This document shows positions 1 to 64,000 of a stretch of DNA of 64,000 bases, piece by piece. The position numbers were made by a program, and so were the translations under genes. The DNA is from Collinsella aerofaciens (lineage in GTDB: Bacteria > Actinomycetota > Coriobacteriia > Coriobacteriales > Coriobacteriaceae): positions 1 to 64,000 of the forward strand of contig NZ_JAQLFJ010000004.1 of assembly GCF_028206795.1 (NCBI RefSeq), written 5' to 3'. The notes beneath the pieces are model-generated. The model was given only the letters and a program-made list of their open reading frames with translations. It was not told the DNA's origin and searched no databases. The number at the start of each line of letters is the position of its first letter. Positions within the stretch are counted from its first letter, which is position 1.

Positions 1-464
1 GGAGCTAGTTCCGCGTTGCGCTAGCTGCGGAAACGCGGGGTCCGTTCAAGCTGTTGCGTTGAGATTGAAAATCAACCTGTTTCAAATGGGGTGGTTTTGC
101 AACCGTCACGCGCCACGCTATGCGAACGTGCCCCGGCTCGGATAAGATGGTGCGATCGAGTTCTACCGCGCTCACCGCAAGTAGTCTTTGTTGCTGAGAT
201 AGGTCATGGCCGAAAGGGGCCCGTATCCGTTGGGATACGGGCCCCTTTGCTATTTGAATGGGCATGAGGGTGTATTGAGGGGGGGTGCCTGGCCGTCGGC
301 ATCCGCATGCGGCGCCATTCGCTTTCCGTAAATATACTTCTACGGCTAATTTCATACCACTTGCCGAAATACGGACGCTGTCCTTGCGTATCGGGCGTAC
401 ATTGAACATGGTTTTTCGCGTGAAACCACAAATCGGTTGTCGGTCCTGAACAAGGAGGCCCAAC
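1..464. other. Intergenic or unidentified start of window
   Basis: No gene is convincingly supported here. A plus-strand frame is open from base 2 to a stop near 145 (about 47 codons) and could be the tail of a gene outside the window, but I do not recognise it. A strong terminator follows at 213-248, so something upstream, coding or RNA, is probably transcribed rightwards. The rest up to the deoC ribosome binding site (AAGGAGG near 452) would hold the deoC promoter, which I could not fix. Confidence 0.4.
213..248 (+). terminator. Strong stem-loop terminator
   Basis: Two perfect 16-base arms (213-228 and 233-248) around the loop GTTG, with AAA at the left foot and TTT at the right, so it may work in both directions. 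No recognised gene ends just before it. Confidence 0.7.
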
Positions 465-1139
465 ATGACGCTTGCCAAACCCATCAATAAATACATCGAC
501 TATATCGACGCTCCCGAGGACACATTTGAGCAGTATGTCGAGAAGGCGCTAAAGTACAACTTCCGTTGTGTATTTGCGAACCTGCAGGAGTACGAGACGG
601 GTCGCGCAATGCTCGAGGGCTCTGACATCATCCTTGCCGGCGCTATCGACTTTCCCCAGGGCACTATGACGCTTGAGGAGAAGCTTGCGAGGTTTGAGGA
701 ATACGCTGCGTGCGGCTTTACCGAGATTGACTACGTTTTGAATCAGGAGTCGGTCGAGAACCGCGATTTTGATGCCATCGAGCGCGAGATGACTGCCATT
801 GCTGATTTTTGTCGCGCGCATGGCATCACTGACAAGGTGATCGTCGAGATGTGCAAGCTGGACGGCGACGATGCCGCCAAGCGTCGCGTCTGTGAGATTG
901 CGTTGGAGGCTAAGCCGGGATTCCTTAAGACATCGACCGGCAGAAGCTTTGGCGGTGCTAAGCTCGAGGACGTGCGGCTGATGCACGAAGTGCTCGGCGA
1001 TGCCGTGGCAATCAAGGCTGCGGGCGGTATCCATAATTACGAAGAGGCTTGCGCATTCATCGAGGCCGGCGCCAGCGCGTTGGGTGCATCGGCGGGCATC
1101 GCGATCGTCGAGGGAGCACCGACGGATGAGCGTCGCTAG
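465..1139 (+). CDS. deoC: Deoxyribose-phosphate aldolase
   Basis: Cytoplasmic class I aldolase that splits 2-deoxyribose 5-phosphate into acetaldehyde and glyceraldehyde 3-phosphate in deoxynucleoside salvage. The 224-residue protein has the usual short bacterial DeoC length and the family's TIM-barrel lysines: the Schiff-base lysine in PGFLKTSTG (K155), the second lysine in IKAAGG (K184), and the aspartate in EIDYVLN (about D90). The ATG has AAGGAGG seven bases upstream. The gene stands alone, followed by separately expressed HAD genes; no other nucleoside-catabolic gene is nearby. The family call is secure; a related aldolase substrate cannot be excluded from sequence alone. Confidence 0.88.
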   Translation: MTLAKPINKYIDYIDAPEDTFEQYVEKALKYNFRCVFANLQEYETGRAMLEGSDIILAGAIDFPQGTMTLEEKLARFEEYAACGFTEIDYVLNQESVENRDFDAIEREMTAIADFCRAHGITDKVIVEMCKLDGDDAAKRRVCEIALEAKPGFLKTSTGRSFGGAKLEDVRLMHEVLGDAVAIKAAGGIHNYEEACAFIEAGASALGASAGIAIVEGAPTDERR

Positions 1140-1288
1140 CAGACGTATTTGACCTGAGCGATAAAGCTTCACGACCACGCGCCGTTCATGTTCGGGACAA
1201 TATGACTTTTTATCCGTTGCAGACAGAGCCGCAGTAGGTGTTCTGTATGATGGCTCAGACAAGATTGTTCAATGACAGGGAGGCATAT

Positions 1289-2131
1289 ATGGCAATCAAA
1301 GCCATTGCAATGGATATCGACGGTACGCTCACCAACGACCAAAAGGTCATCAGCCCGCGTACGCGCGAGAAGCTGCTCGCGGCGCAGGAGTCGGGCATTA
1401 AGCTCATCTTGGCTTCGGGCCGTCCCGCATGGGGGCTGCACGCCTTGGCGCAGGAGCTCGACCTTCAAAACCATGACGGTCTGCTAGTCGCTTTCAATGG
1501 CGCGTATGTGGTCGACGCTCAGACCGATGAGGTCCTTTTTGACCAGGCCATGCCGGCTGACGAGCTGCACCGTCTGATTGATCATCTGCGCAATTTCGAC
1601 GTGATCCCTATGATTTCGCTCGGTCGCGATTTGCGCGTCGAGGACTCGTACCATTGCATGATCACGCTGCCTGACGGCTCGCAGAAGAATATCGTCAAGT
1701 ATGAGCGCGATGCCTGCGATCTTAAGATTCGCGAGGTCGAGAGCTTGCATGAGGTCGTGGACGCTTATCCCGTGGACAAGCTGCTGACGGCGGGCGATCC
1801 GGCCTACCTGCAGGCGCATTACGAGGAGATGTATGCGCCCTTTACCCAGACGCTTTCGGGCATGTTTACGGCCGACTGGTACTTTGAGTACACGGCGCCC
1901 GGTATCGACAAGGCCCGCGCGCTCGAGGGTGCCCTGCCCAAGCTCGGTATCGATGCCAGCGAGGTCGTCTCGTTTGGCGACGGCCAGAACGACAAGTCCA
2001 TGATTGAGTGGGCCGGCACCGGTGTTGCCATGGGCAACGCCGTCGATGAGGTTAAGGCGGTAGCCCAGATGGTGACCGCCAATAACAACGAAGACGGTAT
2101 TGCGGTGGCGCTGGATAAACTGCTGGGTTAG
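1289..2131 (+). CDS. Cof-type HAD-IIB phosphatase
   Basis: Probable cytoplasmic sugar-phosphate or nucleotide phosphatase of the Cof/YidA group. The 280-residue protein starts with the HAD nucleophile motif MDIDGT (D9 and D11) and has GDGQND near the C-terminus, which supplies the magnesium-binding acidic residues; the large insert between them is the C2B cap typical of this class. The ATG at 1289 was chosen because GGGAGG lies six bases upstream; a longer reading from 1238 lacks a ribosome binding site and adds a stretch the family does not have. The gene ends at a terminator. The substrate is not predictable. Confidence 0.85.
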   Translation: MAIKAIAMDIDGTLTNDQKVISPRTREKLLAAQESGIKLILASGRPAWGLHALAQELDLQNHDGLLVAFNGAYVVDAQTDEVLFDQAMPADELHRLIDHLRNFDVIPMISLGRDLRVEDSYHCMITLPDGSQKNIVKYERDACDLKIREVESLHEVVDAYPVDKLLTAGDPAYLQAHYEEMYAPFTQTLSGMFTADWYFEYTAPGIDKARALEGALPKLGIDASEVVSFGDGQNDKSMIEWAGTGVAMGNAVDEVKAVAQMVTANNNEDGIAVALDKLLG

Positions 2132-2153
2132 AATCGCCGATAATGCATGGTTC

Positions 2154-2179
2154 GGGCGCCTGCTTACAGGCGCCCTTTT
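2154..2179 (+). terminator. Terminator after Cof-type HAD gene
   Basis: Nine-base perfect arms (GGGCGCCTG / CAGGCGCCC) around CTTA, followed by TTTT. It sits just before the ribosome binding site of the next HAD gene, so it may set the expression of that gene by partial readthrough. Confidence 0.75.
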
Positions 2180-2194
2180 GTTAGGGAGGGTGCC

Positions 2195-2854
2195 GTGTCC
2201 GCATTTCCGTTCGACGCCGTTATCTTTGACATGGATGGCGTCATTGTCGATACCGAGTATTACTACCTGGGCGAGACTGCCGCGTTTGCCAAGGAGCTTG
2301 GGCTTAACCTGACTCAAGAGGAGTTGAATGGGCAGATCGGTACCTCGCATCAGTTCTTCCTGCATATGCTGGTCGATTGGTTTGAGCGCGCCGGTAAGGG
2401 GCATTTTACTGGCGAGGAAGCGTTGGCCCGTTGGGATGAGTGGGCGCATAAGCGGCCGCGCGACTATCAGGCTTTGATTAACCCAGGCGCCGTGGATACG
2501 ATTCGAGAGCTGCCGCGCCGCGGCGTTCGCGTGGCGCTTGCCAGCTCGTCTCCCATGGATAGCATCGAGGAAGTGCTCAATGCGTGCGGGCTGTCGGATG
2601 CCTTTGAGTATGTGGTGAGCGGCGAGCAGTTTAAGGAGAGCAAGCCCGAGCCCGACATCTACCTGCATGCGCTGGACCTGCTGGGGCTGCCCGCAAATCG
2701 CTGCTGCTGCGTTGAGGATTCGGTGCCTGGCATCACTGCCGGCAAGCGAGCCGGCCTGACAGTCATTGCCAAGCGCGAGGAGCGCTTCGGCTTTAGCCAG
2801 GATGCCGCGGACAAGATTATCGATCAACTGCCGGAGCTGCTCACGCTTTCTTAG
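2195..2854 (+). CDS. HAD-IA hydrolase, beta-phosphoglucomutase-like
   Basis: Cytoplasmic HAD-superfamily phosphatase or phosphomutase of 219 residues. The motif FDMDGVIVDTE near the N-terminus gives the nucleophile and acid/base aspartates; SSSP carries motif II, and the lysine of FKESKPEPDIY and the aspartate of VEDSVPG complete the active site. The helical cap between motifs I and II is the type found in beta-phosphoglucomutase and phosphoglycolate phosphatase. I chose a GTG start at 2195 because GGGAGGG lies directly upstream; a longer reading would run through the preceding terminator. The neighbouring Cof-type gene suggests general sugar-phosphate housekeeping. Substrate unknown. Confidence 0.82.
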   Translation: MSAFPFDAVIFDMDGVIVDTEYYYLGETAAFAKELGLNLTQEELNGQIGTSHQFFLHMLVDWFERAGKGHFTGEEALARWDEWAHKRPRDYQALINPGAVDTIRELPRRGVRVALASSSPMDSIEEVLNACGLSDAFEYVVSGEQFKESKPEPDIYLHALDLLGLPANRCCCVEDSVPGITAGKRAGLTVIAKREERFGFSQDAADKIIDQLPELLTLS

Positions 2855-2918
2855 AAGCGTGGTAGTTGCGCGTTTTTCGGGTCTGATGAGTAAATGCCCG
2901 ACATTTTGGTGCGACACC

Positions 2919-2935
2919 TAGCATACTTTATGCTA
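2919..2935. promoter_or_regulatory. Candidate operator upstream of gntR
   Basis: A perfect palindrome, TAGCATA-CTT-TATGCTA, about 70 bases before the GntR-family gene. It overlaps the left arm of the adjacent stem-loop. A role as binding site of the regulator is inference. Confidence 0.3.
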
Positions 2936-2979
2936 AAGCGGGCTCAAGGGCTTGTTGAATGCCCTTGAGCCCGCTTTAG
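2933..2979. terminator. Long perfect stem-loop before the catabolic cluster
   Basis: Nineteen-base perfect arms (2933-2951 and 2961-2979) around a nine-base loop. It lies between the HAD gene and gntR and separates the two transcription units. No long T-run follows, so its termination mechanism is uncertain. Confidence 0.6.
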
Positions 2980-3004
2980 ACTTAATTGTGCTGGGAGAGG
3001 GTAT

Positions 3005-3748
3005 ATGCCACCGACTGAAGGGCTAACTGACGGTAAAGCAGCGATTCCGCTGTACCAACAGGTTATCGATATCATTAAAAACGAAATCAACTCCGGTGCC
3101 TACAAGGCGGGCGCGCGGATACCCAACGAATTTGAATTGGCTGAGAGCTATAAAGTTGGCCGCGTTACCGTGCGACGTGCTATTGAGGAGCTCGTCCAGC
3201 AGGGCTATCTAACGAAGCGACAGGGGAAAGGCACGTTTGTCAATGCCCCCAAGCTCAAGCGCAAGATTCGCCAGAAGGATGACGTCCAGAGTTTTTCGGA
3301 CGCATGCCGCGTTAACGGAATGGAACCGGGGGCGCGCGTCATTTCGAGAAAGATACTGCCGGCGGATTCCACCGAAGCGCAGTTCTTTGGTGTTCCCGTT
3401 GGAACTGATTTGATTTGCGTTGAGCGTGTGCGTACTGCCGATGGAGTCCCCGTCATGCTCGAGAACAACATATACGTTTACGAGGACAACGCTTATCTAT
3501 CAACGGCACCTCTATCGAACCAATCCATTTTTGAGTTCGTGCGCAACCGGACGGGCCGTACGCCCGCGTTTACCGACCCGTGCACGCTCGAGATCGCGTG
3601 CGCGTCGCCCGAGGTCGCTCGGCTGTTGGCAGTTCCCGTTGGCGAACCCTTGTTTTATATGGAAGCCTTCTTTTTCGATGAGCAGCGGCGGCCGTTTATC
3701 ATCGGTCGTCAGCGGATCGTTGGGTCTCGCTACGTTTTTGACATCTAG
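3005..3748 (+). CDS. GntR/HutC-family regulator with UTRA domain
   Basis: Probable ligand-responsive repressor of the following cluster. Residues about 12-80 form a winged helix-turn-helix (IPLYQQVIDIIKNEI, then VGRVTVRRAIEELV and the wing GYLTKRQGKGTFV); residues about 100-245 form a UTRA effector domain, the fold that binds sugar phosphates or amino-acid metabolites in HutC, FrlR and NagR. The 247-residue length is normal. It is the first gene before the carrier and catabolic enzymes, the usual place for a local regulator, and E. coli frlR is of the same family. That the ligand is a phosphorylated Amadori-type compound is inference from the neighbours. Confidence 0.88.
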   Translation: MPPTEGLTDGKAAIPLYQQVIDIIKNEINSGAYKAGARIPNEFELAESYKVGRVTVRRAIEELVQQGYLTKRQGKGTFVNAPKLKRKIRQKDDVQSFSDACRVNGMEPGARVISRKILPADSTEAQFFGVPVGTDLICVERVRTADGVPVMLENNIYVYEDNAYLSTAPLSNQSIFEFVRNRTGRTPAFTDPCTLEIACASPEVARLLAVPVGEPLFYMEAFFFDEQRRPFIIGRQRIVGSRYVFDI

Positions 3749-3756
3749 GACATTGC

Positions 3757-3800
3757 GTATGGAAGCGCCCGGTGGATCATCTCACCGGGCGCTTCCATAC
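3757..3800. terminator. Stem-loop after gntR
   Basis: Eighteen-base perfect arms (3757-3774 and 3783-3800) around GATCATCT. There is no T-run, so it may be a weak terminator or an RNA-stabilising structure at the end of the gntR message. Confidence 0.5.
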
Positions 3801-3858
3801 CGTTCACGGCGCGAACGCAACCGTTCAACCGCGTTGCGGCAATCAGTTTGAAATTATC

Positions 3859-3902
3859 TTGATGACGGGAAAAGCTGCTGGTAATCTATGGGACGTCATA
3901 GA
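3859..3902 (+). promoter_or_regulatory. Candidate promoter and operator of the catabolic operon
   Basis: A -35-like TTGATG (3859-3864) and -10-like TAATCT (3882-3887) with 17-base spacing precede the carrier gene. The palindrome TCTATG-GGACGT-CATAGA (3885-3902) overlaps the -10 box, a position that fits repression. The link to the GntR protein is inference. Confidence 0.35.
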
Positions 3903-3966
3903 ACGTTTGCCTTATGCAAGCGTTGAAGCGAGATGCGATGCAGTCTCGAGTTCTTTGGAGGTATCT

Positions 3967-5430
3967 ATGTCAGATACGAAGGCGAAGAAGACAAACAGAC
4001 GTTTTAAGTTCAAATTACCGCATGTTTATACGATCATGTTCTTGCTGATCGTTGTCTTTGCGGTCCTGACTTGGATCGTTCCTTCTGGTCAGTATCAGCG
4101 CAAGACGATTTCGACAGCGGCGGGCGAGCGTGAAGTCGCCGTTGCTGGAACCTATGAACAGGTCGATAAGAACTACACCGATTCCGAGACCGGCGAGACC
4201 ATCAATCTGGGTCAGGATATCTTCGCGGTCCTGCAAGCGCCCACTAAGGGCATCCAAGAGGCTGCCGACGTCGTTGCGTTCGTCTTATTGATTGGCGGAT
4301 CGTTCGCAGTCATCACCAAGACCAACGCTTTGAATGCCGGCATGAGCCGTGTGATTAAAAAGCTCAAGAACAAGGACATCCTCATCATTCCCATCACGAT
4401 GACGTTGCTGTCCATTTGCGGTACCACGTTTGGTATGTCTGAGGAGGCCCTGCCGTTCTATGCCATCTTCATTCCCATCATGATGGGTATTGGGTATGAC
4501 TCGATGACGGCATTCATCATCTGCTTCCTTGGTCCTAACCTGGGATATTGTGCTTCGACCATCGACCCGTTTAACGTCTTGATCGCACAGGGCATTATCG
4601 GCATCGAGGGCAATCCGCAACTGTGGCTGCGCGCCGTTTCTTGGGTCATCTTCACTGCCGTCGGTATCGCATGGGCCATGCGCTACGCCATGCGCGTCAA
4701 GAAAAACCCCGAGTCGTCCATTACGTACGAGGACGATAAGCTCAAGCGTATCGAGTTTTCCGTGACCGATGCCTCCATCGAGGAAGAGTTCACTATCCGT
4801 CAGAAGCTCGTGCTTATCGATTTTGCTTGCGGTATGGGCATTATCGTCTGGGGTCTTGTTACCCAGGGTTGGTACATGAATGAGATTTCCGCCGTGTTCC
4901 TTGGCATGGGCTTGCTTGCCGGTATCCTGGGCGGTCTTGACCAGCAGACGATCGCCGAGGAGTTCGTTAAAGGTCTCGCCGACTTTGCGTACGCCGCCAT
5001 CGTTATCGGTATCGCTCGCGGTATTCTGGTCATCGCCGAGGGCGGCATGATCATCGACACCATTCTCCAGGCGCTCGCTACTGCGCTCGCCGGTGCACCC
5101 GCCGCCGTCTACACCACGTTTATGTATATCGTCCTTGGCCTGCTCTCTTTGCTGGTTCCCTCGAGTTCTGGCCTGGCGGCGCTCACCATGCCCGTTATGG
5201 GCCCCCTGACCGAGCTCATGGGCCTCAATCCCGAGGCGGCCGTCACCGCGCTCCAGTTTGCCAACCAGACCATCAACACCATCAGCCCCGTGGCGGGCAT
5301 GACGGTCGCCGGTCTTGCCGTGGCTAGGATTTCGTTTGGCCAATGGTGGAAGACCATTTGGAAGTTCTTCATTTTCATGGTCGTCTTTGGCCTGATCGTA
5401 ACGGCAATCTCTGGCATGCTTCCGGTGTAG
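3967..5430 (+). CDS. YfcC/DcuC-superfamily membrane carrier
   Basis: Multi-spanning inner-membrane carrier of 487 residues, probably the uptake system of the cluster. It begins with a basic cytoplasmic stretch and a first membrane helix ending in WIVPSGQYQ, a hallmark of the YfcC/ArcD-like group of the C4-dicarboxylate anaerobic carrier superfamily; about ten to twelve further hydrophobic segments follow, with GTTFGMSEEALPFY and a serine-rich LVPSSSGLAALTMP reentrant motif. The ATG at 3967 has GGAGG upstream; an in-frame longer reading crosses a non-coding leader. Members move amino acids, peptides or dicarboxylates, so a glycated amino acid is plausible but unproven. It lies nine bases before the amidohydrolase. 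Confidence 0.82.
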   Translation: MSDTKAKKTNRRFKFKLPHVYTIMFLLIVVFAVLTWIVPSGQYQRKTISTAAGEREVAVAGTYEQVDKNYTDSETGETINLGQDIFAVLQAPTKGIQEAADVVAFVLLIGGSFAVITKTNALNAGMSRVIKKLKNKDILIIPITMTLLSICGTTFGMSEEALPFYAIFIPIMMGIGYDSMTAFIICFLGPNLGYCASTIDPFNVLIAQGIIGIEGNPQLWLRAVSWVIFTAVGIAWAMRYAMRVKKNPESSITYEDDKLKRIEFSVTDASIEEEFTIRQKLVLIDFACGMGIIVWGLVTQGWYMNEISAVFLGMGLLAGILGGLDQQTIAEEFVKGLADFAYAAIVIGIARGILVIAEGGMIIDTILQALATALAGAPAAVYTTFMYIVLGLLSLLVPSSSGLAALTMPVMGPLTELMGLNPEAAVTALQFANQTINTISPVAGMTVAGLAVARISFGQWWKTIWKFFIFMVVFGLIVTAISGMLPV

Positions 5431-5439
5431 GTGGTTGTG

Positions 5440-7023
5440 ATGTCTGATCGTTTGACGGTCCTGACGTCTAGGAGCGTCTTTACCGGTACGGGAGACCTGC
5501 CGTTTGAAGGTTTCGTAGCGGTCCGTGGCAATCGAATTGAGGCTGTTGGCACCAAGTGTGAGGTAGCTTCGTATTTGACCCAGGCGGACGAGGTAGTTGA
5601 CCTGGGCGACCGCACTGTCATGCCTGGCCTGATCGATGTGCATACCTTCTATACGGGCTGGGCGCTGCGGACGTTGGGGTCTGATCTGTCCGGCGTCGCT
5701 GATGCCAAAGAGGCCGTGTCGCTCTTGCGTGCATGGAAAGATGATCATCCGGATTGCGCGGCGGCTTTTGGCCACAACCTGCCCGAAACGTTGGCATCGG
5801 ATGCCGAGAACGCAAATACAGCAGCTGCGTTTGACGAGTGTTTTGGTGATATCCCCGTCGTCTGCTTTACACCGGGAGCGGAGACCTGCGTTCTCAATGC
5901 TGCTGCCAGTGCGCGATACGGCTTTACACCCCAGGCGTGCTATGCCGAGAAGATCTGGCGCATGATGAGCGATTTCCTCGCGCTGCCCGAGGTGCGTGCC
6001 GGGTATTCGGACTACATGAGCATGCTTAACGAGCGCGGCGTTACCGCCATCAAGGAGATGGCGTTTGATGACTACTACGGCTTTGCCGACGAAATGGCTC
6101 GCCGTGAGGAATCTGGCGAGCTGACGGTTCGCGTCTCTATGATGTCGCAGCCGGTGGGTGCCGGTGCAAATCTGGCATATGCTCGCGAGGCACGAGAGCG
6201 CTTCCGGGGACCGTTCGTTCGTTTTTCTGGCTTCAACCGTATGACCGATCGCGGCGTATGGGCGGGGCTTGCCGAGATGATTGACCCCTATGAGGACTCG
6301 GCCGATGCGGGCGCTGCCGGCAAGACGGTCGTCGAGGAGCCCGAGTGGGATCTGATTGAGAACGAGCTGCGTGCAGTTGATGCTGACGGCTTCCGATATT
6401 CCTTGCATTGCCAGGGCGATGGCGCCGTTCGTCGCACCGTGGCGCTCTATGCCTCGCTGCCTCGAGACGAGCATGGACGGATGCTTCGCCGCCATGCGAT
6501 TACCGATCTCGAGAACTCTGACCCGACCGATCTTGTCGAGTTTGGCAAGTTAGGTGGAATTTGCGAGGTCTATCCGCAGATTCTGACGCTGGACCGGCGC
6601 GAGGATTGCCTGTCGATGATGCGTCGACAAATTGGCGAGACGCGACTTTTGCACAGCTGGAATCGCCGCGGCATGGAAGATTCCGGATGCACGGTGTGCT
6701 GTGGCACGGATTTGCCGCTGTTGATTCCGAGCCTGGGCGAGTCAATCTACAGTGCGTGCGGCGGATACTTCGACGACGGGCTGCCCGTGAATGAGGCCAA
6801 CGCGCTGACGCTTGTCGAGCTCTTGCGCGCTTGGACTGCCGGGGGCGCGTACGACCTGATGCGCGAAGACGAGCTGGGTACGCTCGAGGTCGGCAAGCTT
6901 GCCGATATCTGCGTGCTCGATCGGGACGTGTTCGACCTCGATTATCGCGACGCACGCGATCTATCGGTTGATATGACGATGTCGGACGGACAAATCGTGT
7001 TCGATCGAAATAAGGAGGCATAA
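5440..7023 (+). CDS. Amidohydrolase (YtcJ-like) with altered metal motif
   Basis: Cytoplasmic TIM-barrel amidohydrolase of the YtcJ/amidohydrolase-3 type, 527 residues. The N-terminal beta-sandwich, the strand VMPGLID, the histidines in LHCQGDGAVRRT and RRHAITDLENSDP, and the aspartate in CGTDLP match the family. The usual HxH after PGLID is here VHTFYTG, so the second histidine is replaced by phenylalanine. It may use a mononuclear site or an altered reaction. Family members cleave N-acyl or cyclic amide bonds. ATG 5440 was chosen over a GTG at 5431. It is followed after one base by the isomerase gene, so the operon is tight. The substrate is unknown. Confidence 0.75.
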   Translation: MSDRLTVLTSRSVFTGTGDLPFEGFVAVRGNRIEAVGTKCEVASYLTQADEVVDLGDRTVMPGLIDVHTFYTGWALRTLGSDLSGVADAKEAVSLLRAWKDDHPDCAAAFGHNLPETLASDAENANTAAAFDECFGDIPVVCFTPGAETCVLNAAASARYGFTPQACYAEKIWRMMSDFLALPEVRAGYSDYMSMLNERGVTAIKEMAFDDYYGFADEMARREESGELTVRVSMMSQPVGAGANLAYAREARERFRGPFVRFSGFNRMTDRGVWAGLAEMIDPYEDSADAGAAGKTVVEEPEWDLIENELRAVDADGFRYSLHCQGDGAVRRTVALYASLPRDEHGRMLRRHAITDLENSDPTDLVEFGKLGGICEVYPQILTLDRREDCLSMMRRQIGETRLLHSWNRRGMEDSGCTVCCGTDLPLLIPSLGESIYSACGGYFDDGLPVNEANALTLVELLRAWTAGGAYDLMREDELGTLEVGKLADICVLDRDVFDLDYRDARDLSVDMTMSDGQIVFDRNKEA

Positions 7024-7024
7024 G

Positions 7025-7876
7025 ATGTCTGAATCCAAACCGACGCTGCGCCGCGAACAGATTGCGGGCATGAATATCCACTACATCATGTGGTCGCTCG
7101 ATTACTTCCTTGATGTGCAGCAGCGTTTGGGCTTTGAGTCCATTGAGCTGTGGTGTGCGGAGCCGCATGTGACGCTCGACCACACGGGCTACTTTGAGGC
7201 TGAGGTCCTGGCGAAAAAGGCTGCAGACCGTGGGCTTAGGTATCGTACTCTGTGTCCCGAGAATGTTGTCTATCCTTGGCAGTACTGCGCACGCAAGCCG
7301 CTGCATGAACAGCGCAGCCTGGCGTACTTTAAGCACGGCATTGAGCTTGCCGAGGTACTTGAGTGCGACCGTATGTCCGTCAACTCGGGCTGGGGCGACT
7401 GGGACGAGGACCGCGAGGAAGCCTGGAAGCGCAGCCGCGAGCATTTGTCCATTCTGGCGGAGTATGCCGGCGAGCACGGTCTGGTGCTTACGATGGAAAG
7501 CCTGCGTCCCGAGGAGAGCAACCTTGTGACGACGGTTTCCGATGCGAAGCGCATGATTGACGAGGTCGCGAGCCCGTACTTACAGCCCATGGTTGATACA
7601 ACCGCGATGGGCGTTGCAGGCGAGACGCTTGAGGACTGGTTTGCCGCCTTTGGTGATGGGGCAATTCACGAGATGCACTTTATCGACGGCGACCCGTATG
7701 GCCATCTGGTGTGGGGCGATGGCAAGCACGATATGGACGCCTTCGTCGCCACACTCAACGCCCATGGTTTCGACGGTATGCTGGGCCAGGAAATCACGGA
7801 CGGCCGTTACTACGATGACCCGGCGGCGGCAGATGCCAAGAACATGGCCGCATTCGAGAAATATCTGATTGACTAA
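7025..7876 (+). CDS. FrlC-like sugar epimerase/isomerase (TIM barrel)
   Basis: Cytoplasmic enzyme of the xylose-isomerase-like TIM-barrel superfamily (AP endonuclease 2 fold), 283 residues. Visible family features are IELWCAEPHV near residue 40, MSVNSGWGDWDED near 120, the metal-binding glutamate in LTMESLRPEESN (about 160), the aspartate and histidine in EMHFIDGDPYGH, and the late glutamate in LGQEITDGRYY. The GDP-GH arrangement is typical of fructoselysine 3-epimerase FrlC and its relatives. AAGGAGG precedes the ATG. Its position beside FrlB-like and FrlD-like genes supports a role in epimerising a ketoamine substrate; that exact reaction is inference. Confidence 0.78.
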   Translation: MSESKPTLRREQIAGMNIHYIMWSLDYFLDVQQRLGFESIELWCAEPHVTLDHTGYFEAEVLAKKAADRGLRYRTLCPENVVYPWQYCARKPLHEQRSLAYFKHGIELAEVLECDRMSVNSGWGDWDEDREEAWKRSREHLSILAEYAGEHGLVLTMESLRPEESNLVTTVSDAKRMIDEVASPYLQPMVDTTAMGVAGETLEDWFAAFGDGAIHEMHFIDGDPYGHLVWGDGKHDMDAFVATLNAHGFDGMLGQEITDGRYYDDPAAADAKNMAAFEKYLID

Positions 7877-7938
7877 AACAACTATCGGCCACGCAGCCAA
7901 CGTTATTGATTGCGGACCAAACAAGAAAGGAACTGGAT

Positions 7939-8907
7939 ATGAACGCACACGATCTGATCAAAGAGGCAATTGCCGAGAAGGGCAAGTTCGACAGCGTCTA
8001 CTGGATTGCTTGCGGTGGCTCCATGATCGATTTGATCCCGGCTCATGAGCTTCTGCAGCGCGAGGCAACCACCTTCACTTCGTATATCTATACGGCTCGC
8101 GAGTTTGATATCATGCGTCCGCGTCGTCTGGGCGAGAAGTCCCTGGTCATCGCCTGTAGCCACAGTGGCAACACTCCCGAGGTCGTCGAGGGCTGCGAGA
8201 TTGCCCTTGCTGCCGGCGCTACGGTGATCGCCCAGACCGACAACGCTGGATCTAAGATCGACTCCGGCAAGTGGACCACGTGGGTCTACCCGTGGGGCGA
8301 GGGCGTGCCGCAGGCCGAGGTCCCCGCTGGTATTTCGCTGTCGCTTGCGGCAGAGCTGCTCGATCAGCAGGAGGGCTACGCCGATCTTGCCGATATGTAT
8401 GCCGGTATCGCCGAGATGGATAAGATTCTTCCCCCGGCACGCGAGAAGGTAAATGCCGAGCTGGGCGATCGCTTTGCCAAGCTTTGCCAGGAGCACGAAT
8501 TCTTCTATATTCTGGGCAGCGGTCCCAACTTTAGCCAGACCTACGGTTTCGCTATCTGCTCTCTTATGGAGATGCAGTGGCAGCACTGCAGCTACATCCA
8601 CTCTGCCGAGTACTTCCATGGCCCCTTCGAAGCTACTCAGGATGGCGTTTTTTACTTCCTGCAGATGGGCTCCAGCGAGTGCCGTGCTATGGACGAGCGC
8701 GCCCTGGCGTTCCTTAAGACGCATACCGATACGCTGATGGTGCTCGATGCCAAGGAGTACGGTATGGAATCCGTGCCGGCGAGCGTCCGTGCCTATCTGG
8801 ACCCGGTGCTGTTCTACGCCATGAACTGCGAGCTGCGTGCTGCACGCGGCAAGGTGTTTGATCACGATCCCGATTTCCGTCGCTATATGGGTGTTGTCGA
8901 GTACTAG
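7939..8907 (+). CDS. FrlB-like SIS-domain deglycase
   Basis: Probable cytoplasmic 6-phosphofructosamine deglycase, which splits a phosphorylated Amadori compound into glucose 6-phosphate and the free amine. The 322-residue protein has two SIS sugar-isomerase domains: WIACGGSMID and ACSHSGNTPEVV in the first, and FYILGSGPNFSQ with SAEYFHGPFE in the second. It lacks the glutaminase domain of GlmS. Its end, HDPDFRRYMGVVEY, closely resembles the C-terminus of E. coli FrlB as I remember it. The ATG at 7939 has GAAAGGAA upstream. It lies between the FrlC-like and FrlD-like genes, the same set as the frl operon. Amine specificity (lysine, asparagine or other) cannot be read. Confidence 0.78.
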   Translation: MNAHDLIKEAIAEKGKFDSVYWIACGGSMIDLIPAHELLQREATTFTSYIYTAREFDIMRPRRLGEKSLVIACSHSGNTPEVVEGCEIALAAGATVIAQTDNAGSKIDSGKWTTWVYPWGEGVPQAEVPAGISLSLAAELLDQQEGYADLADMYAGIAEMDKILPPAREKVNAELGDRFAKLCQEHEFFYILGSGPNFSQTYGFAICSLMEMQWQHCSYIHSAEYFHGPFEATQDGVFYFLQMGSSECRAMDERALAFLKTHTDTLMVLDAKEYGMESVPASVRAYLDPVLFYAMNCELRAARGKVFDHDPDFRRYMGVVEY

Positions 8908-8921
8908 AAGGGACAAAGGCC

Positions 8922-9785
8922 ATGGCATTTAACGTTAACGCGCTCGGATTTGGCGACAACGTCGTCGATCGCTACGAGCATATCCATACCATGTATCCTG
9001 GCGGCAATGCGGTGAACTTCGCCGTTTATGCCAAGAAATGCGGTGCCGCACGCTCCGCATACATGGGCATTTTTGGCAATGACGCCGCTGCAGAGCATGT
9101 CATTGCAAGCCTCGAGGATGAGGGTATCGAGCTTGACAAGTGCGAGCAGATGATTGGCGAGAACGGAGCGGCTCGCGTGACCGTCGTTGACGGTGACCGT
9201 GTCTTCCTTGGCTCCAACGAGGGCGGTATCCGTGGCGATGCGCGCTATGTCCTCGATCGCTTTGACCTTGCGTACATGAAGCAGTTCGATGTGGTTCATT
9301 CGGGCAACTATTGCTTTACCGAGCGCGAGCTGCCCAAGCTGAAGGCTGCGGGCGTTACGGTCTCTTTTGACTTTTCGGACGACTCCACCGACGAGTACTA
9401 CGAGCAGATTGCGCCCTACGTCGATTTTGCTTTCTTTAGTGCGGCGGATGCCGCGAGTGAGGACGAGATTCGCGAGCGTCTGGCATGGGTGAAGGGCCTG
9501 GGTCCGCTTTTTGTGTCGGCTACGGCGGGCGCCGAGGGCTGCATTGCTTACGACGGCGAGCGTTATTACCGCCAGCTGGCTAAACCGGTAACGGACATGA
9601 AGGACACCATGGGAGCGGGCGACTCGTTCCTCACCTCGTTTTTGATGTGCTATCTCGATTCCGCCAAGCGTGGCGAGGATGGCGCCGAGGCCATCGAGCG
9701 CGCGCTCGACTTTGCTGCCGGGTTTGCCTCGACCGTGTGCGGCATGGAAGGTTCTTGGGGCCACGGAGCACCAATCGTCGAATAG
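8922..9785 (+). CDS. FrlD-like PfkB kinase
   Basis: Probable fructoselysine-type 6-kinase that makes the substrate of the SIS deglycase. The 287-residue ribokinase-fold protein opens with GFGDNVVDRYEHI and GGNAVNFAVYAKK, a signature shared with E. coli FrlD; it has FDFSDDSTDEYY in the middle and ends with the ATP/anion-hole motif DTMGAGDSF carrying the catalytic aspartate. The end STVCGMEGSWGHGAP is also FrlD-like. A ribosome binding site (GGGACA) is weak but the gene lies only 14 bases after the deglycase, so translation is probably coupled. The kinase family is certain; the substrate is inferred from homology and context. Confidence 0.8.
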   Translation: MAFNVNALGFGDNVVDRYEHIHTMYPGGNAVNFAVYAKKCGAARSAYMGIFGNDAAAEHVIASLEDEGIELDKCEQMIGENGAARVTVVDGDRVFLGSNEGGIRGDARYVLDRFDLAYMKQFDVVHSGNYCFTERELPKLKAAGVTVSFDFSDDSTDEYYEQIAPYVDFAFFSAADAASEDEIRERLAWVKGLGPLFVSATAGAEGCIAYDGERYYRQLAKPVTDMKDTMGAGDSFLTSFLMCYLDSAKRGEDGAEAIERALDFAAGFASTVCGMEGSWGHGAPIVE

Positions 9786-9855
9786 CTTAAGAAAGCGTAC
9801 GGCGGTCTGGCTATGAGGCCTTGGACAGCCGATGCAAAACAATAAGCGAAACGCG

Positions 9856-9889
9856 AAAAGGGGGCTCGCCATGTGGTGGGTCCCCTTTT
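9856..9889 (+). terminator. Internal stem-loop between the two kinase genes
   Basis: Arms AAAAGGGG (9856-9863) and CCCCTTTT (9882-9889) around an 18-base loop. It could act as a partial terminator that lowers expression of the second half of the cluster. Confidence 0.5.
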
Positions 9890-9906
9890 GAACATTGGAG
9901 AAGACC

Positions 9907-10707
9907 ATGGGTATTAAAGCGTGCGCGGCTGGTTTTTGCTGTGCGGACGTCTATCAAAACATCGGCGTGTTCTATCCGACTGGTAATGGCATTGACTGGG
10001 GTATCCATCTTGCACGAATGGGCGTTTCGGTATCCGCTGTGTCGGTTGTCGGCAAGGACGAGTACGGAGACAAGATGAGGGAGGCGCTGGCCGCCGAGGG
10101 GTTCGATATCTCACATCTGCGGGTGGAGGATGGCGACACCTCGGTGATGCTCATGGCGTTGAAAGACGGCGTCGATCGCGTACATCTCGAGGCAATCGAT
10201 GGCGTAATGGAGACATATCGACCGAATGAAGATGACCGGGCGTTTATCCTAGAACATGACATCATTCACACCGACCTGTTTGGCAATTGTTTGGACCTCC
10301 TGCCCGAATGGCATGATGCGGGCAAGACGGTGGTTATGGACTTCTCGGTGTTCAGCCAGGATCCCGAATATGCCTGCGAGAACCATTTTCCCTACGTTGA
10401 CTATGCGTTCATGTCGTTTGAAGAGGACACTCCGGAGCTACGAGATTGGGTACGCCACGTGCAGGGATTGGGACCGCGCGTTGCGGTTGCCACGCTTGGC
10501 GAGAAGGGAAGCATTGCCTATGACGGTGAGCGCTTCTATGAGTGTGGGATCGTACCGGCGGAGAAGGTCGTTAACACCGTGGGCGCCGGTGACTCGTATA
10601 TCGCCGGGTTTACCAAGGGCGTGATTGATGGCCTTGATATTCCGGCGTGTATGAGGGCGGGCGCTGAGCTGTCGTCCCGAGTGATTGGTTCGTTTGAGCC
10701 GTACTAG
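9907..10707 (+). CDS. Second PfkB-family sugar kinase
   Basis: Cytoplasmic ribokinase-fold kinase of 266 residues. It shares with its neighbour the FDIS, MDFSVFSQD and ATLGEKGSIAYDGE regions and the C-terminal NTVGAGDSY with the catalytic aspartate, but the N-terminal GGNAVN signature is replaced by TGNGIDWG. The substrate pocket therefore probably differs and a second sugar or ketoamine is expected. The ATG at 9907 has TTGGAG upstream and lies just after an internal stem-loop. It could be a duplicate of the FrlD-like gene that has specialised. Substrate unknown. Confidence 0.78.
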   Translation: MGIKACAAGFCCADVYQNIGVFYPTGNGIDWGIHLARMGVSVSAVSVVGKDEYGDKMREALAAEGFDISHLRVEDGDTSVMLMALKDGVDRVHLEAIDGVMETYRPNEDDRAFILEHDIIHTDLFGNCLDLLPEWHDAGKTVVMDFSVFSQDPEYACENHFPYVDYAFMSFEEDTPELRDWVRHVQGLGPRVAVATLGEKGSIAYDGERFYECGIVPAEKVVNTVGAGDSYIAGFTKGVIDGLDIPACMRAGAELSSRVIGSFEPY

Positions 10708-10734
10708 GGTCAAATGCCTGGAAAGGAGTACGAA

Positions 10735-11595
10735 ATGGTTATCGACATGTTGGTCCATCCTATGCTCTACGGCGAGATCTGTACGCCGGGTGATGAGCCT
10801 GATGGATTCGGTTTTTGGTCACGAGAATTTGGTATGGGGCATATGGGCCCCATGGATTGGGATGAGCTTCAAGTCGAGATGGACGTCTGCGACGTGCGAA
10901 AGAGCGTGCTCATGCCGCTCGATGTAACCACGGCATGCGGAGGGCACTTTGGCACCAATGACCAGATTGCCATGCTGGTTGCCGCGCACCCCGATCGTCT
11001 GTGGGGATTTGCGAGCGTAGACCCGCAGGTGAGCGGTGCCGCAGACGAATTGGAGCGCGCCTTTACCGAGTTGGGGGCAAAGGGGCTTTGCCTGCATCCG
11101 GCAAAGCAGGGTTTTGCCCCCGATGATGCTGTGGCCGAGCCGCTTTACGAGCTGTGCGAGCGCTATAACAAGCCGGTGGTTTTCCATGCCGGTATGTCTT
11201 GGGAGCCGGGCGCAGAGCTCTCGCGCAGTAACCCGCTTGCATTTGAACACACAATCGCAACGCATCCAAATGTGCGTTTTAGTTTGACCCACTTTGGCTG
11301 GCCCTGGGTGCGCGAGACCGTGGCGATGCTGCTCAAGTATCCCAACTGCTACACGGACACCTCTATCACTTACATCGATTCGCCCGAGGAGATGATGCAG
11401 CGTCTTTTCACGGTCGATATGGGACCGCTGTGGTATGAGCGCGCGCTATCGCATCAAGTGATGTTCGCCAGCAATACGCCGCGCTTCCGTGCGTTCAAAC
11501 TCAAGCGGGCGCTCGATACCGTGCCGATGCGCGATGATGCGCGAGAAAGGCTCTACTGGGGTAATGCCCTGCGTTTTCTTGAAGGGGATGAGTGA
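10735..11595 (+). CDS. Amidohydrolase-2 family TIM-barrel protein, degenerate metal site
   Basis: Member of the amidohydrolase-2 group (decarboxylases, lactonases and hydrolases), 286 residues. Family features visible are the start IDMLVHP, the histidines in LCLHPAKQ, VVFHAGMSW and SLTHFGWPW, and the fold pattern GFASVDPQ. Two positions depart from the usual pattern: the N-terminal HxH is reduced to a single histidine, and the late aspartate of GSDxP appears as asparagine in FASNTPR. It may bind one metal or have lost hydrolysis. AAAGGAG precedes the ATG at 10735. It sits inside the cluster, with the next gene two bases after its stop. Function unassigned. Confidence 0.7.
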   Translation: MVIDMLVHPMLYGEICTPGDEPDGFGFWSREFGMGHMGPMDWDELQVEMDVCDVRKSVLMPLDVTTACGGHFGTNDQIAMLVAAHPDRLWGFASVDPQVSGAADELERAFTELGAKGLCLHPAKQGFAPDDAVAEPLYELCERYNKPVVFHAGMSWEPGAELSRSNPLAFEHTIATHPNVRFSLTHFGWPWVRETVAMLLKYPNCYTDTSITYIDSPEEMMQRLFTVDMGPLWYERALSHQVMFASNTPRFRAFKLKRALDTVPMRDDARERLYWGNALRFLEGDE

Positions 11596-11597
11596 AC

Positions 11598-12026
11598 ATG
11601 GTGACGCTCGAGACATTGAGCTATCTATCGACTGCTCCGGACCAGTTCATCGATATTACCGAAGACGTGCACGCTGCCATCGAACGCAGCTCGGTGACGA
11701 ATGGCTTGGCAGCGATTATTTTGTCGCATACGACCTGTGGAATCGTGGTAAACGAGGGGCTGCCCTGTGTGGAGACGGATCTTATGGAGACGCTTGATCG
11801 CATCGCCCCACTCGATGCCCCCTATGCGCATGCACACTTCCTGCCGAGCTATGGAGCTACCGGCAACAACTCCTGTGGGCATATCAAGAGCATGATTTGT
11901 GGAAACAGTTGCTTCTTTCCCGTCCAAGATGGCCACATCGTGTGCGGAGGTGCCCAGAACATCTATCTTGCGGAGTTTGACGGTCCGCAGAAGCGAAAAG
12001 TGTACGTCGAAGTGCTGGGGGAGTAA
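11598..12026 (+). CDS. YjbQ/UPF0047 family protein
   Basis: Small cytoplasmic protein of 142 residues matching the YjbQ family (UPF0047). The family pattern is plain: ITEDVHAAIERSSVTNGLA, then LSHTTCGIVVNEGLP with the conserved HTT and NE, then AHFLPSYG, CGHIKSMICGNS, PVQDGHIVCGGAQNIYLAEFDGP. YjbQ proteins have weak thiamine-phosphate-synthase activity in vitro but their true role is unsettled. The start at ATG 11598, GAAGGGG upstream, was preferred to a GTG at 11592. It is translationally close to the amidohydrolase gene. Its presence in a sugar/ketoamine cluster is unusual and may point to a phosphosugar-related role. Confidence 0.8.
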   Translation: MVTLETLSYLSTAPDQFIDITEDVHAAIERSSVTNGLAAIILSHTTCGIVVNEGLPCVETDLMETLDRIAPLDAPYAHAHFLPSYGATGNNSCGHIKSMICGNSCFFPVQDGHIVCGGAQNIYLAEFDGPQKRKVYVEVLGE

Positions 12027-12059
12027 CGTCCCTGCAATAACCCTATGAAGGAGCACGTT

Positions 12060-12869
12060 ATGTCGTTTCTAACTTCGATGTTCAAGACCGAAAAGCCGGT
12101 TATCGGAATGCTGCATCTGCGTCCTCTGCCGGGCGATCCACTGTATTACCCGGGCGGAAGCGTGTCACAGGTCGTGGAAGCCGCCAAGCGCGATCTCGAA
12201 GCGTTACAGCAGGGCGGTGTCGATGGCATTTTGATTACCAATGAGCTCTCGATGCCCTATGAGCAGCACGTTTCTCCCTCAACCCTTGCATCGATGGGCT
12301 ATGTAATCGGGGCTCTGTCCCATGATATGTCGACCCCTTGGGGAGCTGAGGCTATTTACGATGGTGATGCCACAATCGAGCTGTGCGCTGCCGTTGATGC
12401 GCAGTTCACGCGCTGCAATTTTTGCGGTGCCTGGGCCGGTGATCTCGGGCTGATTAACCGAGATTTCGCTCACACCATGCGTCGCAAGGCGGCGCTGCGC
12501 TTGGACGACCTCAAGCTATTTCACTTCATCACGAGCGAGGGGGAGGTTTATCTCAACGACCGCACGACTGCGGACATTGCCGATTCACTTCTCTTTAATT
12601 GCCTACCGGATGCGATGGTCATCGGCGGTTCGGCTGCCGGTCGTGGCGCTTCGGGCGAGCTTGCCGATGAGGTCCGCGAGCGTGTTGGCGAAGTACCTGT
12701 GGTATGTGGCACCGGTTGTCGCGAAAATACCGTGGCTGACGTATTTGCTCACTACGATGGCGCGTTTGTCGGCACGTGCTTAAAGCGCGACGGAAAGCTA
12801 GATGCCCCGGTTGATGCTGAGCGGGTAGTTCGTTTTATGGCTGCCGCTCGTGCGGCGCGAGGGGAGTAG
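12060..12869 (+). CDS. BtpA/SgcQ-family TIM-barrel protein
   Basis: Cytoplasmic protein of 269 residues of the BtpA family. The opening VIGMLHLRPLPGDPLYYPGG is the family signature, followed by ALQQGGVDGILITNE, a middle NFCGAWAGDLGLINRD and the phosphate-binding-like end VVCGTGCRENTV with AFVGTCLKRDGK. Cyanobacterial BtpA was named for photosystem I biogenesis, but bacterial relatives such as SgcQ lie in sugar operons, and the fold suggests a phosphosugar enzyme. AAGGAG lies upstream of ATG 12060. The following kinase starts five bases after its stop. I infer an enzymatic step in the same pathway; no reaction can be assigned. Confidence 0.8.
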   Translation: MSFLTSMFKTEKPVIGMLHLRPLPGDPLYYPGGSVSQVVEAAKRDLEALQQGGVDGILITNELSMPYEQHVSPSTLASMGYVIGALSHDMSTPWGAEAIYDGDATIELCAAVDAQFTRCNFCGAWAGDLGLINRDFAHTMRRKAALRLDDLKLFHFITSEGEVYLNDRTTADIADSLLFNCLPDAMVIGGSAAGRGASGELADEVRERVGEVPVVCGTGCRENTVADVFAHYDGAFVGTCLKRDGKLDAPVDAERVVRFMAAARAARGE

Positions 12870-12874
12870 CACCT

Positions 12875-14392
12875 ATGGCGTTTTATCTGGGTATTGATAT
12901 TGGGACAAGCGCCTCTAAAGGCGTTTTAATCGATGATCGATGCAACATCGTTTGCCAAGCCTCTTGCGGACACGAGACGGACAACCCGCGTGACGGATGG
13001 TACCAGCATGATGCGGAGGCGGTTTGGTGGGGCGATTTTTGCCGCTTGTCGCGTGAGTTGGTGGTGCGATCGGGGGTTAACGCGGTGCAGATCGGATGCG
13101 TGGGCCTTTCCGCATTGGGTTGCGACTGCGTACCGGTCGATACCGAGTGCAACGCGCTGGCGCCCGCGATTTTATATGGAGTCGATGCGCGTTCGAAGCC
13201 GCAGATTGACGAGCTTCTTTCCGAATATGGGTCAGATCGCGCACGCGAGCTTTTCGGGCACGATCCCTGTTCGTCAGATATTGCTCCCAAGATCTTGTGG
13301 TTTAAGGAGAATATGCCCGAGGTGCACGAACGTGCCGCGAAGTTCCTGACGGCGTCATCGTTTCTATGCGCAAAGTTGACGGGGCGTTTTACGGTGGACC
13401 GTTATTTGGCGGAGGATTTTCTTCCCCTATATGACCGCTACACTTGGAAGGTTGATGCTCGGGAATGTGCTCGTTTCTGCCGGCCTGACCAGATGGCGGA
13501 GGTAATGTCGGCTACCGATATTGCTGGGGTGATTACGCAGCCTGCGGCTGAGGCGACGGGGCTCGCGGCGGGGACACCCGTCTTGGTGGGAACGGGCGAC
13601 TCTGGTGCCGAGGCCATTTCGACGGGTGTATTCCGTCCCGGCGATATGATGGTTCAGTTGGGGAGCACGGCGTATTTCATCTACTTAGCTGATCATATGG
13701 TCGATGATGCTCGCCTGTGGCCAGGGACGTTTATCATTCCCGGAACTTACGGGATCTGCGCGGGGACCAATACAGCGGGTGCACTCACATCGTGGCTGCG
13801 CCAAGAGCTGTATCGCGACGCCGTGGAGGCCGAGGACCACGGTGGCCCCGATGCATATTCGGTTATGGCGCATGATGCCGCCGATGTGGCGCCGGGTGCC
13901 GATGGGCTCCTGTGTCTGCCGTACTTTGCGGGGGAGCGTACTCCGCTCAACGATCCCGAGGCGCGTGGCGTCTTCTTTGGCCTGACCGGAAGGCATACGC
14001 GAGCACATATGGTTCGCGCCGCCTTGGAAGGCGTCGCGTATACCGTTGCATCCCATGTCGACATTATCGAGCGAGAGCATGGACTGCCAATTGGGCGCAT
14101 TATGCTTGTCGGAGGTGGAACCAAGAATCCAGTTTGGATGCAAGCTATCGCCGATGTATGCGGGCGCGAGGTCTCGGTTGCCAAGGTTACGGTGGGCGCA
14201 TGCTTCGGCGATGCCATCATGGCGGCTCTCGCAGGTGGCGCCTATGCATCATGGGATGAGCTCGCCCAAGTCCTTGGCGTTGCGCAAACAATCGTGCCCG
14301 ATATGGCTGCCCACGAGTTATATGCGTCGCGTCGTCATATCTTTGACGAATTGTATGCACGCAACTGTGATCTCATGCACGAATTGGTGTAA
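12875..14392 (+). CDS. FGGY-family carbohydrate kinase (xylulokinase-like)
   Basis: Cytoplasmic sugar kinase of 505 residues, the usual FGGY length. The N-terminal phosphate-binding motif YLGIDIGTSASKGVLID, the mid-protein VLVGTGDSGAEA, and the C-terminal adenosine motif MLVGGGTKNPVWMQ define two actin-like domains. The overall pattern is closest to xylulokinases (for example WYQHDAEAVWW near residue 47), but FGGY substrate calls are unreliable from sequence. It is the last gene of the cluster, five bases after the BtpA-like gene, and would phosphorylate a keto-sugar released or made in the pathway. A REP-like hairpin follows it. Confidence 0.82.
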   Translation: MAFYLGIDIGTSASKGVLIDDRCNIVCQASCGHETDNPRDGWYQHDAEAVWWGDFCRLSRELVVRSGVNAVQIGCVGLSALGCDCVPVDTECNALAPAILYGVDARSKPQIDELLSEYGSDRARELFGHDPCSSDIAPKILWFKENMPEVHERAAKFLTASSFLCAKLTGRFTVDRYLAEDFLPLYDRYTWKVDARECARFCRPDQMAEVMSATDIAGVITQPAAEATGLAAGTPVLVGTGDSGAEAISTGVFRPGDMMVQLGSTAYFIYLADHMVDDARLWPGTFIIPGTYGICAGTNTAGALTSWLRQELYRDAVEAEDHGGPDAYSVMAHDAADVAPGADGLLCLPYFAGERTPLNDPEARGVFFGLTGRHTRAHMVRAALEGVAYTVASHVDIIEREHGLPIGRIMLVGGGTKNPVWMQAIADVCGREVSVAKVTVGACFGDAIMAALAGGAYASWDELAQVLGVAQTIVPDMAAHELYASRRHIFDELYARNCDLMHELV

Positions 14393-14419
14393 TGCTGCCG
14401 AATTGTACTGCCTTCCAAT

Positions 14420-14450
14420 AGGGACTGCGTTGTGTGATTCGCATGTCCCT
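14420..14450. repeat. REP-like hairpin after the FGGY kinase
   Basis: Imperfect inverted repeat AGGGACTGCG / CGCATGTCCCT around ten bases, followed by TTGGCATTTTTT. It shares the GGGAC head with other small palindromes in this window and may act as a terminator of the cluster. Confidence 0.4.
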
Positions 14451-14472
14451 TGGCATTTTTTGCCCACAGGGG

Positions 14473-15255
14473 TTAGCGAAGGTCAAATACAGAGTGCGCA
14501 TTTGCTAAAACTGCCGATTCGATGCGCTTTATGTCACAGTTTTTGAGTGAGGCGATGCGTTCTGAGGTCCATGCAAGCGATCTGATGAGCGACTGCGCGC
14601 TTGTTTCTGTGTTTGGCTCGGTCGGCGCATCGGTCTCGAGCAGTAAACGGTCGAGTGGAATCTGTCGTGCGTATTCGCGTCCTCGTTTGGACGCGAGCAT
14701 GCGTTCGTTGACAGAAAAATAGCAGCCCGCATTACGCGCGCGGACGAGCTCGTCTGAGGTGCCGCTAAACCAGTGGAAGATGATAGCGGGGGAGTCGGGG
14801 TTTGGGATGAGTAGCCCGTGCGATTCTAGGGCGTCCAGCGCAGTTCCTGCCGAACGAACGGCGTGAATTGATATCACGCGCCCGGCAAGAGGACGCTGCA
14901 CGAGCACATCGCAGAGCCGGTCAAGTGCCTGTATTTGCAGCGACTCGCTTCCGGCAAAGCGCTCGGAAAAGTCGAGTCCGACTTCACCGATGTGGCGCTC
15001 TTGGGCGGCAACTTCGCAAAGCAGATCGACTTCGGTAGAACCACAGCGGCCGTCGGCGAGCCACCAGGGGTGAAGCCCAATGCCGGCGATGATGCCTGGT
15101 TGGCGACGGGCACGCTCGTTTGCGGCCGAAAAGTCGCGTGGATCGACGCCGCAATCAAATAGACCCAAGCCCAGTGCCGTCGCCTCATCGGCAACGGCGT
15201 CCGGGTGAGCCATTAAATCAAGATGGCAGTGTGCATCAATTAACTGGGGCCCCAT
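14473..15255 (-). CDS. TatD-family metal-dependent hydrolase
   Basis: Cytoplasmic TatD-type phosphoesterase/DNase of 260 residues. All metal ligands are visible: DAHCHLD at the N-terminus, the glutamate in HIGEVGLDFSERF, histidines in ISIHAVRS and FHWFSG, and the aspartate in LLLETDAPTEPN. The ATG at 15255 is preceded by GGAG at a good distance and gives the usual short N-terminus; a GTG at 15270 overlapping the stop of tcdA is the alternative start. The gene is directly downstream of tcdA and almost certainly co-transcribed with it. TatD proteins act in DNA or RNA quality control; the exact substrate is unknown. Confidence 0.8.
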   Translation of the reverse strand: MGPQLIDAHCHLDLMAHPDAVADEATALGLGLFDCGVDPRDFSAANERARRQPGIIAGIGLHPWWLADGRCGSTEVDLLCEVAAQERHIGEVGLDFSERFAGSESLQIQALDRLCDVLVQRPLAGRVISIHAVRSAGTALDALESHGLLIPNPDSPAIIFHWFSGTSDELVRARNAGCYFSVNERMLASKRGREYARQIPLDRLLLETDAPTEPNTETSAQSLIRSLAWTSERIASLKNCDIKRIESAVLANAHSVFDLR

Positions 15256-15269
15256 CTCGGCGCGCTCCA

Positions 15270-16064
15270 CTAGTCTAGGCGCTGGCCATCGGCGCGCACG
15301 CGTTCGGTACCACGCCCACTGATCTGGCGGATAACCTCGCCGGCGATTATCTGGCCCATGATGGGCGGCATAAAGCTGGCGGTGCCCAACTCGGTACGCT
15401 CGTGGATATTGGACGGGTCGCGGGGTTGGGTCTTAACCGATTCCTCGCAGCTAAACAGCACGTGCAGGCTCTTGATTCCGCGCTTCTTGCATTCTTTGCG
15501 CATGATGCGGCTCATGGGGTCACGTACCGTATCGAAGATGTCGGCAAAGCGGAGGCACTCGGGATGGAGCTTGTTGGCCCCGCCCATGGAGCTAACCAAA
15601 CGGATGTCGTGGTCCTGAGCATATTTGGCAATGGTGAGCTTGGCCGAGATGGTGTCGATGGCGTCGACGACGTAGTCGAGCTTGCCGTCCGTCTGCTCCA
15701 AAACGCTCGCAAAGAACTCGTCGATGTTATCGCTCAACAGGTATTCAGTTCGCTTGATGACGGTGGCGGCAGGATTGATATCGTGGATCATGGCCTCCAT
15801 CACGTCAACCTTGCGCTTGCCGACGGTGCTGTGAAAGGCGATGGCCTGGCGATTGATATTGCTGGGCGCGATGATGTCCTTATCCAGAATGACGAAATGT
15901 CCGATGCCGCCGCGGGCGAGTGCCTCGCAGCAGTTGGAGCCCACGCCTCCGCAGCCGAGCACCAGTACCGTAGCATCGGCGAGCTTGTCGAGTGCCTCGC
16001 GGCCCATGATGATTTCGAGCTTGGTATCGCGCGTCTCGACGAGAGCAGTAGCGTTTTCGGTCAT
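15270..16064 (-). CDS. tcdA: tRNA threonylcarbamoyladenosine dehydratase (TcdA-like)
   Basis: E1-like ThiF-family enzyme of 264 residues that probably cyclises t6A at position 37 of tRNAs using ATP. The ATP-binding loop VLVLGCGGVGSNCCEALAR, DKDIIAPSNINRQ with the conserved arginine, and DAIDTISAKLTIA are family landmarks, and the length fits TcdA (YgdL) rather than the shorter MoeB/ThiF. The second ATG (16064) was chosen because GGAGG lies six bases upstream; the ATG at 16070 abuts the ribosome binding site. The downstream tatD overlaps its stop region. A general E1-like enzyme for another sulfur-transfer pathway is less likely because no partner gene is near. Confidence 0.8.
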   Translation of the reverse strand: MTENATALVETRDTKLEIIMGREALDKLADATVLVLGCGGVGSNCCEALARGGIGHFVILDKDIIAPSNINRQAIAFHSTVGKRKVDVMEAMIHDINPAATVIKRTEYLLSDNIDEFFASVLEQTDGKLDYVVDAIDTISAKLTIAKYAQDHDIRLVSSMGGANKLHPECLRFADIFDTVRDPMSRIMRKECKKRGIKSLHVLFSCEESVKTQPRDPSNIHERTELGTASFMPPIMGQIIAGEVIRQISGRGTERVRADGQRLD

Positions 16065-16151
16065 AGACATCCTCCGATGGGGAAGCGAATCGTGTTTTAG
16101 CTATCGTCATTATAGGTATTATCGCGATTTCATTTGAGCCCTTGGGGTTTG

Positions 16152-16180
16152 TTGAAATGGGATCGGGATTCGCATAAGAT
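16152..16180 (+). promoter_or_regulatory. Sigma70-type promoter of a possible small RNA
   Basis: TTGAAA (16152-16157), 17-base spacer, TAAGAT (16175-16180). It points towards the hairpin-rich stretch ending in an eight-T terminator and no gene intervenes. Confidence 0.5.
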
Positions 16181-16186
16181 TGAAGC

Positions 16187-16283
16187 AGATGGCACCCGTT
16201 GCAGCGGGTTGGCCAACTCCGAAACACGTTTATGGCGTGAGAAGTGGCCGTCTTCGCATTACGCGGAGGCGGCTATTTTTTTT
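16187..16283 (+). ncRNA. Candidate small RNA with terminator
   Basis: About 97 bases between a good promoter and a terminator. Within it are a small hairpin ACCCG-TTGCAG-CGGGT, a second CACG-TTTATGG-CGTG, and a terminator stem GCCGTCTTCGC / GCGGAGGCGGC followed by eight T. It does not match 4.5S, 6S, tmRNA or a riboswitch class that I recognise. A 38-codon open frame crosses it but has no ribosome binding site and runs past the terminator. It could also be a leader of the downstream arsR-type gene, although that gene has its own promoter. Confidence 0.35.
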
Positions 16284-16293
16284 GAGTACAAGA

Positions 16294-16331
16294 TTAGATA
16301 GTTAGACAAACATCTAAATATCGAGTATAGT
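16294..16331 (+). promoter_or_regulatory. Promoter and autoregulatory operator of the sdpR-like gene
   Basis: TTAGAC (16302-16307) and TATAGT (16326-16331) are 18 bases apart. The inverted repeat TTAGAT-N12-ATCTAA (16294-16299, 16312-16317) brackets the -35 box, as expected for an ArsR/SdpR autorepressor. Binding is inferred. Confidence 0.5.
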
Positions 16332-16365
16332 GTGCGCGTCATGAGAGATGATGAGAGGAGGTCTT

Positions 16366-16644
16366 ATGCCGGGAGAGGGTTTTAAGGCGCTTGCCGATCC
16401 AACGCGACGGCGCATTTTGGAGTTGCTGCGCGAGGGCAATTGCACGGCGGGGGAGCTTGCCGAGCATTTCGATATCAGTAAGCCGTCGCTGAGCCATCAC
16501 TTGGCGACGCTCAAAAACGCCGGGTTGGTGACCGACGAGCGCCATGGCCAAAACATCGTATACAGCTTAAACACCACCGTCATGCAGGACTTGATCGGTT
16601 GGTTTATGGGCTTTACAAACACGGAAGGTGATAAGGATGAATAA
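16366..16644 (+). CDS. ArsR-family autorepressor, SdpR-like
   Basis: Small DNA-binding repressor of 92 residues. FKALADPTRRRILELLREG and the recognition helix ISKPSLSHHLATLKNAGL followed by the wing DERHGQNIVYSLN are typical ArsR-family winged-helix features. The metal-binding cysteines of arsenic or cadmium sensors are absent, which fits the SdpR subgroup. GAGGAGG lies upstream of ATG 16366. Its stop overlaps the start of the SdpI-like membrane gene (ATGAATAA), so both are translated together. In Bacillus the SdpI membrane protein titrates SdpR; a similar signalling pair is likely here. Confidence 0.85.
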   Translation: MPGEGFKALADPTRRRILELLREGNCTAGELAEHFDISKPSLSHHLATLKNAGLVTDERHGQNIVYSLNTTVMQDLIGWFMGFTNTEGDKDE

Positions 16645-17340
16645 CGAAAACAAGGGCATTCACGCCACGGGGGTATCGCGGCGTGTGTGGATTGCGCTGA
16701 TCGCTCTGTGCGTCGCCAATGTCGTAGCGCACCTCATAGTGATGCCGAGCTTGCCTGCGCAGATTCCTACGCACTGGGGCGCGAACGGCGCCGTCGACGG
16801 TTGGGGTCCTAGCTGGATGGCCTCCGCGCTCGGCGTGCTGCCTCTGGCACTTCTTGCGATGTTCTACGTCGTGCCACGCATTGACCCCAAGGGCGAGGCG
16901 TATCGAACCTCGGGCAAGTTCTATCAGGGCTTCGTAATCGCCTTCACCTTGTTTATGTGCGCCATAAGCTGGTTGGGTGAGCTTACGGTCTGGGGCGTGG
17001 TGCCGGCGGTCGGTTTGGTCAACGTGCTGATTTCCGGTGCTGTCGGTCTGCTGTTCATCGGCGTAGGCAACTACTTGCCGCGTGTGAAGCGGAACTATAC
17101 ACTCGGTATCAAGACGCCCTGGGCGCTTGCCGATCCCGAGAACTGGCGCCGTACGCAGCGCTTTGGCGGTGCCTGCTTTATGGTGCTGGGTGTTGGCCTG
17201 ATTGCGATGGGCGTGGCGGGCAGCGTGCTTTCGAGTGAAGTCGTCGCCGCGGTGATTGCGGTTCTGGCGTTGGTTCGGTCGGAGCCGTCTACGTCTACTC
17301 GTATCTGCTGTGGCGCAAATCGCAGCGAGCCGCTCGTTAA
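16637..17340 (+). pseudogene. SdpI-family membrane protein with C-terminal frameshift
   Basis: SdpI/YhfL-type membrane protein with a DUF1648 start: about six hydrophobic segments, PAQIPTHWGANGAVDGWG near residue 50 and RNYTLGIKTPWALADPENW near 155, the signature of SdpI immunity/sensor proteins. At about 17269 the frame is broken. The annotated frame continues into an unlikely hydrophilic tail ending at 17356, whereas the -1 frame continues the last membrane helix and ends with a basic tail (VYVYSYLLWRKSQRAAR) at a TAA at 17338-17340. One missing G in a GG run explains both. It may be a sequencing error, phase variation or a young pseudogene. It overlaps the sdpR-like gene by eight bases. 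Confidence 0.7.
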
Positions 17341-17406
17341 GGTTGCGGAAAACTAGCGTACGCAGTTCATAGTATGTTCCGGGGGACTTTTCCCAGGTAG
17401 TATTAG

Positions 17407-17434
17407 GGGGTATGGGCAACCATGCCCCTTTTTT
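17407..17434 (+). terminator. Terminator of the sdpR-sdpI-like operon
   Basis: Stem GGGGTATGG / CCATGCCCC around the tetraloop GCAA, followed by six T. Confidence 0.85.
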
Positions 17435-17525
17435 CGTTAAGTTTCAGAGCTGGTTTCCTCATTTCGTTTCCACTAAAGCGAATCAAGAATAGGGAAACAG
17501 CAGGTAGAAAGGATAAAACAGGCAA

Positions 17526-19205
17526 ATGGCAGAGTTCATCTACCAGATGTATCAGGCTCGCAAGGCCCATGGCGACAAGGTAATCCTTGACGACGTGACC
17601 CTGAGCTTCTACCCCGGTGCCAAGATCGGCGTCGTGGGCCCCAACGGTATGGGCAAGTCGACCCTGCTCAAGATCATGGCCGGCATCGAGGAGGTCTCCA
17701 ACGGCGATGCCAGGCTTACCCCCGGCTACACCGTGGGCATCCTGCAGCAGGAGCCGCCGCTCGACGACGACAAGACCGTCATCGAGAACGTGCGCATGGC
17801 GTTTGGCGACATGATTGCCAAGGTCGATCGCTTCAACAAGATCGGCGAGGAGATGTGCGACCCGGACTGCGACATGGACGCCCTCATGGCCGAGATGGGC
17901 AAGCTCCAGGACGAGATCGACGCCGCTGATGGCTGGGATATCGATTCCAAGCTCGGCCAGGCCATGGACGCCCTGCAGCTGCCCGATTCCGACATGCCGG
18001 TCAACGTGCTTTCCGGCGGCGAGCGCCGTCGCGTGGCCCTGTGCAAGCTGCTGCTCGAGGCTCCCGACCTGCTGCTGCTTGACGAGCCCACGAACCACCT
18101 GGACGCCGAGTCGATCCTGTGGCTCGAGCACTTCCTGCACAACTACCAGGGCGCCGTTCTGGCCGTCACGCACGATCGCTACTTCCTGGATAACGTTGCC
18201 GAGTGGATCTGCGAGGTCGACCGCGGTCACCTCTATCCCTACAAGGGCAACTACTCCACGTATCTGGAGACCAAGGCCGCGCGTATCGAGGCACAGGGCA
18301 ACCGCGACGCCAAGCTCGCCAAGCGCATGGAGGCCGAGCTCGAGTGGGTGCGCAGCTCGCCCAAGGCCCGTCAGGCCAAGAACAAGGCCCGTCTGGCTCG
18401 CTATGAGGAGATGGAGGCCGAGGCCCGCGCAAGCCAGAAGCTCGACTGGACCGACATCCGCATCCCTGTGGGCCCGCGTTTGGGCAACAAGGTGCTCGAG
18501 GCCCATCACCTGCACAAGGAGTTCGATGGCCGCGTGCTCATCGATGACCTTTCGTTCACCCTGCCGCGCAACGGCATCGTGGGCGTTATCGGCCCCAACG
18601 GTGTCGGTAAGACCACGCTGTTCAAGACGATTGTGGGTCTGGAGCCGCTGACTTCGGGCGAGCTCGAGGTGGGCGAGACCGTCAAGATTTCTTACGTCGA
18701 TCAGAATCGCTCTGGCATCGACCCCGACAAGAACCTGTGGGAGGTCGTCTCGGACGGCCTGGACCACATGATGGTCGGCGAGACCGAGGTCCCGAGCCGC
18801 GCCTATGTGGCGAGCTTTGGCTTTAAGGGCCAGGACCAGCAGAAGCGTGCCGGCGTGCTTTCCGGCGGCGAGCGCAACCGTCTGAACCTGGCGCTTACGC
18901 TCAAGCAGGGCGGCAACCTGCTGCTCCTCGACGAGCCCACGAACGACCTCGACGTCGAGACGCTTTCCTCGCTCGAGGCCGCGCTGCTCGAGTTCCCGGG
19001 CTGTTCGGTGGTCATTAGCCACGACCGTATGTTCCTGGACCGCGTCGCCACGCACATCCTGGCGTGGGAGGGCACCGACGAGAACCCGGGCAGCTGGTAT
19101 TGGTTTGAGGGCAACTTTGAGGCCTATCAGGCCAACCGTATCGAGCGCCTGGGCGAGGACGCAGCCCAGCCGCATCGTATCCACAGGAAACTTACCAGGG
19201 ACTAG
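17526..19205 (+). CDS. ettA: Energy-dependent translational throttle protein EttA (ABC-F)
   Basis: Cytoplasmic ABC-F ATPase of 559 residues that binds the ribosomal E site and gates entry into elongation according to ATP level. It has two complete ABC domains: Walker A GPNGMGKST and GPNGVGKTT, signatures LSGGERRRVAL and LSGGERNRLNL, and Walker B with LLLLDEPTNHLD and LLLLDEPTNDLD. The inter-domain P-site tRNA-interaction linker with many basic residues (AKRMEAELEWVRSSPKARQA) and the length near 555 match EttA rather than Uup or resistance ABC-F proteins. It is a single gene between terminators. No membrane segments are present, so it is not a transporter. Confidence 0.93.
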   Translation: MAEFIYQMYQARKAHGDKVILDDVTLSFYPGAKIGVVGPNGMGKSTLLKIMAGIEEVSNGDARLTPGYTVGILQQEPPLDDDKTVIENVRMAFGDMIAKVDRFNKIGEEMCDPDCDMDALMAEMGKLQDEIDAADGWDIDSKLGQAMDALQLPDSDMPVNVLSGGERRRVALCKLLLEAPDLLLLDEPTNHLDAESILWLEHFLHNYQGAVLAVTHDRYFLDNVAEWICEVDRGHLYPYKGNYSTYLETKAARIEAQGNRDAKLAKRMEAELEWVRSSPKARQAKNKARLARYEEMEAEARASQKLDWTDIRIPVGPRLGNKVLEAHHLHKEFDGRVLIDDLSFTLPRNGIVGVIGPNGVGKTTLFKTIVGLEPLTSGELEVGETVKISYVDQNRSGIDPDKNLWEVVSDGLDHMMVGETEVPSRAYVASFGFKGQDQQKRAGVLSGGERNRLNLALTLKQGGNLLLLDEPTNDLDVETLSSLEAALLEFPGCSVVISHDRMFLDRVATHILAWEGTDENPGSWYWFEGNFEAYQANRIERLGEDAAQPHRIHRKLTRD

Positions 19206-19210
19206 TTTGA

Positions 19211-19239
19211 TGTGGCAAAGGGACAGCCCCTTTGTCACA
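19211..19239. repeat. REP-like palindrome after ettA
   Basis: Imperfect palindrome TGTGGCAAAGGG-ACAG-CCCCTTTGTCACA just after the ettA stop. It shares the GGGAC core with other small palindromes here and could also help terminate ettA. Confidence 0.45.
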
Positions 19240-19269
19240 CGAACTTATGCTCAACCTGGGAAAATAAAA

Positions 19270-19308
19270 AAAACGCGGCGAACGTTTTTGTGACGTTCGC
19301 CGCGTTTT
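19270..19308. terminator. Bidirectional terminator between ettA and the acidic protein gene
   Basis: Perfect 16-base arms (19270-19285, 19293-19308) around TTTTGTG, with A-run on the left and T-run on the right, placed between convergent genes. Confidence 0.9.
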
Positions 19309-19309
19309 G

Positions 19310-20617
19310 CTATTCGTTGGATTCTTCAACCTTGTCGACGGTCCAGGTGGCTCCGAGGCCTCCGGTGGTGTTGCGGCGGATGCGCACGGTGACTTCGTGG
19401 CGCTCGCCGGCCTGCGTGTAGCGCAGGGGGAAGATTGCGCGGTTTCGCGCGGCCTCGATGCTGCCGCGTTCGCGGGCGATCCAGTAGTACTCGCCGACGA
19501 TGCCGAGCGTGTCGGCGCCGTAGGGGAGATAGGTCGACAGCTGGTGTAGCAACGGGCCGGGGCAGAAGACCTCGGTTGCGAAATCGACGGGGAAGTCCTC
19601 GGGGATGGTCGGTGCTGTGGGTGCGGGGGCCGGTGCTGCTGCGGGTACCGAAGCCGGTACCGGTGCGGGAATTTGGTCATAGACAGGTGCGGATGCGGAC
19701 TCGATGACGGGTGCAGACTCGGGCGCCGGTTCTGGCTTAACTGCGGAATCTGTCGGTTCCACGGAGACGGATGTGTCTTCAGTCTCGGTTTTGGCGTCGG
19801 CTTGCGGGGCGTCCTCTGCCTCGACAGACGGCTTTGTCTCGACCGGCGTGGATGCCATGGTGGTGATGCCGGCGTTGGCGTTCTCGGGGTCATAGACGAC
19901 CGTGAGCGAGATGGCGGGCTGCGGTGCCTCGGGCTCCGATGCCGCCTCGGTAGCGTCCTGTTCTGCGAGTTCTTCGGGCTGATCGTCCTCGGCCTCGTTG
20001 CCAAAGACATCGCTGTTTTGGAGCGCAGGCGTCTCGGGTTGGTCAGCGGCTTCTTCGGTTGTCGACTTGGGCGCTTCGTTGAGCTCCACAGTTGCTTCCT
20101 GCTCGGATATGACTTCGGGATCGGTCGTGGCGGCGATTTCGGGTTCGGCTTCTGCTGCTACCTCAATAGCGACTTCGATCTCTGTCTCGGGCTCGGGCTC
20201 CGGAGCGACTTCGGCCACGGACTCGGGCTCGGGACGCTTAACGTGCTTGGGACGCACGGCCTTCAGGTCCTTCTCGCCGCGCTTTTTCTTTTTGTAGGAC
20301 TGCTTGGCGCCCTTGGTGGCCTTGGGCTTGTCCTCGCCCTTGGCAAGTGCGGCATCCCATGCCTCGTTGGCGATGACCGTGGCATACAGGCGACCGCCCT
20401 TAAAGACAGTCAGCTTAATGCAGTCGTCGAGTTCCTCGAGCAATTCGCGCGTGGACTCGAAGCCCAGGTCATAAGCAGCCATGTCGCCAGCGGCGAGAGC
20501 CTCCTCGACCTGCGTCATAAACGTTTGCTTACCGCATCCGATTGCATCGCGCAGCAGGCGATACAGATAGATGTGGTTGCCCAGCGAAAGCGTGGGCGTA
20601 ACTATTGTATTGCTCAT
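19310..20617 (-). CDS. Hypothetical protein with acidic low-complexity centre
   Basis: Protein of 435 residues that I do not recognise. Residues about 1-95 form a conserved-looking helical domain (HIYLYRLLRDAIGCGKQTF, then ELLEELDDCIKLTVFKGGRLYATV). A lysine-rich patch (about 100-125) is followed by roughly 200 residues dominated by Glu, Ala, Pro, Thr and Ser with little predicted structure. The last 75 residues look folded again (TYLPYGADTLGIVGEYYWIARERG, then VTVRIRRNTTGGLGATW). No signal peptide or membrane helix is seen, so it is probably cytoplasmic. GAGGAG lies upstream of ATG 20617. The domain arrangement suggests a tethered binding protein, but no function can be given. Confidence 0.75.
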   Translation of the reverse strand: MSNTIVTPTLSLGNHIYLYRLLRDAIGCGKQTFMTQVEEALAAGDMAAYDLGFESTRELLEELDDCIKLTVFKGGRLYATVIANEAWDAALAKGEDKPKATKGAKQSYKKKKRGEKDLKAVRPKHVKRPEPESVAEVAPEPEPETEIEVAIEVAAEAEPEIAATTDPEVISEQEATVELNEAPKSTTEEAADQPETPALQNSDVFGNEAEDDQPEELAEQDATEAASEPEAPQPAISLTVVYDPENANAGITTMASTPVETKPSVEAEDAPQADAKTETEDTSVSVEPTDSAVKPEPAPESAPVIESASAPVYDQIPAPVPASVPAAAPAPAPTAPTIPEDFPVDFATEVFCPGPLLHQLSTYLPYGADTLGIVGEYYWIARERGSIEAARNRAIFPLRYTQAGERHEVTVRIRRNTTGGLGATWTVDKVEESNE

Positions 20618-20689
20618 GGCAAATCTCCTCTTTACACATGTAAAGCATCTTACCATCGCATGGCGCTCGCCATGACGGCGCCCAAGGCA

Positions 20690-20722
20690 AACGGGCGCGA
20701 CCGTTGCCGGTTCGCGCCCGTT
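20690..20722 (-). terminator. Terminator of the membrane low-complexity gene
   Basis: Perfect 11-base arms AACGGGCGCGA (20690-20700) and TCGCGCCCGTT (20712-20722), placed between two minus-strand genes. Confidence 0.6.
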
Positions 20723-20756
20723 GTACAGGTCGGTTATCTGTGAGAGGCAAATGTGC

Positions 20757-21719
20757 TTAGTTGCCCGATGCCGTGCCTTGGCTCGAGTTGCCAGATGCCG
20801 TGCCGGACGCGGTTCCGCTCGAGCTGTTCGAGCTGTTGGTGTTACTGCTGCCTGTTGTGCCCGTTCCCGAAGTGGTGTCGCTCGTCTGGTCGCCCGTGCT
20901 CGACTGCGAACCGTCAGCCGTTTGGCTTGAGTTGGTCGTGCCGGACGGCGAGCTACTGTTGGCCGTAGAGGAATCGGTGCCCTGCGATTGGTTTTGGGTG
21001 TTCGAGGACGAATTGGCAGAGGCAGAGCTGTCTTGCGTGTCGTCCGTCTGTGCCTGCTGATCCTGCGACTGGGTGTTGCCATTTGCATCGCTCTCGGTCG
21101 TGCGCGACGACAGGATTGGCTCGGGACGCTCGCCCAGACCCTCACCGGCAGTGGTGATAAGGATGGCACCGGCGCAGGCGATGACCGCGACGATGGCGAT
21201 GGCGATCGAGAAGATGATGACCTTCTTTTGCGTCTGGCTGCGCTCTGCCGCCGCCTTGGCGCGCAGGCTGTTGGGGGCGACGCGCGCCGTGGTCGCGCGC
21301 CCCGCAATCTGGCGCATCTCCTGCGTGGTCGCGGCTCCGCCCAGGTGCTCCTCGGCATTAAATTCAACGGGCTCGTAGACGCCGGCAGGGTAGTCGACAG
21401 CGGCATGCGTGCCTTTGATTGCTTCGGCGCTGGCGGAGATAAAGTGGCGATAGACCTGCGAGGACACAACAGTGATGACTGAGCTCACAGCGGCACCAAT
21501 TACTGAACCAGCGATGCCGATTTTGGAAGCAAGTGCGACGCTCGTGGCGGCAGCTGCGGCGCCGGCGATGATTTGGGGAATGGAAATGTCGTCGAACAGG
21601 CCCTTTTTGGGCGCGATGGCCATGGTCTGTCCGATGGAATGGTTTTCGTGAACGCCGTTGTTGAGCGCGGCCGGTGTCATGACGCGCGTGCGCGGCGCGT
21701 CAGTGTACTTGGTTGTCAT
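20757..21719 (-). CDS. Hypothetical membrane protein with Ser/Thr/Asn/Gly-rich tail
   Basis: Unrecognised protein of 320 residues. A glycine/alanine-rich hydrophobic region (about residues 42-85, IIAGAAAAATSVALASKIG) resembles a glycine-zipper hairpin; a second strong membrane helix (KKVIIFSIAIAIVAVIACAG) is near residue 185; the last 110 residues consist almost only of Ser, Thr, Asn, Gly, Gln and Asp and probably lie outside the cell. The start at 21719 was chosen because GGGAGGACC lies upstream; a longer in-frame reading crosses the promoter region. It is divergent from nadE and upstream of the acidic protein gene. It could be an envelope-spanning anchor; function unknown. Confidence 0.75.
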   Translation of the reverse strand: MTTKYTDAPRTRVMTPAALNNGVHENHSIGQTMAIAPKKGLFDDISIPQIIAGAAAAATSVALASKIGIAGSVIGAAVSSVITVVSSQVYRHFISASAEAIKGTHAAVDYPAGVYEPVEFNAEEHLGGAATTQEMRQIAGRATTARVAPNSLRAKAAAERSQTQKKVIIFSIAIAIVAVIACAGAILITTAGEGLGERPEPILSSRTTESDANGNTQSQDQQAQTDDTQDSSASANSSSNTQNQSQGTDSSTANSSSPSGTTNSSQTADGSQSSTGDQTSDTTSGTGTTGSSNTNSSNSSSGTASGTASGNSSQGTASGN

Positions 21720-21922
21720 ACGGGGTCCTCCCGGTGTAAATCTGCTTCGTTTCGTGTAGCCATCAGGGTACCCACCAGATGTGAATCGTACGTGACATTT
21801 AACAGATACCATCAACTCATCAATTGCTCACCAAGTTGGTGGGATGCGGCTACACCCGGCGGTTGAACTACAATAGGGCTTGCTAATAGTGTTGAATAGC
21901 GTCTACGCACGGGAGCATTCTT

Positions 21923-23902
21923 ATGAATCTTCACCTTTCTCAGTCTGATGGCTTTTTGCGTGTGGCGGCGGCGTCGCCGCAGATTCGCGTGGCCGATGTC
22001 GAGGGCAATGCCGAGGTTGCGCTGGCGGCTGTTCGCGATGCTGCCGGGCGTGGCGTTCGCGCGCTGGTGTTGCCCGAGCTTAACCTAACCGGCTATACCG
22101 CGGCCGACCTGTTCCATAACCGCACGCTGCTGCATGCCTGTGAGGCGGCGCTTGTGCGCATCCTCGACGAGACGCGTGACCTGCCGATCGTCTTTACCGT
22201 TGGCTTGCCCGTTGCGGTGGCAGAAAACATCTACAACTGCGCCGCCGTGTGCTGTGCGGGCGAGCTTTTGGGCCTCACGGCCAAGAAGTATTTGCCCAAC
22301 TATGGCGAGTTCTATGAGCGCCGTTGGTTTGCTCCGGCACCTACCGATCCCGTTTGGCTTGAATTTGCCGGTCAGGGTCCGGTCCCGTTGGGCTCGGGGC
22401 TTGTCTACCGTTGCTGTGATGAGGGCGCCGAGGACCTGGTGCTGGGCGTTGAGGTCTGCGAGGACCTGTGGGTGCCGGCGCCTCCTTCGACCGAGATGGC
22501 GCTTGCCGGTGCGACGGTGATTCTCAACCCGTCGGCTTCGGACGAGATTATCGGTAAGGCAGACTATCGCCGCAGCCTCATCTCCAATCAGAGCGCGCGC
22601 CTGTACTGTGCCTATGCGTATGCAGACGCGAGCGAGGGCGAGTCCACGACCGATATGGTCTTTGCGGGCGAGAACCTCGTCTACGAAAACGGCTCCAAGC
22701 TCGCCGCGACCAAACTGCTTACTTGCGATATGGCCATCGCCGACGTTGACCTTGACCGCCTGGTTGCCGAGCGCCGTCGTTCGACGACGTGGACGCGCGC
22801 GGACGATGCGCCGGAGGCCACGGCCGTTGAGTTTTCGTTTGAGGGCGTGTTGGCCGAAGACCCTGTCCTGCGCGATGCCTGCGATATCGACCGCGTTTTC
22901 CCGCGCGCGCCCTTTGTACCGGCCGACCATGGTGACCTGGCCGAGCGCTGCGAGACCATCCTCGACCTGCAGACCGCCGGCCTCAAGACCCGCCTGGCCC
23001 ATACGGGCACCAAGGCTGCAGTCATCGGTCTTTCGGGCGGCCTGGACTCCACGCTGGCACTGCTTGTGACCGTGCGCGCCTTCGATGCACTGGGGCTGCC
23101 GCGCACCGGTATCACGGCCGTGTCCATGCCCGGCTTTGGCACGACGCATCGCACCAAGTCGAATGCCGAGTCGCTCGCTCGCGACCTTGGCGTGAGCTTC
23201 CGCGAGGTTTCGATCCACGCGGCCGTGGAGCAGCACTTCAAGGACATTGAGCACGATCCGGCCGTGCAGGACGTGACCTACGAGAACAGCCAGGCCCGCG
23301 AGCGTACGCAGATTCTGATGGATCTGGCCAATCAGGCCGGCGGTTTTGTCATCGGCACGGGCGACCTGTCGGAGCTGGCGCTCGGCTGGGCTACCTACAA
23401 CGGCGACCACATGAGCATGTACGCCGTCAACGCGAGCGTGCCCAAGACGCTTGTGCGCCATCTGGTGCGCTATGCCGCTGATGTTTTTGGCGGGCGTATT
23501 GCCGAGGTCTTGCTCGATATCCTCGATACGCCGGTGTCCCCCGAGCTTCTGCCGCCCACGGGCGACGGCGAGATTGCGCAGAAGACTGAGGATTTGGTGG
23601 GCCCGTACGAGCTGCACGACTACTTCCTCTACTACCTGCTGCGTTTTGGCTTTGAGCCGGGCAAGATCTACCGCATGGCGCTCAAGAGCTTCGAGGGCGC
23701 CTACGACGTCAAGACCGTTCACACGTGGCTGCGTACGTTCTGCCGTCGCTTCTTTGCCCAGCAGTTTAAGCGCAGCTGCCTGCCCGATGGCCCCAAGGTG
23801 GGTTCGGTCACGCTCAGCCCGCGCGGCGATTGGCGCATGCCGAGTGACGCCAGCTCGCGCCTGTGGCTCGCCCAGATTGACGCGCTCAATCCGATGGACT
23901 AA
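21923..23902 (+). CDS. nadE: Glutamine-dependent NAD+ synthetase
   Basis: Cytoplasmic enzyme that amidates nicotinate adenine dinucleotide to NAD+ using glutamine and ATP. The 659-residue protein has the two-domain actinobacterial form. The N-terminal nitrilase-type glutaminase has the triad glutamate in LPELNLTGY, lysine in KKYLPNYGEFYE and cysteine in GVEVCEDLW. The C-terminal synthetase domain has the PP-loop GLSGGLDST and the NGDHMSMYAVN region. A channelled ammonia tunnel is known for this class. GGGAG precedes the ATG. The gene is alone and ends at a strong terminator. Confidence 0.93.
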   Translation: MNLHLSQSDGFLRVAAASPQIRVADVEGNAEVALAAVRDAAGRGVRALVLPELNLTGYTAADLFHNRTLLHACEAALVRILDETRDLPIVFTVGLPVAVAENIYNCAAVCCAGELLGLTAKKYLPNYGEFYERRWFAPAPTDPVWLEFAGQGPVPLGSGLVYRCCDEGAEDLVLGVEVCEDLWVPAPPSTEMALAGATVILNPSASDEIIGKADYRRSLISNQSARLYCAYAYADASEGESTTDMVFAGENLVYENGSKLAATKLLTCDMAIADVDLDRLVAERRRSTTWTRADDAPEATAVEFSFEGVLAEDPVLRDACDIDRVFPRAPFVPADHGDLAERCETILDLQTAGLKTRLAHTGTKAAVIGLSGGLDSTLALLVTVRAFDALGLPRTGITAVSMPGFGTTHRTKSNAESLARDLGVSFREVSIHAAVEQHFKDIEHDPAVQDVTYENSQARERTQILMDLANQAGGFVIGTGDLSELALGWATYNGDHMSMYAVNASVPKTLVRHLVRYAADVFGGRIAEVLLDILDTPVSPELLPPTGDGEIAQKTEDLVGPYELHDYFLYYLLRFGFEPGKIYRMALKSFEGAYDVKTVHTWLRTFCRRFFAQQFKRSCLPDGPKVGSVTLSPRGDWRMPSDASSRLWLAQIDALNPMD

Positions 23903-23969
23903 GGTTGCCAAATTGAACCAAAACAGCGGGTGCAAGCGTTACACTTTTGCAATCTGATGGCCCGTATCG

Positions 23970-24000
23970 CGCGGCGCTCTTGTCGGAGCGCCGCGTTTTT
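23970..24000 (+). terminator. Terminator after nadE
   Basis: Perfect 10-base arms CGCGGCGCTC / GAGCGCCGCG around TTGTCG... with five T following. It ends 20 bases before the next gene. Confidence 0.88.
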
Positions 24001-24019
24001 CATATCGAAAGGTGGCACC

Positions 24020-25183
24020 ATGCAGGCATCGCAGCGTCTCGACCGCTTTGGCGCGGAGGTCTTCGCCTCGCTCAACAACAAACTGCTTGCGCTGAAGGCT
24101 CAGGGCAAGACCATTTACAACATGAGCGTGGGCACGCCCGACTTTAAGCCGTACGACCACGTGGTCGAGGCGCTCACGCATGCAGCCCAAGATCCCGAGA
24201 TGTGGAAGTATGCCCTGCGCGACCTGCCCGAACTCAAGCAGGCCGTGTGCGATTACTATGAGCGTCGCTTTGGCGTTTCGGGCATTACGCCGTCTATGGT
24301 GCAGTCGTGCAACGGTACGCAGGAGGGCGTGGGCCATTTGGGCCTGGCCCTGCTCGATCCGGGTGACACCATCCTGGTTCCCGATCCGTGCTACCCGGTC
24401 TTTGAGGCGGGTGCGAAGATTGCCGATGCCAAGCTCGAGTACTATCCGCTGGTTGCCGAGCATAATTACCTGCCCTATGTGGCGGGTATCGATCCCGAGG
24501 TGGCCGATCGTGCCAAGTATATGATCGTATCGCTGCCCGCCAACCCGGTGGGCTCGGTGGGCACGCCCGAGGTCTACGAGGAGATCATCGCCTTCGCCCG
24601 CGAGCACGACCTGCTCATCGTTCACGACAATGCATACTCCGATATCGTGTTTGACGGTGAGCCGGGCGGCAGCTTCTTGCAGTATCCCGGTGCGCTCGAG
24701 GTGGGCGTGGAGTTTTTCTCGCTCTCCAAGTCGTTTAACGTCACTGGTGCCCGCATCGGCTTTTTGGTCGGCCGCGAGGATGTGGTCTCTGCCTTTGCCA
24801 AACTGCGCGGCCAGATCGACTTTGGCATGTTCTTCCCGATCCAGAAGGCTGCTATCGCCTGTCTGAACGGTCCGCGCGATGAGGTCGAGGCGCAGCGTCT
24901 GAAGTACCAGGAGCGCCGTGATGCCCTGTGCGACGGTCTTGAGAACTTGGGCTGGGAGCGTCCCAACGCGCATGGCTCTATGTTTGTGTGGGCCAAGCTT
25001 CCCGGTGGTCGCACCGATTCCATGGCGTTTTGCGAGGAGCTTATGGAGAAGGCCGGCGTTGTGGTGACGCCGGGCGCGAGCTTTGGTCCTTCGGGCGAGG
25101 GACACGTGCGCATGGCGCTGGTCCTGCCGCCCGATCAGATTGCTTTGGCTGTCGAGGCCATTCGCGAGGCGGGCCTGTATTAG
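24020..25183 (+). CDS. PLP-dependent aminotransferase, class I/II
   Basis: Cytoplasmic fold-type I aminotransferase of 387 residues. MSVGTPDFKPYDHV near residue 36, the ligand region VQSCNGTQEGVGH, the conserved NPVGSVG and HDNAYSDI segments, the PLP lysine in FSLSKSFNVTGARIGF, and the C-terminal arginine in GHVRMAL are all in place. The pattern is nearest to LL-diaminopimelate or alanine/aspartate aminotransferases. Because the window carries dapH and a probable acetyl-diaminopimelate deacetylase, this enzyme could supply the missing aminotransferase step, but it lies 3.8 kb away and other amino acids are equally possible. GAAAGGTGG precedes the ATG. Confidence 0.85.
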   Translation: MQASQRLDRFGAEVFASLNNKLLALKAQGKTIYNMSVGTPDFKPYDHVVEALTHAAQDPEMWKYALRDLPELKQAVCDYYERRFGVSGITPSMVQSCNGTQEGVGHLGLALLDPGDTILVPDPCYPVFEAGAKIADAKLEYYPLVAEHNYLPYVAGIDPEVADRAKYMIVSLPANPVGSVGTPEVYEEIIAFAREHDLLIVHDNAYSDIVFDGEPGGSFLQYPGALEVGVEFFSLSKSFNVTGARIGFLVGREDVVSAFAKLRGQIDFGMFFPIQKAAIACLNGPRDEVEAQRLKYQERRDALCDGLENLGWERPNAHGSMFVWAKLPGGRTDSMAFCEELMEKAGVVVTPGASFGPSGEGHVRMALVLPPDQIALAVEAIREAGLY

Positions 25184-25326
25184 AAAGCTATTTCGGCTCG
25201 TCAATAGCTCGAAACCGATTTCGTGCAGTTATTTTACGAATCCTGCAAACAATTTCGGTAAACGGTCGATTTTTGGCTGCGAATAGGAGCATAATCAAAG
25301 TCCCGATTGGATGTATTGGGATTACG

Positions 25327-25359
25327 GCAAGCCGCTCGGGTCGTTCCCGGGCGGCTTGC
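25327..25359 (+). promoter_or_regulatory. Leader stem-loop before ldh
   Basis: Fourteen-base arms with one mismatch (25327-25340, 25346-25359) around TCGTT, ending 12 bases before the ldh ribosome binding site region. No T-run follows, so mRNA stabilisation or translational control is more likely than termination. Confidence 0.4.
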
Positions 25360-25384
25360 TTGTGGAGAGAGATGGGAGTTTCTA

Positions 25385-26335
25385 ATGGTTAACGAGAAGA
25401 AGGTCGCTATTGTCGGCTGCGGTTTCGTCGGTTCGTCTTCGGCGTTCGCGCTGATGCAGAGCGGTCTGTTCTCCGAGATGGTCCTCATCGACGTGGACAA
25501 GAACCGCGCCGAGGGTGAGGCTCTGGATATCGCGCACGGCATGACGTTTGCCGAGCCGATGAAGATCTACGCCGGCGATTATTCCGATGTCGCCGACGCC
25601 GCCATGATCGTTGTCACCGCTGGCGCTGCCCAGAAGCCCGGTGAGACCCGCTTGGACCTGGTCAACAAGAACGTCAACATCTTTAAGTCCATTATCCCCG
25701 AGATTAAGAAGTCCGGCTTCGACGGCATTCTGCTCATCGTCTCCAACCCGGTCGATGTTCTGACCTATGCCGCCATCAAGATGTCCGGCCTGCCCGAGGG
25801 CCATGTCATCGGCTCCGGTACCGTGCTCGACACCGGTCGTCTGCAGCAGATGCTTGGTGCCCACGTTGAGGTCGACCCGCGCGATGTCCAGGCCTATGTC
25901 ATGGGTGAGCACGGCGACTCCGAGTTCGTTGCTTGGTCCAGCGCCCAGGTTGCCGGCGTTCCGCTGAACACCTTCTGCGAGCTTCACGGTCATCTGGAGC
26001 ATGAGGCTGCCGAGAAGCGCATCGCCGAGGACGTCAAGAACTCCGCCTACACCATCATCGAGAAGAAGCACGCCACCTACTATGGCGTCGCCATGGCCGT
26101 CAAGCGCATTTGCACCGCCGTCATGCGTGACGAGCAGACCGTTCTGCCCGTCTCCTCGCTCATGGTGGGCGAGTATGGCCTGTCCGATCTTGCCATCTCC
26201 ATGCCGACCGTCGTTGGCCGCGACGGCGTTGTCTGCCGCGTCCCCGTGCCGCTGAACGATGACGAGCAGCATGAGCTCACCGCCTCTGCAAAGGCCCTCA
26301 AGGACATCATCGACAGCGTCGACTTCTCCTGCTAA
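25385..26335 (+). CDS. ldh: L-lactate dehydrogenase
   Basis: Cytoplasmic NAD-dependent enzyme that reduces pyruvate to L-lactate in fermentation, 316 residues. The Rossmann motif VAIVGCGFVGSSSAFAL, the aspartate in VLIDVDKNRAEGEALDI, the substrate arginine in AAQKPGETRLDLV, VSNPVDVLTYA, and the catalytic histidine in GEHGDSEF are all present. Glutamine and other residues before PGETR (TAGAAQKPGETR) are lactate- rather than malate-type. ATG 25385 with GGGAG upstream gives the family's N-terminus; the longer frame runs into the leader hairpin. The gene ends at a strong terminator. Together with ackA/pta in the same window it fits mixed-acid fermentation. Confidence 0.92.
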   Translation: MVNEKKVAIVGCGFVGSSSAFALMQSGLFSEMVLIDVDKNRAEGEALDIAHGMTFAEPMKIYAGDYSDVADAAMIVVTAGAAQKPGETRLDLVNKNVNIFKSIIPEIKKSGFDGILLIVSNPVDVLTYAAIKMSGLPEGHVIGSGTVLDTGRLQQMLGAHVEVDPRDVQAYVMGEHGDSEFVAWSSAQVAGVPLNTFCELHGHLEHEAAEKRIAEDVKNSAYTIIEKKHATYYGVAMAVKRICTAVMRDEQTVLPVSSLMVGEYGLSDLAISMPTVVGRDGVVCRVPVPLNDDEQHELTASAKALKDIIDSVDFSC

Positions 26336-26366
26336 ATCAAGCTCGCTAGAGCGAAAAGCTACAATG

Positions 26367-26403
26367 AAGGCGTCCGGGTCCACACGGCCCGGGCGCCTTT
26401 TTG
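26367..26403 (+). terminator. Terminator after ldh
   Basis: GC-rich stem AAGGCGTCCGGG / CCCGGGCGCCTT with five T at its end, 30 bases after the ldh stop. Confidence 0.85.
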
Positions 26404-26432
26404 GTGCAAAGTAACCTGACCCCAATGCACCA
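26401..26432. repeat. REP-like repeat, copy 1
   Basis: A 32-base element beginning TTGGTGCA and ending TGCACCA, matching the copy at 27614-27646 at 29 of 32 positions and in the same orientation. The two copies flank the Mbeg1-like gene. Confidence 0.6.
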
Positions 26433-26449
26433 TAGTTGATGGGAGGGCC

Positions 26450-27610
26450 ATGTCGGATTCGCCTAATTTTTTGACATATGCCCAGACGGTGTTTGATCCG
26501 TTTGAGGAGCGGTCGTTCTGCGCGGTGGATAGCCTGGTCTTTGCGTGGTTGTCCTATTTGCGTTTGCCGGGTGATATGGCGGAGCTGACGAACTGGCAGG
26601 GCCTAGACGTACGCGAACTGCTGCGTGCCGAGTGCTACCGGGACATGATTGACGACTTGTGGGATCCAGAGGGGAGCAGGGCCTTGTTGGAGGCCGTGGC
26701 AGCAAACCCTCGTTACCGTGGCGTGCACGTTTGCGGCTATCGTGCCGTGAGCGATGTGGTAGCGACAGAGCAGTTTGCAGCCATGGCGTTCCGGTTTCCG
26801 ACGGGGTTTAGTTATCTTTCCTTCCGGGGGACCGACAGTACGATTGTGGGCTGGAAAGAGGACTTCAACATGGCGTTCCGGTGTCCCGTGCCCTCCCAGG
26901 AATCTGCGGCACGCTATGTGGACGAGGCGGCGGATGCGATTGACGAGCCGCTTTTGTGCGGAGGTCATTCCAAGGGTGGAAACCTTGCGGTGTACGGTGC
27001 GGTGATGTGCTCCGATGTCGCCCGTGAGCGAATCGAACGGGTGTATTCCCATGATGGTCCTGGCTTCGTCGAGGAGTTCCTGAACGGCAACGCCTTTGCC
27101 GATCTTTCCGGCCGCATCGATAAGACGCTACCTCGGTCGTCGATCTTTGGCATGATGTTCGAGACACAGGAGGACTATGCCATCGTTGAGAGCACCGAGT
27201 TCAGCCTGCTGCAGCACAATCCCTTTAGCTGGGTGGTTGATGGTCGCGACTTCGTGTACTGTGAGCGCCTGTCCGCCGGTGCTCGATACGTTGATGGCTC
27301 CATTCGCGAGATGCTGCTTGCAGTGGGGCCTAGCGAGCGCGAGCGTTTTGTAGATGCGTTGTTCTCCGTGTTTGAGGCTACGGGTGCTGAGCGGTTTGCG
27401 GATATCGCTGGGAATCTGCGCGAGAGCCTGCCCGTGATGCTCCAGGCTGCGCAAGGTTTCGACAAGGATACACGACGCTTTGTCTCGCAGACCATCGTGG
27501 CAATCCTTAAATGCGCACTGCTGCCCAAACGACCCCAGTTCGACATGTCCGCTGCCGGTAAGAGTCTGGCAGAACAGCTCGAGGCTTGGCAGTCCGAGCT
27601 CCTGCGCTAA
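26450..27610 (+). CDS. Mbeg1-like (DUF2974) alpha/beta-hydrolase protein
   Basis: Cytoplasmic protein of 386 residues of the DUF2974/Mbeg1-like family. A nucleophile elbow GGHSKGGNLAVYGA near residue 170 has the G-x-S-x-G shape of lipases; before it, FSYLSFRGTDSTIVGWKEDFNMAF is a lipase-3-like segment with the oxyanion region, and VYSHDGPGF supplies a likely acidic residue. There is no signal peptide. GGGAGGG lies just before ATG 26450. Substrate and role are unknown in this family. The gene is bracketed by two copies of a short REP-like repeat, a sign that it may have been inserted or is exchangeable. Confidence 0.78.
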   Translation: MSDSPNFLTYAQTVFDPFEERSFCAVDSLVFAWLSYLRLPGDMAELTNWQGLDVRELLRAECYRDMIDDLWDPEGSRALLEAVAANPRYRGVHVCGYRAVSDVVATEQFAAMAFRFPTGFSYLSFRGTDSTIVGWKEDFNMAFRCPVPSQESAARYVDEAADAIDEPLLCGGHSKGGNLAVYGAVMCSDVARERIERVYSHDGPGFVEEFLNGNAFADLSGRIDKTLPRSSIFGMMFETQEDYAIVESTEFSLLQHNPFSWVVDGRDFVYCERLSAGARYVDGSIREMLLAVGPSERERFVDALFSVFEATGAERFADIAGNLRESLPVMLQAAQGFDKDTRRFVSQTIVAILKCALLPKRPQFDMSAAGKSLAEQLEAWQSELLR

Positions 27611-27613
27611 CCA

Positions 27614-27646
27614 TTGGTGCAAAGCAACCTGTCCCCGATGCACCAA
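27614..27646. repeat. REP-like repeat, copy 2
   Basis: Begins TTGGTGCA and ends TGCACCAA, a perfect eight-base terminal inverted repeat around 17 bases; near-identical to 26401-26432. It starts four bases after the stop of the Mbeg1-like gene. Confidence 0.6.
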
Positions 27647-27721
27647 TCTTCGATGCGCTCGGGGAGGGCTCGACCGCTATACTGGTTCGTGCCGAAATCG
27701 ATCTAGAACGGAATGCCGTAT

Positions 27722-28726
27722 ATGAAAATCAATCACGCGATTCTGCATATCCTGGACTTTGACTCTGCCGTCAACGTTATGAGCCAGCGCGAGCTCGATA
27801 TCGAGAGTCGTACCGTGCGCAACTTCGTGACCACGCATCTGCGCCGCGCACGTACCTCGGCCGACAATAAACGCGCCACGTTTGCCGAGAACTCTGCGTT
27901 TGGCGGCGAGCTCAAGGGCTATTTCTTTGGCGAGCGCGAGTTCGTGGACCTGTCGCAGCAGATTGCGGAGTTTATCTCCTCCGAGCTCACCAAAGCCGAG
28001 AAAGCCGAGTCCACCGACGTGCTCGTGGCCGATTTTGACGACGATGAGGATGCCCGCTGGTTTGCCGTGATGCTGCTGGGCTCCAAGCAGGCTTTTATGC
28101 ACGAAGTGGGCCGCGAGGAGGGGGAGGTGCGCAACGACATCGCGCGCCACTACGCCATTCTGCCGAACCCCTCGCAAAAGGTGCCGAGCTATGCCATCGT
28201 GCGCGCGAGCACCATGGAGATCGGCTACGTAGACAAGAAGCGCAAGATTGCCGGCGAAGACCGCATGCTCATTCCCGATGGCCTGCTGCAGTGCGACACG
28301 GGCGTATCTGGCAAGGAGGTCATCGACACCGTGACGCGTGTGGTCGAGGAAGTCGCCGAGGAGCACGGCGCCAACACGGCCGTGGCGCTCGCCAAGGTTA
28401 AGGCCGCTGTGGCCGAGAAGGTCGAGGATGACGAGGAGCTTCCGCCTTGGGATATCGTCGATGAGGTCTTTGAGGACGAACCGGTCATCAAGGAAAGTGT
28501 GCGCGCGGCACTGACCGAGGAGAAGGTTCCCGAGCGCGTTCCCGTGGAGCGCAAGCAGGTCGAGCGCGCGGCGGTGCGCAATCATAAGATTCGTACCGAT
28601 ACGGGTATCGAGATCAGCTTCCCGGCCGAGATGGGTTCGAACTCCGAGTACATCGAGTTTGTCAACGAGCCCAACGGCCTCATCTCCATCGAGCTCAAGA
28701 ATATCGGCAGCATCGAGAATCGATAA
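27722..28726 (+). CDS. Nucleoid-associated protein, NdpA/YejK (NA37) family
   Basis: Probable nucleoid-associated DNA-binding protein of 334 residues. The opening MKINHAILHILDFDS is the hallmark of the 37-kDa nucleoid-associated family, followed by VVTTHLRRA-type helices, the core VLVADFDDDEDARWFAVMLLGSKQAF and PSQKVPSYAIVRASTMEIGYVDK, and an acidic C-terminal half ending in a beta-rich EISFPAEMGSNSEYIEFV. The start at ATG 27722 is preferred to 27713 because family members begin with MKINHAI. E. coli NdpA binds the nucleoid but its role is unsettled; in Firmicutes-like relatives it is often near mobile DNA. The gene ends at a terminator. Confidence 0.82.
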   Translation: MKINHAILHILDFDSAVNVMSQRELDIESRTVRNFVTTHLRRARTSADNKRATFAENSAFGGELKGYFFGEREFVDLSQQIAEFISSELTKAEKAESTDVLVADFDDDEDARWFAVMLLGSKQAFMHEVGREEGEVRNDIARHYAILPNPSQKVPSYAIVRASTMEIGYVDKKRKIAGEDRMLIPDGLLQCDTGVSGKEVIDTVTRVVEEVAEEHGANTAVALAKVKAAVAEKVEDDEELPPWDIVDEVFEDEPVIKESVRAALTEEKVPERVPVERKQVERAAVRNHKIRTDTGIEISFPAEMGSNSEYIEFVNEPNGLISIELKNIGSIENR

Positions 28727-28754
28727 GTTGCGTTACGCCTGCAGCGAGAAAGCG

Positions 28755-28789
28755 AAGGCCGAAGCCCTGGATGGGGTTTCGGCCTTTTT
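28755..28789 (+). terminator. Terminator of the nucleoid-associated protein gene
   Basis: Stem AAGGCCGAAGCCC / GGGTTTCGGCCTT with G-T pairs, followed by T-run at 28785-28789. Confidence 0.85.
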
Positions 28790-28943
28790 GCTTGGGGCTG
28801 AATTGCGTTGCAGGTTGAGCATACGTCAGCGAAAACGACCCAGAGCGAGCAAGATGACGTGAAAGAGGAGGGCATTGACCTTCTGGTCATGCCCGACGAT
28901 TGAACGTCAGATTGCCGCTCTGGGGCGTTTGCAGCGTCGGCTA

Positions 28944-28971
28944 GTTACGCGGTTTGATAAAACCGTGTAAC
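28944..28971 (-). terminator. Terminator of the lysA-dapA-dapB-dapH operon
   Basis: Twelve-base arms with one mismatch (GTTACACGGTTT / AAACCGCGTAAC on the minus strand), immediately after the dapH stop. Confidence 0.65.
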
Positions 28972-28972
28972 C

Positions 28973-29692
28973 CTACAGTTGACGTAAGCCCTCTTCCAGG
29001 CCGGTCTTGCTGTCGGTCTGGGCGTCGCGCATCTTGATGACGCGGGCGGGGACACCGGCCACGACGGCGCCGGCGGGGACGTCCTCCACGCATACGGCGC
29101 CAGCGGCAACGACAGCACCCTTACCCACGTGCACGCCCTCCAGGACCACAGCGTTGGCGCCGATCATGACATCGTCCTCGATGATGACGGGCGTGGCGCT
29201 GGCGGGCTCCACGACGCCTGCCAGCACGGTGCCGGCGCCGATGTGGCAGTTCTTACCCACGGTGGCGCGGCCGCCCAGGACGGCGCCCATATCAATCATA
29301 GAGCCCTCGCCGATAACGGAGCCGATATTGATGATGGCACCCATCATGATGACGGCGCGGTCGCCGATCTCGACGCGGTCGCGGATGATCGCGCCCGGCT
29401 CGATGCGGGCATTGATGCCCTTAAGGTCGAGCATGGGGACGGCGGAGTTGCGGCAGTCATTCTCTACGTCGTAGTAGTCGATGGAGTCGGCATTGGCATC
29501 GAGGATGACCTTGAGCTCATCCCAATCGCCAAAGACGGTCTTGCCACGACGGCCGCCGTAGACATGCGCGTCGCCCCAGGCAACCTTCATGCCCGGCTTT
29601 TCGCGCACGTACAGTTTGACGGGCGTTTTCTTGGGCGCGGTGGCGATGTAGTTGATAATTTCCTGTGCATCCATCTCGGCTGCGTTGCTCAT
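28973..29692 (-). CDS. dapH: Tetrahydrodipicolinate N-acetyltransferase
   Basis: Cytoplasmic enzyme that acetylates 2,3,4,5-tetrahydrodipicolinate in the acetylase variant of the diaminopimelate/lysine pathway. The 239-residue protein has a short helical N-terminal domain ([20 protein letters not shown]) characteristic of the DapH subgroup, then a left-handed beta-helix of hexapeptide repeats ([39 protein letters not shown]) and the closing [16 protein letters not shown]. It is the last gene of the operon after dapB. AAAGGAG lies upstream. The acetyl rather than succinyl branch agrees with the M20 deacetylase divergent to the operon. Confidence 0.9.
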
Positions 29693-29731
29693 TTGCTGTC
29701 TCTCCTTTGGGTGGATTGGGTTGATACTTGG

Positions 29732-30472
29732 TTAGGCAAACATGACCTGGTCGAACGTGTAGAAGCCGGGCTTGCGGGTGACGAGCTTTTGCGCGGCGGC
29801 CAGCGCACCGTTGACAAAGATCTGACGGCTCGTGGCGCGATGCGTGAGCGTGACCTCCTCGTCCTGGCCAAAGAAACTCACCTCGTGCACGCCGGCGACC
29901 GTGCCGCCGCGCAGCGAGTGCATGCCGATTTCCTTGGGATCGCGAGCGCCGCACATGCCTTCGCGACCGTAGACAGGATGATAGCCAGCCTCAGACTCGG
30001 CCTCGACCACGGCGTCGAGTAGCAGCTTGGCGGTGCCGCTGGGAGCGTCGACCTTTTGGTTGTGGTGCGTCTCGACAATCTCGCAGTCAAAGCCGGGCAG
30101 CTCGCGTGTGGCCTGTGCTACCAGATGACGCAGGGCTGCGATACCGATGGAGTAATTGCCGGAGTGCATGACGCGGACGTTCTGACCAAGCTCGCGCAGG
30201 CGGTCCATCTGATCGGGTGTGTAGCCCGTGGTGCCCGAGACCAACGCGGCGCCTGTACGCTCGACATAGGCGACGACGGCATCGAAGGTCACGACGTTCG
30301 AGAAGTCGATGATGACGTCGGCTGCCGGGGCGCTCTCGAGCTCGGACAGGTCAAAACCGATCTGGGCCACGATATCAAAAACGGGCTGCCCGGAGGCGTC
30401 GGCAATGCCTTCGGCGGTAGTGCGGATGAGCGAGCCCATGCGGCCCGTCCCCATAATGACGGTCTTAATCAA
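29732..30472 (-). CDS. dapB: 4-Hydroxy-tetrahydrodipicolinate reductase
   Basis: Cytoplasmic NAD(P)H-dependent enzyme, second dedicated step of diaminopimelate synthesis. The 246 residues contain the nucleotide motif KTVIMGTGRMGSLI, FSNVVTFDAVV, the active-site block SGTTGYTP, SGNYSIGIAAL, and the substrate motif ETHHNQKVDAPSGTA with the catalytic HH and lysine. It starts with TTG at 30472: the next ATG would delete the first Rossmann strand, and AGGGAG lies upstream. TTGATTAA overlaps the dapA stop by eight bases, so translation is coupled. Part of the lysine-riboswitch operon. Confidence 0.92.
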   Translation of the reverse strand: MIKTVIMGTGRMGSLIRTTAEGIADASGQPVFDIVAQIGFDLSELESAPAADVIIDFSNVVTFDAVVAYVERTGAALVSGTTGYTPDQMDRLRELGQNVRVMHSGNYSIGIAALRHLVAQATRELPGFDCEIVETHHNQKVDAPSGTAKLLLDAVVEAESEAGYHPVYGREGMCGARDPKEIGMHSLRGGTVAGVHEVSFFGQDEEVTLTHRATSRQIFVNGALAAAQKLVTRKPGFYTFDQVMFA

Positions 30473-31355
30473 GCAGACCAGCTCCCTTCAGAGCATCGGT
30501 AAGTGCGGAACGCGTGTCGTCTGCCATGGGGCACAGCGGCATGCGGTAGTTGGCTTCGATCATACCCATCTGGGCGAGTGCTTCCTTGACGGGGATGGGG
30601 TTGACCTCGCTAAAGAGGGCGTTGATGAGCGGCTGGCCGGCAATCTGGATATCGCGGGCGCGCTCCACGTCACCGTCCAGATAGGCGCGGCACATGTCGT
30701 GCACGAGCTGCGGCTGAATGTCTGCCCACACGCTGATGGTGCCCGAGGCGCCCAGGCTCATGAGCGGTACGGTAAGTGCGTCCTCGCCTGAGTACATGCG
30801 GAAGTCGTCGGACAGCAGGTGAGCGATCTTGGCCGCGTAGGCGACGTTGCCCGAGGCTTCCTTAATACCCATGATGTTGGGGTGCGCGGCCAAGCGCTCT
30901 ACGTTGCGCTCGCTGATGCCGCAGCCGCAGCGGCCGGGGATGTTGTACAGGATGCAGGGGATATCTACGGCATCGGCAACGGTCTTAAAGTGCTGGTAGA
31001 TGCCCTCTTCGTTGGACTTGTTGTAGTAGGGGGTAATGAGCAGCAGGCCGTCGGCGCCCAGGCCCTGATAGGTGAGCGACTTGGTGAGCATGGTCTGCGT
31101 GGAGTTGGAGCCCGAGCCGGCGATGACGGGGACACGGCCTGCAACCTGCTTGACCACCGCGGCGACAACGGAGTTGTCCTCGTCGTCGGTCATCGTGGCG
31201 CTCTCGCCGGTGGTGCCCAGGGTGAGGATGGCGTCGGTACCGTTTTGCAGGTGGAAATCGATAAGGCGCTCGAGCGCATCGAAGTCGACACTGCCGTCTT
31301 TTTTAAACGGCGTCACAAGGGCGACGATTGAGCCCTCGAGATTGCGGATGTCCAT
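30465..31355 (-). CDS. dapA: 4-Hydroxy-tetrahydrodipicolinate synthase (internal start)
   Basis: Cytoplasmic lyase that condenses pyruvate with aspartate semialdehyde. From the internal ATG at 31355 the product is 296 residues, the normal DapA length. AAGGAGAAGAAC stands directly upstream, a full ribosome binding site within the long lysA-dapA frame. The (beta/alpha)8 barrel shows TLGTTGESATM with the catalytic threonines, ITPYYNKSNEEG, the tyrosine in ILYNIPGRCG, and the Schiff-base lysine in MGIKEASGN. The residues from SVNPIPVK to the end match the dimerisation helices. Overlaps dapB by eight bases. Confidence 0.88.
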   Translation of the reverse strand: MDIRNLEGSIVALVTPFKKDGSVDFDALERLIDFHLQNGTDAILTLGTTGESATMTDDEDNSVVAAVVKQVAGRVPVIAGSGSNSTQTMLTKSLTYQGLGADGLLLITPYYNKSNEEGIYQHFKTVADAVDIPCILYNIPGRCGCGISERNVERLAAHPNIMGIKEASGNVAYAAKIAHLLSDDFRMYSGEDALTVPLMSLGASGTISVWADIQPQLVHDMCRAYLDGDVERARDIQIAGQPLINALFSEVNPIPVKEALAQMGMIEANYRMPLCPMADDTRSALTDALKGAGLLD

Positions 31356-32774
31356 GTTCTTCTCCTTCGCTCTCGCGATTTGGATGCGCTTGTTCCATTG
31401 GGCGGCGACCGCCAGGCGCTCGTCCTGGGCACGATGGCGGGCAGTATCGGCGCGCGACTTGGCCAGCAGCTCGCGGCCGCACGGCAGCACGTCGAGCGTG
31501 GCAAAGTAATCGCCCGGGCGCTCGGCACGGCGGATAAGGTCGACCGAGCCATCGGGGCGCAGCAGCACCTCGGCGGAGCGCAGGCGCCCGTTGTAGTTGT
31601 AGCCCATGGAGTAGCCATGGGCGCCGGTATCGTGGATCACGAGCAGGTCGCCCATGTCGATATGCGGCAACTCGCGATCAATGGCGAACTTGTCGTTGTT
31701 CTCGCACAGATTGCCCGTAATGTCGTACGTGTTTGTGACAGGCACCGCGGTCTTGTCGGAGCCACCCGGCTGGCCCATCACCGTAATGTGGTGGTAGGCG
31801 CCATACATGGCAGGGCGGATCAGATCGACGGCGCTTGCGTCGACACCGATATAGTCCTTGTAGATTTGCTTCTCGTGGATGGCCTTGGTGACCAGGCAGC
31901 CGTAGGGGCCCATCATAAAGCGGCCCATCTCGGTGCAGATTGCCACATCGCCCATGCCGGCGGGAACCAGAATCTCATCGTAGGCTGCATGCACTCCTTC
32001 GCCGATGGCATGGATATCGTTGGCCTGCTGCTCGGGCAGGTAGGGGATGCCGACGCCGCCGGACAGATTGATAAAGGCGACGTGTGCGCCGGTCTCGCGC
32101 TCCAGGCGCACGGCAAGCTCAAAGAGGATGCGCGCGAGCTTGGGGTAGTAGTCGTTGGTGACGGTGTTGCTGGCAAGGAATGCGTGGATGCCAAAGTTTT
32201 CGCCGCCCTTGGCCTTGAGCAGGCGGAAGGCCTCAAAGAGCTGCTCGGTGGTCATGCCGTACTTGGAGTCGCCGGGGTTATCCATGATGCCGTTGGAGAG
32301 CTGGAACAGTCCGCCCGGATTAAAGCGGCAGCTGACCGTCTTGGGGATGGGCCCCGCAACGTGCTCAAAGAACTCGATGTGGCTGATGTCGTCAAAGTTG
32401 ACGATGGCGCCCAGTTTATCTGCAAGGGCAAAGTCCGCCGCCGGCGTGTCGTTGGACGAGAACATGATGTCGTGGCCGGTGATACCCAGCGAGCGGGCGA
32501 TCATGAGCTCGGTATAGCTCGAACAATCGCAGCCGCAGCCGTATTCGTTGAGGATGGAGATGAGCGCCGGGTTGGGATTGGCTTTGACGGCAAAGTATTC
32601 CTTAAAGCCCGGGTTCCATGCGAAGGCGTCGCGCACCTCTTGCATGTTGCGGCGGATGCCCGCCTCGTCGTATAGATGAAACGGCGTGGGGAACTGCTCG
32701 ACGATATGCTCGAGCGTCTCCTTGTCCACAAACGGCTGCTTGGCCGCATACGCTTCGCTGGGGATCAATGCCAT
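30465..32774 (-). CDS. lysA: Fused diaminopimelate decarboxylase-dihydrodipicolinate synthase (LysA-DapA)
   Basis: One uninterrupted 769-codon frame encodes LysA followed by DapA, the last and first enzymes of the diaminopimelate branch. The LysA part (about 1-425) has the PLP lysine in EYFAVKANPNP, NLSGGVGIP, CTEMGRFMMGP and the substrate cysteine in NLCENNDKFA, and reaches its usual end near GDYFATLD. Instead of a stop a 45-residue basic linker leads into DapA. DapA also has its own ribosome binding site and ATG at 31355, so both a fusion and free DapA may be made. A lysine riboswitch precedes the gene. LysA normally ends near 420 residues. The lack of a stop may be real or an assembly error. 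Confidence 0.8.
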   Translation of the reverse strand: MALIPSEAYAAKQPFVDKETLEHIVEQFPTPFHLYDEAGIRRNMQEVRDAFAWNPGFKEYFAVKANPNPALISILNEYGCGCDCSSYTELMIARSLGITGHDIMFSSNDTPAADFALADKLGAIVNFDDISHIEFFEHVAGPIPKTVSCRFNPGGLFQLSNGIMDNPGDSKYGMTTEQLFEAFRLLKAKGGENFGIHAFLASNTVTNDYYPKLARILFELAVRLERETGAHVAFINLSGGVGIPYLPEQQANDIHAIGEGVHAAYDEILVPAGMGDVAICTEMGRFMMGPYGCLVTKAIHEKQIYKDYIGVDASAVDLIRPAMYGAYHHITVMGQPGGSDKTAVPVTNTYDITGNLCENNDKFAIDRELPHIDMGDLLVIHDTGAHGYSMGYNYNGRLRSAEVLLRPDGSVDLIRRAERPGDYFATLDVLPCGRELLAKSRADTARHRAQDERLAVAAQWNKRIQIARAKEKNMDIRNLEGSIVALVTPFKKDGSVDFDALERLIDFHLQNGTDAILTLGTTGESATMTDDEDNSVVAAVVKQVAGRVPVIAGSGSNSTQTMLTKSLTYQGLGADGLLLITPYYNKSNEEGIYQHFKTVADAVDIPCILYNIPGRCGCGISERNVERLAAHPNIMGIKEASGNVAYAAKIAHLLSDDFRMYSGEDALTVPLMSLGASGTISVWADIQPQLVHDMCRAYLDGDVERARDIQIAGQPLINALFSEVNPIPVKEALAQMGMIEANYRMPLCPMADDTRSALTDALKGAGLLD

Positions 32775-32784
32775 GTCCCGTAAA

Positions 32785-32852
32785 CCTCGCTATCCAGACG
32801 GCGCCATCTGCGCATCGAATCCGCATAGCGTGGACCCAATGTCCGGATAGCG
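32785..32852 (-). promoter_or_regulatory. Expression-platform hairpin of the lysine riboswitch
   Basis: Segments 32841-32852 and 32788-32799 pair over 12 bases with one G-U. The second segment touches the lysA Shine-Dalgarno (GAGG, 32785-32788). No U-run follows, so translation control is more likely than termination. Confidence 0.45.
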
Positions 32853-32865
32853 CTCCCGCATTGCT

Positions 32866-33002
32866 GCAGACAGTCCTGCGGGTGTTTCCCGCAGGCCCAC
32901 CAGGTTGTTCGTGCCCGAAAAACCCAGTTCGGCGGGTTTCACCTCCCCGCGGGGTCAAAGTCTGCCGACTCGCCCGCGGCTCATCGTGCCCGCGCCTCTA
33001 TC
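32866..33002 (-). promoter_or_regulatory. Lysine riboswitch (L-box) upstream of lysA
   Basis: The minus-strand leader begins with AGAGGCGCGGGC, has a middle GGGGAGGTGAAACC and GCCGAACTGGG, and ends GCAGGACTGTCTGC; these match the L-box consensus blocks AGAGG, GCCGAA and GGACTGTC in the right order. A hairpin CCTGCGGG / CCCGCAGG lies before the last block. The leader sits directly upstream of the lysA-dapA gene. A likely promoter (TTGTTT, 17 bases, TAGGGT) lies just upstream of the aptamer. The rest of the 380-base gap holds only this leader and the M20 promoter. A T-box was considered and excluded. Confidence 0.78.
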
Positions 33003-33154
33003 AAGTGGTAACGACCCTACCACGTTGCACTTTACCAAACAAGAGTATTCGTATATAACGTTTAAAAAATGCAGGGATATGCTAGAAACAAGGGTGCGGC
33101 AATCTTGCGGCACAATAAGACGGTAACTGGCGCGCACCTATGAAAGGAACCTTT

Positions 33155-34342
33155 ATGACCGAGCTCCAAGAACTCCGTCGCTATCGCCGCGATCTCCATC
33201 GCATTCCGGAGCTCGACTTCGATCTTCCGCAAACCATCGCCTATATCGAGGGCGTGCTCGCCCCGCTCGCCTGCGAGGTGACCCATCCGTGTCCCAGCTG
33301 CGTCTGCGCTTTCTTCGATGCCGGCACGGGCGCCGCGCATGCCACGGCGATTCGCGCCGACATGGACGCCCTGCCCATCGCGGAGGCAACGGGCGCGGCC
33401 TTTGCCTCGACGCATCCCGGTAAGATGCATGCGTGCGGTCACGACGGTCACATGGCCATGGCTCTCGCGGTGGCGACTTTTGTCGACCGAGCGATTCGTG
33501 AGCAGCCGGGCGCCATCAAGCGCAACGTGCTCTTTGTGTTTCAGCCGGCCGAGGAAACGACCGGTGGCGCCAAGACGGTGTGTGAGAGCGGCGTATTCGA
33601 GCGCTACGGGGCGGATCGCATCTTTGGCTTCCACGTATGGCCCGATTTGCCCGCCGGCACGTTGGCGAGCTGTTCCGGTCCGCTGCTAGCGCGTTCGAGC
33701 GAGACGCATGTGCACATTCACGGGATGAGCATCCATATCGCCAAGACCTATGGCGTACCGGTCGAGGAGTCGCACGATGCCGCATTGGCGGCAGCGAAGT
33801 TTTTGGTTGCTGAGCGCGAGCTGATGGACGAGTTGGGCGCCGACGAGCCCTGTATCGGTAAGTTTGGTCTGCTGCGGGCCGGTTCGGTTTGCAACGCGGT
33901 GGCGGGGGAGGCCCATGTGGCCGGAAGCCTGCGTGTGTTTACGGACGACATGTTCGACCGTGCACGCGAGGGTGTGTGCCGCGTGCTTGATGAGGCATGC
34001 GCTGCAACGGGCTGCACGTACGATCTCGACTTTGCCGAGGGCTATCCACCGGTCGATAACGACCCTGAGTTGTTTGCCCGAATCGCGCCCGCTCTGCCCG
34101 AATTGCAGCTCGTGGACGAGCCGCTGCTAATCGCCGAGGATTTCGCGTTCTATCAGCGGCATCTGCCGGGCGTGTTCTTCTTGCTGGGCACGGGCGTGCC
34201 AGAGGGGCAAGACAACCCGAGCGATTCGGATGGCTGTCCCGCCTATGCTACAAGCGCCCTGCATACCGATAGCATGCTCTTCGACGAGGAAATCCTACTC
34301 AAAGGCCTCGATGCCTACAAACGATTGCTTGGCTTGGAGTGA
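33155..34342 (+). CDS. M20 peptidase, probable N-acetyl-diaminopimelate deacetylase
   Basis: Cytoplasmic metal-dependent amidohydrolase of the M20D type, 395 residues. RRDLHRIPELDFD near the N-terminus, AIRADMDALPI, HACGHDGHMAMAL with metal-binding histidines and the conserved cysteine, FQPAEETTGGA with two glutamates, and IAEDFAFY near the end define the family. The group includes hippurate hydrolases and N-acetyl-LL-diaminopimelate deacetylase. The latter is favoured because the gene is divergent from a dapH-containing lysine operon that otherwise lacks this step. GAAAGGAA precedes ATG 33155. It is not obviously under the riboswitch. Confidence 0.75.
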   Translation: MTELQELRRYRRDLHRIPELDFDLPQTIAYIEGVLAPLACEVTHPCPSCVCAFFDAGTGAAHATAIRADMDALPIAEATGAAFASTHPGKMHACGHDGHMAMALAVATFVDRAIREQPGAIKRNVLFVFQPAEETTGGAKTVCESGVFERYGADRIFGFHVWPDLPAGTLASCSGPLLARSSETHVHIHGMSIHIAKTYGVPVEESHDAALAAAKFLVAERELMDELGADEPCIGKFGLLRAGSVCNAVAGEAHVAGSLRVFTDDMFDRAREGVCRVLDEACAATGCTYDLDFAEGYPPVDNDPELFARIAPALPELQLVDEPLLIAEDFAFYQRHLPGVFFLLGTGVPEGQDNPSDSDGCPAYATSALHTDSMLFDEEILLKGLDAYKRLLGLE

Positions 34343-34344
34343 CG

Positions 34345-34668
34345 ATGGAGCGACGCCGACAGTCTGCCGTGTATAGTCCTGGTGGGTGTGGGTGCGGCTT
34401 GCTGCTGCTCCCGGTTATTGCTGTGAGCATTGGCGTGATGTTTGCGCTTGCTGGGCTGGCTGCGGCGGCACTCGTACTGTTTATCACTGCCATCGGCGTG
34501 ACGATTTGGCTCTGCCGCAATCGCGAGCAACGCCGTGCCGACGGTAAAACCAATGTCGGCTGGGTCATCTTTCTAATCATTGCGTACCTGCTGAGTGTCA
34601 GCTACCTTGTTTTCTTTGTCCTGTTGATGATCAGTGCCTTTACCGGGGAATCCGTCACGGTGGGTTGA
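34345..34668 (+). CDS. Small membrane protein
   Basis: Unrecognised inner-membrane protein of 107 residues with two to three hydrophobic helices (about 20-55, LLLLPVIAVSIGVMFALAG and AAALVLFITAIGVTIWL, and 72-100, VIFLIIAYLLSVSYLVFFVL) separated by a basic loop CRNREQRRADGK. The ATG follows the M20 stop by two bases with GGAG five bases upstream, so it is probably co-transcribed with it. No domain or function can be assigned. Confidence 0.6.
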   Translation: MERRRQSAVYSPGGCGCGLLLLPVIAVSIGVMFALAGLAAAALVLFITAIGVTIWLCRNREQRRADGKTNVGWVIFLIIAYLLSVSYLVFFVLLMISAFTGESVTVG

Positions 34669-34772
34669 TCACCACTGGCAGACGGTCGCGCAAAGTGCGT
34701 TTGCTCGGCGCTTGGACAACTGCATTGGCCGTTTACCGCAACCTTAGCTCTCAGCTAATGAATTCAAGTTCA

Positions 34773-34826
34773 ATCCTTCCTACGATGTGCTGTGTGCCGG
34801 CACGGTAGCCGGATCGTAGGAAGGAT
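34773..34826 (+). promoter_or_regulatory. Hairpin that sequesters the ribosome binding site
   Basis: Perfect 14-base arms ATCCTTCCTACGAT (34773-34786) and ATCGTAGGAAGGAT (34813-34826) enclose an inner CCGGC-ACGGTA-GCCGG hairpin. The Shine-Dalgarno AGGAAGG lies inside the right arm, six bases before the ATG at 34832. Folding would block translation. Confidence 0.65.
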
Positions 34827-34831
34827 GAATA

Positions 34832-35275
34832 ATGGCAAAAGAGGGAAAGAAGCCGATCGGCAAGATTGTCCTAGGCATCATCGTGGTGCTGGTTATCGTC
34901 GGTGCCGTGGGCTCTATGGGCGGCAACTCAACCGATTCGTCTGCGAGCGATTCGGCAAAACCTGCCGAGATGACACAGCAGGCTGAGGAGCAAAAAGAAC
35001 CGCAAGAACCGTATACCATTGCTGACGAGGCTGAAGACACTTCCAATCAGTTTACCTATAAGATCACGGGCACGCTGACCAATAACACGGACAAGGAAAA
35101 GAGCTACATTCAGATTGAGTATGTTCTGTATGATGCCGATGGCAACCAGGTTGGAACGGCTCTTGCAAACACCAATCATCTGAAGGCGGGCGGCTCCTGG
35201 AAGTTCGAGGCGCTGGGTACGGTGTCTCCCGACCAGGTTGCTAGCTGGGAGCGTTCGGACGTAAGCGGTTTCTAG
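34832..35275 (+). CDS. Membrane-anchored FxLYD-domain protein
   Basis: Probable extracytoplasmic protein of 147 residues held by one N-terminal helix (KIVLGIIVVLVIVGAVGSMG). A Ser/Asp/Glu-rich stalk (about 32-60) leads to a beta-sandwich: FTYKITGTLTNNTDKEKSYIQIEYVLYDADGNQVGTALANT, the FxLYD pattern of secreted Gram-positive proteins. Role unknown. AGGAAGG precedes the ATG but is buried in a 14-base-pair hairpin, so translation is probably conditional. The gene is separated by about 160 bases from the membrane protein upstream and by 32 from the HTH protein downstream. Confidence 0.75.
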   Translation: MAKEGKKPIGKIVLGIIVVLVIVGAVGSMGGNSTDSSASDSAKPAEMTQQAEEQKEPQEPYTIADEAEDTSNQFTYKITGTLTNNTDKEKSYIQIEYVLYDADGNQVGTALANTNHLKAGGSWKFEALGTVSPDQVASWERSDVSGF

Positions 35276-35307
35276 CATGTTGCATGCACTGGGGGAGGTG
35301 AAGTCGT

Positions 35308-35730
35308 ATGCCCGATAAAAAGCTGACCGAGGAGTTGCTCAACGAGCTTCTCGATGCGCCGAACATCGATGGCTATATCAGGGAGCACGACTTTGCCGCC
35401 CCGTCGCTTTCGGACTATCTGAAGCAGCTGCTGCAGGAAAAGGGCTTGGAGCGTTCGCGCGTGGTTCGTATGGCCGATCTCAATGAGACCTTTGGCTATC
35501 AGATCTTTACTGGTGCGCGTCACCCGAGTCGCAATAAGGTGCTGCAGATTGCCTTTGCGATGGCGCTGACGCTCAAAGAGACCAACCGTGCGCTGACGGC
35601 TGCCGGGGTAAGCGTCCTTAACTGCAAGGATCGCCGTGATGCGATTATCATCTTTTGCATCGATCGCGGGTGTAGCCTCCAAAAGGTCAACGAGGAGCTG
35701 TATCGCTTTGGCGAGGAGACGGTGAGTTAG
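35308..35730 (+). CDS. Helix-turn-helix-like small protein
   Basis: Cytoplasmic protein of 140 residues. Residues about 32-95 (LSDYLKQLLQEKGLERSRVV, then GYQIFTGARHPSRNKVLQIAFAM and LKETNRALTAAG) have the layout of an XRE-type DNA-binding domain with a replaced recognition region; the last third (DRRDAIIIFCIDRGCSLQKVNEEL) is a short helical bundle. Similar proteins are known next to serine/threonine kinases in gut Gram-positives, and here such a kinase gene follows within 100 bases. GGGGGAGG lies upstream of the ATG. I infer a regulator paired with the kinase; DNA binding is not proven. Confidence 0.65.
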   Translation: MPDKKLTEELLNELLDAPNIDGYIREHDFAAPSLSDYLKQLLQEKGLERSRVVRMADLNETFGYQIFTGARHPSRNKVLQIAFAMALTLKETNRALTAAGVSVLNCKDRRDAIIIFCIDRGCSLQKVNEELYRFGEETVS

Positions 35731-35828
35731 CGGCTGATATCTGAGCCGGCGGAGCTGCCGAACAACGATGCAAACGAACGGGGCGCGGATGCCATGGGGT
35801 GTCTGCGCCCTGCGCTATGATGGAGGCT

Positions 35829-37208
35829 ATGGATACTCAGACCCCAACATATCCCGATGACGAGCTGACCGCAGCGCTTGCCGAGCACCTGGCGTCGCTC
35901 GATCGCGACGACAGCTATCGCGTGGAGCGTGTACTTAAGCGCTCGTCCGTTGAAACAACTGAGCTCGTGTACTTTGAAGGAACCGGCGGTGGTTCGCTCG
36001 GCCCCTTTGTCCGTAAACGCATCGATGCTTCGGCTCAAATCGGCGGGGCATACGAGCGTCTGTTTGCCGCTCAACGGGCGGGCAGGCGTTTTGAGCACCT
36101 GCCCAGAATCGTCGATTGCCGTCGTGTGGGCGACGAGCTTAACGTGGTTATGGAATATATCGAAGGAGAGACGCTCGGGGTGCTGGTGGACCGTCTGGGA
36201 GCCACCCCCGATTATGCATGTGAATTGTATCCTGCCCTTTGCGACGCCGTGGGCGAGCTCCATGCCGGTTTTGCAATGGCGGGGGAGACGTCGGCGCCGG
36301 TGATCCATCGCGACCTCAAGCCATCGAATATCATCGTGACAGGTGCGAGCCGTACGCTCGATGAGGGCCTGACGTTTTCATCGCTGGTGATTATCGACTT
36401 GGGGATCGCGCGCGTATGGCGCGATGGCGCCGATGCCGACACCGTCAAGTTTGGCACGCGACCCTATGCGCCGCCCGAGCAGTATGGGTTTGGGCAGACG
36501 AGTGTGCGCAGCGACGTCTACGCACTTGGCGCCCTGTTGTTCTTCTGCTTGACGGGAATCGACCCTAAACCAGGGCTCGACATGCGCGAGCAATGCGAGG
36601 CGCGTGGCATTCCCACTCCACTTGCCGATGTCATCTGCATGTCGATGGCGCTCGACCCGGCTAAGCGTTTTGCGAGTGCGGAAGCGTTGGGACGGGCTAC
36701 GCGCGCGGCATACGATCTGAGTCGCCCCGTGCGGCCTCCTGCGCCTGCGCCTGTCCGTACTCCGGCCTCGGAGACGGTGTTGACGCCCCAAGGGCTCCAG
36801 AACCCCGCAGGGCTTCCTAGGCCTGCCGCCTCCGCTGCATGCGGTCTGCTCTCTCGCGTTCCGGAGTCTCTGGGGCGCATTTGGAATACGCTTGTCTGCT
36901 TCTCGCTACTTGTGTTCTTTGCCGGAAGTCACTTTGCCGTCTTTCACCCCACGGGAGCAAACCAAAGCTACCCGACGTGGCTTCTCATAATCGAGTATTT
37001 TTTCTTTGTCGATGGCCTTATGGTGCTTATGCATTTTGCGCTGCTCGATAAGCGCCGTCTTCGTCGGCGATTCGCACTGCTTGACAGCTATCGCGGCAAG
37101 AAACTCGCGAAACTCTGGCTCAAGGCATTGGGTGTGCTGCTCCTATGTATGATCGTCATAGTCGCGGTTGCCAATGCGACCGGCGTCGTCGATACCTCCG
37201 CTACCTAA
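35829..37208 (+). CDS. Membrane-anchored Ser/Thr protein kinase
   Basis: Hanks-type kinase of 459 residues. The lysine in FVRKRID, the catalytic loop IHRDLKPSN, DLG in place of DFG (IIDLGIARVW), the activation loop TVKFGTRPYAPPEQYGF, and SDVYALGALLFF are readable, so it should be active. A proline-rich linker (about 310-345) connects to three membrane helices (LVCFSLLVFFAGSHFAV, LLIIEYFFFVDGLMVLMH, LWLKALGVLLLCMIVIVA). There are no PASTA repeats, so it differs from the cell-wall kinase PknB. ATG 35829 with TGGAGG upstream was chosen over an earlier in-frame start. Its likely partner is the HTH-like protein upstream. Confidence 0.85.
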   Translation: MDTQTPTYPDDELTAALAEHLASLDRDDSYRVERVLKRSSVETTELVYFEGTGGGSLGPFVRKRIDASAQIGGAYERLFAAQRAGRRFEHLPRIVDCRRVGDELNVVMEYIEGETLGVLVDRLGATPDYACELYPALCDAVGELHAGFAMAGETSAPVIHRDLKPSNIIVTGASRTLDEGLTFSSLVIIDLGIARVWRDGADADTVKFGTRPYAPPEQYGFGQTSVRSDVYALGALLFFCLTGIDPKPGLDMREQCEARGIPTPLADVICMSMALDPAKRFASAEALGRATRAAYDLSRPVRPPAPAPVRTPASETVLTPQGLQNPAGLPRPAASAACGLLSRVPESLGRIWNTLVCFSLLVFFAGSHFAVFHPTGANQSYPTWLLIIEYFFFVDGLMVLMHFALLDKRRLRRRFALLDSYRGKKLAKLWLKALGVLLLCMIVIVAVANATGVVDTSAT

Positions 37209-37213
37209 AAGAA

Positions 37214-37236
37214 AAAGGGCCCCATTGGGGCCCTTT
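37214..37236. terminator. Bidirectional terminator between kinase and PcsB-like genes
   Basis: Perfect 10-base arms AAAGGGCCCC / GGGGCCCTTT around ATT, between convergent genes. Confidence 0.85.
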
Positions 37237-37246
37237 GCAGTTGCAC

Positions 37247-38380
37247 TTAGATGCGGTTCATCTGAGCGGCGACTTTGTTGTACCAGTCCTGCCACGTGGG
37301 CGGGCAGTACTTTTTGGCCGCTGCCGGGGTAAGGGTGGAGCCGTAGTTGGCGCCCAGATAGGCAACGTGAGCGGAGATGCCCTCGCTCCAGCTGCCAAAG
37401 CTGCGCCAACCGCCGCCACGGGCGCTCCAGCCCCAGGCGTTGTAAGAATTGGCGCAATAAGCACCCTTGGTGCTCTCGATACAGGCGATGGCGGGGGACC
37501 AACGGGGGTCGACACCAGTATTCCAAGCGGCGACGGCAAAGTTATAGCCCTGGCCTGCCATGGGGGAGCCGGCGAGATAATTGTCGATGCGGCTCGTCCA
37601 CTCATTAATGAACGAATCGTAATCGGAGCTACCGGTATTGGCGTTGTTCACCGTGGTGTCGATGGTGGTGTTGGTGTTGGTGGCCTGGCTGCTGGAATTG
37701 CTGCCGCTTACGCCCTCGCCCGAGAGCTTCTCGGCGGCAGCGGCCTTATCGGCCTCAAGCTTGGCAAGCTCGGCGGCATTTTCCTGCTCGGCTTTTGCCT
37801 GTGCCTCGCTGCGGAGCTGCTGGGCCTGAGCCAACGCATCCTCGGCGTTTTTCTGCTCTGCCTCAAGCTGAGACTTGGCCTGCTGGAGCTCAGCCTTGTT
37901 CTGCTCGAGTTCGGTTTGCATGTTATTGAGCTGTTCGATCTCGTCGACGCTCGAGCTCGTGATCTGGTTGGTGTATTTGCAGGTCGTGATGAACTCACCC
38001 AGGCTCTGCGCGTTGACCAGGAAGCTCACGATGGGGTTGGTGCCCTTCTGATACTTGTACAGATCGCGCATGGCGGAGCTTGCCTTGGCCTGCTGCTCGG
38101 GAAGCTTAGCCTCGATTTCCTCGATGCTTGCCTCATTGGAGTCAATCTGCTTTTGCAGGTCATCGAGTTTGGTGCGGGCGTCGTTGTAGGCGCTCGTGGC
38201 GGCTTCGATCTTCTGCTGGGCTGCGGAAAGCTGGTCCTGCGTTGCCTGCGAGGCGGCATACGCCGCAACGGGGGAGAGCATCGGCGTGGCCGTCAGCGCA
38301 ACGGCGAGCGCGGCGCTCGTGATGATACGAGCCGGCTTCGACGCAATGAGCGCTGCGGCGCGATGATTCGAATGCTGCAT
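37247..38380 (-). CDS. Secreted PcsB-like coiled-coil cell-wall hydrolase
   Basis: Exported protein of 377 residues. An N-terminal signal peptide (about 1-45, basic then IITSAALAVALTATPML, cleavage near YAA-SQA) is followed by a long coiled coil (about 48-225) with Ala/Gln/Glu heptads, as in PcsB and its relatives that sense FtsEX. A Ser/Asn/Thr linker leads to a lysozyme-like domain: PRWSPAIACIESTKGAYCANSYNAWGW with a candidate catalytic glutamate, then HVAYLGANYG and CPPTWQDWYNKV. It probably cleaves peptidoglycan during division. ATG 38380 has AGAGGG upstream; the TTG at 38395 is the alternative. A palindromic promoter region lies upstream. Confidence 0.8.
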   Translation of the reverse strand: MQHSNHRAAALIASKPARIITSAALAVALTATPMLSPVAAYAASQATQDQLSAAQQKIEAATSAYNDARTKLDDLQKQIDSNEASIEEIEAKLPEQQAKASSAMRDLYKYQKGTNPIVSFLVNAQSLGEFITTCKYTNQITSSSVDEIEQLNNMQTELEQNKAELQQAKSQLEAEQKNAEDALAQAQQLRSEAQAKAEQENAAELAKLEADKAAAAEKLSGEGVSGSNSSSQATNTNTTIDTTVNNANTGSSDYDSFINEWTSRIDNYLAGSPMAGQGYNFAVAAWNTGVDPRWSPAIACIESTKGAYCANSYNAWGWSARGGGWRSFGSWSEGISAHVAYLGANYGSTLTPAAAKKYCPPTWQDWYNKVAAQMNRI

Positions 38381-38445
38381 CCAGTCCCTCTGCAATCAAT
38401 CGTAGGTTATGGTTCGAACGGTATTCTACTACTGCTTTCGACCTC

Positions 38446-38479
38446 AACTTGAACCTTAAAGGTTCCAAAGGGTCAAGTT
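38446..38479 (-). promoter_or_regulatory. MerR-type operator-like palindrome
   Basis: On the minus strand CTTGACC (38471-38477) faces GGTTCAAG (38448-38455) across 15 bases, with the -35-like TTGACC inside. This is the layout of MerR-family promoters. Other short TTGAAC/GTTCAA motifs surround it. No MerR gene is in the window, so binding is speculative. Confidence 0.35.
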
Positions 38480-38614
38480 GAACTTGAGGCTTTGGCTTTG
38501 ACCTGCAGTTATGATGAATTGTTGAGAAACCATAGAGTTCAACTTTAACGTTACAGAGCCCTGTTTGAGAGGTGTTTTGGGCTGTAAAAGCTATCTCAAC
38601 GTGGGGTTTTACAA

Positions 38615-39247
38615 CTACAGCGTGCCCTCCTGACGAGCCCGCTCAATCTCTTCGAGGGCCTCGGCAGGGGTGAACGAGCAGGTGCCGTCGCCGAGCTTGA
38701 CCATCTGGATGTCGTCGCCGATATGGACCTCTCCGCCCTTTAACACCACGCCAAAAACGCCCTCGTGGGGAAAGATGCAGTCGCCGGCGAGATAGTAGAT
38801 GGCACAGCGTGTGTGGCAGACCTTGCCGATTTGGCTGATTTCGACAAGCACCTCGCTGCCAAGCTTGAGCTGCGTGCCCATGGGGAGCGAGAGTAGATTG
38901 ATGCCTTGCGTGGTGAAGTTCTCCCCAAAGTCACCCTTGCGCACATCGAGTCCGCGGGCCTGCGCCGTCTGGATGGACTCTGCGGCCAAAAAGGAAACCT
39001 GACGGTGCCAATGCCCGGCGTGTGCGTCGGAGGCGAGGCCAAATTGTTCTATAACGGTGTCGTGTCCATCCGCGACGGGCGACTTGCGTGTGCCCTTGTG
39101 CGCCGACGTGTTGATTGAGACGATGCGGGCGGGCCTGTCGTAGGCATCGTTTGCCGTGCGTAGGGGAACGGCCGTTTGTGCGCGTTCCGCCAGCTCGCGC
39201 TTCGTGGCATTGAGGATAGGATTATCGGTCGGATGGTCTTGGGGCAC
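38615..39247 (-). CDS. MOSC-domain protein
   Basis: Cytoplasmic MOSC (molybdenum cofactor sulfurase C-terminal) protein of 210 residues. RIVSINTSAHKGTRKSPV opens the beta-barrel, SDAHAGHWHRQVSFLAAESI and KGDFGENFTTQGINLLSLP are MOSC landmarks, and the conserved cysteine is in QIGKVCHTRCAIY. It may bind or transfer sulfur or molybdopterin cofactor. A GTG start at 39247 is used because GAAAGG lies seven bases upstream. It stands alone on the minus strand without molybdenum cofactor genes nearby. Confidence 0.78.
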   Translation of the reverse strand: MPQDHPTDNPILNATKRELAERAQTAVPLRTANDAYDRPARIVSINTSAHKGTRKSPVADGHDTVIEQFGLASDAHAGHWHRQVSFLAAESIQTAQARGLDVRKGDFGENFTTQGINLLSLPMGTQLKLGSEVLVEISQIGKVCHTRCAIYYLAGDCIFPHEGVFGVVLKGGEVHIGDDIQMVKLGDGTCSFTPAEALEEIERARQEGTL

Positions 39248-39469
39248 GTGCGCGCCTTTCGTTCGAGGATGTCAATACGCTGAATCCTACAACAATGGTA
39301 GGTTCATTGCCCATTGTCATACAACGGTGAGCGCCGTCTTCGTGCTGGACGATTGCATCGATTGCCATAGATACGGTGGAGCTTTGGGCGCCGGCGGCTT
39401 GGCACGCTAGAATAAATCAGTTGCGCAAAGACCGCCCGTTGTGTGGGCAGTTCATGATAGGAAGTTTCC

Positions 39470-40726
39470 ATGGCATTGCAGTTTACAGAGCGCGAGTTCA
39501 TTCCCGTGCTGCTCGGTGGCGACATCAACGCCTATTCGGTGGCGCGCGCCTTCTATGAGGAGTACCAGGTCAAGAGTCTGGTCTTTGGCAAGTATCAGAC
39601 GGGTCCCGCGTACCGCAGCCAGATTATCGACTACACGCCCAACGTGGATATCGATACCATGCCCGTGATGCTCAGGACCGTCAACGGCATTGCCCAAGCG
39701 CATGCCGATAAGACGATTGTCCTTGTGGGCTGTGGCGATAACTATGTTGCCCTCGTGGCTCAGGCCAAGGATGCCCATGAGTTGGCGGATAACATCGTCG
39801 CGCCTTACGCTCCCTATAGCATGCTTGAGCAGTGTCAGAAGAAGGAGATCTTCTACGAGCTGTGCGAGAAGCATGGCGTGCCCTATCCGCATACCTTTAC
39901 CTTCACCATGGCGATGCTGAACGCCCAAGGCGAGGCGCCTGCCGAAGTGCTCGACCAGATCGATTTTCCCTACCCGATGATTCTGAAGCCTTCTGACGGC
40001 ATCATGTGGTGGCAGCACGAGTTCGAGGGCCAGAAAAAGGCCTATGAGATTGCCGACCGTGCCGAGCTGGAACAGGTCATTCGCGACTCGTATGCCAGCG
40101 GCTACACCGACGACCTGATCTTGCAGGATCGCGTGCCCGGCAATGACGAGTACATGCGCGTGCTCACCAGTTATTCCGACCGCAACGGCAAGGTGCGCAT
40201 GATGTGCCTGGGTCACGTGCTGCTCGAGGAGCATCAGCCTCACGGTGTCGGCAACCACGCCTGTATCATCACCGAGCCCAATGACGAGCTCATGGGCGGC
40301 GTGCGCAAGTTGCTCGAGGACCTTCACTTTGTGGGCTATTCCAACTTTGACGTTAAGTACGACGAGCGCGACGGCTCGTTTAAGTTCTTCGATTTCAACA
40401 CGCGCCAAGGTCGCAGCAACTACTACGTCACTAACAGCGGCTTTAACGTTGCCAAGTATGTGGTGGACGAGTATGTGTTCAACCGCCCGTTTGAGCCGGA
40501 GTTTGTGACGGCGCAGGACGAGGCGCTGTGGATGGTCGTCCCCATGGGCGTCGTCGACAAGTACGTTAAGGATCCCGAGCTGCGCGCTAAGGTGCATCGC
40601 CTGGACAAGGAAGGCAAGGGCGCCGACCCTTCGTTTATGAAGGGCGACTTTGTCTTTAACCGCTGGCTGCGCATGTGGCACACCAAGCTGCGCCACTTTA
40701 AGCTGTTCAAGACGTATTACAAGTAG
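39470..40726 (+). CDS. ATP-grasp carboxylate-amine ligase, D-aspartate ligase-like
   Basis: Cytoplasmic ATP-grasp ligase of 418 residues. An N-terminal pre-ATP-grasp domain (FIPVLLGGDINAYSVARAF) precedes the ATP-binding half: PMILKPSDGIMWWQHEF, VPGNDEYMRVLTSYSD, and FDFNTRQGRSNYYVTNSGF, where the acidic and asparagine metal ligands lie. The overall layout resembles AslFm, the Enterococcus D-aspartate ligase that adds D-Asp to the peptidoglycan precursor. The next gene is an aspartate/glutamate racemase, the same partner as in Enterococcus. A role in cross-bridge synthesis is therefore inferred. The substrate could differ; direct proof is absent. Confidence 0.7.
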   Translation: MALQFTEREFIPVLLGGDINAYSVARAFYEEYQVKSLVFGKYQTGPAYRSQIIDYTPNVDIDTMPVMLRTVNGIAQAHADKTIVLVGCGDNYVALVAQAKDAHELADNIVAPYAPYSMLEQCQKKEIFYELCEKHGVPYPHTFTFTMAMLNAQGEAPAEVLDQIDFPYPMILKPSDGIMWWQHEFEGQKKAYEIADRAELEQVIRDSYASGYTDDLILQDRVPGNDEYMRVLTSYSDRNGKVRMMCLGHVLLEEHQPHGVGNHACIITEPNDELMGGVRKLLEDLHFVGYSNFDVKYDERDGSFKFFDFNTRQGRSNYYVTNSGFNVAKYVVDEYVFNRPFEPEFVTAQDEALWMVVPMGVVDKYVKDPELRAKVHRLDKEGKGADPSFMKGDFVFNRWLRMWHTKLRHFKLFKTYYK

Positions 40727-40810
40727 ATGAGTGCGGCGCCCGTCCGGTTTACATCGGGCGGGCGCGGGTATGATACGCGCAATTGCGCAAGCGTCACCAA
40801 GGAGGCGGCG

Positions 40811-41557
40811 ATGGAAAAGCTGGGAGTTATCGGCGGCATGGGCGCCGAGGCCACGTCGTATTACTACGACCAGGTAGTGCGTCATACGGCTGCTGCCTGC
40901 GATCAGGATCATATCGACATGGTGGTGCTCTCCAAGTCGACCATGCCCGACCGCACGCTGGCCATTAAGACCGGCGAGCACGCCAAGCTGCTGGCGACCA
41001 TGAAAGAGTGTGCCCAGGCACTCGAGTCGCTGGGCTGTGCGCACATTGCCATTCCCTGCAACACGTCACACTACTTCTACGACCAGATCCAGTCGTTTAC
41101 GAAGGTGCCGATTATCCACATGCCGCGTGAGTCGGTGCGCTATGCCCTTGCGGGTGCGGTGATGGGGGAGTGCGAGTTCGACCCCAACCTGAGTATGCCG
41201 GCCGAGCCGGTGCGCAAGATTGGCATCATGGGCACCGACGGAACCGTGGGCGCGGGCGTCTACGGCCGCGAATGCGAGGCTGCGGGTGTTGAGGTCGTCT
41301 ATCCCAGCGAGAAACGTCAGAACGATGTGATGTCGCTTATCTACGATGATGTGAAAGCCGGACGTGAGCCCGATATGGATAAGTTCGACCGCGTGATGTG
41401 GGAGTTCGCCCGTAGCGGCTGCGACCGTGTCATTCTGGCCTGCACCGAGCTATCGGTGCTGCAGAAGTATCGAGAGATGCCCGAGATCACCCTCGATGCT
41501 ATGGATGTCCTGGTGCGCGAATCCATCATCCGCAGCGGCGTCCCCTACCGCCTCTAG
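40811..41557 (+). CDS. Aspartate/glutamate racemase
   Basis: Cytoplasmic PLP-independent amino-acid racemase of 248 residues. Two cysteines serve as proton donor/acceptor: one in AIPCNTSHYFY and one in ILACTELSVL. The opening LGVIGGMGAEATSYYYDQVV and the loop MGTDGTVGAGVY match the aspartate racemase group. AAGGAGG is seven bases before ATG 40811; the frame upstream of it runs into a GC hairpin. It lies directly after the ATP-grasp ligase and would supply D-aspartate to it. D-glutamate for the muropeptide stem is a less likely product because that enzyme is usually MurI, which has a different motif pattern. Confidence 0.82.
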   Translation: MEKLGVIGGMGAEATSYYYDQVVRHTAAACDQDHIDMVVLSKSTMPDRTLAIKTGEHAKLLATMKECAQALESLGCAHIAIPCNTSHYFYDQIQSFTKVPIIHMPRESVRYALAGAVMGECEFDPNLSMPAEPVRKIGIMGTDGTVGAGVYGRECEAAGVEVVYPSEKRQNDVMSLIYDDVKAGREPDMDKFDRVMWEFARSGCDRVILACTELSVLQKYREMPEITLDAMDVLVRESIIRSGVPYRL

Positions 41558-41573
41558 CTTCCGACCCGTCAAA

Positions 41574-41600
41574 AAGGGACAGGTTAATTTTGGTAGGTTT
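41574..41600. repeat. Degenerate REP-like sequence
   Basis: AAAAGGGACAGGTTAATTTT shares the GGGACAGGTT core with the reverse complement of the repeats at 26401 and 27614. It has no visible hairpin partner. Confidence 0.3.
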
Positions 41601-41616
41601 TATCTGGTGAAACAAT

Positions 41617-41653
41617 AAAGGCCTCGGCTCGTTTGGTGCGAGCCGAGGCCTTT
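41617..41653. terminator. Bidirectional terminator between racemase and ecfT
   Basis: Perfect 15-base arms (41617-41631, 41639-41653) around TTTGGTG, between convergent genes. Confidence 0.9.
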
Positions 41654-41682
41654 TGCGTTGGGCGGTTGCTGTCGGTGGCGAA

Positions 41683-42429
41683 CTAGAACAGGAAGCCGAT
41701 GGCGATGAGGGCGATGCTGACGATGAGTACGGCGATGTCCAGGCCCTTGATGGGGTAGCGCTTGTACGAGCTGGCGCGCGTGCGCAGATAGAAGCCGCGC
41801 TGTTCTGCCGCCAAGGCCGTGGCATCGGTCTTGCCCACGCTCGAGATGAGCAGCGGCACACACAGTGGCAGCATGAGCTTAAGCTTCTTGATAGGGTTCT
41901 TGGTGTCGTACTCGACGCCGCGCGCGGTCTGCGCTTCCATGATGGCGTTCATCTCCTGACCAAACACCGGCACAAAGCGCAGCGCCGTGGTAAAGGTGAA
42001 GGCATAGCGATACGGTACGTGCAGCACCTCGACGCAGGCGTTGGCAAGGTCGTTGAGCTTGGTCACCATGAGCATGAGGATGAGCGGTAACGCCACACCC
42101 AGCAGGCGCAGACAGGCCTTCGATCCTGTGATGAGGCCCGTGTCGGTGATAAAGCCCCACACAACGTTGCCATCGCGCATAAAGGCCAGCTGGAGCACCA
42201 GCATGATAAGCGCGAGCGGAATCAGCAACTTGAGCAGCGAGAACAGACGGTCGACGACACCGGCATAGGCACCCAGCGCAAGGGTGAGTGCCAAAAAGCC
42301 CAGCAGCGCCACGTAGGTGTCGGACAAGAAGATGCCGACGATGATGGCGGCGGCGAGGCCCAGTTTGACGACGGGGTTCAGGCGATGCAGCAGCGTATCG
42401 CCCGGCATGTAGTCGATGACGTTAACCAC
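41683..42429 (-). CDS. ecfT: ECF transporter membrane component EcfT
   Basis: Inner-membrane scaffold of an energy-coupling factor transporter, 248 residues with about five to six helices. MPGDTLLHRLNPVVKLG near the N-terminus and the cytoplasmic coupling helix TARGVEYD near residue 155 (the conserved Ala-Arg-Gly) link it to the ATPases. A GTG start at 42429 is used because AAGGAG lies ten bases upstream and the codon overlaps the stop of the ATPase gene. It is the last gene of the S-AA'-T operon under the Trp attenuator. Confidence 0.88.
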   Translation of the reverse strand: MVNVIDYMPGDTLLHRLNPVVKLGLAAAIIVGIFLSDTYVALLGFLALTLALGAYAGVVDRLFSLLKLLIPLALIMLVLQLAFMRDGNVVWGFITDTGLITGSKACLRLLGVALPLILMLMVTKLNDLANACVEVLHVPYRYAFTFTTALRFVPVFGQEMNAIMEAQTARGVEYDTKNPIKKLKLMLPLCVPLLISSVGKTDATALAAEQRGFYLRTRASSYKRYPIKGLDIAVLIVSIALIAIGFLF

Positions 42430-44173
42430 GGCGGACCATCTCCTTGGTAATGCGAACGACATCGGTGACCTCGCTCACCTGCGCAAAAGCGGGCGAGACG
42501 GAAGATGCCAGACGGCGCGAGAGTTCAATAACCTGGGGAGGCTCCACGTAGGCACGCCGCATGAGATCGATATTCGAGAATAGCTCGTGCGTGCGGCCGC
42601 GGTCGAGGATGCGACCTTCGGCCATTACTACGATACGCTCAGCAAAGTCGGAAACAACTTCCATATCGTGGCAGACCATGATAACGGCGCAGCCGCGCTC
42701 GGCCATGGTGCGCACCGTTTCCATGACGGTCATGCACTCGCGGTAATCAAGGCCGCTCGTGGGCTCGTCGAGCACGACGATCTTGGGCTCAACCACTACG
42801 ACGGAGGCAAGCGCCACCATTTGTCGCTGGCCGCGCGAAAGTGAGAAAGGTGCCTCATCGGCAGGCAGGCCAAAGCGGTCGATAACGAGTTGAGCACGAC
42901 GCAGAGCCTCGGCACGGTCGATGCCGGCAAGCTCCAGGCCAAAAGCGACCTCGTCGAGTACGGTATCCTTGCAGATCTGGCGGTCGGGGTTTTGGAAGAG
43001 CGTTGCGACTTCGCGGGCGATGCGGCTCGTGGGAACGGCCGCGGTATCCAGTCCCGTGACGCGCACGCTGCCCGAGGCGGGCTTGAGCAGGCCTGTGAGC
43101 AGCTTGGTGAGCGTGGTCTTGCCGGCACCGTTTTGGCCGACGATGCCCACGAGCTCGCCGGGATAGAGCGTCAGGTTGAGGTCGTGTACGGCGGCGCCGC
43201 CATTGGGATAGGCAAACTCAACATGGTCGAAGGTGAGTACGGGTTCGGCGTCCTTGGCATGAGGGCGCAACGACGGTGCGTGCGGTGAGCCGGCGGGCGC
43301 CCGGGCTTCGCTGGCCGCGTGTGCGGGGTCGACGATGCCCGAAATCAGGCGCTCGGCCTCATCGACATCCAAGCAAGGGGTACCGCTTACCAGGCCATCG
43401 GCCTCGAGGCTATTGAAGATACGCGTGACGCGAGGGCAGTCGACGCCGATGGCACGGAGCTCGTCGGTATGCGCGAAGACCTCGTGTGGTTCGCCCTGCA
43501 GCGCGATTTCGCCATGGTTGAGCACGAGCACGCGGTTGCAGTACTCCGAGAGCAGGGCGACCTTTTGCTCAACGACGACGATGGTGATTCCAAGTGTGCG
43601 GTTTGCCTCACGCAGCGTCTCGAAGACCAACGTGGAGCTGGCGGGGTCGAGTGCCGCGGTGGGCTCGTCGAGAACCAAGACGCGCGGACGCATGGCTAGG
43701 ATGGCGGCGATGGCTACCTTTTGCTTCTGTCCGCCCGAGAGGGTGGCGATCTCGCGGTCGCGCAGGTCGCTGATGCCGACGGTCTCGAGCGTTTCGCTCA
43801 CGCGCTGCTCGATCTGGTCGTGGGGAACGCCAAAGTTCTCGAGGCCAAAGAGCATCTCGTCCTCGACGACCGAGGCGACCATCTGCGTGTCGATATCCTG
43901 CAGCACGCTGCCGACGAATTGCGACACGTCGGTGAGCGAGGCTTCGCAGGTGTCGTGGCCGTCAACCATGACGGACCCAAAGAACGTGCCGGTGTAGTGG
44001 TGGGGCACGGCACCCGACAGGCAGGCGGCAAGCGTGGACTTGCCGGCGCCCGAAGGCCCGATGATGCCGATGAAATCTCCCTTGTTCACGCTGAGCGAGA
44101 TGTGGCTGAGCGCCTGCTCGGTCTGCGTGCCATAGGAGAACGAGACATCGTCGACGTTGATGATCGTTTCCAT
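42422..44173 (-). CDS. ECF transporter ATPase, fused EcfA-EcfA'
   Basis: Cytoplasmic ATPase of 583 residues made of two ABC domains in one chain. First domain: Walker A GPSGAGKST, signature LSGGQKQKVA, Walker B VLVLDEPTAALDP. Second: GQNGAGKTT, signature LSRGQRQMVA, VVLDEPTSGLD. A Pro/Ala-rich linker (about 280-315) lies between them. Fused EcfAA' is known in Actinobacteria. Signature SRGQ in the second half is a mild variation from SGGQ. It drives the S component and EcfT encoded on both sides. The start codon follows AAAGGT. Confidence 0.88.
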   Translation of the reverse strand: METIINVDDVSFSYGTQTEQALSHISLSVNKGDFIGIIGPSGAGKSTLAACLSGAVPHHYTGTFFGSVMVDGHDTCEASLTDVSQFVGSVLQDIDTQMVASVVEDEMLFGLENFGVPHDQIEQRVSETLETVGISDLRDREIATLSGGQKQKVAIAAILAMRPRVLVLDEPTAALDPASSTLVFETLREANRTLGITIVVVEQKVALLSEYCNRVLVLNHGEIALQGEPHEVFAHTDELRAIGVDCPRVTRIFNSLEADGLVSGTPCLDVDEAERLISGIVDPAHAASEARAPAGSPHAPSLRPHAKDAEPVLTFDHVEFAYPNGGAAVHDLNLTLYPGELVGIVGQNGAGKTTLTKLLTGLLKPASGSVRVTGLDTAAVPTSRIAREVATLFQNPDRQICKDTVLDEVAFGLELAGIDRAEALRRAQLVIDRFGLPADEAPFSLSRGQRQMVALASVVVVEPKIVVLDEPTSGLDYRECMTVMETVRTMAERGCAVIMVCHDMEVVSDFAERIVVMAEGRILDRGRTHELFSNIDLMRRAYVEPPQVIELSRRLASSVSPAFAQVSEVTDVVRITKEMVRRG

Positions 44174-44193
44174 GGATACCTTTCATAGTCATC

Positions 44194-44233
44194 GGGGACG
44201 TTCTTTAATGACTAGTCGTTTAAGAACGTCCCC
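44194..44233. repeat. REP-like palindrome inside the transporter operon
   Basis: GGGGACGTTCTTTAA / TTTAAGAACGTCCCC around ten bases with an inner ACTAGT; 13 of 15 pairs match. It lies between the S-component and ATPase genes, where it may adjust their ratio. Confidence 0.5.
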
Positions 44234-44279
44234 AAGAGCTAGTTGTTTGGGACAGTCTTTACCGATGGGGCACTGTGGG

Positions 44280-44852
44280 TTAGTTGAGCTTCAGGGCCTT
44301 CTGGATGGGTAGGTAGAGGGCGCCGACCAGAATGGCGTTAAAGACGGCGGTCATGGCGACGACGGGCAACATGGCGGCGGCGAGCTCGCCGACCACGCCG
44401 AGCATGGCCATCTTGATGACCATGAAGATGGCGCCGGAGACAAAGGTGGTCAGGAAGGTTGCGACAATGGCGATGGCGGGCTTGACCTGACCGTCCTTGC
44501 CGGCGGCGTTGACGATGCCGGCCATGAGCATGGCGGCGATGCCCTCGGCGGCAAAATCGACGAACGGCGAAGTGGTGGTGATCTGGATCACGGCAGCCGA
44601 GATGAGGCCAATGACGAGCGCCTGGCCGATGTTGGGGCGAACGACCAGGATGGTGAGGCAGAAGGCCGAGATGATGAACTCGGGGCTGATCATGCCGCCC
44701 GAGATGCCCGAGATTGCCTTGCCGACGGTGAAGTTGAGGATGAAGCCGGCGGCGAGCAGGATGGCGAGCAGGACGAGGGCGCGGACATCGAGTTTGCCAC
44801 GGTCGGCGGTCTGGACGGTGCGGGGCTGGGTGGCGGTGGTGTTCTGAGACAT
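44280..44852 (-). CDS. ECF transporter S component, probable tryptophan binder
   Basis: Inner-membrane substrate-binding subunit of 190 residues with about five to six helices (LVLLAILLAAGFILNFTVG, MISPEFIISAFCLTILVV, ALVIGLISAAVIQIT, AIAIVATFLTTFVSGAIFM, MLPVVAMTAVFNAILVGALYLP). It is followed by the fused ATPase and EcfT. The upstream leader peptide with three adjacent tryptophans and an attenuator means the operon senses charged tRNA-Trp, so tryptophan uptake (TrpP-like) is the best guess. ATG 44852 is preceded by GAAAGGATTTTCACC. Substrate assignment rests on regulation rather than on sequence. Confidence 0.78.
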   Translation of the reverse strand: MSQNTTATQPRTVQTADRGKLDVRALVLLAILLAAGFILNFTVGKAISGISGGMISPEFIISAFCLTILVVRPNIGQALVIGLISAAVIQITTTSPFVDFAAEGIAAMLMAGIVNAAGKDGQVKPAIAIVATFLTTFVSGAIFMVIKMAMLGVVGELAAAMLPVVAMTAVFNAILVGALYLPIQKALKLN

Positions 44853-44897
44853 GGTGAAAATCCTTTCGGAAGGGGATTGCAAGAGAAAAGCGGAGGC

Positions 44898-45027
44898 GCG
44901 TGATGCGAATGCGATCGGGCTCGAGATAGAAAAAGGCCCCCGGTCGAAACCGGAGGCCTTCCAATCACCTAGAGCGCAAAAACAGGCGTGAGGGACTCAC
45001 TGTCGACCGATCGTATTCGCATCACGC
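44898..45027 (-). repeat. 21-base inverted repeat bracketing the Trp attenuator
   Basis: Arms 44898-44918 and 45007-45027 match at 20 of 21 pairs. One arm lies in the leader-peptide coding region just after the Trp codons; the other lies downstream of the terminator. Its role is not obvious from standard attenuation. Confidence 0.7.
44930..44958 (-). terminator. Trp attenuator terminator
   Basis: On the minus strand GGCCTCCGG / CCGGGGGCC around TTTCGA, followed by five T. It lies between the Trp leader peptide and the S-component gene and is the decision point of attenuation. Confidence 0.85.
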
Positions 45028-45065
45028 CACCACCAGTTGTTGAGAGACTTCATCGTGTTCTTCAT
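44997..45065 (-). CDS. Trp leader peptide with three consecutive Trp codons
   Basis: A 22-codon reading frame beginning MKNTMKSLNNWWW and ending at TGA. AAAGGAG lies eight bases before its ATG (45065), as good a site as in any gene here. An extended -10 promoter lies about 60 bases upstream and a terminator follows. Ribosome stalling at the three tryptophan codons when charged tRNA-Trp is scarce would let transcription pass the terminator. This is the classical trp attenuation design, placed in front of a transporter instead of the biosynthetic operon. Confidence 0.85.
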   Translation of the reverse strand: MKNTMKSLNNWWWRDANTIGRQ

Positions 45066-45123
45066 GTTGGTGGCTCCTTTCGTGATGCCGTGGCGCGGTC
45101 GCACCTAGTTGCTGTTGCGCTGC

Positions 45124-45132
45124 ACTATAGCA
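45124..45132 (-). promoter_or_regulatory. Extended -10 promoter of the Trp-controlled transporter operon
   Basis: TGC-TATAGT on the minus strand, about 60 bases before the leader peptide. A good -35 box is not visible. Upstream at 45151-45173 is an AT-rich perfect palindrome. Confidence 0.5.
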
Positions 45133-45150
45133 CAGCGAAGTGTGTGCGGG

Positions 45151-45173
45151 GAAATCTTTTTTAAAAAGATTTC
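45151..45173. repeat. AT-rich perfect palindrome
   Basis: GAAATCTTTTT-T-AAAAAGATTTC, 11-base arms, in the -50 region of the transporter promoter. It could bind a regulator or act as an upstream promoter element. Confidence 0.45.
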
Positions 45174-45193
45174 AGGTGGGTTTCCCGTCGGTC

Positions 45194-45243
45194 AAAAAGG
45201 CGGGTTAAGCGGGCGAGGCCGCCATTGCTGCCTTGCCCGCTCA
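45194..45243 (-). terminator. Terminator of the C69 peptidase gene
   Basis: Minus-strand stem AGCGGGCAAGG / CCTCGCCCGCT with extra internal pairing, followed by AACCCGCC and five T, 10 to 60 bases after the gene. Confidence 0.7.
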
Positions 45244-45252
45244 GCTAAGACG

Positions 45253-47196
45253 TTACTCCTTATTGCGACGGTAGAGGAAGTAACCGCCCGCGGAGATGAC
45301 GGCAACGCCAGCGATGGCGAATGCAGCCACCACGCGGCCATCAAAACGATCACCGGTGGTGGGCAGGCCGCCCTTGGTGTTCGTCTTGTTGGTGGTTACC
45401 GTGGTCGTGGTGTCCGACTTGCCAGGCTTCTCGGGCTTGGTGGTGGGCTGCTCGGGCTTAGCGGGCTGCTCGGGGGTACCGGGCTGCTCAGGAGTACCAG
45501 GCTGCTCGGGGGTGCCAGGCTGATCCGGGGTTACCGGGTCGGTGACAAGAGCGTCCTTGGCGTAGGTGATGGACACCTTGAGGCCGTTGGTCTCGGTGTT
45601 CAGGTCGCTCGGGGTGAAGGGCTGGTCGAAGTTTTCGGCCTTCTGATAGGCGCGCATCTCCTGGAGCAGGGCCTTGCACTTGACGTAGGTGTTCTCGGTA
45701 GCAGCCTTGCCGGCCTTGTTGGCCAGGGCAGTGCGGCCCTCGGGGGTCGTCTCGGCCAGCATGGCGGCGTCAACTTCCTTGTTCTGCTCGATGAGCTCGT
45801 TCTGGAGCGCATCGAGGTAGGCACGGACACTGATACCAAGGGTGTCAGGGTTCTCAAAGCAGAGCGAGCTGATGTCCATGAGGACGTAGTTGATTGAGTT
45901 CTCGGGCTCCTCGTTGTACACGACGTCCGTCTCTTTGCAGTGGTCGAAGGAGACGGTCTGGTCGCTGAAATACGGGCTAACCTCGGTGAGCAGTGCGGAG
46001 TAGAAGGGGATGGCGACGGAGTACGCGGCGCGGGAGAGCATTTCCCACTGGATTGTTGCAACCTGGGGATCAAGACCGTTGCGAACCTGGAAGACGTGAA
46101 TCTCGGTGTTGCGCTCGGTGCCGATGGCATAGGCACCGTCAGTGTTGGCGTTAAGGCCCGGGGTATTCTCGCCACGGTTACCGAGAGAGCGAATCATCTC
46201 AAAGGTAGTCCAGTCTGTCTTTCCGGGCTGGAAGAACAGCGGCTGCATCTCGTGGACCAAGGCGCCGGTCGTGGCGCGAGCCTCTTCGCGCTCGTCCTTG
46301 ACGATCTCGTAGTCGGTGCCCTCCTGGAGCTCGTTGCCAAAGTAGTTACGGCCCTGGACGTAGCGGGTCCACTGGTGCATACCGGAATTCTGAATGGTCT
46401 CGCCATAGGTTGCGGCGACGTCGAACTTGCCGTCGGTGTACTCGGCAAAGCCCTTCTCCTTAGGCATGGACTCGATGCCCTCGGAGTGCAGGCAGTTCTC
46501 GGGGTCGTTGAGGTCGACATCGTAGTTGAGGTTGCCGATGTTGGGGTTGATCGAGGCGACGTCGTCGGCGAGCTTCATGCCGATCCACTGGTGACCGGAA
46601 AGCGCGGCAAACAGCCAGGTCTCGTTGTTGTCGGCGATGATGATCTGGTCGTTGGAGCAGACGCCCTGCTCGTCAATCAGGCTGCCGAGGAGCTCGACGC
46701 CCTCGCGGGCCGTGGCGCTCTCGCCCAGGATGACGCTGGCGTAGTTGTACTCGCCGATGCCGGTGTTAGTCAGGGGGTCTGCTGTCTCGGCATCTGCATT
46801 CATACTGGTGCTTAGCGTGGCGGAGCAGGATACGCCCTTCTCGTTGATGCCTGCTTCAGAGTAGGCATCCCAGCGGTTGTCCCACTGGGAGGGATGGTCG
46901 CGTACATAGGTGTAGCGATACGTGGTCTTGGTCGAGGTGTACATGAACGAAGACTCGTCCGAGCTGTACGTATGCCCCGGGCCGTGAGAGGGCTCAATGC
47001 CAAAGTGCTTAAGATAGCGCGGGCCATAGTCCTCGGAACGGCCGTAGTACGTGTTGCCGTCGGCCGTAAGGTTTTTGCCCATGTAGACCTGCGTGCAAGC
47101 GAGTGCAGAGGTCGGCATGGACATGATGGTTGCAGCTCCAAATGCAAGGCCTATACCAAGCTTCTTGAGCGCGTTGACGGGATGAGTTTTACTCAT
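45253..47196 (-). CDS. Sortase-anchored C69-family dipeptidase
   Basis: Secreted and wall-anchored peptidase of 647 residues. The signal peptide (about 1-33) ends SALA and the next residue is the nucleophile cysteine (ACTQVYMGKN), as in C69/PepD N-terminal-nucleophile enzymes, which mature by removing residues before Cys. EDYGPRYLKHFG and NYDVDLNDPENC lie in the catalytic domain (about 34-540). A PEQPGTPEQPG-type spacer leads to the sorting signal LPTTGDRFDG, a membrane helix and RRNKE. It should release dipeptides at the cell surface. A 10-base-pair hairpin (47216-47239) lies just before the ribosome binding site. No sortase gene is in the window. Confidence 0.85.
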   Translation of the reverse strand: MSKTHPVNALKKLGIGLAFGAATIMSMPTSALACTQVYMGKNLTADGNTYYGRSEDYGPRYLKHFGIEPSHGPGHTYSSDESSFMYTSTKTTYRYTYVRDHPSQWDNRWDAYSEAGINEKGVSCSATLSTSMNADAETADPLTNTGIGEYNYASVILGESATAREGVELLGSLIDEQGVCSNDQIIIADNNETWLFAALSGHQWIGMKLADDVASINPNIGNLNYDVDLNDPENCLHSEGIESMPKEKGFAEYTDGKFDVAATYGETIQNSGMHQWTRYVQGRNYFGNELQEGTDYEIVKDEREEARATTGALVHEMQPLFFQPGKTDWTTFEMIRSLGNRGENTPGLNANTDGAYAIGTERNTEIHVFQVRNGLDPQVATIQWEMLSRAAYSVAIPFYSALLTEVSPYFSDQTVSFDHCKETDVVYNEEPENSINYVLMDISSLCFENPDTLGISVRAYLDALQNELIEQNKEVDAAMLAETTPEGRTALANKAGKAATENTYVKCKALLQEMRAYQKAENFDQPFTPSDLNTETNGLKVSITYAKDALVTDPVTPDQPGTPEQPGTPEQPGTPEQPAKPEQPTTKPEKPGKSDTTTTVTTNKTNTKGGLPTTGDRFDGRVVAAFAIAGVAVISAGGYFLYRRNKE

Positions 47197-47215
47197 GTTC
47201 CCTCCCAGCGTGCGA

Positions 47216-47239
47216 AAGCCCTCTGTCTCCAGAGGGCTT
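47216..47239 (-). promoter_or_regulatory. Leader hairpin before the C69 peptidase
   Basis: Perfect 10-base arms AAGCCCTCTG / CAGAGGGCTT around TCTC, directly before the ribosome binding site GGGAGGG. The upstream 250 bases to the next gene are AT-rich and otherwise empty. Confidence 0.5.
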
Positions 47240-47421
47240 CAGCCAATAAATACTCTCCCCAAGCGTAACGAATTCGAAACAATATACATTTATGAAAGAT
47301 TTTTACTCGATAAGCGTAGTGAAAAATGCGATGAACGGTTAAATGTACTCATTTACTAGGTAATTCAATCTGCATATCGCCAGCAAATGATGTAGCTAAG
47401 TAAAGTGTCGCAAAAAATGAT

Positions 47422-47463
47422 GGACCCCTCGCCGCCACGTTGTGTCATGCCGATGAGGGGTCC
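47422..47463 (-). terminator. Terminator of the lipid kinase operon
   Basis: Minus-strand arms GGACCCCTC / GAGGGGTCC with a long internal loop and a T-rich tail (ATCATTTTTTG). It follows the 30-residue membrane peptide gene. Confidence 0.7.
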
Positions 47464-47493
47464 GGGTTTGCGCGTGCTGTGAAAGAGCGGTGG

Positions 47494-47586
47494 CTACTTC
47501 TTCCGGCGGTGGATCACGTTGATCGCATAGCCGACGAGCATGGCCAAAACGATGATGATAAAGCCGAGCAGGGGATTGTCGTTCAT
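47494..47586 (-). CDS. 30-residue membrane peptide
   Basis: A short frame encoding MNDNPLLG followed by FIIIVLAMLVGYAINV and the basic tail IHRRKK. One membrane helix with positive C-terminus predicts a small single-pass protein. GGAGGACCCT lies just before its ATG (47586). It starts ten bases after the stop of the lipid kinase and precedes its terminator, so both are co-transcribed. Such peptides often modulate a membrane partner, here perhaps the kinase, but there is no evidence for its function. Confidence 0.6.
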   Translation of the reverse strand: MNDNPLLGFIIIVLAMLVGYAINVIHRRKK

Positions 47587-47595
47587 AGGGTCCTC

Positions 47596-48513
47596 CTATT
47601 TTCTGAGCGGGGAGAATTCGTCGACGATGAGGTCGAGGCATTGTGGAAGCGCGCGGGCTCCAAAGACGCCCGAATTGCTGGAGATAATTTCGCCATCGAA
47701 CTGCATGCCCAGCGACGGGGTGCAGGTGATCTTGGCTTCCTTGGTCTGGATGATCTTGAACTGCGGGCGCCCGAGTACCTTGCCGGCGGGGTCAAGCGCA
47801 GCGGTGATCACGGTAGGCAGCAGCTGCACAGTGCGCACGGGTTCGATGACCGCAATGTCGACCATGCCATCGTTCATACGGCAGTCGGGGAACAGGTTGA
47901 TGTCGTTTTGGATGACCGAGGTGTTGCCGGCCATGCAGCAGATGCCGTCGAGCTCCTCGACAATGCCGTCATGCTCAATCGTAAAGTGCGCCACCGTGGG
48001 ATTGGGCGTGGCGAGCGCGGAGAGGAAGTAAGCGATCTCGCCGATGTCGTTTTTGGTGGGGGCGGCCTTCATCATGATCTCGGCGTCGAAGCCCGAGCCG
48101 GCGATGATGATAAAGCCGTGGCGCTTCTCGTTGCCGTTCTCGTCGAGCCAAAAGAGCTCACCCATGTCGACTTTGACCGTGCGACCGGCACGGCAGGCCT
48201 TGGCGAGCGCCGCTGCCTCGGGGGCATTACCGATGTTGTTAAAGAATAGACAGGCTGTGCCGGAGGGGAAGACGAGCGTGGGGACACCGCACCCGCGCAT
48301 CTGGTCGAGCACGTTGGAGACGGTGCCGTCGCCGCCCGAAACGACCACGCGATCAAACTCGCGCACGTCTGCCACGGCATCCTCGGGCTCCATGCCATCG
48401 CCGATAAAACGCATCACGACCTCGTCGCCGCCCTGCGCGAGGGCGTGCGTGAATGCGTAGATTTCATCTGAGCTGGGGCCCGATGCCGGGTTGTGGATGA
48501 TAAGGCAGCGCAT
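47596..48513 (-). CDS. Diacylglycerol/lipid kinase-like protein
   Basis: Cytoplasmic protein of 305 residues of the DagK/YegS lipid kinase family. LIIHNPASGPSS opens the nucleotide domain, VVVSGGDGTVSNVLDQM is the catalytic GGDGT motif, FPSGTACLFFNN follows, and IIIAGSGFDAEIM begins the second domain, which ends with MQFDGEIISSN. It probably phosphorylates diacylglycerol or a related lipid. The start ATG at 48513 lacks a strong ribosome binding site. The 30-residue membrane peptide follows. Confidence 0.85.
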   Translation of the reverse strand: MRCLIIHNPASGPSSDEIYAFTHALAQGGDEVVMRFIGDGMEPEDAVADVREFDRVVVSGGDGTVSNVLDQMRGCGVPTLVFPSGTACLFFNNIGNAPEAAALAKACRAGRTVKVDMGELFWLDENGNEKRHGFIIIAGSGFDAEIMMKAAPTKNDIGEIAYFLSALATPNPTVAHFTIEHDGIVEELDGICCMAGNTSVIQNDINLFPDCRMNDGMVDIAVIEPVRTVQLLPTVITAALDPAGKVLGRPQFKIIQTKEAKITCTPSLGMQFDGEIISSNSGVFGARALPQCLDLIVDEFSPLRK

Positions 48514-48611
48514 ACTTACGTTCCCGTTCTGTGACTAACCGAGTATAGTTGTAAGGCAATGCCGATATCCTACCCGTGTTTTTCGGGCCTAACCTTATTC
48601 GATGGGTTGAT

Positions 48612-49745
48612 ATGTACATTTCCACACATCAGGCTCTACTCGCCTTTTGCCAGCGCGCCCGTGAGTTCGACGCGATTGCCGTCGATACCGAGTTTTTGCG
48701 CGAGCGCACATTCCACCCGCGTCTGTGTTTGGTTCAGATTGCCACCCCTGCCGAGAGCGTCGCGGTCGATCCCCTGGTAATCGACGACCTATCGCCGCTG
48801 GCCGAGCTTATGGCCGACGAGAGCGTGACCAAGGTCTTCCACGCGTGCTCGCAGGATATGGAGGTCATGCTCCATACCGTGGGCGTGCTGCCACGACCGA
48901 TTTTCGATACGCAGGTCGCCGCCGCCTTTTTGGGCGAGCGCCAGCAGATTTCGTATGGCGCGCTTGTTCAGACGTTCTGCGGCGTATCGCTGCCCAAGAC
49001 CGAGTCGCTGACCGACTGGTCGCGCCGCCCGCTGACCGATAAGCAGATTGAGTATGCGATCGATGACGTCAAGTACCTGATCGTCGCCTATACCGAGATG
49101 ATGAGCCGCCTGCGCGAGCTGGGCCGTGTGGACTGGGTGCTCGACGAGCTGCGCCCGCTGGCTGACGAGTCGCACTATCGCGCCGATCGCCACGAGGCGT
49201 TCCGCAAGGTCAAACGCATCAATTCGTGCAGCCGTCACCAGTTGGGCATCGCGCGCGAGCTCGCCGCCTGGCGCGAGGACCGCGCCGAGCGCCGTAACAT
49301 CCCGCGCAAGTGGGTCATGTCCGACGACACGCTGCTTGCGCTCGTTAAGCGCAATCCCGTGCGCGTTGAGGAGTTCCGTAGCATCCGCGGTACCGATCAG
49401 TTGGGGGAGCGCGACGTGGACGGTGCGCTCATGGCCATCAAGCGCGGCGCGAGCTGCCCGCACGATCGCCTGCCGCTCATGGTGCGCGGGCACCGTCAGA
49501 TTTCGCCGGAGTTGGAGAGCGTGACGGACCTGATGTACGCGCTCATCCGCCTGGTTGCCGAGCGCTCGGGCGTGGCGACTTCGGTCATTGCCTCGCGCGA
49601 TGACCTGGCCGACTATATTGAGCATCCCGAGCAGAGCCCCTTGCGCGAAGGCTGGCGCTTTGAGCTTGTGGGCTCGCGCCTGGACGATCTGCTTTCCGGC
49701 AATATGGGGTTGACGGTGAAGGACGGAAAAATCGAATTGCTGTAA
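48612..49745 (+). CDS. rnd: Ribonuclease D
   Basis: Cytoplasmic 3'-5' exoribonuclease for tRNA and structured RNA maturation, 377 residues. DEDDy motifs: VDTEFLRER, HACSQDMEVM, and YAIDDVKYLIVAY with the tyrosine. Then HRDC helices: RHQLGIARELAAWREDRAERRN and IPRKWVMSDDTLLALVKRNP. The 3' third holds the second HRDC-like region. ATG 48612 gives the usual N-terminus; no strong ribosome binding site is seen. It is divergent from the lipid kinase. Confidence 0.88.
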   Translation: MYISTHQALLAFCQRAREFDAIAVDTEFLRERTFHPRLCLVQIATPAESVAVDPLVIDDLSPLAELMADESVTKVFHACSQDMEVMLHTVGVLPRPIFDTQVAAAFLGERQQISYGALVQTFCGVSLPKTESLTDWSRRPLTDKQIEYAIDDVKYLIVAYTEMMSRLRELGRVDWVLDELRPLADESHYRADRHEAFRKVKRINSCSRHQLGIARELAAWREDRAERRNIPRKWVMSDDTLLALVKRNPVRVEEFRSIRGTDQLGERDVDGALMAIKRGASCPHDRLPLMVRGHRQISPELESVTDLMYALIRLVAERSGVATSVIASRDDLADYIEHPEQSPLREGWRFELVGSRLDDLLSGNMGLTVKDGKIELL

Positions 49746-49809
49746 GGAAGCCTAGCCGCTTGAGTGGGTAGAATGCCTCCAACGTGTAACTCGATTCGGA
49801 GGAATTCGC

Positions 49810-50514
49810 ATGCCTTATTACTATGGATACGGCTTTGGCATCGACCCGCTGTACCTGCTGGTTGTTCTTGTCTGCACGGTGCTTGGCCTTGCCGCACAGA
49901 ACTATATCAACTCGACGTACAAAACCTGGTCCAAGGTTCGCTCGGACGGTGACACGGGCGCCACGGTCGCGCGCCGCATGCTTGACGCCAACGGTTGCAA
50001 TGCCGTGGGTATCAAGGGTGTCGCTGGCGAGCTCACCGACCATTACAACCCGCAGGACAACAACCTGTACCTCTCTGATGCCAACCGTTCGGGCGGATCG
50101 GTCGCAAGCGTTGCCGTGGCCTGCCATGAGGCGGGCCATGCCGCCCAGCGTCAAAGCGGCTACGCCATGATGAAGGTGCGCACCGCCCTGGTCCCGGTCA
50201 TCAACTTTACCCAGAACACCTGGACCATCGTGTTGCTCTTGGGCCTGTTTATGAACATTGCCGGGCTCACAACCCTCGCGTTGATCTTCTTCTCGTTTAG
50301 CGTGCTGTTCCAGTTGGTTACGCTGCCGGTCGAGATTGACGCCAGCCGACGTGCTGTGGCGTACATCGAGCAGTCGGGTATGAGTTCCAAGCAGGTCAAC
50401 GGCGCCAAGAAGGTGCTGACGGCAGCCGCACTTACCTATGTTGCTGCAGCTCTCACCTCGATTATTCAGCTGCTCTATCTTATGGCTCGCTACAACAGAA
50501 ACTCCAACCGATAA
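49810..50514 (+). CDS. Zinc membrane metallopeptidase (YugP-like)
   Basis: Inner-membrane protein of 234 residues of the neutral zinc metallopeptidase YugP family (PF04298). After an N-terminal helix (YLLVVLVCTVLGLAAQNYI), the zinc motif CHEAGHAAQRQSG is followed by two or three helices (WTIVLLLGLFMNIAGL, LALIFFSFSVLFQLVTLP) and the glutamate in VEIDASRRA that completes a gluzincin-like site. GGAGGAATTCGC lies upstream of ATG 49810. Substrate unknown. Confidence 0.82.
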   Translation: MPYYYGYGFGIDPLYLLVVLVCTVLGLAAQNYINSTYKTWSKVRSDGDTGATVARRMLDANGCNAVGIKGVAGELTDHYNPQDNNLYLSDANRSGGSVASVAVACHEAGHAAQRQSGYAMMKVRTALVPVINFTQNTWTIVLLLGLFMNIAGLTTLALIFFSFSVLFQLVTLPVEIDASRRAVAYIEQSGMSSKQVNGAKKVLTAAALTYVAAALTSIIQLLYLMARYNRNSNR

Positions 50515-50530
50515 CAAATTGGGTCGCTGG

Positions 50531-50560
50531 GCGCCGCGGGGATTCGTGTCCCCGCGGCGC
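50531..50560. terminator. Stem-loop after the zinc peptidase gene
   Basis: Perfect 12-base arms GCGCCGCGGGGA / TCCCCGCGGCGC around TTCGTG; no T-run, so possibly a weak terminator. Confidence 0.5.
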
Positions 50561-50629
50561 TGTACTATGTGTTGGACTTGAATTTGCGCAGGGCCGAAGC
50601 CCTTGTGCACGATGACGAAAGGAGGCTGC

Positions 50630-52081
50630 GTGGCAGGCTGGAATCTAACCGGCAATGCCGTTTCCGCCGAGTTTGACGGTTCGGATGAGCAGGAGCGCAA
50701 GGAGCTCAGCGTGAGCCAGGCGGTGGAGATCGCCGCTGGTGCGCTCGATGCCATTCCGCAGCTGAGTGTCCTGGGCGAGGTCACGGGTTTCCGTGGTCCC
50801 AACGCCCGAAGCGGCCACTGCTACTTCCAGATTAAAGACGACTCGGCCGCCGTCGACTGCATCATCTGGAAGGGCGCCTATCTCAAGCGTACCTTCGATC
50901 TGCGCGACGGTATGCAGGTGAGCTTTAAGGGCAGCTTCAATCTCTATAAGGCCACGGGCCGCATGAGCTTCGTCGCCCGCTCGTTCTCGCTGGCGGGGGA
51001 GGGCTTGCTGCGTCAGCAGGTGGCTCAGTTGGCCGAAAAGCTGCGTCGCGAGGGCCTGATGGACGAAGCACGCAAGCGCCGCATTCCGGTGTTTTGCTCG
51101 CGTGTGGCGGTCGTCACCTCGCTTTCGGGTGCCGTAATCGACGACGTTAAGCGCACATTGCGCCGTCGCAACCCGCTCGTCGAGCTTGTCTGCGTGGGCG
51201 CAAAGGTCCAGGGCGAGGGTGCGCCGACAGAGCTTATTGAAGGCTTGCGCCGCGCCGCTGCCATTACGCCGGCGCCCGATTGCATTTTGCTCGTGCGTGG
51301 CGGCGGTTCCTTCGAGGACCTCATGACCTTTAACGACGAGGAGCTTGCCCGTGCGGTGGCAGCCTGTCCCGTGCCTGTGGTGACGGGCATTGGCCATGAG
51401 CCCGATACCTCGATCTGCGACATGGTGAGCGACCGTCGCGCCTCCACGCCTACGGCGGCGGCCGAATCGGTGGCGCCGGCTATGACGGAGTTGGCCGATG
51501 TGCTCGAGGCGCGCTATCAGCGTCTGGGTGCCGCGATGGCATCGATGATTGGGTCGGCCCAGGTCGACCTGGAGATGCTCGATCAGCGCGGTCGCCGTGC
51601 CTGGGATACCTATACGGCTCGCTTGGGCGATGCGCTCGATGCGGCTGCGTGCCGCCCGTGCCTCAACGACCCAACGTTTATGGTTGAGCGTCGCGAGTCT
51701 GAGCTTGCCCTGACGGCCGATCGTTTGTCCGGCGCCATAACGCGTTCGGTTGGGGCATTCCGCTCCAACTTTGAGCGTCTGCCCGAGCGCTTGATCGCAA
51801 GCACCTCAGGACTCGATGGTAAGCGCCATGCGCTCACGCTCGCAAGCTCCCGCCTGGAGCATCAGGGGCGCACGATGCTCAACAAGCCAGCGTCCGACCT
51901 GGGCCGTGCAGCGGCTTCGCTCGATGCCCTGTCGCCGCTCAAGGTGCTTGCCCGCGGCTATTCCATCGCGTACAGCGTTGACGGCGTGGCTACAAGTGCC
52001 AAGACCTTTAAGCCGGGCGACGCCATTCGCGTGCGCATGGCAGACGGCAACGTGGCAGCAACGGTCAATACGGTCGAATAG
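50630..52081 (+). CDS. xseA: Exodeoxyribonuclease VII large subunit
   Basis: Cytoplasmic nuclease subunit of 483 residues. The N-terminal OB-fold (VLGEVTGFRGPNARSGHCYF), the catalytic region (CSRVAVVTSLSGAVIDDV, IPLVRGGGSFEDLMTFND and PVVTGIGHEPDTSICDMVSDRRASTPTAAAE, shortened here) and the coiled C-terminal region match XseA. A GTG start at 50630 is used because AAAGGAGG lies five bases upstream; the ATG at 50612 precedes the ribosome binding site and has no own site. xseB follows 42 bases later. Exonuclease VII degrades single-stranded DNA in repair. Confidence 0.9.
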   Translation: MAGWNLTGNAVSAEFDGSDEQERKELSVSQAVEIAAGALDAIPQLSVLGEVTGFRGPNARSGHCYFQIKDDSAAVDCIIWKGAYLKRTFDLRDGMQVSFKGSFNLYKATGRMSFVARSFSLAGEGLLRQQVAQLAEKLRREGLMDEARKRRIPVFCSRVAVVTSLSGAVIDDVKRTLRRRNPLVELVCVGAKVQGEGAPTELIEGLRRAAAITPAPDCILLVRGGGSFEDLMTFNDEELARAVAACPVPVVTGIGHEPDTSICDMVSDRRASTPTAAAESVAPAMTELADVLEARYQRLGAAMASMIGSAQVDLEMLDQRGRRAWDTYTARLGDALDAAACRPCLNDPTFMVERRESELALTADRLSGAITRSVGAFRSNFERLPERLIASTSGLDGKRHALTLASSRLEHQGRTMLNKPASDLGRAAASLDALSPLKVLARGYSIAYSVDGVATSAKTFKPGDAIRVRMADGNVAATVNTVE

Positions 52082-52123
52082 ACCGCGTTTTACAGTGATA
52101 AACCTTTGGGAAAGGAAACAGCT

Positions 52124-52390
52124 ATGGCAGAGAAGACCCCGGTCGAGCAGCTTACGTACAAGCAGGCTTCGCAGGAGTTGGAGCTCATCATTCGCAGCTT
52201 GGAGTCGGGCGATATGGAGCTCGAGGAGTCGCTTGAGAGCTATACCCGCGGCGTCGAGCTCCTCAAGAGCCTGCGTACCCGCTTGTCCGATGCCGAGCAG
52301 AAGGTCTCGGTGCTCCTGAAGGACGTCGACGGCAACGACGTGCTCGCCGACGGCGAAGCCGCCAACACCGACGACAACCTTTCGTTCTAA
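52124..52390 (+). CDS. xseB: Exodeoxyribonuclease VII small subunit
   Basis: Small cytoplasmic subunit of 88 residues that holds exonuclease VII together. TYKQASQELELIIRSLESGD and ELEESLESYTRGVELLKSLR are the family's helical signature with conserved Glu and Leu. The tail (GNDVLADGEAANTDD) is acidic. GGGAAAGGAA lies upstream of ATG 52124. It follows xseA in one operon. Confidence 0.9.
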   Translation: MAEKTPVEQLTYKQASQELELIIRSLESGDMELEESLESYTRGVELLKSLRTRLSDAEQKVSVLLKDVDGNDVLADGEAANTDDNLSF

Positions 52391-52439
52391 CCATCCCGAC
52401 CAAATATAATTACCTTGGTCTGTGAGAAAGGAACCAACC

Positions 52440-52775
52440 ATGTGTGATTGCATCTTCTGCAAAATTGCCAACCACGAGATCCCCTCGACCGTCGTCTACG
52501 AGGATGACCAGGTCATCGCGTTCGACGACCTCAATCCCCAGGCGCCGGTCCACACGCTCGTGATCCCCAAGAAGCACTACAGTGACATCGCCGATAACGT
52601 ACCTGCCGAGACCATGGGCGCCATGGCCCACGCCATCCAGGAGGTCGCCAAGGCCAAGGGTCTGGAGGACGGTTTCCGCGTCATCTCCAACAAGGGCGTC
52701 AACGCCGGTCAGACCGTCATGCACTTCCACATGCACGTCCTCGGCGGCAAGAACCTGGGCGAGAACCTCATCTGA
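52440..52775 (+). CDS. HIT-family nucleotide-binding protein
   Basis: Cytoplasmic histidine-triad protein of 111 residues. CIFCKIANHEIPSTVVYEDD at the start and the catalytic triad HFHMHVLGGKNLGE at the end define an HINT-like branch that hydrolyses purine nucleoside phosphoramidates. The two cysteines near the N-terminus (CDCIFC) may bind zinc, as in actinobacterial HinT. GAAAGGAA is upstream of ATG 52440. It may be co-transcribed with xseAB. Confidence 0.9.
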   Translation: MCDCIFCKIANHEIPSTVVYEDDQVIAFDDLNPQAPVHTLVIPKKHYSDIADNVPAETMGAMAHAIQEVAKAKGLEDGFRVISNKGVNAGQTVMHFHMHVLGGKNLGENLI

Positions 52776-52816
52776 GGACGCACGGCCCGTCGCCTTGGCT
52801 GCCTTTGGAGTAACCT

Positions 52817-53707
52817 ATGCAGTTTTCTCAACTCGAATACCTTCAAGCGGTAGCGAACTACGGCGGCGTGCGCAAAGCGGCTCGCGCCGTTCACGTGAGC
52901 CCACAGGCTGTCTCGTCGGCAATTAAGAAACTGGAGTCTGAGTATCAGATCGTTTTGCTCAATCGATCGGCGGGGGAGGCTGTTTTGTCTCCGGCGGGCA
53001 GAGAATTTGCGCGTCGTGCACGCGTGATCCTGGCACAAGTCGACGATCTCAAAAAGTACACCCAATCGGGGAACGGAGGCGTTTCGCCCGACGGCCACTT
53101 TCGTCTTTACGTCCCCTGTCTTCACGGGCGGGGGCGTCTTTTTTCCGAAAACTGGTACGACTCGTTTGAAAGCTCGCACCCTCAGATTCACCTTGATGTG
53201 TGGCATCAGCCAACGGCTACATGCTTTGAATCACTTGTGCTTGGCATTTCGGATGCGGCCATCTCATTTGAGGAACCAAGGGACAGTGTCCTTTCTTCGA
53301 AATACTTGGGTGAAAAGGAGCTCAAGGTTCTTTCGTGCCCAGCGGGTCATCAATCTGTGGGTGCTATGACCGTTCGTGAGTTACTGGGCGGCAGGTTAGC
53401 TGTTCCCATTAATTTGTCGCCCTGTCTCAATGCGATCAATCAATGCCCCGAAGCTCAGCTGGTTAATTTCCGCTTCCGCGACGTCGAATACGGAAACAGA
53501 GCGCAGGCTGAGTTTCTTCAAGCCGGGGGATTGATATTGGGTTTTTCTGGCTCTTCTCTCGCATCAGATGGGTCGGAAGTGAGCGAGTACTCTATTGAAG
53601 GTTCGCATGACGTAGCCTTGCCCATCTACTTTTGCTATCGACAAAATGCCTGGACCGATCGACACCAGACGGTATTTCTTCACCTATTGCGTCATCTTGC
53701 TTCGTGA
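52817..53707 (+). CDS. LysR-family transcriptional regulator
   Basis: DNA-binding regulator of 296 residues. Residues 1-65 form the LysR winged helix: FSQLEYLQAVANYGGVRKAA, VSPQAVSSAIKKLE and RSAGEAVLSPAGREF. The effector domain (about 90-290) is divergent from known sensors. It lies before an MFS transporter in the same direction and may control it. Its codon use is more AT-rich than the surrounding genes, a hint of foreign origin. The inducer is unknown. Confidence 0.82.
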   Translation: MQFSQLEYLQAVANYGGVRKAARAVHVSPQAVSSAIKKLESEYQIVLLNRSAGEAVLSPAGREFARRARVILAQVDDLKKYTQSGNGGVSPDGHFRLYVPCLHGRGRLFSENWYDSFESSHPQIHLDVWHQPTATCFESLVLGISDAAISFEEPRDSVLSSKYLGEKELKVLSCPAGHQSVGAMTVRELLGGRLAVPINLSPCLNAINQCPEAQLVNFRFRDVEYGNRAQAEFLQAGGLILGFSGSSLASDGSEVSEYSIEGSHDVALPIYFCYRQNAWTDRHQTVFLHLLRHLAS

Positions 53708-53722
53708 GGCCATTTGGCCTCG
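53705..53722 (+). terminator. Short hairpin after the LysR gene
   Basis: GAGGCCATTTGGCCTC overlaps the stop region and could form a small stem. No T-run follows; termination is uncertain. Confidence 0.3.
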
Positions 53723-53826
53723 TGTCGTCAAGTGAATGTTGACGCCTTGTAACACATGACTGACGGCTTTGCCCTCATGCTTTTCCAAGATTCCGATTTA
53801 GATTGTTGACTCTTGGAGGGCGGAGC

Positions 53827-54987
53827 ATGAAAAACCGTACGGTTTTGCTTTATATGACGTTTGTTTTTCTGTCGAACTTCAGCACCATTTTGTATTTTCT
53901 GACGGTTTACCTTGAATTCGTCGGATTCTCGATGGTGGCGATTTCTAGCATGATGATTGCATATCAAGTGAGCAAGTTCATCCTTGAAGTTCCCACTGGC
54001 TATATTGCCGATAGGTTTGGACGAAAGACAAGTGGTCTCGTTGGCGTCGTGGGGATGCTTGGATACTATGTCGCCCTGCTTCTCGTCCGTTCTCCTCTGC
54101 TTTTAATCGGCGCGTTTGCTCTCAAAGGTTTTGCCGTTGCATGTATGAGCGGATCCATAGAAGCGATTTACATTGACAGCGTCTCTCAGGACCAGCTCGT
54201 AAGACTTAATGTCGTTGAGCGATTCATCTTCTATGTGTCTTATGCCCTCTCCGCTTGTGTGGGCGGTTTCATTTCGTCCGCTGGCGCGTATCTCATTGGG
54301 CTTTCGGTCGATATCATCGCAATGGTGCTGACATTGGTTGTCGTTGTCTGTATTCCTGAGGTGAGAAGAGAGGGCACCGCGGTGACACCTGAGCATGGGA
54401 TTAGCCCGAAGATGATCGGTGCTGCTATTGCGGGTAATGGCATTCTTCGGTCAGCGTTCATCATGGACTGTTCTCAAGCATTTGCTTTTGTCGCCCTGGA
54501 AGACTTTTTCTCACTGTTGCTTGCGGGTCGCGGAATGAATGCCGTCGCTTCGGGTGTGATCATTGCGGTCCAGCTCCTTGCCTCGGCCTCCATGGGGCTT
54601 ATTGTGCCCAGTGTGATTGCTCATGTCGACAAGGGCCGTTTTGCGCGTATTTGCGGCATCGTGCGCCTTTCCCTGACTGCTCTATTTTTGATTCCCTTTA
54701 CTCCGGTCTATTTGCTGCCCGTGTTCTATGTGTTGCAGACGGTCGCCTACTCGTTATTTGCTCCAATTAAATACTCAATTTTTCAAAATGCTGTCGATTC
54801 ATCGATGCGCTGTTCACTGATTTCGGTTCAAAGCCAGATGGTGGCGGTGGGTGCTGTTCTTTTCTATCTGCTCAACTCTGTGCTGAGTAGCGTTGCGGGC
54901 ATTCGAGTCGTATTGCTTGTTGCGCTCGGGATTTCTTCCCTGGTGTATATCCCCGCGCTATTTCGTCTTACAAGTCAAAGGCCATGA
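53827..54987 (+). CDS. Major facilitator superfamily transporter
   Basis: Inner-membrane carrier of 386 residues with about 12 hydrophobic helices. The motif A between helices 2 and 3 is IADRFGRKTSG, and helices such as LYMTFVFLSNFSTILYF, AFALKGFAVACMSGSIEAIY and VAVGAVLFYLLNSVLSS are readable. It resembles drug or metabolite efflux carriers more than sugar carriers. GGAGGGCGGAGC precedes ATG 53827. It follows a LysR regulator. Base composition is lower in GC than the neighbours. Substrate unknown. Confidence 0.82.
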   Translation: MKNRTVLLYMTFVFLSNFSTILYFLTVYLEFVGFSMVAISSMMIAYQVSKFILEVPTGYIADRFGRKTSGLVGVVGMLGYYVALLLVRSPLLLIGAFALKGFAVACMSGSIEAIYIDSVSQDQLVRLNVVERFIFYVSYALSACVGGFISSAGAYLIGLSVDIIAMVLTLVVVVCIPEVRREGTAVTPEHGISPKMIGAAIAGNGILRSAFIMDCSQAFAFVALEDFFSLLLAGRGMNAVASGVIIAVQLLASASMGLIVPSVIAHVDKGRFARICGIVRLSLTALFLIPFTPVYLLPVFYVLQTVAYSLFAPIKYSIFQNAVDSSMRCSLISVQSQMVAVGAVLFYLLNSVLSSVAGIRVVLLVALGISSLVYIPALFRLTSQRP

Positions 54988-55020
54988 GTATTTGGGCACC
55001 GATAACTTATATATCAACGC

Positions 55021-55053
55021 AATAAACCCGAGCGCGAGGGCGTTTGGGTTTAT
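55021..55053 (+). terminator. Terminator after the MFS gene
   Basis: AATAAACCC / GGGTTTATT arms around a GC-rich loop; ATT follows. The A/T-rich arms suit a terminator. Confidence 0.6.
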
Positions 55054-55107
55054 TATTGAAGCGTATGTAACCTGGCGGCGCCACACCGCCTGTTAGTAGG
55101 GAGACAC

Positions 55108-56286
55108 ATGAACGTTCTGGTCGTCAACGCAGGATCTTCGACCCTTAAGTATCAGGTCATCGATACCAAGTCCCACAAGGTGTCCGCAAAGGGCTCCTGC
55201 GAGCGCGTCTGCTTTACCGGCGGCACCTTCACCCACGCTGCCAACGGCTCCAAGAAGGTGACCGAGAACATCGAGTTCCCCGACCACAAGGTCGCCATCG
55301 AGGTCGTCCTGAAGGACCTTGAGGCCAACGGCGTCAAGATCGAGGGTATCGGCCACCGTATCGTTCAGGGCGGTTGGTACTTCGGTGATTCCTCCCTCGT
55401 CGACGAGGACGTCCTCGCCAAGATCCGCGAGGTCGCTCCGCTCGCCCCGCTGCACAATAACCCCGAGGCCAACGTTATCGAGTACTGCCTGGAGCAGTAT
55501 CCCGACCTGCCCAACGTCACGGTCTATGACACCGCTTTCCACTTCAACATGCCCGAGGTCGCCAAGACTTACGCTCTGCCCAAGGATGTTTGCGACAAGC
55601 TGCACATCCGTAAGTACGGCGCCCACGGCACCAGCTACCGCTACATCTCCAAGAAGGTCGCCGAGATGACCAACGGCGGGGCCCGCAAGGTCGTCGTGTG
55701 CCATATCGGCTCCGGCGCTTCCCTGTGCGCCATCGAGGACGGCAAGTGCATGGACACCACCATGGGCTTGACGCCGCTCGACGGCGTCATGATGGGCACC
55801 CGCTGCGGCTCCATCGACCCGGCTACCGTGTGCTACCTGCAGCGCGAGGGCGGCTACACCTTCGACGAGGTCGACGAGATGATGAACAAGAAGTCCGGCC
55901 TTTTGGCTGTGACCGGCGGCAAGACCAACGACTGCCGCAACGTCGAGGAGCTCGCTGCCGCTGGCGACCCCGAGGCTCAGCTCGCCTTCGACATGTTTGT
56001 CTACAAGATTGCCGCCAAGGCTGCCGAGATGGCCACTTCTATGTGCGGTATGGACACCCTGGTCTTTACCGCCGGCATCGGCGAGCACGCTCCGGCCGTC
56101 CGCGCCGGCGTTGCCGACCGTCTGGCCTTTATGGGCGTCAAGATGGATCATGCCCGCAACGCCCTGCGTGGTGACGGCGCTTGGTGCCTGTCTGCCAAGG
56201 ATTCCAAGGTTAAGATTTTCGTTATCCCCACGGACGAGGAGTTCATGATCGCTTCCGACGTCGAGCGCATCGTCAACGGCAAGTAA
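55108..56286 (+). CDS. ackA: Acetate kinase paralog 1 (non-canonical residues)
   Basis: Cytoplasmic acetokinase-family enzyme of 392 residues. NAGSSTLKYQVI, HRIVQGGWYF, YDTAFHFNMPEV and FTAGIGEHAPAV place it in the acetate kinase family. Three blocks depart from the usual ones: HGTSYRY instead of HGTSHRY, CHIGSGASL instead of CHLGNGASL, and GIGEH instead of GIGEN. These positions lie around the catalytic and nucleotide sites, so kinetics or substrate may have changed. GGGAGACAC lies upstream. A canonical paralog follows 164 bases later. Likely role: acetyl phosphate and acetate interconversion for ATP. Confidence 0.85.
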   Translation: MNVLVVNAGSSTLKYQVIDTKSHKVSAKGSCERVCFTGGTFTHAANGSKKVTENIEFPDHKVAIEVVLKDLEANGVKIEGIGHRIVQGGWYFGDSSLVDEDVLAKIREVAPLAPLHNNPEANVIEYCLEQYPDLPNVTVYDTAFHFNMPEVAKTYALPKDVCDKLHIRKYGAHGTSYRYISKKVAEMTNGGARKVVVCHIGSGASLCAIEDGKCMDTTMGLTPLDGVMMGTRCGSIDPATVCYLQREGGYTFDEVDEMMNKKSGLLAVTGGKTNDCRNVEELAAAGDPEAQLAFDMFVYKIAAKAAEMATSMCGMDTLVFTAGIGEHAPAVRAGVADRLAFMGVKMDHARNALRGDGAWCLSAKDSKVKIFVIPTDEEFMIASDVERIVNGK

Positions 56287-56297
56287 TTGCAAAAGGG

Positions 56298-56346
56298 GAG
56301 GGGCTGGACGACCGAGCGCCGTTCGGCCCCTCTTTTGTGCTCGTTG
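56298..56346 (+). terminator. Terminator after acetate kinase 1
   Basis: GAGGGGC (56298-56304) pairs with GCCCCTC (56336-56342) around a long loop, followed by TTTT. Confidence 0.6.
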
Positions 56347-56450
56347 GGCGATATGCCTGATAGTTATTTATTAAGTTGTGATAACTTCTTATTAACATGC
56401 GGCCGCCTTAAGGGGTCTGCGCCGACCGTATCGCACTGCAAAGGAGTCTC

Positions 56451-57629
56451 ATGAACGTACTTGTTGTCAACGCCGGTAGCTCAAGCCTTAAATATCAGCT
56501 TTTGGATACCGATTCCCGCGAGGTTTTCGCCAAGGGCAACTGCGAACGTATCGGTTCGGACATGGGCATCTTTGGCCACTCCGAGAACGGTGGCGCCAAG
56601 CAGACCGAGGAGGTCCCTTTCCCCGATCATCGCTCTGCTATCGCTCGCGTGCTCGAGGAGCTCGAGAAGACCGACTTTACGATTGATGGCATTGGCCATC
56701 GTATCGTTCAGGGCGGCTGGCACTTCGATGATTCCGCAGTTGTCGACGACGAGGTTATGGCCAAGATTCTTGAGGTGGCACCGCTTGCTCCGCTGCACAA
56801 CTACGGCGAGGCCGCAGCAATCGAGTATTGCCGCGAGAAGTATCCGGAGCTGCCCAACGTCGCCGTCTTCGATACCTCGTTCCACATGACCATGCCCGAG
56901 GTCGCCTATACCTACGCGCTGCCCAAGGACGTGTGCGACAAGTACCACGTGCGCAAGTACGGCGCCCACGGCACGAGCCACCGCTATGAGTGGGTGATGG
57001 CCAAGGAGATCCTGGGTTCGCGCTGCCACCGTCTGCTTTCGTGCCATTTGGGTAACGGTGCTTCGCTCGCTGCTATCGAGGACGGCGTGTGCCGCGACAC
57101 CACGATGGGCCTCACGCCGCTCGACGGCCTGATGATGGGCACTCGCTGTGGTTCCATTGATCCTGCCACCGTGTGCTACCTCCAGCGCGAGGGCGGCTAC
57201 AGCTATCAGGAAGTCGATGACATGATGAACAAGCAGTCTGGTCTGCTTGCCATCTCGGGCATCTCCAACGACGCCCGCGACATCCGTACACGCGCCTCCG
57301 AGGGCGACGAGCGCTGCCTGCTCGCCTTCGATATGTTCGCCTACAAGGCCATGCAGCAGGCCGGCTCCATGATCGCTTCCATGGCGGGCGTGGACACCAT
57401 TACCTTTACCGCCGGCATTGGCGAGAACGACTGGTCGATCCGCAAGGCCTTCTGCGACTGCTTTGAGTGGCTGGGCGTGCGCATCGACAACAACAAGAAC
57501 CGCGAGGCCGTGGGCAACGGCCCACAGGTCATCAGCGCCGCCGGTTCCGCCGTCACGGTCATGGTCATCCCCACCGACGAGGAATACATGATCGCCCACG
57601 ACGTTGAGCGTCTGACCAAGAACAACTAA
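56451..57629 (+). CDS. ackA: Acetate kinase paralog 2 (canonical)
   Basis: Cytoplasmic acetate kinase of 392 residues making acetate and ATP from acetyl phosphate and ADP. NAGSSSLKYQLL, HRIVQGGWHF, FDTSFHMTMPEV, YGAHGTSHRYEW, CHLGNGASLAAI and FTAGIGEND all match the usual family blocks, so this copy should be the main enzyme. AAAGGAGTCTC lies upstream of ATG 56451, and a separate promoter region precedes it. It converges on pta, the enzyme that supplies acetyl phosphate. Confidence 0.92.
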   Translation: MNVLVVNAGSSSLKYQLLDTDSREVFAKGNCERIGSDMGIFGHSENGGAKQTEEVPFPDHRSAIARVLEELEKTDFTIDGIGHRIVQGGWHFDDSAVVDDEVMAKILEVAPLAPLHNYGEAAAIEYCREKYPELPNVAVFDTSFHMTMPEVAYTYALPKDVCDKYHVRKYGAHGTSHRYEWVMAKEILGSRCHRLLSCHLGNGASLAAIEDGVCRDTTMGLTPLDGLMMGTRCGSIDPATVCYLQREGGYSYQEVDDMMNKQSGLLAISGISNDARDIRTRASEGDERCLLAFDMFAYKAMQQAGSMIASMAGVDTITFTAGIGENDWSIRKAFCDCFEWLGVRIDNNKNREAVGNGPQVISAAGSAVTVMVIPTDEEYMIAHDVERLTKNN

Positions 57630-57651
57630 CGCGCGCATTTGCAAGTAAACG

Positions 57652-57687
57652 AAAGGCCTCCAGAGCAACAGCTCCGGAGGCCTTTTT
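57652..57687 (+). terminator. Terminator after acetate kinase 2
   Basis: AAAGGCCTCC / GGAGGCCTTT around 14 bases, followed by T-run. Confidence 0.85.
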
Positions 57688-57835
57688 GCTAGCAGGCGGA
57701 AATTCCAGTCCCAAAGTGACCATCGCCGGCAACGCCTGCACTTCCAGCAACGGAACCCGACCATTCAGATCCTCAGCTCCAGCTCGTAGCCAAGCCGCCG
57801 TCCACTCCAGATGCCCTGAATGCCACGTGACGGTA

Positions 57836-57966
57836 GAAGGCAGCGCAGGTTAACCCCTGAAAACACTCCGCAGACCAGAAACGCCCCCGTTCGTAGCTCC
57901 GAAGGAGCAGAACGGGGGCGTTTCATTGGTCGAGGACGTTTTCAGGGGTTAACCTGCGCTGCCTTC
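57836..57966. repeat. 131-base nested inverted repeat
   Basis: Outer arms 57836-57864 and 57938-57966 are perfect over 29 bases. Inside, 57878-57892 and 57910-57924 are perfect over 15 bases around a GCTCC-GAA-GGAGC hairpin. The inner stem can terminate transcription in both directions between the convergent ackA and pta. The stretch 57690-57835 shows nothing recognisable. Confidence 0.85.
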
Positions 57967-57982
57967 GGCGGGGATATGTCTG

Positions 57983-58963
57983 CTACTCAGCCATCTGAGC
58001 CTGGACGGCGGTGATGGCCACGACACCCACGATGTCGTCGGCAGAGCAGCCGCGCGACAGGTCGTTGACCGGCTTGGCGATGCCCTGCAGGATGGGGCCG
58101 TAGGCGTCAGCGCCAGCGAAGCGCTGGACCAGCTTGTAGCCGATGTTGCCTGCCTCGAGGTCGGGGAACACGAGCACGTTGGCCTTACCGGCGACGGAGG
58201 AGCCGGGAGCCTTGAGCTGGGCGACGGTGGGGACGATAGCGGCATCGAGCTGCAGGTCGCCGTCGATGGCGAGCTCGGGAGCCTTCTCCTTGCAGAACTT
58301 CACGGCCTCCTGGACCTTCTTGGCGACCTCGCCACCGGCGGAGCCCATGGTGGAGTAGGAGAGCATGGCCACGTGCGGCTCAACATTGCCCATGAAGGTG
58401 GACCAGGAGTGGGCCGAGGCGATGGCGATCTCGGAGAGCTCGTCGGAGGACGGGTTGATATTGAGGCCGCAGTCGGCGAAGATCAGCGTGCCGTCGGTAC
58501 CGAACTGCGGGGTGTCGGTGCACATCACGAAGAAGGCCGAGACCAGCTTGGTGCCCGGAGCGGTCTTGAGGATCTGCAGCGCGGGGCGCAGGGTGTCGGC
58601 GGTGGAGTGACAGGCACCGGAGACCAGGCCGTCGGCGTCGCCCATCTTGACCATCATGGTGCCAAAGTAGGTGGCGTCCATCACCTGGGCGCGAGCCTGT
58701 TCGATGGTAACGCCCTTCTTGGCGCGGAGCTCGGCAAACTTCTGCGCGTACTCCTCGTGCTTCTCGGCGTTGCGCGGATCGATGACGGTGGCGCCGGGGA
58801 CGTTGATCTCGTTGGGATCGCCCAGGATGACGATGTTGGCCAGGCCCTCCTCGATGATTTTGTTTGCCGCGACGATGGTACGCGGATCCTCGCCCTCGGG
58901 CAGGACGATGGTCTTAAGGTCGGCCTTGGCGGCAGACTTCATACGGTTTAGGAAATCGCTCAT
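57983..58963 (-). CDS. pta: Phosphate acetyltransferase
   Basis: Cytoplasmic enzyme of 326 residues that makes acetyl phosphate from acetyl-CoA. The short form (no DRTGG domain) is visible: IVLPEGEDPRTIVAANKI, EGLANIVILGD, DADGLVSGACHSTADTLRPALQI, shortened here, and GSAGGEVAKKVQEA near residue 220, ending in PDLEAGNIGYKLVQRFA and GPILQGIAKPVNDLSRG. AAGGAG lies upstream of its ATG. It converges on the two acetate kinases; together they form the acetate/ATP route. A 10-base-pair hairpin lies in its leader. Confidence 0.93.
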   Translation of the reverse strand: MSDFLNRMKSAAKADLKTIVLPEGEDPRTIVAANKIIEEGLANIVILGDPNEINVPGATVIDPRNAEKHEEYAQKFAELRAKKGVTIEQARAQVMDATYFGTMMVKMGDADGLVSGACHSTADTLRPALQILKTAPGTKLVSAFFVMCTDTPQFGTDGTLIFADCGLNINPSSDELSEIAIASAHSWSTFMGNVEPHVAMLSYSTMGSAGGEVAKKVQEAVKFCKEKAPELAIDGDLQLDAAIVPTVAQLKAPGSSVAGKANVLVFPDLEAGNIGYKLVQRFAGADAYGPILQGIAKPVNDLSRGCSADDIVGVVAITAVQAQMAE

Positions 58964-59015
58964 GATACTCCTTACAAGCGTTTCGCTAAGCTCCAGGCCC
59001 TCGGCTGTACACGAA

Positions 59016-59038
59016 TAAACCCGCTGCTAGCGGGTTTA
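59016..59038 (-). promoter_or_regulatory. Leader hairpin upstream of pta
   Basis: Perfect 10-base arms TAAACCCGCT / AGCGGGTTTA around GCT in the pta 5' leader. The T-rich flank on the minus strand (TTTATT) is short, so attenuation is possible but not certain. Confidence 0.35.
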
Positions 59039-59110
59039 CCTTACAATTATGTACGCCGCGGTGCTTGAGCTTTCCTTGTGTGGCAAGCTCATTATAGGAC
59101 GCATTAGCGC

Positions 59111-59116
59111 TATAAT
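59111..59116 (+). promoter_or_regulatory. -10 box of glf
   Basis: A perfect TATAAT about 80 bases before glf. The -35 region is poor, so a regulator may be needed. Confidence 0.4.
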
Positions 59117-59195
59117 CGCTCTGATAAATATGTCTCGACGTATGTTCGAGAAAAAGCCCAGTTAAAAAGCGTGTGGCTTTTGACAAGGAGTATCG

Positions 59196-60398
59196 ATGCA
59201 GATTACCTCAGGCCTGCCTGAAGGCTTTAATGCCGGTGCGTATGACATGATCGTTGTCGGCGCCGGTTATGCCGGTGCCGTTTGCGCCCGCCGTCTTGCC
59301 GAAACTATCGGCTATCGTGTTGCCGTTTTGGAGCGTCGCGGCCACATCGCGGGTAATGCCTACGACTGCGCTGACGAGGCCGGAATCCTGGTCCACGAGT
59401 ACGGTCCGCACATCTATCACACTTTTAACGAGCGCGTCCATAACTTCCTGTCGCGCTTTACCAAGTGGACGGACTACCAGCACAAGGTGCTCGCCAACAT
59501 CAACGGCACCCTTATGCCCGTGCCCTTTAACCACGCGAGCCTCAAGCTCGCCTTTGGCGATGAGCGCGGCGAGGAGCTGTACCAAAAGCTCGTGGAGACT
59601 TTTGGCAAGGACGTCAAGGTGCCCATTATGGAGCTGCGCAAGAAGAACGACCCGGATCTTGCCGAGGTCGCCGATTATGTCTACGAGAATGTCTTTTTGC
59701 ATTACACCATGAAGCAGTGGGGCCAGACGCCCGACCAGATCGACCCCTCGATCACCGGCCGCGTTCCCGTCTTTGTGGGCGATGACGATCGCTACTTCCC
59801 GCAGGCTCCTTTCCAGGGCATGCCGCAGGACGGCTATACCGCGCTGTTCGAGCATATGCTCGATCACGATCTGATCGACGTATTCTGTGACGTAGACGCC
59901 CGTGACCTCTTTGAAATCGACGAGACCACCGTCAAGATCGACGGCAAGGTCTATGGTGGCGAGATCGTCTACACCGGTCCACTCGACGAGCTGTTCAACC
60001 TCGACCTGGGCGCTCTGCCGTACCGCACGCTCGATATGAAGTTCGAGACGCTCGATATGGACCAGTTCCAGCCCGTGGGCACCGTCAACTACACCACGAG
60101 CGAGGACTATACGCGCATCACCGAGTTCAAGAACATGACCGGTCAGGTTTTGCCCGGCAAGACCACCATCATGAAGGAGTACTCCAAGGCATATACGCCC
60201 GGCTCGGGCGAGACGCCGTACTACGCCATCCTGGAGCCCGAGAACCGTGAGCTCTACGAGCGCTATCTTGAGCGCGTTCAGAACCTGACGAACTTCCACC
60301 CAGTGGGTCGTCTGGCCGAGTATCGTTACTACGATATGGACGCCGTGACCAATTCTGCCCTCGATCTTTCGGATGAGATTATCGCCTGCCATGCATAA
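59196..60398 (+). CDS. glf: UDP-galactopyranose mutase
   Basis: Cytoplasmic flavoenzyme of 400 residues that converts UDP-galactopyranose to UDP-galactofuranose for surface polysaccharides. The FAD motif DMIVVGAGYAGAVCARRLAE, then VLERRGHIAGNAYD, EYGPHIYHTFNERV with the catalytic region, MKQWGQTPDQIDPS and GRVPVFVGDDDRYFPQAP are family landmarks. AAGGAG lies upstream. Its stop overlaps the following glycosyltransferase start (ATGCATAA), so the two are coupled. Confidence 0.92.
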   Translation: MQITSGLPEGFNAGAYDMIVVGAGYAGAVCARRLAETIGYRVAVLERRGHIAGNAYDCADEAGILVHEYGPHIYHTFNERVHNFLSRFTKWTDYQHKVLANINGTLMPVPFNHASLKLAFGDERGEELYQKLVETFGKDVKVPIMELRKKNDPDLAEVADYVYENVFLHYTMKQWGQTPDQIDPSITGRVPVFVGDDDRYFPQAPFQGMPQDGYTALFEHMLDHDLIDVFCDVDARDLFEIDETTVKIDGKVYGGEIVYTGPLDELFNLDLGALPYRTLDMKFETLDMDQFQPVGTVNYTTSEDYTRITEFKNMTGQVLPGKTTIMKEYSKAYTPGSGETPYYAILEPENRELYERYLERVQNLTNFHPVGRLAEYRYYDMDAVTNSALDLSDEIIACHA

Positions 60399-61422
60399 AG
60401 TCATAACATTCGGTATTCCCTCGTATAACGCCGCCAAGGATATGGACCATTGCATCACCTCCATCTTGGAGGGGAGCAATTACGCCACCGATATCGAGAT
60501 TATCGTGGTGGACGACGGCTCCAAGGACGAGACGGCCGCCAAGGCCGACGAGTGGGAGGCCCGTTATCCTGGAATCATCCGCGCGGTGCACCAGGAGAAT
60601 GGCGGCCACGGTATCGCCGTCCTCTCGGGCCTGCGTGAGGCGCATGGTACGTACTATAAGGTCGTTGACTCGGACGACTGGCTCGACGGTGCGGCGCTTT
60701 CGACCATGCTGTCGATTCTGCGTGGCTTTGAGGAGCGCGACCAGCGCGTCGACCTGTTTATCTCGAACTACGTGTACGAGAAGGTTTACGAGGGCACGCA
60801 TACCGCTATTGGCTACAAGTTTGCCCTGCCGCGCAAAAAGATTTTCTCTTGGGACCAGATCGGACACTTCCGTCCCGATCAGAACCTGCTTATGCACAGC
60901 CTGTGCTATCGCACCGATGTGCTGCGTGAGTCCAATCTGCCTATGCCGGCACACACGTTCTACGTGGATAATATCTACGCATACGTGCCGCTGCCGCGCT
61001 GCAAGACCATGTACTACGCCGACATCGACCTCTATCGCTACTTTATCGGTCGCGAGGGCCAGAGCGTCAATGAGGCCACGATGGTCAAGCGCCTGGGTCA
61101 GCAGTTCCACGTAACGCGCATCATGATGGAATCGTTCCACCTGTACCAGGACGTTGAGTCCTCGCGTCTGCGTTCGTACATGATGGGCTACTTCACCATG
61201 ATGATGGCGATTTGCTCGGTGCTCACCAAGCTTTCCGAGGAAGATTGTGCCGATGAGCGCCTGAAGACGCTGTGGAAGGACCTGAAGGAGTACGACGAGC
61301 GCATGTATCGTCGCGCTCGCTACGGCGTGGTCGGGTTCTTCACTAACCTCCGCGGTCGTGCCGGAGACAAAACCACACTCGGCCTATACCGTCTTGCCTC
61401 AAAGATCTTCAAATTCAACTAA
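60391..61422 (+). CDS. Family 2 glycosyltransferase
   Basis: Probable membrane-associated GT-A glycosyltransferase of 343 residues. VITFGIPSYNAAKDM opens the domain, EIIVVDDGSKDET and KVVDSDDWLDGAA carry the donor-binding aspartates (DDG and the SDD metal motif), and DQIGHFRPDQNLLMHSLCY follows. The C-terminal third is basic and ends KIFKFN. Directly coupled to glf, it may transfer galactofuranose. A similar KVFKFN tail appears in inverted orientation in the following intergenic region. Confidence 0.85.
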   Translation: MHKVITFGIPSYNAAKDMDHCITSILEGSNYATDIEIIVVDDGSKDETAAKADEWEARYPGIIRAVHQENGGHGIAVLSGLREAHGTYYKVVDSDDWLDGAALSTMLSILRGFEERDQRVDLFISNYVYEKVYEGTHTAIGYKFALPRKKIFSWDQIGHFRPDQNLLMHSLCYRTDVLRESNLPMPAHTFYVDNIYAYVPLPRCKTMYYADIDLYRYFIGREGQSVNEATMVKRLGQQFHVTRIMMESFHLYQDVESSRLRSYMMGYFTMMMAICSVLTKLSEEDCADERLKTLWKDLKEYDERMYRRARYGVVGFFTNLRGRAGDKTTLGLYRLASKIFKFN

Positions 61423-61614
61423 CTGCCGAGTAATCGCTGCTGTTAGGTTGACTGGGCCCCTTGGCCTTTAGTTTGCTACTGCGAACAGTCCTGCTCGCAC
61501 GGAAAGCACATTAAGTGCTTTCCGGCTCGTGCGGAACTTGTATCAAACTAACGGCCAAGGGGCCTCTGCTATAAGAATCGATTGTCAGGTTAGTTGAATT
61601 TGAAGACCTTAGAC
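61400..61614. repeat. Large imperfect inverted repeat with relic of a glycosyltransferase end
   Basis: Segments 61400-61421 (the 3' end of the glycosyltransferase gene) and 61593-61614 match in inverted orientation at 21 of 22 bases. Inner arms 61555-... are 61455-61475 and 61544-61564, 20 of 21 matching, and the core CGGAAAGCAC / GTGCTTTCCG (61500-61524) is a terminator-like hairpin. On the minus strand the right arm reads VYRASKVFKFN and a stop, like the tail of a second glycosyltransferase. It looks like the remains of convergent paralogs. Confidence 0.65.
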
Positions 61615-61657
61615 GCGCGGTACACAGGGGCCTGAGCTGAAAAGAATAAGGTTGGAA

Positions 61658-61786
61658 GTCGGTCGGAGGCGGGCGGGCATTACGTTTGTCGCGAGTTCCG
61701 CATGCAAAGAAGGCCACTTAATGTGGCCTTCGTTTTGCATAGGACTGTAGAGCAGCAAACGTAATGCCCGCCCGCCTCCGACCGAC
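61658..61786. repeat. 129-base nested inverted repeat
   Basis: Perfect 31-base outer arms (61658-61688, 61756-61786) enclose GAAGGCCAC / GTGGCCTTC (61709-61731) with further pairing around it. Placed between convergent genes and probably a bidirectional terminator. Its outer arms share no sequence with the repeat at 57836. Confidence 0.85.
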
Positions 61787-61798
61787 GGACGAGTGAGA

Positions 61799-62800
61799 TT
61801 ACTTCGCGGCGCCGGGGATGCCGTGGGAGGTTTTGGCGGTTTTGGCTCCGTTTACGATGGCGGTCTGTAGGGCCCTTACGGCGAGCATGCCCAGCAGGTC
61901 TAGGGGAACGGTGGCGCTTGTCTGAGCGTCTAGTTTGCCGCTGGCGAGGGTGTAGATGGTGTCGCCGTCGTTGGTGGTGTGCGTGGGGCGGATGGCGTGC
62001 GCATAGGCGTCTGCGGCCATTTGGGACACCTTGGTGGCCTGAGCCTTGGTGAGCTCAACGTTGGTGACGATGCAGCTGATGGCGGTGTTGGTGCGGTCGA
62101 GCGGCATTTGCATGGAGCCGGCGGCGGCAAAGGCTGCGAGCTCCATGTCGACGATTTGGTCGCTATCTGCTGCAGCGCGCATACCAGCGATCCACTCGCC
62201 GGTGAAGGGGTCGACGACGTTGCCGCAGGCGTTGACCGAAACCACGGCACCCACCTTAACAGGGCCGAGTGCCACGGCGGCAGCGCCAAGGCCGGCCTTC
62301 ATGCAGGTGGCGGGGCCCATGAGCTTTCCTACGGTAGCACCCGTGCCGGCACCCACATTACCCTGCTCGAGCGTGGTGGGGGTGTTGTCGAGCGCCTCAC
62401 GTACGGCGGCGATGCCGGCTTCGATGTCGGGGCGCACGGTGGGGTCGCCAAAAGCGAGGTCAAAGATGCAGCTGGAGCACACGATAGGCACCTGCGTGGG
62501 GCCGACGGGAAGGCCGATGCCGCGGCTCTCAAGCTCGCGAGCGACGCCGCTTGCGGCCTCCAGGCCAAAGGCCGATCCGCCCGAAAGGCAGACAGCGTGG
62601 ACCTTGTCGACGGTGTTTTCGGGTCGCAACAGGTCGGTTTCGCGCGATGCCGGGGCACCGCCGCGAACGTCAACGCCGCCGGTGGCGCCCTCGGGTGCCA
62701 CGATTACGGTGCAACCGGTGCCGGCCTCCTCGTCCGTGTAGTTTCCAAAGCAAAAGCCATCGACATCGCAAACGTCAATGGCCTCAAGCAGTGTATCCAT
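61799..62800 (-). CDS. P1-family peptidase (DmpA-like)
   Basis: Probable self-processing aminopeptidase of 333 residues. The P1 fold is visible in GGVDVRGGAPASRETDLL, VHAVCLSGGSAFGLEAASGV, the pre-cleavage NVGAGTGATVGK and TNTAISCIVTNVELTKAQ, a late serine region. DmpA-type enzymes split into two chains before a nucleophile and cut D-amino acid or beta-amino substrates. AGGAG precedes the ATG. Maf and a DJ-1 gene are upstream. The exact substrate is unknown. Confidence 0.85.
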   Translation of the reverse strand: MDTLLEAIDVCDVDGFCFGNYTDEEAGTGCTVIVAPEGATGGVDVRGGAPASRETDLLRPENTVDKVHAVCLSGGSAFGLEAASGVARELESRGIGLPVGPTQVPIVCSSCIFDLAFGDPTVRPDIEAGIAAVREALDNTPTTLEQGNVGAGTGATVGKLMGPATCMKAGLGAAAVALGPVKVGAVVSVNACGNVVDPFTGEWIAGMRAAADSDQIVDMELAAFAAAGSMQMPLDRTNTAISCIVTNVELTKAQATKVSQMAADAYAHAIRPTHTTNDGDTIYTLASGKLDAQTSATVPLDLLGMLAVRALQTAIVNGAKTAKTSHGIPGAAK

Positions 62801-62870
62801 GTTTTACTCCTATCGGTTTTCCGCCGGGCCTTATGCCCGGTCGGGATCCGTACGGTACGCCGAAATTGTA

Positions 62871-62893
62871 GGCGCTGGGGGATACCCAGCGCC
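62871..62893 (-). terminator. Stem-loop after maf
   Basis: Perfect nine-base arms GGCGCTGGG / CCCAGCGCC around five bases, just after the maf stop. No T-run; weak terminator. Confidence 0.45.
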
Positions 62894-62901
62894 AGATGCA
62901 A

Positions 62902-63483
62902 TTACGATAGTTTTTGAATCGCGCGTGCGACGCGAGCGATGGGCAGGCCCACCACGTTGTAGAAGTCGCCCGAAATATTATGCACGAGCATGCGCCCGCC
63001 GACGCCCTGGATGCCGTAGGCGCCGGCCTTGTCCATGGGCTCGCCTGAGGCGACGTAGCGCTCGATCTGCTCGTCGGTGAGCTCATAGAACGTCACGTCG
63101 GTCACATCGACAAACGACAGGCTCTCGGCGGCGTGCGGGGCTGTGGCGTCTCCGGCTCTAACGATGCAGACGCCGGTTGCGACCTGATGCGTGCGGCCCG
63201 AAAGCTCGCGGAGCATGGTGCGCGCCTCGTCCCCGTCTGCCGGCTTGCCCATAATTTGGCCGTCAAAGGTGACAATAGTATCGGCCGCGACGGTCAGTTC
63301 GTTGGGCTCGGCATGCTCGGCGGCAACGGCGGCGGCTTTGGCACGCGCCAAGCGCTCGACGAGTGTAAGCGGAGCTTCGCCATCAAAAGGCGTTTCGTCG
63401 ATATCTGCGGGAATCACGCGAATGTCATAGCCCGCCTCGCGCATCAACTCGATGCGGCGCGGTGATTGTGAAGCCAAAATCAT
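62902..63483 (-). CDS. maf: Maf-family nucleoside triphosphate pyrophosphatase
   Basis: Cytoplasmic house-cleaning pyrophosphatase of 193 residues. ILASQSPRRIELMREAGYD, VIPADIDETP, VAADTIVTFDGQIMGKP with the catalytic aspartate, and DKAGAYGIQGVGG define the family; the SQSPRR start and mid-motifs fit the dTTP/UTP-type. It overlaps the stop of the DJ-1 gene by four bases (ATGA), so they are coupled. Confidence 0.9.
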   Translation of the reverse strand: MILASQSPRRIELMREAGYDIRVIPADIDETPFDGEAPLTLVERLARAKAAAVAAEHAEPNELTVAADTIVTFDGQIMGKPADGDEARTMLRELSGRTHQVATGVCIVRAGDATAPHAAESLSFVDVTDVTFYELTDEQIERYVASGEPMDKAGAYGIQGVGGRMLVHNISGDFYNVVGLPIARVARAIQKLS

Positions 63484-64000
63484 AGCTGAATGCCCTCGGC
63501 GACCTTCTCGACGGCCTTGTCGCCGGCGAGAGCGCGCAGCAGCTCAAGCGCAAAGGGGAGCGACTGGGCCATGCCGCTGGCGGTGATGATGTTGCCGTCT
63601 TGCGTAACCTTCTCGCCGGTATAGGCGCCTTCGGGGAAGCTTTTCTCAAAGCCAGGGAAGCACGTGGCGTGGCGCCCCTCGAGTAGGTCGAGCTCGCCCA
63701 GGATAAACGGGGCGGCGCAGATGGCGGCAACGTGCTTGGTCGCGGCGAACTCGCAGACCACGTCGCAGACGCGCTGATCGGCACGCAGGTTGGTGGCACC
63801 GGGCAAGCCGCCGGGCAGCACGACGCAGTCGTACTCGTCAAAGTTGATCTCATCAAAGAGCGCATCGCAGGTCACGGGGATCTGCAGCGAGCTTACGACC
63901 TCACGTGTGGGCATAATCGAGACGAGCGTGGCACGCACACCGCCGCGACGCATGACATCGACCATGGTCAAGCATTCAATAGTTTCAAAGCCATCGGCGG
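63480..64000 (-). CDS. DJ-1/PfpI-family protein (start outside window)
   Basis: C-terminal 174 residues or so of a DJ-1/ThiJ/PfpI protein; the gene begins beyond base 64000. The preserved start reads ADGFETIECLT, close to the EGFEEIE motif of DJ-1. DCVVLPGGLPGATNLR and the nucleophile cysteine in AAICAAPFILGE, then FPGFEKSF, TQDGNIITASGMAQSLPF, complete the family. Such proteins act as glyoxalase/deglycase-like or protective enzymes. A link to the glycated-substrate cluster far upstream would be speculative. Confidence 0.85.
   Translation of the reverse strand, partial: ADGFETIECLTMVDVMRRGGVRATLVSIMPTREVVSSLQIPVTCDALFDEINFDEYDCVVLPGGLPGATNLRADQRVCDVVCEFAATKHVAAICAAPFILGELDLLEGRHATCFPGFEKSFPEGAYTGEKVTQDGNIITASGMAQSLPFALELLRALAGDKAVEKVAEGIQL

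Follow-up and report, generated by a model that had tools for sequence, protein, structure and literature searches.

Eleven genes of Collinsella aerofaciens form a locus that we read, with a probability of roughly 60%, as a gut-bacterial system for ketosamine (Amadori product) utilisation, composed of two modules of which the second, B, would be an accessory branch for a related second substrate. The ORF listing of the window, the whole 64,000-nucleotide stretch analysed here, places eleven open reading frames inside 3005-14392, all on the + strand, which bears out the one-direction cluster proposed in the initial annotation. Profile searches returned the families that had been named: UTRA+GntR, DcuC/YfcC, Amidohydro_3, AP_endonuc_2, SIS, PfkB (twice), Amidohydro_2, UPF0047/YjbQ, BtpA and FGGY. 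The eleven genes make up two modules. Module A comprises the GntR/UTRA regulator, the YfcC-type carrier, the YtcJ-like protein, the FrlC-like isomerase, the FrlB-like SIS deglycase and the PfkB kinase k1, and module B the second PfkB kinase k2, the ACMSD-like AH2, YjbQ, BtpA/SgcQ and the FGGY kinase. The features are as follows.

3005..3748, + strand, GntR/UTRA regulator of module A (PF00392, PF07702; 28% identity to E. coli FrlR)
3967..5430, + strand, YfcC-type carrier of the DcuC family, presumed importer (PF03606, 371 bits)
5431..7023, + strand, YtcJ-like amidohydrolase-fold protein with HxF replacing HxH (PF07969, 134 bits)
7025..7876, + strand, FrlC-like sugar isomerase/epimerase (PF01261; 27% identity to E. 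coli FrlC, 5e-22)
7939..8907, + strand, FrlB-like SIS fructosamine-6-phosphate deglycase (29% identity to E. coli FrlB over 330 aa, 5e-34)
8922..9785, + strand, PfkB kinase k1, next to the SIS deglycase gene (PF00294)
9856..9889, + strand, inter-module hairpin (stem of 15 bp with an A-rich 5' side and U4 at the 3' end)
9907..10707, + strand, PfkB kinase k2 of module B, FrlD equivalog (NCBIfam fructoselysine 6-kinase)
10735..11595, + strand, amidohydrolase-fold protein AH2, ACMSD/LigJ-like, in which Asn248 takes the place of the usual Asp
11598..12026, + strand, YjbQ/UPF0047 protein (TIGR00149, 103.8 bits, above the curated cut-off of 67.75)
12060..12869, + strand, BtpA/SgcQ family TIM barrel (TIGR00259, 188.1 bits, above the curated cut-off of 153.4)
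12875..14392, + strand, FGGY carbohydrate kinase, partner of BtpA (closest solved relative by sequence 3ifr, 5.8e-60)

The gaps are mostly short, as had been stated; the longer ones follow gntR (218 nt) and precede frlB (~60 nt) and k2 (121 nt, 9786-9906). The starts of frlB, k2 and yjbQ lie at 7939, 9907 and 11598, and a GTG at 11592 is also open for yjbQ. The hairpin lies inside the 121-nt gap, folds as RNA with -26.1 kcal/mol (z -4.5) and is identical in sequence in loci L005 and L053; a terminator scan of the + strand did not detect it.

Judged from its sequences, module A most likely encodes a fructosamine (Amadori) pathway. Relatives of FrlB, FrlC, FrlD and FrlR occur together in the one locus, which agrees with the frl-like core first proposed, and the C-terminal end quoted for the SIS protein, HDPDFRRYMGVVEY, is present. 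The SIS protein aligns nearly end to end with the solved structures PDB 3eua (1.5e-55) and 9otj (5.1e-55). The latter is titled just 'SIS domain protein', and from its record we take it to be FraB. Glu211 aligns with a Glu of 9otj and with an Ala of 9otu, and all 12 aligned rows have this Glu; by alignment, it is the catalytic Glu position of Salmonella FraB (E214), which is thus kept. His227, likewise invariant in the 12 rows, falls at the aligned position of FraB H230, presumably the catalytic His. The FraB E214A variant is described as inactive in the available text of PMC10100877. Taken together, the kinase-deglycase step of module A appears well supported at the level of sequence.

It is very unlikely that the whole cluster serves non-Amadori phosphosugars and that its SIS and PfkB proteins show no more than a generic resemblance. 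The SIS protein, the isomerase and k1 all score below the curated cut-offs of their E. coli-type equivalogs (110 bits against 430 for FrlB, NF008481; 95.6 against 305 for the fructoselysine 3-epimerase, NF007360; 184 against 247 for the fructoselysine 6-kinase, NF007321), which such a reading would expect, but the near end-to-end match to deglycase-type SIS structures, the retained catalytic Glu and the FrlC, FrlD and FrlR relatives in the same locus argue for Amadori chemistry.

The two kinases are 36% and 33% identical to E. coli FrlD. The motifs GDNVVDRY and GGNAVN, on which an FrlD-like kinase had been called, are both in k1; k1 is indeed an FrlD relative, but by the NF007321 cut-off the NCBIfam FrlD equivalog is k2, with 263 bits. 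Each kinase forms its own clade in the kinase tree (14 rows for k1 and 13 for k2, support 100/99 in both cases), and the two are old orthologous groups. k1 directly adjoins the SIS gene in 13 of its 14 rows. A single pathway, in which k1 and k2 take alpha- and epsilon-glycated amino acids to the same SIS deglycase and AH2, YjbQ, BtpA and FGGY handle by-products or are merely co-regulated, would suit two FrlD-like kinases and the preference, as far as the available text of PMC12632257 goes, of B. subtilis FrlD/FrlB for alpha-glycated amino acids and of the E. coli enzymes for epsilon-glycated lysine. It is nevertheless unlikely: k2 lies within two genes of AH2 in all 13 k2 rows, following AH2-YjbQ rather than the SIS gene, and it is away from the SIS gene in G198, G225 and G687 and in four genomes of the family of G127.

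On the two-module reading, the YfcC-type carrier would bring in a fructosyl-amino acid, either fructoselysine or a related compound, and may export the freed amino acid in return. k1 would phosphorylate it at C6, the FrlB-like SIS enzyme would cleave the product to glucose 6-phosphate and the amine, FrlC would interconvert C3 epimers, and YtcJ may work on the substrate in amide or acyl form. Within this scheme we infer the role of the carrier, that of YtcJ and the exact amine. The carrier scores 329 bits with the YfcC model PRK11588, below its cut-off of 500, and did not meaningfully match E. coli FrlA, the transporter type of the frl operon. The YtcJ-like protein has HTF or HCF in all 13 aligned rows, the window among them, and one copy of module A (L124) has no YtcJ-like gene. 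The FrlC-like gene is not found at the A locus of G127, G131 or L033. GntR-family genes stand next to A or B again in other genera.

The canonical amidohydrolase metal site consists of HxH on strand 1 and an Asp on strand 8. AH2 of the window has Leu7 and Asn248 and so departs from the PF04909 site; among 34 homologs, 27 have His at position 7, and 31 have Asn at position 248, where 2 others have Asp and 1 has Ser; the column of position 248 aligns with an Asp of 4inf. Extra amidohydrolases had been proposed, and the fold families do match, but the metal-site motifs are altered in both proteins. With the usual Asp of strand 8 missing from AH2, and HxF standing for HxH in YtcJ, to speak of 'two amidohydrolases' goes beyond what is known. 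YjbQ matches nine solved sequences, and the NCBIfam name for the family refers only to a secondary thiamine-phosphate synthase activity. YjbQ lies next to AH2 in all 17 genomes that have a strong AH2, versus 0 of 7 with weak AH2 matches. The pair also occurs in two Bacillota genomes (G673 and G790), alongside a PfkB that resembles tagatose kinase, an F6P aldolase and a glycyl radical enzyme; neither genome has an FrlB match, which indicates that the chemistry of the pair is not confined to Amadori compounds. Locus L042 of G149 was considered as a decayed set and rejected, as its AH2 runs off the contig end.

BtpA is 38% identical to E. coli SgcQ over 268 aa. Its predicted model (pLDDT 92.7) has TIM barrels as structural neighbours, among them TrpC, HisF and ribulose-phosphate epimerase, and this predicted fold points to no single reaction; a sequence search for solved relatives returned just a weak CutC match (E 7e-4). 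The FGGY kinase scores 276 bits with the xylulokinase equivalog TIGR01312, below the curated cut-off of 380. BtpA-FGGY is also found in ABC-sugar clusters without frl genes.

The gene set recurs in other genera and in Bacillota, partly rearranged, and this recurrence is beyond chance. Its eleven genes do not always stay together: of the 11 close Collinsella loci L001-L011, 8 have the k1 flank passing directly into the tatD-like flank, and tblastn found no trace of AH2, YjbQ, BtpA or FGGY in the stretches of these eight. Among 43 genomes of the genus, BtpA occurs in 6, all of them among the 23 with k1 (p=0.017); the other 17 k1-bearing genomes are without BtpA, and module A thus does not need B. 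Because B is absent from many A-bearing Collinsella and lies away from A in several genomes, it is separable. A and B genes have diverged to a similar degree from those of Enorma L012 (A 60-84%, B 77-86%) and have the same GC, 56.8-56.9%.

Co-occurrence was assessed in 140 genomes of a sister family, that of G127 and probably Atopobiaceae, and markers of A and B occur together there far more often than chance predicts. AH2 and k1 each occur in 17, and both in 11 (expected 2.1, p=1.7e-8); BtpA occurs in 14, 13 of which have AH2 (expected 1.7, p=4.5e-14), and together with k1 in 8 (expected 1.7, p=1.7e-5). At the genus level, AH2 occurs with k1 in 9 of 9 (p=8e-7) and with BtpA in 9 of 10 (p=7e-6). 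In 6 of the 11 genomes with AH2 and k1 the pair is on different contigs or >300 kb apart, and excluding the 5 linked genomes leaves p=9e-5. Contig breaks in draft genomes may conceal linkage. AH2, BtpA and k1 co-occur even in genomes that have AH2 and k1 unlinked, and this ties the extra genes to the frl core, with which they had been said to belong; synteny and co-occurrence support the view that module B forms a unit and goes with A.

A somewhat unlikely account makes module B an independent ketose pathway, acting for example on a rare ketohexose or deoxyketose, that has its regulator and neighbourhood in common with the Amadori genes. It would explain why BtpA-FGGY and AH2-YjbQ each occur in sugar clusters without frl genes, the latter beside F6P aldolase and the glycyl radical enzyme, and why 6 of the 17 AH2 genomes have no k1 match at the threshold used, one of which (G867) has a more distant k1/SIS pair. 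It fits poorly with the co-occurrence of B and k1 in unlinked genomes and with most B loci having the FrlD-type k2, not an ordinary sugar kinase.

For module B, a second glycated substrate is the best candidate. For its chemistry we tentatively infer an accessory, redox-neutral branch in which k2 would phosphorylate the related second substrate, AH2 and YjbQ would carry out linked steps, and FGGY together with BtpA may act on a ketose or ketosamine fragment, first phosphorylating it and then isomerising, splitting or deglycating it. In a more specific and quite unlikely version, module B is a second, SIS-free deglycation: k2, AH2 and YjbQ would prepare the substrate, FGGY would phosphorylate a shorter Amadori compound, of the pentulose or triose type, and a reverse Amadori rearrangement run by BtpA would free the amine. 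If true, this would assign a physiological pathway to the YjbQ and BtpA/SgcQ families.

Heated food and infant formula are rich in fructosamines, and it matters for exposure which strains remove these compounds. Module B is a strain-variable block that can be compared between natural Collinsella strains having module A in common. It also places YjbQ/UPF0047 and BtpA/SgcQ, families without an agreed physiological role, in one testable context.

The report of fructoselysine use by a Collinsella species to which the initial annotation referred does exist (Wolf et al. 2019, as cited in the available text of PMC10255453 and PMC8195334). E. coli K-12 frlABCDR (NC_000913.3) resembles the present locus in its FrlB-, FrlC-, FrlD- and FrlR-type proteins; in contrast, identity is merely 27-36%, the Collinsella carrier is YfcC-type rather than FrlA, and the second kinase, YtcJ, AH2, YjbQ, BtpA and FGGY have no counterparts there. 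The B. subtilis frlBONMD-frlP (PMC12632257) and the Salmonella fra/gfr and Faecalibacterium gfr-type systems (PMC10100877 and PMC12136445) have in common the chemistry of a kinase or PTS plus an SIS deglycase, and the last is strain-variable too; as the accessible portions of these papers describe them, uptake is by ABC or PTS, unlike the YfcC type of Collinsella, and they are without YjbQ, BtpA, FGGY and AH2. Likewise, Intestinimonas AF211, a gut bacterium, has a kinase and deglycase for fructoselysine but an ABC transporter in its authors' model and, in the available text of PMC4697335, no module B. Literature searches found no description of module B.

E. coli sgcXBCQAER contains SgcQ, a BtpA relative, but has PTS uptake and no FGGY or FrlD gene; the context of BtpA offers a lead for that operon. 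All sgc products are annotated just as 'putative'. By annotation, SgcX carries a domain of exopeptidase type, and some BtpA-FGGY loci have peptidase-like genes beside them. Genes of neighbouring loci (ABC importers, M20/M42 peptidases, DhaK/DhaL, SDR, PTS, recQ, tatD) were named by eye from translations, except in two sets of ten and nine proteins. By this naming, a common substrate theme speaks for the ketosamine reading: A or B has oligopeptide-type ABC importers nearby in L130, L033 and L115, and M20-peptidase-like genes lie near BtpA/FGGY or AH2 in L049, L050 and L130.

The cluster comprises eleven genes in one direction (window 3005-14392), in the order GntR/UTRA regulator, YfcC-type carrier, YtcJ-like Amidohydro_3 protein, FrlC-like AP_endonuc_2 isomerase, FrlB-like SIS protein, PfkB kinase k1, PfkB kinase k2, ACMSD-like Amidohydro_2 protein (AH2), YjbQ/UPF0047, BtpA and FGGY kinase. 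The first six are referred to as module A and the last five as module B. Family assignments place no redox enzyme among the eleven. Another Collinsella aerofaciens locus (L005) carries ten of the genes at 97-100% identity, gntR lying past the contig end, and in a locus of genome G109 (L053) the full set of eleven keeps this order. RNA folding predicts a strong hairpin in the k1-k2 gap, the sequence of which is unchanged in both loci. Just upstream of module A lies a HAD phosphatase gene (beta-phosphoglucomutase-like, window 2147-2854), as also in L012, L052 and L125, and an exact, terminator-like 16-base inverted pair (2935-2977) separates it from gntR. A GC-rich tandem repeat with period 18/36 is located at 45445-45538.

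Comparison with the E. coli K-12 proteins of the annotated genome matched the SIS protein to FrlB (29%, 5e-34), the isomerase to FrlC (27%, 5e-22), k1 and k2 to FrlD (36%, 9e-43 and 33%, 1e-49) and the regulator to FrlR (28%, 1e-25); in the same comparison the carrier had no meaningful match to FrlA. The SIS protein aligns nearly end to end with the solved structures 3eua, a putative fructose-amino-acid-6-phosphate deglycase, and 9otj. Its E211 aligns with a glutamate of 9otj that is alanine in 9otu, and neither this glutamate nor His227 varies across the 12 aligned rows. The FraB of a Salmonella fraB E214A mutant is reported to be catalytically inactive (PMC10100877). Only k2 passes a strict NCBIfam equivalog cut-off for a named frl enzyme, and module A is therefore classed as an Amadori-type pathway rather than as the E. 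coli frl operon. Homology supports the kinase-deglycase logic of module A, and we assign a probability of roughly 0.85 to its being an Amadori pathway; the chances that fructoselysine itself is the substrate are about even. The carrier would import the substrate, perhaps in exchange for the freed amino acid, and the YtcJ-like protein may act on acylated or peptide forms of it. Fructosylated acetyl-lysine is a named stool marker of formula-fed infants (PMC8195334).

The frl-type core is already known, from the genome annotation of E. coli and from accounts of Salmonella (PMC10100877), Faecalibacterium (PMC12136445), Intestinimonas (PMC4697335) and B. subtilis (PMC12632257). Collinsella intestinalis is cited as a degrader of Amadori-type products (PMC10255453, PMC8195334), and an infant metagenome survey gives Collinsella matches for the kinase (PMC9749803). 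No earlier description of module B was found in the literature searched, a set outside which lies Wolf et al. 2019, which may describe Collinsella genes, possibly these.

A second gntR-frlB pair is present in 20 Collinsella loci (L013-L027, L029-L031, L034, L035), with FrlB 74-78% identical to that of the window; it occupies ~9100-10966 in L013, and in L013 and L016 a recQ-like gene lies next to it. Beside the pair, none of these 20 loci gave a match to the kinase or the carrier of module A. Some Collinsella genomes have a second module A copy elsewhere (L124, L126; FrlB 83-84%), which in L124 is devoid of the YtcJ gene.

The AH2 search covered 197 genomes of the window's class, 299 of the Bacillota (the phylum of genome G198) and 341 of G198's class, samples that overlap and of which the latter two both include G198. 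AH2 matched strongly in 17 distinct genomes, and in each of them YjbQ is its immediate neighbor; none of seven weak matches has this neighbor. The AH2 of G149 is cut by a contig end. Complete sets of both modules occur in Enorma (L012), G172 (L052), an Atopobiaceae MAG (L028, identical to G878/L133) and the Bacillota genome G572 (L114 and L136), in which btpA-fggy is divergent. G198 distributes the genes over three places, namely carrier-YtcJ-SIS-k1, gntR-btpA-fggy, and k2-AH2-YjbQ adjoining an F6P aldolase, and G127 and G131 carry A (without FrlC) and B at separate loci. G867 gathers a distant k1/SIS pair, YjbQ, AH2, BtpA, FGGY, k2 and two FrlC-like genes in one place, adjoining an apparent oligopeptide ABC importer. 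Judged by gene neighborhood, module B is a real unit.

The two kinases form separate clades in a tree of 32 rows (k1, 14 rows; k2, 13 rows; each with 100/99 support), and E. coli FrlD is a long branch outside both. Four further rows, from G127, G131, G119 and G182, constitute a third group. k1 directly adjoins the SIS gene in 13 of its 14 rows, the exception being L121 (~5 kb apart), and in all 13 k2 rows AH2 is no more than two genes from k2.

Module B is separable from A within Collinsella. At eight of the 11 close loci (L001, L002, L004, L006-L009, L011) the k1 flank is followed by the tatD-side flank within ~260 bases, and tblastn found no trace of AH2, YjbQ, BtpA or FGGY in the fetched stretches. 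Three of the ten genomes behind L002-L011 contain k2 at at least 97% (L003, L005, L010; the L003 copy is partial, at a contig end), and the best match in the other seven, at most 33% identical, is k1 or another kinase. Among 43 Collinsella genomes, 23 carry k1 (20 at 93-100%, G022 and G043 at 67%, G049 as an incomplete match containing a stop) and six carry BtpA, all within the 23 (p=0.017). k2-AH2-YjbQ is present in G022, where BtpA gave no match. G043 lacks k2-AH2-YjbQ but carries BtpA and a fragment of FGGY; the carrier gene of this genome is split in two. In divergence from Enorma (B 77-86%, A 60-84%) and from G172 (B 67-75%, A 56-80%) the B genes resemble most A genes, and GC is equal in A and B. 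Given this like divergence, the equal GC and the partial sets, old presence with piecemeal loss fits better than fresh gain. Some strains without module B, not the window, have a ~200-bp inverted-repeat element between k1 and the tatD-like gene (L001 11902-12108; also L004, L007 and, one end, L006).

Co-occurrence was assessed in 140 genomes from 35 genera of G127's family (probably the sister family Atopobiaceae), in which k1, AH2 and BtpA have 17, 17 and 14 carriers. AH2 and k1 coincide in 11 genomes (expected 2.1), AH2 and BtpA in 13 (1.7), and BtpA and k1 in 8 (1.7). Corrected for kinship by genus count only, the overlaps are 9 (p=8e-7), 9 (p=7e-6) and 7 genera (p=5e-4), respectively. AH2 and k1 are on different contigs or >300 kb apart in six of the 11 genomes, and without the five linked genomes the association retains p=9e-5. 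Against a tie between the modules, k1 went unmatched at the search threshold in six of the family's 17 genomes with AH2, and six of its 17 k1 genomes have no AH2. Module B more likely than not acts in the same nutrient field as A.

Within 249 Bacillota genomes, BtpA occurs at 14 places in 12 genomes. FGGY is at most two genes away at seven of these (G198, G225, G402-C87, G342, G279, G308, G367); of the seven others, two (G226, G397) sit at the end of a contig or on a short one. AH2-YjbQ is accompanied in G673 and G790 by a PfkB protein resembling tagatose kinase, a glycyl radical enzyme of the PFL2 type together with its activase, and an F6P aldolase, and neither genome has a FrlB match. Since B genes recur in sugar clusters without frl, their enzymes probably act on phosphorylated ketoses or ketosamines in general. 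As the initial annotation had suggested, the additional genes might serve a second glycated substrate, conceivably opened via k2, AH2-YjbQ and FGGY-BtpA; a reverse-Amadori role for BtpA is improbable.

BtpA-FGGY lies within ABC-sugar type clusters in L096, L098, L099, L101 and L104, near a DhaK/DhaL-like pair in L101, and L096 and L101 contain M42-peptidase-like genes to be compared with SgcX of the E. coli sgc operon. L116 (4125-11489) and L117 combine AH2-YjbQ, a tagatose-kinase-like PfkB, a LacI-like regulator, a glycyl radical enzyme, its activase and F6P aldolase, possibly a separate radical-sugar pathway. In L115 (G687), k2-YjbQ-AH2 is found near an oligopeptide-type ABC importer and galactonate-dehydratase-like, enolase and glycerate 2-kinase-like proteins.
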